From the IMG/VR virus record IMGVR_UViG_3300008120_000811, positions 1-21,704 of that record: a stretch of DNA of 21,704 nt. The stretch is one strand, 5' to 3'. Below, piece after piece: positions 1-21,704 of this stretch. A program made the position numbers and the translations under genes. The DNA is from a virus. The notes beneath the pieces were generated by a model. That model worked only from the letters and a program-made list of their open reading frames with translations. It had not been told where the DNA came from and ran no database searches. Position 1 is the first letter of the stretch; every line of letters starts with the position of its first letter.

Positions 1-272
1 CCCTGCACAACCGCCCACACCTCGCCAGTGCCAGCGCGGTAGAAGCCTGAGCCCGTCTCATTGGCAAACCCAACCCCAGGCGCACCCTGCGAGCCGTCTG
101 CAATGCGAAGCGCAGCCGTCATGCCGCCTTGGCCTGAGCGCGACAGCGAATCAGTCAGCGTGGTGGCAATGTCACTGAGCGTGGTGTTAGCCCAGTTGGA
201 CTCAATGGTGGTGCCAGTGACAACGGGGTTGCCGCTGACCAAGTTAAATGTGCCGGAACCGTTGCGGGGCAT
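1..272 (-). CDS. Tail fibre protein, N-terminal part (runs off left edge)
   Basis: Ninety codons are open from an ATG at 272 to the edge of the window, with a good AAGGAG ribosome site (279-284) six bases upstream. The protein begins MPRNGSGTFNLVSGNPVVTG and continues with TIESNWANTTLSDIATTLTD, a start that I recognise from short-tailed phage tail fibre/tailspike proteins, where this N-terminal part attaches the fibre to the virion. It is followed by Gly/Ala-rich sequence (SRSGQGGMTAALRIADGS, then GFANETGSGFYRAG) typical of the next fibre segment. It lies last in the operon, directly after the ejection protein genes, the usual place for host-recognition genes. The receptor-binding part is outside the window, so the target cannot be inferred. 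Too short and truncated for a firmer family call. Confidence 0.8.
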   Translation of the reverse strand, partial: MPRNGSGTFNLVSGNPVVTGTTIESNWANTTLSDIATTLTDSLSRSGQGGMTAALRIADGSQGAPGVGFANETGSGFYRAGTGEVWAVVQ

Positions 273-278
273 CGTGTA

Positions 279-284
279 CTCCTT
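279..284 (-). promoter_or_regulatory. Ribosome binding site of the tail fibre gene
   Basis: AAGGAG on the minus strand lies six bases before the ATG at 272, in the 15-base gap after the stop of the preceding gene (288). It is among the best Shine-Dalgarno matches in the window and fixes the start of the truncated fibre gene. Confidence 0.7.
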
Positions 285-287
285 AAA

Positions 288-1868
288 TTACTGAGCGCCA
301 AGCACAGGCGCTGCGCGATACAGACTGCGCCTAAGCGCCTCGATGTAGGGGTCTGCCTGACCCGCCAAGAATGCGGCTTCACCCATCAGACGCGGTGAGG
401 ACACAGCTGCTGTGCCAACCGCTGCAGGGATGCCACCAAGTGAGCCAGCGCCAATCGCAGACAACCCGCTGACGCCGCGCTGAATGCCACGCGGCATGAA
501 TTCGTTAAGCGCCTGACCGGCGAGCGCAGGACGCAACTGACGCCCGCCTTGCTGCTCCAGTTCATCCATCAACTGAGCGCGAGCGCCATAGTTAGTGTTG
601 ACGTTGTTGCGCATGATTGACTGAAGTTTACGCATCGCAGTGTCAGCAGTAGCGCGGTCACCAAGCGACAGTGTGCGAGTGATTTCATCAATCAAGTCGG
701 ACGCTTCTGTGTATTCCTTCATCGTCTTGGCATAGGTTGGGGCTTGAGCCTCAATCTGGCGTTTGACGCTGTTGTACACATTGTCCACTGCAGCGCGGAC
801 ATCACGCGCCTCAAGCGGGGCCGCACTCTTGATAGCCCCAATACGCTGCTTCAGCGCGTCTAGGCCCTCTGGCGTATGGAACTGAGCCGGGTCAAGTTGG
901 CGCCATGCGTTGACCTCATCGCCAACCTTCTGCAGAGCGTCCAAAACCTGCGGGTTGCGGGCCTGACCTTTGAACGTGAACCGATCAACAGAGTCCTGCA
1001 CAGCCTTGTTGACTGGATCAAGGTCAAGCACCGTCTTATCAGACGTTACAGAACCCATGTTCTGACGGTACTGCGCAGACCTGTTCTGCCTAATCGTCTC
1101 AAGGTTCGCCTTGGCGTCATCCAGAACATCCATCATGTTGGCATTGCCACGCATGTTCTCGCGGAAGGCCTTGGCTTCAGTCCCGCCTGCCCTGCCTGCT
1201 GCATACGCTCCGCGCAGAGCCTCGCTGCCTGCGCCAGTGGTAGCGCCAACCATCTCTCTGCCAGCAGCAACTGCGCCCTTCAGCACCTTGCCAGCACCCG
1301 GCAACGCGCCACCAATGGCTGCGCTGGTCAGCGTGTCTTCTGGGTTGACCAATGCACCCGCTGCGCCGCCTGTCACGGCACCGCCTGCAGTACGCGCAGC
1401 CATTGAGCCTGGAGCCATGCCGCCAGTGCGCAGAGCGCGTACAAGCATCTGCGGAGCGCCTGCAGCACGGGCACCAGCAGCAATGGGAGTGCCCACGCCA
1501 GCAGTGCCTGCAATCTCTCCCGCAATCTTGCCGCCTTGATACAGCATGGACTCAGGATCAGCGCCCAGTGAGCGCAAGCCCTCATCCATTGCCTGCCTGC
1601 GCTCCGGGTTGCCAATGGACTTGGTGTTGCCTGCAAGCAAGTCGTAAGGCGTCAGCAGCGTTGCACCGATGGACCCAGCACCACGCAGAGCGCCCGCAGC
1701 AAGGTTGCCAATCGGACGCACAAAGTCTCTGGCTTCCTGAGCAATCAGTTCGCGGCGTGTGGGAGTGGGTGCAGGTGCAGGAGTCGGCGCCGCTTCTGGC
1801 TCTGCTTGAGCCCGCAAGCGAGCGTTTGCCAGCGCAAGGGCTCGCTTCTGCTCAAGCGTCAGTTCCAT
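288..1868 (-). CDS. Putative internal virion / DNA ejection protein (526 aa)
   Basis: The 526-residue product begins MELTLEQKRALALANARLRA, followed by an Ala/Pro linker (about residues 21-38). Residues about 50-210 are very rich in Ala and Gly (for example GGAVTGGAAGALV) with weakly hydrophobic helices that could insert in a membrane. Residues about 230-430 are charged and helical, and the C-terminus (about 455-500) is again Gly/Ala-rich. This build, the length and the place next to the tail fibre match large ejected internal proteins of short-tailed phages, which help DNA cross the cell envelope. I see no lysozyme or transglycosylase motif. The ATG at 1868 overlaps the end of the preceding gene by 10 bases and has GAGGAG about 10 bases upstream. 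The role is inferred from composition and position, not from a catalytic motif. Confidence 0.65.
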   Translation of the reverse strand: MELTLEQKRALALANARLRAQAEPEAAPTPAPAPTPTRRELIAQEARDFVRPIGNLAAGALRGAGSIGATLLTPYDLLAGNTKSIGNPERRQAMDEGLRSLGADPESMLYQGGKIAGEIAGTAGVGTPIAAGARAAGAPQMLVRALRTGGMAPGSMAARTAGGAVTGGAAGALVNPEDTLTSAAIGGALPGAGKVLKGAVAAGREMVGATTGAGSEALRGAYAAGRAGGTEAKAFRENMRGNANMMDVLDDAKANLETIRQNRSAQYRQNMGSVTSDKTVLDLDPVNKAVQDSVDRFTFKGQARNPQVLDALQKVGDEVNAWRQLDPAQFHTPEGLDALKQRIGAIKSAAPLEARDVRAAVDNVYNSVKRQIEAQAPTYAKTMKEYTEASDLIDEITRTLSLGDRATADTAMRKLQSIMRNNVNTNYGARAQLMDELEQQGGRQLRPALAGQALNEFMPRGIQRGVSGLSAIGAGSLGGIPAAVGTAAVSSPRLMGEAAFLAGQADPYIEALRRSLYRAAPVLGAQ

Positions 1869-3061
1869 AACGCACGCTCCTCAGGAGTCATTACGGCCCA
1901 GACTTTTGGGTCCACCCCGGCTGGCACTGATCCGCTTGCAGCCGCGCCCTGATTCAGACTCTTGTATTTGGTCTGCAGTTTGCGCAGTTCATCCAAGGCC
2001 GCAAGTCGCTCGCGCACAGGCACAGTCCTGTCACCAACCTTGCCCGCCATTGTGGTGTAAACCTGCACATCGAAGTTCGACTGCGGGCCTTCCATACGCG
2101 GCACGTTGGCAACCAGCCAGCCTGACAGCGTTTCAAGCTGACCAGCCTTGACTGCGGCGTCTCTGCTGACGCCTACAGCGCGGCCTGCAGCATCAAGAAC
2201 TGCGCCTGCTCCGCTACCAGTTGGGCCTGACTTGAGGATGCCTTCTGCTTGCGTCAGTGCAGTCAGCAGTTTGTCGCCTGTCTTGCCTGCGGCGACTGCT
2301 TCTGCGCCTTGCTTGGCGGTTTCGGTTGCAGTTGTCTTGGCGCCAGCAATGCGGCCCTGCAATGTTGGATCAGCCGCCGCGCCAATAACAGGCTGACCAT
2401 TAGCGCCAGCAATCGGCTCCATGCGCCCCGTGCGAGAGTTGAACGCCATGACGCCCTGAGCAGTCTGCACAGGCTGAAAGTAAGGCTGTGCGCCACCGCC
2501 TGATGCACGTATCTCACGCCGCAAAACAGCATCTCTTTCTGCCTGTTCCCGCCGCGCATCAATGCTTGCCTGCTGCGCACGCCGCTGCTCTGCCAACCTC
2601 TCAGCCTGACTTGCAGCCTGAGCCTCAAGCCGATCAGCCAACTCAATTTCACCGGACAGCCGAGCAATCTGCGCCTCGCGCTTGGCGCCTGGGTCAACGA
2701 TGTACTGCCCATCAGGCGTCACCATGCCCTTGCCTACACGCATCGGCTGCTGGGCTGCGGCTGCACGCCTCAGAAACTGCGTCTGCACAGGCTCAAACCG
2801 CTCGCCAGCAAACTGCGCAGCCAGAGCATTCAGCATGGCTGCCTGTCCTGACTCACCTTGCTGGCGTCCGTAAGCCTGAAGGGCACTCATGTCATCTTCT
2901 TGAGCCAACAACGCATCGCGCTCTCTGCGCCTTTGCATTGATAGCGGCAACGCAGGCGCAGACTGCACATTCTGCGTCAGCACACCGCCAGGAGATGACA
3001 CGCCAAGCGACATGGGCAGCATCCGCCGCCTCATGGAATCAATGTAGAACTCCTCGGCCAT
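1859..3061 (-). CDS. Putative ejection / DNA transfer protein (400 aa)
   Basis: I place the start at the ATG at 3061 (MAEEFYIDSMRRR), one base after the stop of the preceding gene (TGACATG); an upstream GTG at 3106 would overlap that gene by 44 bases and adds unconvincing sequence. Residues about 30-200 are helical and rich in Arg, Gln and Ala, with a long coiled-coil-like stretch around 125-185 (ASQAERLAEQRRAQQ). The C-terminal third carries a block I recognise from podovirus internal-virion proteins: AEGILKSGPTGSGAG, then LSGWLVANVPRMEGPQSNFD and VYTTMAGKVGDRTVPVRERL. The ending DPKVWAVMTPEERALW resembles other phage virion proteins. It forms a block with the 119- and 526-residue neighbours, the likely set ejected with the DNA. 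The function is inferred; the gene call is firm. Confidence 0.7.
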   Translation of the reverse strand: MAEEFYIDSMRRRMLPMSLGVSSPGGVLTQNVQSAPALPLSMQRRRERDALLAQEDDMSALQAYGRQQGESGQAAMLNALAAQFAGERFEPVQTQFLRRAAAAQQPMRVGKGMVTPDGQYIVDPGAKREAQIARLSGEIELADRLEAQAASQAERLAEQRRAQQASIDARREQAERDAVLRREIRASGGGAQPYFQPVQTAQGVMAFNSRTGRMEPIAGANGQPVIGAAADPTLQGRIAGAKTTATETAKQGAEAVAAGKTGDKLLTALTQAEGILKSGPTGSGAGAVLDAAGRAVGVSRDAAVKAGQLETLSGWLVANVPRMEGPQSNFDVQVYTTMAGKVGDRTVPVRERLAALDELRKLQTKYKSLNQGAAASGSVPAGVDPKVWAVMTPEERALWN

Positions 3062-3062
3062 G

Positions 3063-3422
3063 TCAGAGCCCGCCGCCGTAGTCAGCCGTGTCCATCGAGC
3101 CGTCACCAGTCATGCCCATGCGCTTGCGCCGCAGTTTCTCTTGCATTGCACGCAAGGCCGCGCCCTGCGTCTCATTCATGCCGCGCATCGCAGTGTCTTG
3201 TCCCTTCTGCGCCTTGCCAGCCATGTAGCCCTGGCCCAACTGAGCCGCGTACTGCGTCAGAGAGGGCGGCACATAGTGTTTGCCGATCATCTGACCTTGG
3301 GGGCCTTCCATTGACTGACCGCGCAGCGCGTCGATCTGCTTTTGCTTGCGCATCATCTCCACTTCTTCTGGGCGCATGGCGCCCATCTGAAGCAGGTACT
3401 CAAACATCATGTCGTCATTCAT
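3063..3422 (-). CDS. Small Met/Gln-rich virion-associated protein (119 aa)
   Basis: The 119-residue product starts MNDDMMFEYLLQMGAMRPEE, is rich in Met, Gln and Lys, and is predicted to be largely helical with one Gly-containing middle section (HYVPPSLTQYAAQLGQGYMA). No catalytic motif is seen. The ATG at 3422 follows the stop of the S74 protein by one base (TGACATG), and its own stop is one base before the next gene, so it looks translationally coupled on both sides. In short-tailed phages a small protein of this kind often precedes the larger ejection proteins, so a role as a minor internal virion protein or assembly chaperone is plausible. That role is inference from position and size only. 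Confidence 0.6.
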   Translation of the reverse strand: MNDDMMFEYLLQMGAMRPEEVEMMRKQKQIDALRGQSMEGPQGQMIGKHYVPPSLTQYAAQLGQGYMAGKAQKGQDTAMRGMNETQGAALRAMQEKLRRKRMGMTGDGSMDTADYGGGL

Positions 3423-3423
3423 G

Positions 3424-5916
3424 TCACAACTCCGCGTAGTTGACAGTCAAGTAGCCATTCTGATGCCGCTTCACCAAGTCAGGACGCACCGCCTGCAGTT
3501 CCTGAGCCATAACGCCAACCTGCGGATAGCCGAGCATCGTGTATTCGTAGATGCCAACGCCCGTGGCGTGCGTCCCGATGCGCTTAATGTTCCGCTTCAA
3601 ACGCCTATCAGAGAACATGAATGCGGCAGAGGCAGGATTGCTCAGTGCAGCACTACCAAGCGAGAACAACCCGCCCATTGTGTTGGCACCTGCAGCCTGC
3701 TGCGCGTTGTAAGCGCCCAACGCGGCGTCATAACCCATCTGAGTGGCGCCCAGAATGTTAGGCGTCTCTGACCGCTGTGCAGACACAAACGATGGCATCT
3801 GCGGCATGTTGACCTGCTGACCAGACAGCAGCGCGTTCATCTCGTTCAGAGACATGCCACGACGCTGCATTTGCTCTGCAATAGCCTGCTGGCGCAGCTG
3901 GTTCTGGAAAGCTGCGTACTGCTGGTTCAAAGCCTGCTGCTGGGCCAGCGCAGAGTTCTGCGCATTGAACCGTTGCAGATCAAGCGCCCCAGCCTGTCCC
4001 AATGCCTGATTGCGGAACTGCTGCGAGGCCAAGTCCTGCTGGAACGCTTGTGACCCAGCACGGTTGGCAAGGTCAGCCTGCGCCATGTTCTGGCCGAACA
4101 ACTGCTGCTGTGCTTGATTGCCAAACTGTGCCGCGCCAAGGTTCTGCTGAAAGGCCTGATTGACAGCCTGATTACGGAACTGATCCGATGCAAGACCTTG
4201 CTGAAAAGCCTGCCCTGCAGCCTGATTGCCCGCCTGCCCTGCAGCCATGTTCTGAGAGAACTGCTGGCCCAGCGCCTGATTGGCAAACTGATTGGCAGAC
4301 AAGTCCTGCCCAAACCGCTGCGCCTGAGCGCGGTTAAACGCCTCGTTGGCGCCCACCGCTTGATTAAACGCTTGCTGGGTTGCTTGATTGGCAAACTGAC
4401 CGCCAGCCAAGTTCTGCTGGAAGCGTTGCCCCTGCGCCTGATTGGCTGCTTGAGTCGCTGCAAGTGCTTGGTTAAAGGCCTGCTGGGTTGCCTGATTGCC
4501 AAACTGCCCAGCCGTAACGCCCTGCTGGAACTGCTGCCCAAGGGCTTGGTTCGCTGCCTGTCGAGCGCCCAGAGCCTGCTGGTACGCCTGCTGCGTGGCT
4601 TGGTTGCCAAATTGTCCAGATGCTAAACCTTGCTGGAACTGTTGCCCCAGAGCCTGATTACCAGCTTGCTGCGCTGACATGGCCTGATTGAATGCCTGTT
4701 GCGCCGCTTGGTTGCGGAACTGATTAGCAGACAAGCCCTGTCCAAACGCCTGTTGCGCAGCCTGATTGGCAAACTGCCCGCCAGTCACATCCTCGTTGAA
4801 CGCCTGCTGCCGCGCTCCCATGCCCATGCTGAACAAACGCTGCGCTTCATTGCCAGCCGTATCCAGTGCGTTGAACCGCTCTGCAGCCTGACGCTGCTGC
4901 AAGTCAGCCAATGCCCGCGTGTAGCCTTCAGAGCCAACCGTAAAGCCTTGGTTAGCAAGTTGCGTCTCAAGCTGCTGCTGCTGGCGCTCATGCACAGGCT
5001 GCATACGCTCCATCAACGAACGCGCCACATTGTCCCTGTACGATGAATCAAACTGCGGCAACGCCGGGTTGTCACCAGTGGTCAAAGCCCGCTGCACGCT
5101 TTCTGTCTGTGCAGTTCGGGCCAGATCGCTGGTCATCGGGTTGAACTGAGCGTTTAAGCCAAAGTTCTGCACGCCCCGCTGGACGCCACCCTGCATGGGA
5201 TCGAATGACGTTCCTAACGCATAGTTCTGAACGCCGCGCTGCAAGTTGCCTTGCATGGGATCAAACCCGGTTGCAACAGGAGTTCCATCGACGTTGCGCT
5301 GTAGACCACTTGTCATTGAGTCAAAGCCAAGCGCCAACGGAGTTGTGTTTGTGCTTGTTCTGACGCGGCCCGTCATCGGGTCAAAACTGCGCTGCAAATC
5401 GGTTTGCTGAGAATCGAAAGTCAATCCAGTCAACGCAGAATCAACGCCCATCTGAGGGCCACCAAAGTTGAACCCGCCAACAACATTTTGGCGGTTTACA
5501 TCGGTGGACAACCCAGGCGTGTAGTCCGTAATGCCGGTGTTGAGCGTTGACGGCCCAGTCAGTTGGGCCATTTGCGGCAGGTTCTGCCAGTTGAACGGCT
5601 GCGAATACTCGTTCGCAACACGCCCCATGAAATCACCAGCAAGCGCAGACCTGTCAGCCTGCAGCCCCAACTGATCATTGAGCGCAGACTGTAGGCCAGG
5701 GGCCAGCGTGTTGTTCTGCGTCCATGACGTAACCGTCTGACCAGTTGCAGGATCAGTCGTTGCGTTGGTGCCCCATGTCTGCGAGCCAAACGGCGTGTTG
5801 ATCGTCGGGCGGTTCGCAAAGTTCTGAATGTTGGTCAGTTCTTTGCTTGCTTCCGCTTGCGTTTCTGCCGCAGCAACGTAATTCGGTGCTGGAGGAGGAC
5901 TGCCCTTACCGCCCAT
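3424..5916 (-). CDS. Long repeat-containing virion protein with C-terminal S74-type chaperone domain (830 aa)
   Basis: The N-terminus (MGGKGSPPPAPNYVAAAETQ) and the following TPFGSQTWGTN segment are typical of a podovirus virion protein. Residues about 178-277 form five 20-residue units beginning FDPM or similar. Residues 278-383 are helical. Residues 384-635 are exactly fourteen 18-residue units (consensus NQAxxQxFxQxLxxxQFx). The last 62 residues match the intramolecular chaperone auto-processing domain (peptidase S74): FSDRRLKRNIKRI, GIYEYTMLG, VGVMAQELQ and GYLTVNY. Ser769 and Lys774 have the five-residue spacing of the self-cleaving Ser-Lys dyad, so cut before Ser769 is predicted. The family helps fibres trimerise and is then released. 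The ATG at 5916 has GGAG upstream and overlaps the GNAT-like gene by 11 bases. It could be a fibre, a tail needle-like rod or an ejected protein; the sequence alone does not decide. Confidence 0.8.
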   Translation of the reverse strand: MGGKGSPPPAPNYVAAAETQAEASKELTNIQNFANRPTINTPFGSQTWGTNATTDPATGQTVTSWTQNNTLAPGLQSALNDQLGLQADRSALAGDFMGRVANEYSQPFNWQNLPQMAQLTGPSTLNTGITDYTPGLSTDVNRQNVVGGFNFGGPQMGVDSALTGLTFDSQQTDLQRSFDPMTGRVRTSTNTTPLALGFDSMTSGLQRNVDGTPVATGFDPMQGNLQRGVQNYALGTSFDPMQGGVQRGVQNFGLNAQFNPMTSDLARTAQTESVQRALTTGDNPALPQFDSSYRDNVARSLMERMQPVHERQQQQLETQLANQGFTVGSEGYTRALADLQQRQAAERFNALDTAGNEAQRLFSMGMGARQQAFNEDVTGGQFANQAAQQAFGQGLSANQFRNQAAQQAFNQAMSAQQAGNQALGQQFQQGLASGQFGNQATQQAYQQALGARQAANQALGQQFQQGVTAGQFGNQATQQAFNQALAATQAANQAQGQRFQQNLAGGQFANQATQQAFNQAVGANEAFNRAQAQRFGQDLSANQFANQALGQQFSQNMAAGQAGNQAAGQAFQQGLASDQFRNQAVNQAFQQNLGAAQFGNQAQQQLFGQNMAQADLANRAGSQAFQQDLASQQFRNQALGQAGALDLQRFNAQNSALAQQQALNQQYAAFQNQLRQQAIAEQMQRRGMSLNEMNALLSGQQVNMPQMPSFVSAQRSETPNILGATQMGYDAALGAYNAQQAAGANTMGGLFSLGSAALSNPASAAFMFSDRRLKRNIKRIGTHATGVGIYEYTMLGYPQVGVMAQELQAVRPDLVKRHQNGYLTVNYAEL
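4012..4767 (-). repeat. Fourteen tandem 54-bp (18-residue) coding repeats
   Basis: Residues 384-635 of the 830-residue protein divide into 14 units of exactly 18 residues with no insertion or deletion. Each begins N-Q/R-A and most follow NQAxxQxFxQxLxxxQFx. The DNA copies diverge at many third positions, so the array is old and held by protein selection rather than being a recent slippage product. Eighteen residues equal five turns of an alpha helix, so one face (Ala3, Phe8, Leu12, Phe17) would repeat in register along a nearly straight rod. Confidence 0.9.
5086..5385 (-). repeat. Five tandem 60-bp (20-residue) coding repeats
   Basis: Residues 178-277 of the 830-residue protein hold five 20-residue units starting FDPM, FDSM, FDPM, FDPM and FNPM, each followed by a conserved Leu/Val-Gln-Arg or similar (for example FDPMQGNLQRGVQ). 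A degenerate sixth copy (FDSQQTDLQRS) precedes them. The Asp-Pro/Gly turns and alternating hydrophobics suggest beta structure, unlike the helical 18-residue array later in the protein. Confidence 0.8.
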
Positions 5917-6322
5917 GTCTTGCTCCTTTGAGCCAACGACACTCGTCGGCCTTCATTTCAAACATCACAGCGTCGATTGTCTCGGCAATCTGCCGAAACC
6001 CCAACTTCTTGTTCATCGCTAACGCTTCATCCAAGTGATTTGGCGTCAGCCCGTAAACCGCCTCTTTGCCACAGGTCACAAACGGATACTCAAACGCTGC
6101 ACGCCAGAGGCTGCGTGTCAGCGCGTGTTCGTTGTCGAAAGCAACGTGCATCCAGCATGACTTTTCTGTCCAAGCGTTGTAAGCAACCGCGCAAGCAATC
6201 GTTCCATCATCACGCATCGAGGCAATGCACCGCAGATCACTTGACCAAGGCAGGCGCGTTTGCCGGTTCATCCATTCCCAGACGACCGGCGGCTGGCCCG
6301 GTTGGTCGGTGACTAGCTTCAT
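5906..6322 (-). CDS. GNAT-like small protein (138 aa)
   Basis: The 138-residue product has the order of a small GNAT acetyltransferase fold: a central strand pair (IASMRDDGTIACAVAYNAW), a strand (SCWMHVAFD), a helix (TRSLWRAAFEYPF), and a C-terminal section ALAMNKKLGFRQIAE followed by a last strand (AVMFEMK) like the end of many GNAT proteins. I do not see a clear acetyl-CoA binding R/Q-x-x-G-x-G/A loop, so it may be a non-catalytic relative. T7-like phages carry a small virion protein (gp13) of about the same length that also looks GNAT-derived and is encoded beside the ejection proteins; by analogy this may be a virion or assembly protein rather than an enzyme. Start and stop overlap both neighbours (ATGA at 6319-6322; 11 bases at 5906-5916). 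Confidence 0.6.
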   Translation of the reverse strand: MKLVTDQPGQPPVVWEWMNRQTRLPWSSDLRCIASMRDDGTIACAVAYNAWTEKSCWMHVAFDNEHALTRSLWRAAFEYPFVTCGKEAVYGLTPNHLDEALAMNKKLGFRQIAETIDAVMFEMKADECRWLKGARHGR

Positions 6323-7320
6323 CTCTCAACGGTTTCTTGGTCCGTCATTCCTGGCGCCCGCCTTGTCAGCGCCTCTTGCGCCATCATGTCAAACAGTGCT
6401 AATTCCATCAGTTCTTGGTCTGTCAGTTGGTCATACGATGAAGGCGCAGCCACTGCAGCAGGCAACGTGCTTGTAATGTCAGTGTTCAGTAAGTCTGCGT
6501 AATCGCTAAAGTCTTCAATGTCTGCCACAGTGACGTTGCCAACATTTGAGATTAGTCTGTCGTTTGTTTGTGACGGCGCAGCTGCGTCTACTTGAGCAGT
6601 CGGTTCCATGAACACATCCGACTGCTGCACAAGCCCAAGCTCGCGGTCAATCTCAAAGTCATCGGCTGGGTCAGTTGGAGGCGCAACCGTGTCAGAAAGA
6701 CCAACTTCATTCACAGTGACGCTAGGCGTCCTTGTGGTCGTGGTCGTGTTCGTTATTGGCGCTGAAACTATTGGCCCACCAAAAACGTCCGACTGCTGAA
6801 CAATCCCCAACTCTCTGTCAACTTCAAAGTCGTCAGCTGCGTCTTTTGGAGGCGCAGGCGTGTCAGTGACATCCACCTCTAGCACCGTCACAGTCGGCGT
6901 CTTTGCTTCAGTCCCAGTTCCCCTTCTCACAACAGAAACCGGGGTCTTCGGCTCTGGTCGCAAAGGTGGATTGCCTGCAGGAGCAGGCGTCGGTGCTGGA
7001 GTTGGTGAAGGCGCGGGTGTTGGTGACGGTGCCGGAGTTGGCGTCAAAGGTTTTGGCGCTGGCGCTACTGGAGGAGAAGGAGAGCGTGGAGTAGGCGCAG
7101 GGGTTACTGGCGTTCTTGGCGGCGGCGCCACCGTTGGCAAACGCAGCACAGGTGGGGCAAACGCAAGCCCTGTCCTTGGCGAACGCACAAAATTGATGGG
7201 TAAGCCTATGTTCTGCGAGTTAGGCAGCAGAACAACACCAGAAGGCACGCCTTGCGAATCACTAGGCGCACTGCGCAGCGCCTGAATCAAAGCACTTGAA
7301 TACACGGGTGCCGTTGCCAT
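6319..7320 (-). CDS. Proline-rich protein with internal duplication (333 aa), unrecognised
   Basis: I do not recognise the family. Residues about 1-65 may be a small folded head (SSALIQALRSAPS, then GLPINFVRSPRTGLAF). Residues about 66-118 are a Pro/Ala/Thr linker (repeated TPAPSP). Two copies of a 43-residue unit follow (141-183 and 198-240), each with TP(T/S)VTV at the start and an acidic DDFE(V/I)DRELG(I/L)VQQSDVF core. The rest is acidic and ends in a helix rich in Met/Leu. The ATG overlaps the stop of the nozzle-like gene (TAATG), so the two are coupled. Placement between the nozzle-like protein and the GNAT/S74 genes suggests a tail accessory or connector that carries short acidic binding motifs on a flexible arm; that is inference only. 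Confidence 0.65.
   Translation of the reverse strand: MATAPVYSSALIQALRSAPSDSQGVPSGVVLLPNSQNIGLPINFVRSPRTGLAFAPPVLRLPTVAPPPRTPVTPAPTPRSPSPPVAPAPKPLTPTPAPSPTPAPSPTPAPTPAPAGNPPLRPEPKTPVSVVRRGTGTEAKTPTVTVLEVDVTDTPAPPKDAADDFEVDRELGIVQQSDVFGGPIVSAPITNTTTTTRTPSVTVNEVGLSDTVAPPTDPADDFEIDRELGLVQQSDVFMEPTAQVDAAAPSQTNDRLISNVGNVTVADIEDFSDYADLLNTDITSTLPAAVAAPSSYDQLTDQELMELALFDMMAQEALTRRAPGMTDQETVER
6601..6900 (-). repeat. Direct duplication of a 43-codon acidic unit
   Basis: Copy 1 is 6772-6900 and copy 2 is 6601-6729, offset by 171 bp (57 codons). At protein level the cores are DDFEVDRELGIVQQSDVF and DDFEIDRELGLVQQSDVF, while the linker between them (GPIVSAPITNTTTTTR) is not repeated. The copies show conservative amino acid changes and synonymous differences, so both have been under selection. 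Confidence 0.85.
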
Positions 7321-8912
7321 TACATCACTCCACCGGGCTCGATCAGCATGTGCGTCGAGCTAAAGATTGTGCCGCCAAGCCCGCGCACCTTCATGCGCAG
7401 CGCCCCGTAGTAGCCCATGCCAGCCACACCAACAAACGCTTGATAGGTGTTGGCAGAACCGGCCCACACTGCCGTGTTCCAGATGCCCGCATCCCACAAC
7501 GATGTGACTGGAGTGACAAACGATGGCGAGCCAGCGACGTTGGTAAACGAATACTGGACGTTCACACGCAGCTTGACTGCTGGCGGCGACGGAGCAATGA
7601 ACACAGGCCGCGCCATGCCAAACTTTTTCAACTGCCCAGGCGAGCCAAAGGATTGGAACGCGGTCTGGATGTCACCTTCAATCAGGTCGCCGCCCGTGCC
7701 GTTGGCAGCTACGTTGTCCTTGCGGCCATAGAAGCACTTGTAGACGTAGCCGCTCTCGTTGGCAAAGTAGGTGACGCCGCTCAACACCGCAGCGCAGTCC
7801 ATCGCCATGTTGCTGAACGTACACCATGACCCGGTGTTGATGTTCATGCCGAACTGCTGATAGACGCCCGTGGGCTGCTTGGGTGGCCGAATGACCAGCA
7901 CATCCTCAGACGGCGCAACAAACACATCCCAGCTTTGAGTTGAGCGCAGCAGCGTGACCAGCGGATTGATTGAAGACTGAATCTTCTGCACTGGGCCGGG
8001 GTCACTGTCTACAAACTGACCCGCCACCAGCTTGGACATCTGAATCAGTCCAAGCTCAGAAAGAATCATCACATCGCCGCCCATCGGCGTGAAATAACGC
8101 CCGTACTCAGGCACAGGCCCGATGTACCAAACGCCCTTCAGAGCAAAGGTGTTCGCGCTGCTGGGGTCAGTGCCCTGCCACACGCCCACATCACCCTGCG
8201 TGCCAACGACAACCAAATGATCATCAATGCCAACGCCAGCATCTAGCGTCCAGTTGAACGCCGCAGAGATGTAGCCGCCATTGCGCAGCAGCGATCCCAT
8301 GTGGAACCCGTTAGCAGAACCCGTGATCGAGTTAACCGCTTGCAAGTACCAAAGATGGGCGTCCGCTTCAGCCGTGAAGAACACTCGCTGCTTCCACACA
8401 GACACTGTGCGTAGCGTTGTTGTCGGCAGGCCTGACGGCGTGCGGTTTACCCAGCCGCTGGCAGTGCTGTACGTCCAATAGCCAGCGCCAGGAGAGACAG
8501 CCAACAGGAAGGTGTCAGCAGGCGTCGTGAACTGCACAAATGACCATAGATCATCAGTGCTGTTGCTTGTTGCCACAGCCACCGTGGACGGCGATGTGGT
8601 GACGTCATAGATGGACCCATTAGCCGCCGCAAACAACTTGTTGTCATTCGGGTTGGGCGCCGTGTATGACATCAGCGTCTTGACCGGATGCCCAACGTCA
8701 TCAACGTGCATCTGGTAGCCGCTGCGCATCTCTACGCCGTTCTGGCGCGGGATCATGTTGTCCAAGATCACCGCATCAGTGGGCGCCATCTCAGAGATGG
8801 GATCACGCAGGTTCAACCCGCCCACAGGCGCTGGCATGTTTGCCAGCTTTGACACTCGCGCAGCCGCCGCCCTTCTGGGCGTCTTGAATGGGGCTAGATT
8901 GCGCAACGGCAT
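7320..8912 (-). CDS. Tail nozzle / stabilisation-like protein (530 aa)
   Basis: A 530-residue, mostly beta protein. Near the N-terminus is a block I associate with podovirus nozzle/stabilisation proteins of the P22 gp10 kind: GGLNLRDPISEMAPTDAVIL, then DNMIPRQNGVEMRSGY (about residues 32-66). After it come many short aromatic beta segments in repeated fashion (LFAAANGSIYDVT, YWTYSTASGWVNRT, WYLQAVNS, HLVVVGTQGDVGVWQG, WDVFVAPSEDVLVIR), as in a beta-propeller. The C-terminal 150 residues (FQSFGSPGQLKKFGMARPVF) form another beta domain. The protein would form the hexameric end of the short tail. The neighbouring 249-residue protein is the matching adaptor. The ATG is two bases after the upstream stop (TAACCATG) with no strong ribosome site, suggesting coupled translation. 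The exact family is by pattern recognition. Confidence 0.8.
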   Translation of the reverse strand: MPLRNLAPFKTPRRAAAARVSKLANMPAPVGGLNLRDPISEMAPTDAVILDNMIPRQNGVEMRSGYQMHVDDVGHPVKTLMSYTAPNPNDNKLFAAANGSIYDVTTSPSTVAVATSNSTDDLWSFVQFTTPADTFLLAVSPGAGYWTYSTASGWVNRTPSGLPTTTLRTVSVWKQRVFFTAEADAHLWYLQAVNSITGSANGFHMGSLLRNGGYISAAFNWTLDAGVGIDDHLVVVGTQGDVGVWQGTDPSSANTFALKGVWYIGPVPEYGRYFTPMGGDVMILSELGLIQMSKLVAGQFVDSDPGPVQKIQSSINPLVTLLRSTQSWDVFVAPSEDVLVIRPPKQPTGVYQQFGMNINTGSWCTFSNMAMDCAAVLSGVTYFANESGYVYKCFYGRKDNVAANGTGGDLIEGDIQTAFQSFGSPGQLKKFGMARPVFIAPSPPAVKLRVNVQYSFTNVAGSPSFVTPVTSLWDAGIWNTAVWAGSANTYQAFVGVAGMGYYGALRMKVRGLGGTIFSSTHMLIEPGGVM

Positions 8913-8914
8913 GG

Positions 8915-9664
8915 TTAAACCCCAATGCCGGTGTCAGGCGTGTTCGCTATTGGGTTGATGTACGGGAATCTGTAGTCACGCGCCATCGTCAAGACAGGAG
9001 CGCCCTTCTCGTTACCCTTGCGATTCTCAAAGGCCACTTGGAAGTCACGCATCGCAGCCGCTGAATCAAAGCCCTTCATCTCCAACCACTTGACCCGCGC
9101 AAGCAACGTGGTCATGTACGCATCGAGAAGGATGATGTCGCCATTCTTGACGGCGCGATTCTTGTACAGGCTGCTGTTGTCTTGGTCTTGAATCCAGCCA
9201 ACAGACTGATACAGGAACGTCAGCGTTTGCGCGTCAGTCGGGGGCGCAAGGATGTAGAGGCGAGTGCCACGCACCTGCCAGTAAAACGACAAGGTTGGCA
9301 GCGTTGTACGAACCAGAAGCGTCTGCCACATCTGCGGCGAAATAGGCCCGATGGCAGGCCACTGGTTCGTAGAGTTCCACTGAGTCTGATCATTGAACTC
9401 ATAAAAGTCATCAGGCAGAGCAAATGACTTTTCTTGCTGCCCAGGCGAGTCAGCAACGATGCTGATGCTGTGCGACTTGGTGAGTTCCTGCCAATCTGCC
9501 ATCGAGAGCAGATCAGTGCCCGCCATGTTGACGGCCTGCACCATCTGCCCAACGGCAGGATCAGAGTCACCAGCAGGGTCAACAGGTACGGGATAGCCCA
9601 CCATCTGGGCCATGTTTTGAACAATGGCCGACAGGGTGTTGTCGGTTATCGACTGATAGGCCAT
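8915..9664 (-). CDS. Head-tail adaptor / tubular-like protein (249 aa)
   Basis: The product starts MAYQSITDNTLSAIVQNMAQ and MVGYPVPVDPAG, followed by a helix (VQAVNMAGTDLLSMADWQEL). A beta section has FALPDDFYEFNDQTQW, then TRLYILAPPTDAQTLTFLYQ and SVGWIQDQ. A long helix follows (DIILLDAYMTTLLARVKWLEMK) and ends with DFQVAFENRKGNEKGAP. That order of helix, beta sheet, LYxLPA-like step and final helix resembles the T7 gp11/P22 gp4-type adaptors that ring the portal and receive the nozzle. No lysozyme-like residues are evident. The gene lies immediately before the nozzle-like gene, which supports the pairing. The ATG has AGGGGA about 7 bases upstream. Function is a confident inference from synteny plus pattern. 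Confidence 0.75.
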   Translation of the reverse strand: MAYQSITDNTLSAIVQNMAQMVGYPVPVDPAGDSDPAVGQMVQAVNMAGTDLLSMADWQELTKSHSISIVADSPGQQEKSFALPDDFYEFNDQTQWNSTNQWPAIGPISPQMWQTLLVRTTLPTLSFYWQVRGTRLYILAPPTDAQTLTFLYQSVGWIQDQDNSSLYKNRAVKNGDIILLDAYMTTLLARVKWLEMKGFDSAAAMRDFQVAFENRKGNEKGAPVLTMARDYRFPYINPIANTPDTGIGV

Positions 9665-9678
9665 CCCGTTCCCCTACA

Positions 9679-10290
9679 TCAAGCCTCTTGCGGCTCAGGC
9701 TGCGCAACCTTGCGTTGCTTGGTCGTGTTCGCCATTAGCGCAGCCATCTGCGCCTTCAACGTCTCGATTTCTTCATCGCGCTTGGCAAGCTCGGCGTTCA
9801 TCTGCTCAATCGGAGCATTGCCCTTGGCAACCTCGATGAACGCCTTTGCACGCGCCTTGTCGCCATTGAAGGACATGAACTTCTGTCCCAACTGGTCATT
9901 GGCTTCCGCGAGCTGCTCAACAGTCACGATCTTGAAGAACTTGTATTCCTCAACCTTGCTGGGCGTCATTCCAGGCATGGCGCTCAAAGGCGTGCCGGTA
10001 ACCGCTTCAGACTGTCCAGCCTTCCACTTCTCATAGCGAGCGCGGAAACGAAACAGGTTGATTTCATGCATCGGCTCGACGCAGACCGTGGTCTTGTCGC
10101 CCGGTACATGAATACGCACAAAGTCGCGTTCTTCGTACACCGCACGCCCTGCCTCGCGGCTTTTGCCTTGATGCATGACGGGCTCGCGGAAGAATTCAAC
10201 GTACAACTTGTCATCCATCGCATACCGACTCTCATCGGGGCGATTGATCAGTGTTGGTTCTTCAAAGATGGTCGGAGTGGTGGGTTGCAT
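9679..10290 (-). CDS. Conserved phage protein with C-terminal coiled coil (203 aa)
   Basis: The first half contains MDDKLYVEFFREPVMHQGKS, VYEERDFVRIHVPGDKTTV and FRFRARYEKWKAGQ, a pattern I have seen in uncharacterised proteins between capsid and tail genes of short-tailed phages. Residues about 110-150 are helical (KVEEYKFFKIVTVEQLAEAN), and residues about 160-195 form a likely coiled coil (IEQMNAELAKRDEEIETLKA). No enzyme motif is visible. It follows the second terminator of the head region and has only a weak ribosome site (AAAGAGC). The role may be as a head-tail connector or assembly factor; that is inference. Confidence 0.65.
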   Translation of the reverse strand: MQPTTPTIFEEPTLINRPDESRYAMDDKLYVEFFREPVMHQGKSREAGRAVYEERDFVRIHVPGDKTTVCVEPMHEINLFRFRARYEKWKAGQSEAVTGTPLSAMPGMTPSKVEEYKFFKIVTVEQLAEANDQLGQKFMSFNGDKARAKAFIEVAKGNAPIEQMNAELAKRDEEIETLKAQMAALMANTTKQRKVAQPEPQEA

Positions 10291-10314
10291 GTGTTTGCTC
10301 TTTTATGTGTGAAG

Positions 10315-10341
10315 AAAAAGGCGGGGGCCTAAGCCCCCACC
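10315..10341 (-). terminator. Intrinsic terminator after the decoration-like gene
   Basis: On the minus-strand RNA, GGUGGGGGC and GCCCCCGCC pair over nine base pairs (one G-U) around a four-base UUAG loop, followed at once by UUUUU (10315-10319). The G-U pair means the stem is perfect only on the minus RNA, so the terminator acts in the direction of the genes. It sits three bases after the stop of the 168-residue gene and 24 bases before the start of the 203-residue gene. Confidence 0.85.
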
Positions 10342-10344
10342 CGA

Positions 10345-10851
10345 TTACAGCGTGGCGCCAACAACCGGATAGGCGAAGATCGCATCCGCGTTGGTAGCTT
10401 CAGCGCCGCCCGTTGCGGTGCCAAGCGTCAGCCCGTTAATGGCCTCCGCTCCGGTGCCGCCATCGTCATCCACAGCGCCGTTAGTAGCGGTGCTGTTCAG
10501 ACGCGTGCCCTTTGCGGCAGAAGCCAGCGTGCGAACGCTGCCCTTGCCGTAAATCTGGAACCAACCGTATTCGTTGTCAGCCAGCGCAGCCTGAGCAGCG
10601 CCACAGCGAGAGCCAAAACCAGACGCGCCAGGGGCGGTGGTCGTGACAGACACCATAGCGAAGTCAAAGCCGGTGGCCTCAACGCAGAGGTAGCCAGCGC
10701 CCGTGACCGCACCAGCAGCGCGGCCATAGACAAACTCCTGATAGCCGTTTGTCGGGTCGTCATACCCGCCAACGGTGCCAAGACGAAACGCCGCAGTTGC
10801 CGTTGCGGCAGTGATGTTGTCTTTGGAAAGACCGATTACAGCTTGTCCCAT
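10345..10851 (-). CDS. Putative head decoration / cement-like protein (168 aa)
   Basis: A 168-residue protein rich in Ala, Gly and Thr. Clear pieces are MGQAVIGLSKDNITAATATA, RLGTVGGYDDPTNGYQEFVY, an aromatic strand (YGWFQIYGKGSVRTLASAA) and a Thr/Gly-rich C-terminal end. Beta character, small size, and the place immediately after the major capsid gene, bracketed by two terminators, suit an abundant head-surface protein. The ATG has AAGGAG (10860-10865) at about nine bases. Because the capsid-distal terminator-like structure lies just upstream, the amount made relative to capsid may be set there. The call as decoration protein rests on synteny and composition; I see no diagnostic motif. Confidence 0.65.
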   Translation of the reverse strand: MGQAVIGLSKDNITAATATAAFRLGTVGGYDDPTNGYQEFVYGRAAGAVTGAGYLCVEATGFDFAMVSVTTTAPGASGFGSRCGAAQAALADNEYGWFQIYGKGSVRTLASAAKGTRLNSTATNGAVDDDGGTGAEAINGLTLGTATGGAEATNADAIFAYPVVGATL

Positions 10852-10878
10852 TTTGGAGACTCCTTCAAAAATCTAAGC

Positions 10879-10925
10879 AAAAAACCCCGAGGGCAGGGTC
10901 AACCGCCTCGGGGAAGGGTTGACCC
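10879..10925 (-). terminator. Intrinsic terminator with a competing stem (attenuator-like)
   Basis: Transcript order on the minus strand is B' GGGUCAACC (10917-10925), A' CCCCGAGG (10906-10913), B GGUUGACCC (10896-10904), A CCUCGGGG (10885-10892) and then U6 (10879-10884). A' with A makes an eight-pair G/C-rich terminator stem followed by the U-run. B' with B makes a perfect nine-pair stem which encloses A' in its loop and so would block the terminator. The order B'-A'-B-A is that of an antiterminator/terminator pair. It lies 19 bases after the capsid stop and upstream of the decoration-like gene. Confidence 0.8.
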
Positions 10926-10943
10926 ACCACAGGCCCACCGAAA

Positions 10944-11927
10944 TCAAGCCTGCAGACGGCCCTGGAACTGAGCGCCATTGCAGGTCAGGTTGCCTGCCCA
11001 CGCCAGAATCTGGACTTCAGCGTCCTGATTGATGGCATAGCGACGGTTGGGCGACAGCGGAACCATGTTGCGCTGTGCGTGCGGACGCCACTTCATGTAC
11101 TTGGTGTTCAAGAAGAAGCCGGTAGAGGCAGGGCAGAAGCCGCCGATGCCACCGTCCAGCACCACATCAGCGTCCATGAACTTCAGCGACGGGAAACCGA
11201 GGTTGCCGGTGTCGGGAGAAGTGAAACGCTGCTGGGCCTGCAGAGAAGCCATGTAGATGCCCCAATAGATCGTGTCCAGCACGATCAGATCAGGACGGTC
11301 ATTGCCACGGGTGCAAGATGCCCACAGGGTGTTCATGGCGGTCTGCATCTGGGCGCCGGTAGGCGTGCCAGGGATGCTGTTGTCGCTGAAGTCATACTTC
11401 TTCGACTGCCAGAACGTCCAAGTGGCGCGATCAATGCCGCCATAGGTGCCGCTGGTGTTGGCCGAGGGCACCATAGCGTCCAGACCCGTGATTTCCTTGC
11501 CACCGCTGCCGGTGCCGTTGGAATACACAGACTGAGCCAGCTTGTTCGCCATCGTGGCTTCAGCCACGTTAAGGCGAGACTCCATCAGGTCGATGAAGGC
11601 CTCTTTGCCGCTGTTCTGCAACATCTCCAGGCCGCTCATAACGACAGGAACAGCAAACTGCTTGATGTTGTACTCAGCAGCAGAGATGACGTCCTGAGCC
11701 GCCACGGGCAGCAGGTCATATCCGCTGTAGAAACCGGCGTTGCCGTTTTCGGCAAAGCTCAGTTCTTCAAGGATGACGTTACCGCCAGAGATGGTCTTGA
11801 CGTTGCCACGCTGCTGCAGACGCGCCAGAAGGGCGTTGTTTTTCGTGACGTTATCAGCGATGGTGCGCGAACGATTCTGGATCGTCGTCGCAATGATGTC
11901 GGTTACCGACGAATTTGCAAAAGCCAT
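10944..11927 (-). CDS. Major capsid protein (327 aa)
   Basis: The product begins MAFANSSVTDIIATTIQNRS and carries the well known pattern of a podovirus/lambdoid major capsid family: a long N-terminal helix with DNVTKNNALLARLQQRG, an E-loop-like region (GNVILEELSFAENGNAGFYS), a spine-type helix (FAVPVVMSGLEMLQNSGKEA) with LMESRLNVAEATMANKLAQS, then RATWTFWQSKKYDF and the C-terminal FFLNTKYMKWRPHAQRNMVP. The fold is expected to be HK97-like. The scaffold gene directly upstream and the portal and terminase further up agree with this. No N-terminal delta-domain protease is nearby, and the length (327) is that of a mature-type coat. The start has GUGGAG about 8 bases upstream. A hairpin-rich leader precedes it and an attenuator-like terminator follows. 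Confidence 0.92.
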   Translation of the reverse strand: MAFANSSVTDIIATTIQNRSRTIADNVTKNNALLARLQQRGNVKTISGGNVILEELSFAENGNAGFYSGYDLLPVAAQDVISAAEYNIKQFAVPVVMSGLEMLQNSGKEAFIDLMESRLNVAEATMANKLAQSVYSNGTGSGGKEITGLDAMVPSANTSGTYGGIDRATWTFWQSKKYDFSDNSIPGTPTGAQMQTAMNTLWASCTRGNDRPDLIVLDTIYWGIYMASLQAQQRFTSPDTGNLGFPSLKFMDADVVLDGGIGGFCPASTGFFLNTKYMKWRPHAQRNMVPLSPNRRYAINQDAEVQILAWAGNLTCNGAQFQGRLQA

Positions 11928-12117
11928 GATTGGGCTCCACAGAAAGATGAACTGACCGCTTGCGCGGCGCCAAATTTGTGTGGCCTCTAGCGAACCGGGT
12001 TCAGTCCGTTAAGGCGCGGGTGGGTCTTTGGGACTCCCGCGAGCGCGGTGGCTGCTGGTGCTTGTAGGCACACTTGCAAGTGTGGCGCGAACGCCACACC
12101 GCAATGCGATTAGAACA
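11928..12117 (-). other. Intergenic leader of the capsid gene with strong hairpins
   Basis: This 190-base gap is the longest space between genes in the window. Its main features are a perfect stem GUGUGGCG-UUCG-CGCCACAC (12080-12099) directly behind the scaffold gene, a 16-base perfect palindrome CACACTTGCAAGTGTG (12069-12084) overlapping its arm, a short CCGCG/CGCGG stem near 12027-12038, and an 11-base GAACCGGGTTC palindrome (11992-12002). There is no U-run behind the stems, so no intrinsic terminator. I see no convincing -10/-35 promoter. The stems may stop or slow RNA decay from the scaffold side and so raise capsid mRNA; that is inference. Confidence 0.5.
12069..12099 (-). other. Overlapping hairpins between scaffold and capsid genes
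   Basis: The 8-bp UUCG-loop stem (12080-12099) and the 16-bp palindrome (12069-12084) share the segment 12080-12084 (GTGTG on the plus strand). In RNA the middle CACAC can pair either with the upstream GUGUG or with the downstream GUGUG. This makes the two stems mutually exclusive. Confidence 0.6.
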
Positions 12118-13212
12118 TCACCTAGACGTCATTGCAATCGCGGCTTCAATCGCGCTGCGAATGTCATCCGGTTGCTGGCGCGGGGCCATGCTAGGACCGC
12201 TTGACGGCACGCTTACAGCAGCAGCCCTCGCCCTCTGTGCAACTCCGCTCTGGTTCTGTGCCTGCTTGCTCTTTTGACGAGCTTGGAGCGCCGCCCGCAC
12301 TTGCGGGTTCATCAGGCAGGCCTGCCTATACGCATCTTGCATAGATAGCTGCTGCCCACGCCTAGCCGCCACTTCCATCAGGTCAGCCATCTCAGCACGC
12401 ACATCGTTGCCGAACTCAGCGCGGGAGATGAACTGCTCAACTTCTGTGACTGCCTGCTGGGCAACCTGGGCCTGCTGTGCAGCCTGAGCCTGCTGAAACT
12501 GCGACATGAACTGCTGCACAGGCGCCAGTTGCTGCTGGATCGTCTGCTGAATTTGCATCTGTGCAGGGTCAACCCGTGGCGCATTGCCAGCCAGGGCAGA
12601 GTCCAGCATCTCAATGAACTGCTGGCCGAATCGCCCGGTGCCGAACTGCTGCACCATGCCCGCCATCAGGTTAGCAAGCTCAGGCCCGGTCGATGTACGC
12701 AACCGCACCGCCGTGCCCATCAGGTTGTCGATGACCTGCAGAGGATTAGCGCCTTCGGCCCTGATGTAAGCCTCATATGGCTGGAATGCCCTGCTGATGG
12801 ACTCAGCGTATTGACGCGCCTGCGCAGTCTCCTGCAACGTGCGCTGCACTTCAGTCTCACGCCGTGCAACTTCTGCGCGTACCGTCTCAGGCAACTGAGC
12901 CCAATGCTCGCGCACCTCAGGCCGCCATGATGCAGGCGCCTTGTCTACCTTAGGGCCTGACTTTGGCCCAGGCGTAATCTCTGCAGACTCAGGCTTTGCA
13001 AACTTGCCCTGCTCATCGCGGGGCTGGCCTTGCTGCTCTGCTATTGCGTTGAGGTCAACGCTTGGAGTGGAAGGCGCAGCATCAGATGCAACGGCGGTGG
13101 GCGCGTAATCTGGTTCTGCTGGAGCAGAAACGGGGGCTGGCGCAGTCTCGACAGCGGGCGCTGCCTCAATCGCGGCTTCCAGGCTTTCACGGATAGTGGT
13201 GGGTTCGTTCAT
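12118..13212 (-). CDS. Head scaffolding protein (364 aa)
   Basis: The product is almost wholly helical and low complexity, as expected of a scaffold that fills the procapsid and leaves before packaging. The N-terminal region (about residues 1-90) is Ala/Pro/Glu-rich and looks disordered. Residues about 105-145 form a charged coiled coil (LPETVRAEVARRETEVQRTL). The middle block YIRAEGANPLQVIDNLMGTA and NLMAGMVQQFGTG is one I recognise in capsid scaffold-like proteins of short-tailed phages. Residues about 215-260 are Gln/Ala-rich (QQAQAAQQAQVAQQ). The C-terminal region is basic (ARQKSKQAQNQ and QRARAAAV), as in scaffolds that bind the coat. It directly precedes the capsid gene. The ATG follows the stop of the 110-residue gene by two bases. 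Confidence 0.85.
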   Translation of the reverse strand: MNEPTTIRESLEAAIEAAPAVETAPAPVSAPAEPDYAPTAVASDAAPSTPSVDLNAIAEQQGQPRDEQGKFAKPESAEITPGPKSGPKVDKAPASWRPEVREHWAQLPETVRAEVARRETEVQRTLQETAQARQYAESISRAFQPYEAYIRAEGANPLQVIDNLMGTAVRLRTSTGPELANLMAGMVQQFGTGRFGQQFIEMLDSALAGNAPRVDPAQMQIQQTIQQQLAPVQQFMSQFQQAQAAQQAQVAQQAVTEVEQFISRAEFGNDVRAEMADLMEVAARRGQQLSMQDAYRQACLMNPQVRAALQARQKSKQAQNQSGVAQRARAAAVSVPSSGPSMAPRQQPDDIRSAIEAAIAMTSR

Positions 13213-13214
13213 GT

Positions 13215-13547
13215 TTATCTTCTGTTCTGGACTTGATGAATGGCTCGCTCAATGTCTTGCCGATTGAATGAGCCGCCTCGCGTGTAGAAGTCCTCACGCT
13301 TTTTCTGCGCCTGAGCCCATGTGTCCTTGAAGTCATCAATCGTGGTCAGATTGTTGCGCTTCATGTAATCACGATGCTTGGCCCGCGTGCTGATGTCGGT
13401 GCCATCAGTCGCCTTGCCGCCGTCATAGTGACGGTCATTCCACAATGCCCCGTTGTTTCTGGCGCTCTCGCGTACAGGCGCAACGTAATCCTGAGTGACC
13501 TCGACAAGTTCAAAAGTCACGGGGTCTTGAATGAATCGTCTTTTCAC
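13215..13547 (-). CDS. Conserved phage protein (110 aa)
   Basis: The product begins MKRRFIQDPVTFELVEV with an internal block RNNGALWNDRHYDGGKATDG and TRAKHRDYMKRNNLTTIDDF, which I recognise as a protein found next to the scaffold gene in other short-tailed phages; no function is assigned. It is charged and compact with no membrane segment. The start is GTG at 13547, overlapping the stop of the 58-residue gene (GTGA) with AGGAAAGGA just upstream. The tandem positions with the scaffold suggest a role in head assembly, but that is inference. Confidence 0.75.
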   Translation of the reverse strand: MKRRFIQDPVTFELVEVTQDYVAPVRESARNNGALWNDRHYDGGKATDGTDISTRAKHRDYMKRNNLTTIDDFKDTWAQAQKKREDFYTRGGSFNRQDIERAIHQVQNRR

Positions 13548-13720
13548 TTTCCTTTCCTCAGTGCGTTAATCGTCATGGCCTGCTTGAGCAGCTTGCCGCC
13601 CTTGTCCTTGTCGTTGTACTCACGCGCCACAGACTGCGGCACGCCAACCTTCTTGGCGAACTTGGGATCGTGCGCGGCAGCAGCCATCAACCGCGCTTGC
13701 TCTGGTGATTTGCTTGGCAT
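13544..13720 (-). CDS. Small basic phage protein (58 aa)
   Basis: A complete small gene: ATG at 13720, 58 codons, TGA at 13544. It begins MPSKSPEQARLMAAAAHDPK and goes on FAKKVGVPQSVAREYNDKDK before a lysine-rich end. Many phages carry a small protein of this look (MPSKSPxQARLMAAxAH...FAKKVGVPxxVAxEF) between portal and capsid genes; its role is unknown. The +14 net charge-like Lys/Arg content would suit nucleic acid or scaffold contact, but nothing proves that. It starts three bases after the end of the fibre-like gene and shares GTGA with the next gene. Confidence 0.8.
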   Translation of the reverse strand: MPSKSPEQARLMAAAAHDPKFAKKVGVPQSVAREYNDKDKGGKLLKQAMTINALRKGK

Positions 13721-13723
13721 GTG

Positions 13724-15525
13724 TTACCCCATCAACAACATGATTTCTTCTTCTCGCCTGCGCTTGATCAACCTGCGCTGGCGCTCCTGCTCAAAGGCAA
13801 TCCGAGCTTGGCGTCTTATTTCTGCCTCTCGCACGCGCTGCGCCTCGATGCCTTGCTTTTCCAGCACAGACATGACCATGCGAACCACAGCCTGCGAGTC
13901 AAACTGAGGCGGTACAGGAATCGGGATAGCCTGGGACTTGGTGACAACCGCCACCTTGCCCTTGACGTTGACAACCTTGGCCTCTTTTTCCTCGACAGGC
14001 TCAATGGCGTTGAGGCAACCTGCTCAAACTGCTGCAGTGTCGGGCTGAAGAACTGATTGCCAGCTTGGAAGCCCGCCACCCAAGTGACATATCCAGGCTC
14101 GACGTAATCAACCTCAACGTAATCTTCAAACGTCAGGTTCTGTGTCGTGCCGCCTTGGCTGACAGTAGCCGCGTAGAACGTCTGAGCATTGGTGTACAGA
14201 CTCGGCGCCAACGTGACAGTTCCTGGCGCCACTGTGGGCGCGTAGAACGTCTGAGAATTGCTGTAGAGCGATGGCGCCAGATTGACTGCACCACGCCCGA
14301 CAGTCGGCGCGTAGAACGTCTGAGTGTTCGTATACAGGTCGGGCAGCAGCGTCTGAACGCCACCCGTCTGAGAGACAACCGCGCTGTAAAACGTCTGCGT
14401 GTTCGTATACAGCCCAGGCGTCAGGGTATTAGACGCGCTCGCCGTTGGGCTATAGAACGTCTGAGCGTTGCTGTACAGACTGGCCGTAAGAGTTACGCTG
14501 GTGCTGACAGTCGGTGCAAAGAACGTCTGTGTGTTCGTGTACAGGGTAGGCGCAAGCGTGTTGCTGCGCGTGACCGTTGGCCCGTAGAAGGTCTGGGTGT
14601 TGGTGTACAGGCTTGGCGTCAGAGCCTGCGTTGATCCACCTTGCGTGACGTCAGGGCTGTAGAACGTCTGATCGTTTGTGTACAGCGCGGGGGTCAAAGT
14701 GACCGCGCCGGGCGTTACCGTGGGGTTGTGGAAAGTGTTGGTGTTGGTAAAGAGCGCCGGGGTTAGCGTCTGCGCTGCCGCACCTTCGCGCACACGTAGC
14801 AGAACAACTGGGCCGCGCACGTTGGTGAGCGTGCCGCCCACCGTCGTCGTCACTGTTGGCGCAGTGGTGCTCGACCCTGCGGTGACCGCTGCCCAGGCGC
14901 TGTAGCCGCCGATGTCGTTGCCGGTGCCGCTATCAGGCTCGTTAAGTTCGGTGGCCGTGCCGAACGTGGCACCCGTGGCAGTGATGCTCTGTGCGCTGAA
15001 CTGCGACGGTGTAGTGACGTCGGTCGGGATACACATCGCCCAGATGGCGCGGTCCCCGGTCTGGAAGTTGGTTGCCGTTGTCCCGTTTGTGAGCGCAATC
15101 GCCATTGGCGATGTCGGCGTGGTCGTGCGCTGGCCGTCTGCTGAGCCGAATTCAGCCGCCCCAGCACCCTTGGGGATGCGAACGATGAAGGCCCAGCAAA
15201 TCTCGTTCTGCCCAACCGTGACGGCAAGAGTGCCTGTCTGTCCCGCTACCGGCGTGTTCCACGAATAGACGCGTAGGTTCGTGTTGCCGGTATCCTGGCC
15301 GATGGTGGTGCCGTAACCACCCGCAGCCAGCAGTTCCTCACGCAGCGTCCAGCCGTTTGGCGTGGTAACCGTGCCGCCGTTGACGTTTGCGCTGAGTGGC
15401 TTCTGGCCGACGAACAGCAGCACGACATCCGATGCGAGGATGCCGGTTGGGTACGCAGGAGATACGCTGGTGCCGCCTGCCGCTGAATACGCGGCTGCTG
15501 CTGCTACTGGGGTGCCGAGTGCCAC
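13724..15525 (-). CDS. Fibre-like virion protein with nine TNTxTFY repeats; C-terminal end in the -1 frame
   Basis: The GTG start at 15525 has AAGGGG upstream. Residues 1-250 form a beta-rich domain (DVVLLFVGQKPLSAN, WAFIVRIPKGAG). Residues 254-463 hold nine units of 22-25 residues of the form L-x-P-x-LYTNxQTFYxPTV, a repeat familiar from phage/prophage tail proteins. Frame 0 then runs VAGFQAGNQFFSPTLQQFEQ and on into implausible Arg/Ser/Trp/Cys-rich sequence that stops at 13816. The -1 frame from about 14023 gives a natural sequence (LNAIEPVEEKEAKVVNVKGK, then SQAIPIPVPPQFDS) with a helical Arg/Glu-rich end stopping at 13724. Joined, the product is about 600 residues. The cause may be programmed -1 frameshifting or a missing base near 14014. 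Tail or head fibre role is inferred from the repeats. Confidence 0.75.
13983..13990 (-). other. Candidate -1 slippery site in the fibre-like gene
   Basis: Frame-0 codons AGG AAA AAG AGG lie at 13992-13981, giving the run G-AAA-AAG where both lysine tRNAs could shift back one base. A -1 shift joins SLSRKK to EAKVVNVKG and opens the natural C-terminal frame through to 13724. The first base is G rather than A, so it is not a perfect X-XXY-YYZ heptamer; an indel further upstream is an equal alternative. Confidence 0.3.
14137..14766 (-). repeat. Nine tandem 22-25-residue LYTNxQTFYxPTV coding repeats
   Basis: Residues 254-463 comprise nine units; each has Leu-x-Pro-x-Leu-Tyr/Phe-Thr/Ser-Asn, a polar pair, Thr-Phe-Tyr/Phe/His and a Val/Thr-rich tail. 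Units vary from 22 to 25 residues only in the tail, where inserts of up to three residues (SQGGTTQN-like) occur at every second or third unit. Alternating polar/nonpolar residues point to beta strands, as in fibre shafts or stacked beta repeats. Confidence 0.85.
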
Positions 15526-15535
15526 GGCTTACCCC

Positions 15536-16138
15536 TTACGGCTGGTAGTTCGGGATGCCGAACTTGTTGCGCTGGTAGAGGAACAAGAACTGGAGAATGT
15601 AAATCTTTTCCTCAAACGTGTCCGCCACGTTGGTTCCGTCTCGGAAAAACCGATTGACCAGCACGGTGTTTGGTTGCCAACTTGCGTCATAGAACTCAAG
15701 CTGCGAATACAACTGATAGCACTTGTAGGGCGTGCCATCGACTGCGGCAGCCTGCCCACCAGATACCGCCGCTGCGCTGAATGCACTGCCCGGTGTGCCA
15801 AAGCTCGACTCACGCCGAAACCGCACGTTGCCCGTGGCCGTGGTGTTGCCCACCGCCCAGGTGATTCCAAACCGCACGCCCGTCCCAGGCTTCCAGTCAT
15901 AAGGCAGGCTGAAGTTGGCGTAAGCCTCCATCGTCTGATCTGGGTAGTACGCCCAAGCATTCAGACCGCCCTGCCACACCTCAAGCTCTGGAGTGCTTGG
16001 CACGCCATACAGCACAGAAGGCGCAACCGCCACAGACTGCCAAGCAGAATCCGTCCTCCCGGCCAAGTCCGAGAAGTTCCCATCAAGCTCCGCGTATGTG
16101 AGCGCAGAGCCTTTGGTCTGGCGGTAGACGATGGTCAC
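15536..16138 (-). CDS. Small virion/tail-type protein (200 aa)
   Basis: The product starts MTIVYRQTKGSALTYAELDG, a peptide often seen at the N-terminus of phage tail fibre and host-contact proteins (TKGSALTYxELDxNF), and then goes into beta-rich sequence (LPYDWKPGTGVRFGITWAVG, VRFRRESSFGTPG) ending with FEEKIYILQFLFLYQRNKFG. The beta part resembles a jelly-roll domain with two sandwich sheets. The start is GTG at 16138, overlapping the stop of the preceding gene (GTGA). It may be a small head fibre or capsid-associated protein because it lies with two other beta-rich genes between portal and scaffold. That is inference. Confidence 0.7.
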   Translation of the reverse strand: MTIVYRQTKGSALTYAELDGNFSDLAGRTDSAWQSVAVAPSVLYGVPSTPELEVWQGGLNAWAYYPDQTMEAYANFSLPYDWKPGTGVRFGITWAVGNTTATGNVRFRRESSFGTPGSAFSAAAVSGGQAAAVDGTPYKCYQLYSQLEFYDASWQPNTVLVNRFFRDGTNVADTFEEKIYILQFLFLYQRNKFGIPNYQP

Positions 16139-16536
16139 AGGGCAAAGATTCCGCTAGCGTTCCATGTAACAGTGATGTCGCCGCCGTTGGGCGTGACGGG
16201 CAGACCCGTAACACCAGTATCGATAAACGCCACCAGTCTTGAGGTGCCAGCAGTGCCGGTGTCGATGTACAGCACCAACGCCTCGGCACTGTTGCCAGTG
16301 ACTGCCGTGTAGGTCACATCACCACCATCAAACACACCGTTGGTGTAACTCTTGGTTGCACCAATGGTCTGCGCAGTACCAACCACGCCAGTCAGCGAGG
16401 TCAAGAACTCATGCGCGGCGTTGTAGGTGTAGACGCCCGTGTCTACCAACGCAACCCGAACCGTGCCGGTCAGAGAGGAGTTGGCGCTGCTCTGCAGCAG
16501 GGCTTCTTTGTACTTCGGATAGATTGCGTTCGGCAT
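16135..16536 (-). CDS. Small phage structural protein (133 aa)
   Basis: The product starts MPNAIYPKYKEALLQSSANS and carries TGTVRVALVDTGVYTYNAAH, EALVLYIDTGTAGTSRLVAF and TGLPVTPNGGDITVTWNASG, a pattern I know from a widespread small phage protein of beta type, often annotated as hypothetical or tail-related. It would form a compact beta sandwich. The ATG directly follows the portal stop (TAAATG) and its own stop overlaps the next GTG, so it is coupled at both ends. Its place next to the portal and before fibre-like genes suggests a virion protein, probably on the head or neck. No function is assigned. Confidence 0.75.
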   Translation of the reverse strand: MPNAIYPKYKEALLQSSANSSLTGTVRVALVDTGVYTYNAAHEFLTSLTGVVGTAQTIGATKSYTNGVFDGGDVTYTAVTGNSAEALVLYIDTGTAGTSRLVAFIDTGVTGLPVTPNGGDITVTWNASGIFAL

Positions 16537-18741
16537 TTACATCCCCATCGCCGCTTGAGGCTGCGGCAAGTTAGCCATTCCTGACGGAAGTTCGTTCTCG
16601 TCTTCGTCTTCCTCGTCATCATCGACTTCACGCACTTCGATGATGTCGCCATTCTGGTCCCGAATCGGGACACGCTTGCGCTTGCGGCTGATCTTCTGCA
16701 TCAGCGCCTGCATCTGCGCCGCAGTCATCTCTTGGCCCTGCGCATTCCTCTGCGCCATGTCAGCAACCGCGCTCGCCAGATTATCGAACTGCGGAGCCTG
16801 AGCCTGCACGTTCATCATCTGCAGCACCTGCTCGTACTGCTGGGCCATCTGATCGAACTTGGCCTTCATCTCGATCTTCTGCAGCTCGATGGTGGCCTTC
16901 AGCCCCGCAATCTGCTGATCAGACTGCGCTTCGATCATCGCAATCTTCTCCTGACTCTGAATCTTCGCCTGCTCAACCTGAGCCTTTATCACCGTGTCAG
17001 GATCAGGCTGCGGAGGCGGCTTAGGCGTCTGCAACTGCTGCTGCATCCCATTAATTGCCTGATCCAAGATCGACTCAATCTGCGTGCTGACGCGGAACTT
17101 GCTCACCGCCCACTGCATCATTCGCATCAGGTACGGGCCAGCCTCAGGCACCTGCTGGGCCATCGGCGCGACCTGAGAGATGAACGCCCCCAGCCCCTGC
17201 ATGAACTGCACAGCCGCATCACGCTCTGCCGCCCAGTCGAGCGCAGCCATCGAGTCAGCCTCGACGTTGATGCGATACTGAGCCACATGCTCATCTTTGA
17301 GCAGGGCTATGGCTTGCGGCGCGAATTGAGCATCAGGCGTGCGCTCAATGTTGCTTCTGAATGCAATCGTCTGCGGTTGCCAGTGCTTGCAGATGATCTC
17401 GGCCTTGATTCGCAGCGCCTCGCTGATCCACTCAGCAATGTAGAACTGGTTTAGCTGCATCCGCGTGCTGCCAAACTGCGCCTTGATCTGCTGGGCTGTG
17501 GCCGTCTCGTTGGCCTTTGAGCTACCGCGCATGATGTCGGACACACCCAGCACTTCGTAAATCTGCTGCGTCTTGTCCTGGCGATACACGCGCAACTGAT
17601 TGATGGCGTTGACCACCTGATCAATCGGCACCCAATCAATCTTGCCCTTGACGCCACCGGCCTCTGCAAACATCGCCCAGTTGTCCACAGGGATCAACTG
17701 ATTCTCAGCCGCCTGCTGGAACATGCGCTGAATGCCGTCAGCAGACTTGTCATACACGCCAATGACCTTGGCCGCACGGGTCAGCCAAGTGATGCGCGTG
17801 TTAATTTCATCCAGTTCGTTGAACTGATCCTGCGCAAAGACGTAATCCGCACGCGGCATGAAGTTGGCCGACGTAATGTTCGCCGCCAAAGGCTTGGGAC
17901 ACGGGAAGAACCCGTCCAAGTCCAGAGGATCATCCTTCACATCAAGAATGACCTCGCTGCCCTTGGCGTACCAATAGACCTTCTTGTTCTCTTTGCACCA
18001 AATCTCAAAGATTTCAGCGCGTGACCAAGGGTCGTACTTGGGCGTCTGATCATCTTGCTTCTTGGGCGCCGACGTCATCGGCACCACACGCGCAATCTCC
18101 TCGCCAAAACGCGCCTTCAACTGGTCCTTCGTCATGTAGACGCGCCGCGCTACCCAACGAACCTCAGACCAAGTACGCGCAGGGCTCCAGAAGAAGTCCT
18201 CAAAATGGACGTAATCAACCGGCGCGTCCTCCTCCACGATGCGCTCGCTGGCAGGAATGATCATTCCCGTCATCGCATCAATGGACTCAGGCACCTCCTC
18301 CGTTTCAACCTCGTAACGCAGCCAAATCTGGCCCATTCCGACAATCAGCCAGTCCTCAATGGCCTGACGCACTGCAGAATCCCAGGCGCTGACGTCTTCC
18401 TCAAAGCCCCTGTTTAGAAGTCTTTGAAGGATCGTGCTGGCTACACGCGCCTGATCGTCATCGAAGTCTTGAAACGCCCTGCTGACGTCAGCCTTTGGGG
18501 GCCGCGCATACAACATGGACAGAAGCACCTTCATCGTGCTCCAGAACAGGTTTACGCGGCTCTCGCTCTCGCCCCAGGTGTCACGCTTGTCCAAGTACCG
18601 GGCCAGAATCTTCTTGGCCTCATCGTGAAACTTGTTCAGCTCCTGCTTGGAAGCAGTGATCTCTGTGCCCCAACGCTGGGCCATCCCCTGCGGGGTGTTC
18701 TCAAAATCGCTGGCACTCTCAATCTTCTCGACTTGTTCCAT
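16537..18741 (-). CDS. Portal protein (P22-like, 734 aa)
   Basis: I start the gene at the ATG at 18741 (MEQVEKIESASDFENTPQ), which overlaps the terminase stop as TGATG and has AAGGAT at eight bases; an upstream ATG at 18780 would add 13 residues inside the terminase gene. The body has the pattern of the P22-like portal: a helical start, VNLFWSTMKVLLSMLYARPP, a wing with VDYVHFEDFFWSPARTWSEV, stem helices (FNELDEINTRITWLTRAAKV), and LGVSDIMRGSSKANETATAQ. A long helical barrel-like C-terminal section (about residues 595-680) is rich in Gln, Met and Glu. It ends with a basic patch (SRKRKRVPIRD) and a run of Asp/Glu (VDDDEEDEDENE). Length is close to the family. The dodecamer threads DNA and docks the terminase, which is encoded just before it. 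Confidence 0.9.
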   Translation of the reverse strand: MEQVEKIESASDFENTPQGMAQRWGTEITASKQELNKFHDEAKKILARYLDKRDTWGESESRVNLFWSTMKVLLSMLYARPPKADVSRAFQDFDDDQARVASTILQRLLNRGFEEDVSAWDSAVRQAIEDWLIVGMGQIWLRYEVETEEVPESIDAMTGMIIPASERIVEEDAPVDYVHFEDFFWSPARTWSEVRWVARRVYMTKDQLKARFGEEIARVVPMTSAPKKQDDQTPKYDPWSRAEIFEIWCKENKKVYWYAKGSEVILDVKDDPLDLDGFFPCPKPLAANITSANFMPRADYVFAQDQFNELDEINTRITWLTRAAKVIGVYDKSADGIQRMFQQAAENQLIPVDNWAMFAEAGGVKGKIDWVPIDQVVNAINQLRVYRQDKTQQIYEVLGVSDIMRGSSKANETATAQQIKAQFGSTRMQLNQFYIAEWISEALRIKAEIICKHWQPQTIAFRSNIERTPDAQFAPQAIALLKDEHVAQYRINVEADSMAALDWAAERDAAVQFMQGLGAFISQVAPMAQQVPEAGPYLMRMMQWAVSKFRVSTQIESILDQAINGMQQQLQTPKPPPQPDPDTVIKAQVEQAKIQSQEKIAMIEAQSDQQIAGLKATIELQKIEMKAKFDQMAQQYEQVLQMMNVQAQAPQFDNLASAVADMAQRNAQGQEMTAAQMQALMQKISRKRKRVPIRDQNGDIIEVREVDDDEEDEDENELPSGMANLPQPQAAMGM

Positions 18742-20075
18742 CACCCGATCCTTGTCGTGGCCTTCGGACCGCAATCCCAAATTGAGTCTAAAGAAAAGGC
18801 GTAATGCATCCCTTTCGCTACTGGTGCGATTCTAGTACCGGGTTGAACTTTTGACGAAACTGGTTTCGCACTCAGTGCAAAGTAACGAAAAGCGTCCGCA
18901 GCATGGCTGTGCTGGTCGTGCTTGGGCTTGCTCTTGAACGTCTGCGTGCGCTCATCCCACTCGCGCATGTACGCCCGCAAGTGGTTGATGCCCTCGTAAG
19001 TCGCTTCCTCATCAAACCAGCACTTGTTTAGGATCAGCCTCGTTGCCTCGATGCCGTCCTGCAGGCTCAGTTCTGGCGCGATCTGCGGCCTGATGCCGTT
19101 TGAGAGGAACTGCTCAACGATTGACTTGCCCGTCTGCAGGCTCTTGGCCTTGGCGTCATGCGGCAGGTACACATTGCCGACTTTGTAAGGCCTCGACTTC
19201 ACCCAGTCGATGTAATGCTGAATCGGCTGGCCGTCTGCTTCGTAGAACTCAACGATGCGATAGCCGTCTGGCGTTGTCTGCCAGCCCCACCAGCTGCAGG
19301 AGTCCGTAAAGCCCAAGTCTGCCGCGAAGTCCACGGAGAAGTTGGGGTCCAGCTTGTGTACGCCAATCTGCCCGTTCGCATACAACTCGCCAATCTGCTT
19401 GGCGTAGTACGCGCCAGGAATCGCCGCCTCAAAACTGACCTCGTACTCCGTCGCGTATGTCTCCTCCGTCATCTGCGCCTTCGCATCGCGCAGTTCTTCG
19501 GGGTCCAAAATGCCTGTTTTTGACGCTGGGAGTTCTAGGAGGAGATGGGTGTCTGGGTTAAGCCTTGCTTCTTCCTTGAGTTGCCAGAAGAAGTTCTTAC
19601 CCGCAGGCGTGCCGGCAAAGATCGCCCAGCCTTTTCTGTCGCTGAGTGCTGGACGCAGTACGCTGTACCAGGCGCTAGGCCTCATCTGACCCGTCTCATC
19701 CAGCACCACGCCATCAAAGTACATGCCTCTGAGCGCATCAGGATTGTCAGCACCCGCCACATAGATGCGGCTCTCACCCCCATGACCGTTGCGGATGTCG
19801 ATGCGTAGTTCTGATTCGTTCGGGTCTTTTATTTGGACGTCTTTGGTCAGTTCTTTGAGGTAATTCCAAGCGACTCGCTTGGCCTGATCGCGGAACGGGG
19901 CAAGGTAGGCGAACTGTGGACGCGGCAGCGCAGTTTCGAGGGCTCCTATGACTAGATCAGCGCACATCGCAACCGTCTTGCCCGCACGCCGGTGCGCCAC
20001 TACGCACGCCCACCGCTTTGACCTGTTGTGCAGCGGCAAAAACACGCTGCGCGGCTGGTACTCCTGCAGCTTCAT
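18741..20075 (-). CDS. Terminase large subunit (444 aa)
   Basis: The ATPase half has Walker A AHRRAGKT (27-34), Walker B GVVLDE (122-127, catalytic Glu127) and the coupling motif AGTPAGK (154-160). The C-terminal RNase H-like nuclease has the expected acidic residues: Asp253 in FAADLGF, Asp307 in LPHDAKA and Asp394 in HSHAADAFRYFA. An N-terminal adenine-binding region with a Q motif is present (KLQEYQPRSVFLPL). This is the motor that cuts the concatemer and drives DNA through the portal. At 444 residues it is compact but complete. It overlaps the upstream gene by ATGA and the portal by TGATG. No small subunit is recognised in the window; it may lie beyond the right edge or be the partial gene there. 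Confidence 0.95.
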   Translation of the reverse strand: MKLQEYQPRSVFLPLHNRSKRWACVVAHRRAGKTVAMCADLVIGALETALPRPQFAYLAPFRDQAKRVAWNYLKELTKDVQIKDPNESELRIDIRNGHGGESRIYVAGADNPDALRGMYFDGVVLDETGQMRPSAWYSVLRPALSDRKGWAIFAGTPAGKNFFWQLKEEARLNPDTHLLLELPASKTGILDPEELRDAKAQMTEETYATEYEVSFEAAIPGAYYAKQIGELYANGQIGVHKLDPNFSVDFAADLGFTDSCSWWGWQTTPDGYRIVEFYEADGQPIQHYIDWVKSRPYKVGNVYLPHDAKAKSLQTGKSIVEQFLSNGIRPQIAPELSLQDGIEATRLILNKCWFDEEATYEGINHLRAYMREWDERTQTFKSKPKHDQHSHAADAFRYFALSAKPVSSKVQPGTRIAPVAKGMHYAFSLDSIWDCGPKATTRIG

Positions 20076-21400
20076 CCGCCGCGCAGCCGATTGATGATCA
20101 ACGCCGAGGACAGATTCGTTGGGTCAATGCCTTCAATCGTCGCCATCGCCTCGTTGTACGACTGCGCAAACGGATTGCCCTCTGCAACTCGCGTCTGATT
20201 GGCCGCTATGTTCCTCTCAACATCTGCCCTCAACGCAGCAATCTGCTCCGGCGTGTAAGAGCTTCGCGGGTCATAGAACGTGCCTTCCTCAAGCCGCCTC
20301 TGATCGTTTGCAATCTGATCGCGGACGCCCTGCAGAGTCGATTCGTACTGGTCAAACTGATTCTTGAACTCCAGCCCACGGCTCAAGGCATAGCCCTGGT
20401 CATAGTTGACGCTGCCGCGCCCTACATCGAACGATGCCAACTCATTGGCCGCAGCACCCAACGCGTCGTTGTAAGTGTTGTACCCGTAATTGTTGTACTT
20501 GCCCTGCTTAACATTCATCAGACCCCTGATGTCGTACTCAGGACGTATCGGATCGCCGCCAGCGTTCAAGAAGGTATTGCCGTAGCGCAGCCTGCTACTT
20601 ACCTGATCGTCAGTCTCCCCCTCGGTTCTGAACGCGCCTAGAACCTCTCGAGGAACGAACGTCACTTCACTGGTGTCAGGCAGGAAGAAACTGTTTCCAT
20701 TGCCAAACACAGCGTCGTAATTGTTGTTCCACCAGTCACCCGCCGTCCCAGTAGCAGCCGCCCCGCCAATCACAGGCACCAAGTCATCACCCTGGTAAAT
20801 GCCACCACCGCCGCCTGTCGCATACGTCATGTCCTGCGCTAAGTTCGCCATCCCCTGCGGAGATGACATCTCAGAGGCGTACTGCTGCCCATACACGCCC
20901 GTGTACGGCGCCATGTCAGGCATGTCATAGCCCATCTGCTCTTTAAACGCCGCGCCAAACTTCTGATTAGTCGCTTGGCCCTGAGCAAACGGATTTGGCA
21001 CCGGTGGGACTGTTGATGCTGTTGCTGGCGCTGCTGATGTCGATGTTGTCGCCGCTTTCTTCACCACAGGCTTGGGCTTGTTGCCGCCCACCACTCCCGC
21101 AGGCATGGTCAACATCGTCGGGTTGTCGAGCGCGTAAGTGTTGTTTCTGCGCAACGCATCAACAGTGCTTTCCACCTTTGTGTTCGTTGTGGCTGGCAAA
21201 AAGCCCACGCCCGTGAAAGTCGTCAATGCAGGCGGGGTAGACCCTCTGCGCCACTGGTTTAGATCAATGACAACATCATCAATCGGGCTGGTTGTGCCAG
21301 TCGTTGGATCAAAAAAACCAACCCCAGACTTGGCTGATGTCGGCGGCGCACCAGATGCACCACTTCTCAACGCCGCAATCACACTGCTTCCAGTCGCCAT
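20072..21400 (-). CDS. Unrecognised 442-aa protein upstream of the terminase
   Basis: I do not recognise this family. The first 150 residues are low complexity and Thr/Ala/Pro-rich (for example TTSTSAAPATASTV), with a possible short motif VGFFDPTTGTTSPIDDVVID. Residues 160-330 hold Tyr/Gly/Asn-rich pieces (GVYGQQYASEMSSPQG, KQGKYNNYGYNTYNDALG). The last 120 residues are helical and charged (DQYESTLQGVRDQIANDQRR, PEQIAALRADVERNIAANQT). The start ATG has AGGGGG eight bases upstream, and the gene ends inside the terminase start (ATGA). The layout, flexible N-terminus plus coiled C-terminus, suits a virion or assembly protein more than a DNA-binding small terminase; no helix-turn-helix is visible. 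Confidence 0.7.
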   Translation of the reverse strand: MATGSSVIAALRSGASGAPPTSAKSGVGFFDPTTGTTSPIDDVVIDLNQWRRGSTPPALTTFTGVGFLPATTNTKVESTVDALRRNNTYALDNPTMLTMPAGVVGGNKPKPVVKKAATTSTSAAPATASTVPPVPNPFAQGQATNQKFGAAFKEQMGYDMPDMAPYTGVYGQQYASEMSSPQGMANLAQDMTYATGGGGGIYQGDDLVPVIGGAAATGTAGDWWNNNYDAVFGNGNSFFLPDTSEVTFVPREVLGAFRTEGETDDQVSSRLRYGNTFLNAGGDPIRPEYDIRGLMNVKQGKYNNYGYNTYNDALGAAANELASFDVGRGSVNYDQGYALSRGLEFKNQFDQYESTLQGVRDQIANDQRRLEEGTFYDPRSSYTPEQIAALRADVERNIAANQTRVAEGNPFAQSYNEAMATIEGIDPTNLSSALIINRLRGG

Positions 21401-21406
21401 CTCATT

Positions 21407-21413
21407 CCCCCTT
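21407..21413 (-). promoter_or_regulatory. Ribosome binding site of the 442-aa gene
   Basis: AAGGGGG on the minus strand lies six bases before the ATG at 21400, in the short gap after an upstream stop (TAA at 21428-21430). It supports the chosen start. Confidence 0.65.
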
Positions 21414-21427
21414 GATTGCTCGGAAGT

Positions 21428-21703
21428 TTAAGGCTCTGCGGGTTGGTTGGTTGTGAGCGCGGCGCAAAAGGGTTTTTTGGGGGTGCTAGAGGGGGGGAGG
21501 GGGCCCCTGCTGCGGCTCACCCCCCCCATGTCGGGATCGACCGGGGGTGGGGGGTCGGCCTGCCCGCCAGATGCCCGCGAAAGCGTTTTAACGGGCTCAG
21601 GAGCCGCGTTCGCAGGGCCTTGGCTACCCTGGTGGCCTGAGCCATGCTGCGTGGCTTGTAGCCCTTGCGCTGCAGGCTCTGCACCTGTTGCATCAGCAAT
21701 CCA
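21428..21703 (-). CDS. Possible C-terminal end of a gene entering from the right edge
   Basis: From the window edge a frame is open for about 91 codons and stops (TAA, 21428-21430) 27 bases before the next gene. It begins WIADATGAEPAAQGLQATQH and is Pro/Ala/Gly-rich (GQADPPPPVDPDMGGVSRSR), like a disordered tail. A second minus frame, shifted by one base, is also open and gives helical, positively charged sequence (QVQSLQRKGYKPRSMAQATR) until 21517. One of the two is probably real; the choice is not decidable here. The region is full of G/C homopolymers, which are prone to sequencing indels. If the helical frame is real and an indel is present, the gene could be a terminase small subunit-like protein; I cannot show that. 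Confidence 0.4.
   Translation of the reverse strand, partial: WIADATGAEPAAQGLQATQHGSGHQGSQGPANAAPEPVKTLSRASGGQADPPPPVDPDMGGVSRSRGPLPPSSTPKKPFCAALTTNQPAEP
21470..21503 (+). other. Possible G-quadruplex sequence
   Basis: The plus strand has four G-runs (3, 5, 7 and 5 bases) separated by TTTTTT, TGCTAGA and A, ending in a GGGGCCCC palindrome (21500-21507). A further pair, GGGGGTGGGGGG, is at about 21543-21554. The runs lie on the strand opposite to the coding one, just upstream of the 442-residue gene. The pattern meets the usual sequence rule for a quadruplex, but the same bases may simply be proline and glycine codons of the partial gene. Confidence 0.35.
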
Positions 21704-21704
21704 G

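Follow-up and report, generated by a model that had tools for sequence, protein, structure and literature searches.

The virus record analysed here (21.7 kb; "the window" below is this whole stretch of 21,704 nucleotides) encodes an 830-residue protein in which two repeat arrays, different in sequence and period and about 100 residues apart in one gene, change length in lockstep. The gene is the open reading frame at 3424-5916 on the minus strand. One array is built of 18-residue units and is predicted to be helical; the second, upstream in the same protein, changes by exactly 20 residues for every 36 of the helical array. This second array had gone unnoticed, and no description of coupled arrays was found in the literature searched. 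Since the helical array changes length only in step with the second, the chain is likely to be folded back along itself as a modular rod. Our reading of the function is tentative. On balance we favour a protein that is the first of the ejection module in a podovirus of the Mx8/P22 type, encoded where gp7 lies in P22 and gp14 in T7 and enlarged by the fold-back rod.

The 18-residue array

Residues 384-635 (4012-4767, minus strand) split exactly into 14 units of 18 residues without an indel, as the earlier note had seen. Period analysis shows that they also form seven units of 36. Identity autocorrelation at lags of 36, 72, 54 and 18 exceeds that of shuffled sequences by 13-18 SD, and because identity is higher at lag 36 (0.547) than at lag 18 (0.445) the real unit is a 36-residue pair of alternating half-units, NQATQQAFNQALGARQAA and NQALGQQFQQGLASGQFG. 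Degenerate copies carry the 18-residue phase out to about residue 366 on one side and about residue 672 on the other. Asn1, Ala3, Gln6 and Gln10 are invariant across the 14 units, and N1, N19, Q6 and Q10 are invariant among 119 36-mers taken from relatives. The array has no proline and few charges, and many units carry Gly at positions 13, 15 and 18. Codon identity at identical residues is no higher than codon usage predicts (53 of 128 at lag 36, with 63 expected). The repeats in the window are thus old, which bears out the proposal that they are not products of recent duplication and rules out a recent tandem duplication there. Antisense open frames lie over the array on the plus strand (3871-5046; for example 4114-4626, 170 aa) and look like by-products of Gln/Ala/Asn-rich codons rather than genes.

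AF2 predicts long helices here. Run without an alignment it makes the array helical at a pLDDT of about 50-70; with a 65-sequence alignment it places helices at residues 330-462, 473-573 and 599-697 (pLDDT about 50-87, best at 82-87 over 480-560), so that the full predicted helical stretch around the array covers residues 330-697 (3826-4929, minus strand). The run was made on the monomer and the model has a pTM of 0.25, for which reason only secondary structure is taken from it. A beta-solenoid, curli-like or hexapeptide, was rejected on the same ground, the prediction being of long alpha-helices both with and without the alignment.

Ala3, Phe8, Leu12 and Phe17 had been thought to form a single hydrophobic stripe. 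With 100 degrees for each residue, their angles are 300, 80, 120 and 260 degrees, which puts Ala3 and Phe17 (260-300) on one face of the helix and Phe8 and Leu12 (80-120) on the opposite one. The dominant hydrophobic period in the array is 4.5 residues (0.349) as against 3.6 (0.076), and the one-stripe reading with its 3.6-residue period is discarded. Conservation follows the same division: in the 119 36-mers the conserved positions make up two opposite faces with the variable positions between them, one face consisting of Gln6, Ala/Phe17, Gln10, Ala3, Ala14 and Ala7 and the other of Phe8, Asn1 and Leu12. A helix conserved on two opposite sides would suit a wall, or a core between two partners.

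Length quanta and the ruler

Eighteen residues make five whole helical turns, so that multiples of 18 keep the flanks of an array in rotational phase. With A defined as the distance from the landmark QRLFxM to LRQQAIAE, A equals 9 modulo 18 in all 84 measurable distinct relatives. The values are 45, 63, 81, 99, 117, 135, 171, 207, 243, 279, 315 (the window) and 351; the quantum is broken in L042 (A = 74) and L202 (A = 90). The exact period noticed in the window is kept among relatives as length quanta of 18, which is what insertion into a single continuous helix would give. At least 36 changes of A are required on a tree of the flanking sequences alone.

The earlier note had also suggested that the rod might be a length-determining ruler for a tail or needle, and the exact quanta and the predicted helix both speak for that. 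The lengths of the neighbouring genes speak against it. A spans 45 to 351, yet lengths hold steady in tailA (about 250 aa), in tailB (about 538 aa) and in the genes downstream; arrays up to 16 units apart in length occur in relatives whose flanks are nearly identical, with neighbouring tail and ejection genes unchanged. The relatives L003 and L115, whose arrays are 288 residues apart, have near-equal neighbours counted stop to stop: tailA 250 and 250, tailB 538 and 538, the 119-aa gene 121 and 121, the 415-aa gene 400 and 398, the 526-aa gene 525 and 522. No neighbouring gene tested by length scaled with A. Since these genes stay constant as A changes, the rod does not act as their ruler; the comparison of repeat number set beforehand goes against the idea as far as gene lengths tell, and we hold a ruler to be highly improbable. 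Of the straight-rod design as first described, the predicted helix and the 18-residue quanta stand and the single stripe and the ruler fall; the 36-residue super-unit and the second array in lockstep had been missed.

A second array in exact register

The second array consists of six 20-residue repeats (residues 163-282; 5071-5430, minus strand) with the consensus ~GGLQRGVQxTPLNTGFDPMT, and AF2 gives it a pLDDT of 33-47 and no predicted secondary structure. The inter-array linker (residues 283-365; 4822-5070, minus strand) includes a helix pair with a pLDDT of up to 89. The distance across it from YRD to QRLF is 66 residues in 79 of 79 relatives. When the length of the second array is measured as U, from GFNF to YRD, the relation U = 44 + 20(A-135)/36 is exact in 39 of 39 distinct sequences with A of at least 135, over seven lengths (U/A of 44/135, 64/171, 84/207, 104/243, 124/279, 144/315 and 164/351). 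Short forms (A < 135) depart from the exact 20:36 by up to about 10 residues.

The register is retained when shared ancestry is removed. Among 23 phylogenetically disjoint pairs of unequal A, 22 show U changing in the same direction as A and one shows a tie, with a slope of 0.534 compared with 20/36 = 0.556; the eight disjoint pairs in which both members have A of at least 135 are all exact. L003 (A/U of 351/164) and L115 (63/4), with nearly identical flanks, differ by 288 = 8 x 36 residues in one array and by 160 = 8 x 20 in the other. Lengths of 315, 243 and 171 occur inside one near-identical lineage (L004, L006 and L026), and L015 and L053 carry recent duplications in both arrays.

A second clade (L129, L040, L199 and L194), about 30% identical to the window protein, has the same plan. 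Upstream units in the L040/L129 clade are 11 residues long (FNSGTPGVNTT) and are paired one to one with 18-residue helical units. Values of A of 295, 241, 187 and 133 go with a U* of 184, 151, 118 and 85, which amounts to 11 residues for each 18 without deviation. Applied to L197 (A = 277) ahead of measurement, the rule gave a U* of 173, the value then measured; L134, L200 and L204 are 2-4 residues off. Taken together, 20 per 36 and 11 per 18 mean one upstream half-unit of 10-11 residues for each 18-residue unit.

The positions of indels give the direction of the two arms. When close relatives are compared, the position of the gap measured from the C-terminus of the 20-residue array agrees with that measured from the N-terminus of the helical array. 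The correlation of indel positions is r = 0.92 in this antiparallel sense (n = 8, p = 0.001; two of the eight pairs, L004-L006 and L006-L026, share a lineage) and 0.06 in the parallel sense, which disfavours parallel packing; over all sixteen non-independent pairs the values are 0.77 and 0.43. The matching ends of both arrays adjoin the constant 66-residue linker. Because indel positions agree when counted from that linker, the two arms are probably antiparallel, forming a hairpin that runs along an extended arm, round the linker as its probable turn, and back along the helix. The geometry agrees, 18 residues at 1.5 A giving 27 A, or about 10 residues at 2.7 A. With the 20-residue array unmodelled, pLDDT uneven and pTM low, it is from lengths alone that we infer how the arms pack against each other.

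The protein, its family and its neighbourhood

Besides the arrays and the linker, the protein has a conserved N-terminal domain (residues 1-120; 5557-5916, minus strand) predicted by AF2 as helix, beta hairpin and helix, with near-invariant columns; pLDDT is 50-82 across residues 1-110 and about 55 past that. At the other end lies a Peptidase_S74 or chaperone of endosialidase domain (residues 769-816; 3469-3612, minus strand; Pfam E 1.3e-7, pLDDT about 95), shared with S74 proteins at large. This domain is missing from several lineages (L003, L012, L014, L033 and the L129 clade) that keep both arrays and the rest of the protein. Another IMG/VR contig, L001, carries an identical copy of the protein (100%), and a scan of bacterial genomes gave two loci only. 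An NCBIfam search with the 830-residue protein returned no match and a PDB sequence search only weak S74 matches. A PDB fold search with the AF2 model gave nothing below E 0.001, as expected given the low pTM and long helices, and BFVD matches are unnamed or S74 phage proteins without a function.

The protein matches the profiles phrog_6121 (virion structural protein, E 1.2e-50) and, weakly, phrog_4287 (DNA ejection protein, 8e-7). It belongs to the Mx8 p54 family (phrog_6121), having full-length profile similarity to p54 (hhalign probability 99.9, E 1.7e-33, with both arrays gapped) and a gene position after tailA, tailB and a GNAT gene. Mx8 p54 has the order tailA, tailB, GNAT, p54, then genes of about 119, 428 and 583 aa, and ends in S74 as the window protein does; unlike it, p54, the array-free ortholog, has 333 aa and lacks both arrays, at which the alignment is cleanly gapped. 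In the window the order is tailA, tailB, a 333-aa gene, GNAT, the 830-aa protein, 119 aa, 415 aa and 526 aa, which equals Mx8 p51-p57 with the 333-aa gene excepted and runs parallel to phiGT1 and to P22 4-10-26-14-7-20-16. The GNAT-like gene directly upstream (5906-6322, minus strand; phrog_4470, E 2.8e-23) is at the position of P22 gene 14 and T7 gene 13, and a GNAT gene followed by the counterpart of the array gene is an order common to Mx8 p53-p54 and phiGT1. Downstream, all on the minus strand, lie the 119-aa gene (3063-3422), syntenic with Mx8 p55, and two genes of the ejection module, that of 415 aa (1859-3106; phrog_33352), syntenic with p56, and that of 526 aa (288-1868), syntenic with p57, for which the PHROG profile search gave no confident family match. 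In BUCT555 the next gene encodes an SLT transglycosylase. The 333-aa protein between tailB and the GNAT gene (6319-7320, minus strand) is proline-rich and lies where P22 has the gene for its gp26 tail needle; relatives of this protein range from about 200 to 930 aa (stop to stop), and many loci have no match to it.

In phiGT1 the GNAT gene is named IVPA and is homologous to P22 gene 14, and IVPB and IVPD have Mx8 matches (PMC10386132). phiGT1 gp17 and EBPR podovirus 2 gp27 share the module, a block of the LNxxxALxxGxQV type and S74 with the window protein, but have 326-342 aa and no arrays. P22 gp7 (PF25688, phrog_598) likewise follows gene 14 and precedes genes 20 and 16, and is bridged to the window protein by PAE2_13 and H6/1 gp17: each of these has matches to phrog_598 and also, in part through S74, to phrog_6121. 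P22 gp7 differs in having 229 aa, no array, no S74 and no direct profile match. T7 gp14, after gp13 and before gp15/gp16, has 196 aa, no repeats and no detectable sequence match. The place next to a gene of the 14/13 type and ahead of two larger ejection genes is that of a first ejection protein. In size and membrane segments the protein departs from gp14-like proteins, which have 181-240 aa and several TM helices (PMC8954989): it has 830 aa, and its best 19-residue Kyte-Doolittle window is 1.16. Direct profile comparison by hhalign with P22 gp7 or T7 gp14 gave no match, the link running through intermediates. As the position fits and the direct comparison fails, the claim is limited to position and module and does not extend to membership of the gp7/gp14 family by sequence: synteny and profile matches make this a putative first ejection-module protein of Mx8/P22-like podoviruses.

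A proposed fold-back rod and its rivals

One arm of the proposed rod would be a long, continuous, straight alpha-helix of 18-residue units, each of five turns and 27 A, inserted into a helix already present in array-free relatives; such insertion would let its length change by whole 18-residue quanta only. The other, upstream and antiparallel, would probably run as an extended chain whose half-units have 10-11 residues (in the clade of the window, units of 20), a putative tape packed on the Phe8/Asn1/Leu12 face, where about 10 residues would cover the same rise. The 66-residue linker would make the turn. Each helix unit would need its partner segment, so that both arrays would gain and lose units together. 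The opposite Ala/Gln face may serve oligomerisation, possibly with assistance from the S74 chaperone.

The main rival is an external trimeric fibre or needle, in which S74 chaperones the trimer and the fold-back rod is a shaft whose length varies as fibre shafts do. It is suggested by S74 itself, best known on external trimeric fibres, and the C-terminal place of the domain, weak matches to PHROG tail fibres that do not reach beyond the S74 region and a rod length that varies without change in neighbouring genes all agree with it. We nevertheless think it unlikely: the gene stands where a first ejection protein stands rather than among fibre genes, S74 is lost in L003, L012, L014, L033 and the L129 clade with both arrays kept, and it occurs also on P22 gp7-like proteins such as PAE2_13. 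An alpha-solenoid, in which 36-residue helical hairpins and 20-residue beta-hairpins stack at about 10 A per unit into a short, thick array, would account for the 36-residue super-period and the glycines at 13, 15 and 18. It is decidedly improbable in view of the long uninterrupted helices predicted with and without an alignment and of the half-steps of 18 (A of 63, 81, 99 and 117 in the main clade; odd multiples of 18 in the second clade). Lockstep might also arise with no structural coupling if segments holding both arrays were swapped as cassettes among lineages, since phage genes recombine and the arrays are close together. This we judge very improbable: around the gap in the helical array the sequence is the same in L004, L006 and L026, which marks separate indels in one lineage; both arrays are recently duplicated in L015 and L053; and coupled origins would still have to be invoked for the exact 20:36 over seven lengths and for the 11:18 of another clade.

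For the preferred fold-back rod at the first-ejection-protein position, T7 offers an analogy. Once T7 has ejected its DNA, gp14 is present as a pair of antiparallel helices within a hexameric channel, which prolongs the nozzle (PMC11784390). A helical hairpin of greater length, encoded at the gp14 gene position, could extend a conduit of this kind, and uncharged Gln/Ala-rich faces would suit the passage of DNA. By this analogy the ejected rod may line or extend the DNA-delivery conduit, with an adjustable length that is not a ruler for the tail. Counting against this explanation, a straight helix of about 50 nm would barely fit a podovirus head. A bolder version, which we regard as doubtful, has several copies forming a tube whose wall is the antiparallel helix-plus-tape hairpin, the reach through the host envelope being set by adding or removing matched pairs of 18 helical and 10-11 extended residues; if true, this would be the first description of such a repeat-pair design in an ejection protein.

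That two unlike arrays stayed in exact register while lengths changed independently dozens of times amounts to a strong natural experiment. From lengths alone a contact topology follows, antiparallel with one segment of 10-11 residues per five helical turns, and the coupled arrays make specific, falsifiable predictions. The supposed ruler becomes a rod of freely tunable length, encoded where the first ejection protein stands; what that protein contributes to building the trans-envelope channel is poorly understood. Among the relatives, arrays that would measure from about 9 to about 50 nm when fully helical form a natural length series for probing what length does.

Tandem repeats occur elsewhere in the window as well. 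A tail-like protein (13816-15525, minus strand) carries repeats of about 23 residues (69 bp) at 14161-14324, with the motif LTPSLYTNTQTFYxPTV (TRF), unrelated to the coupled arrays.
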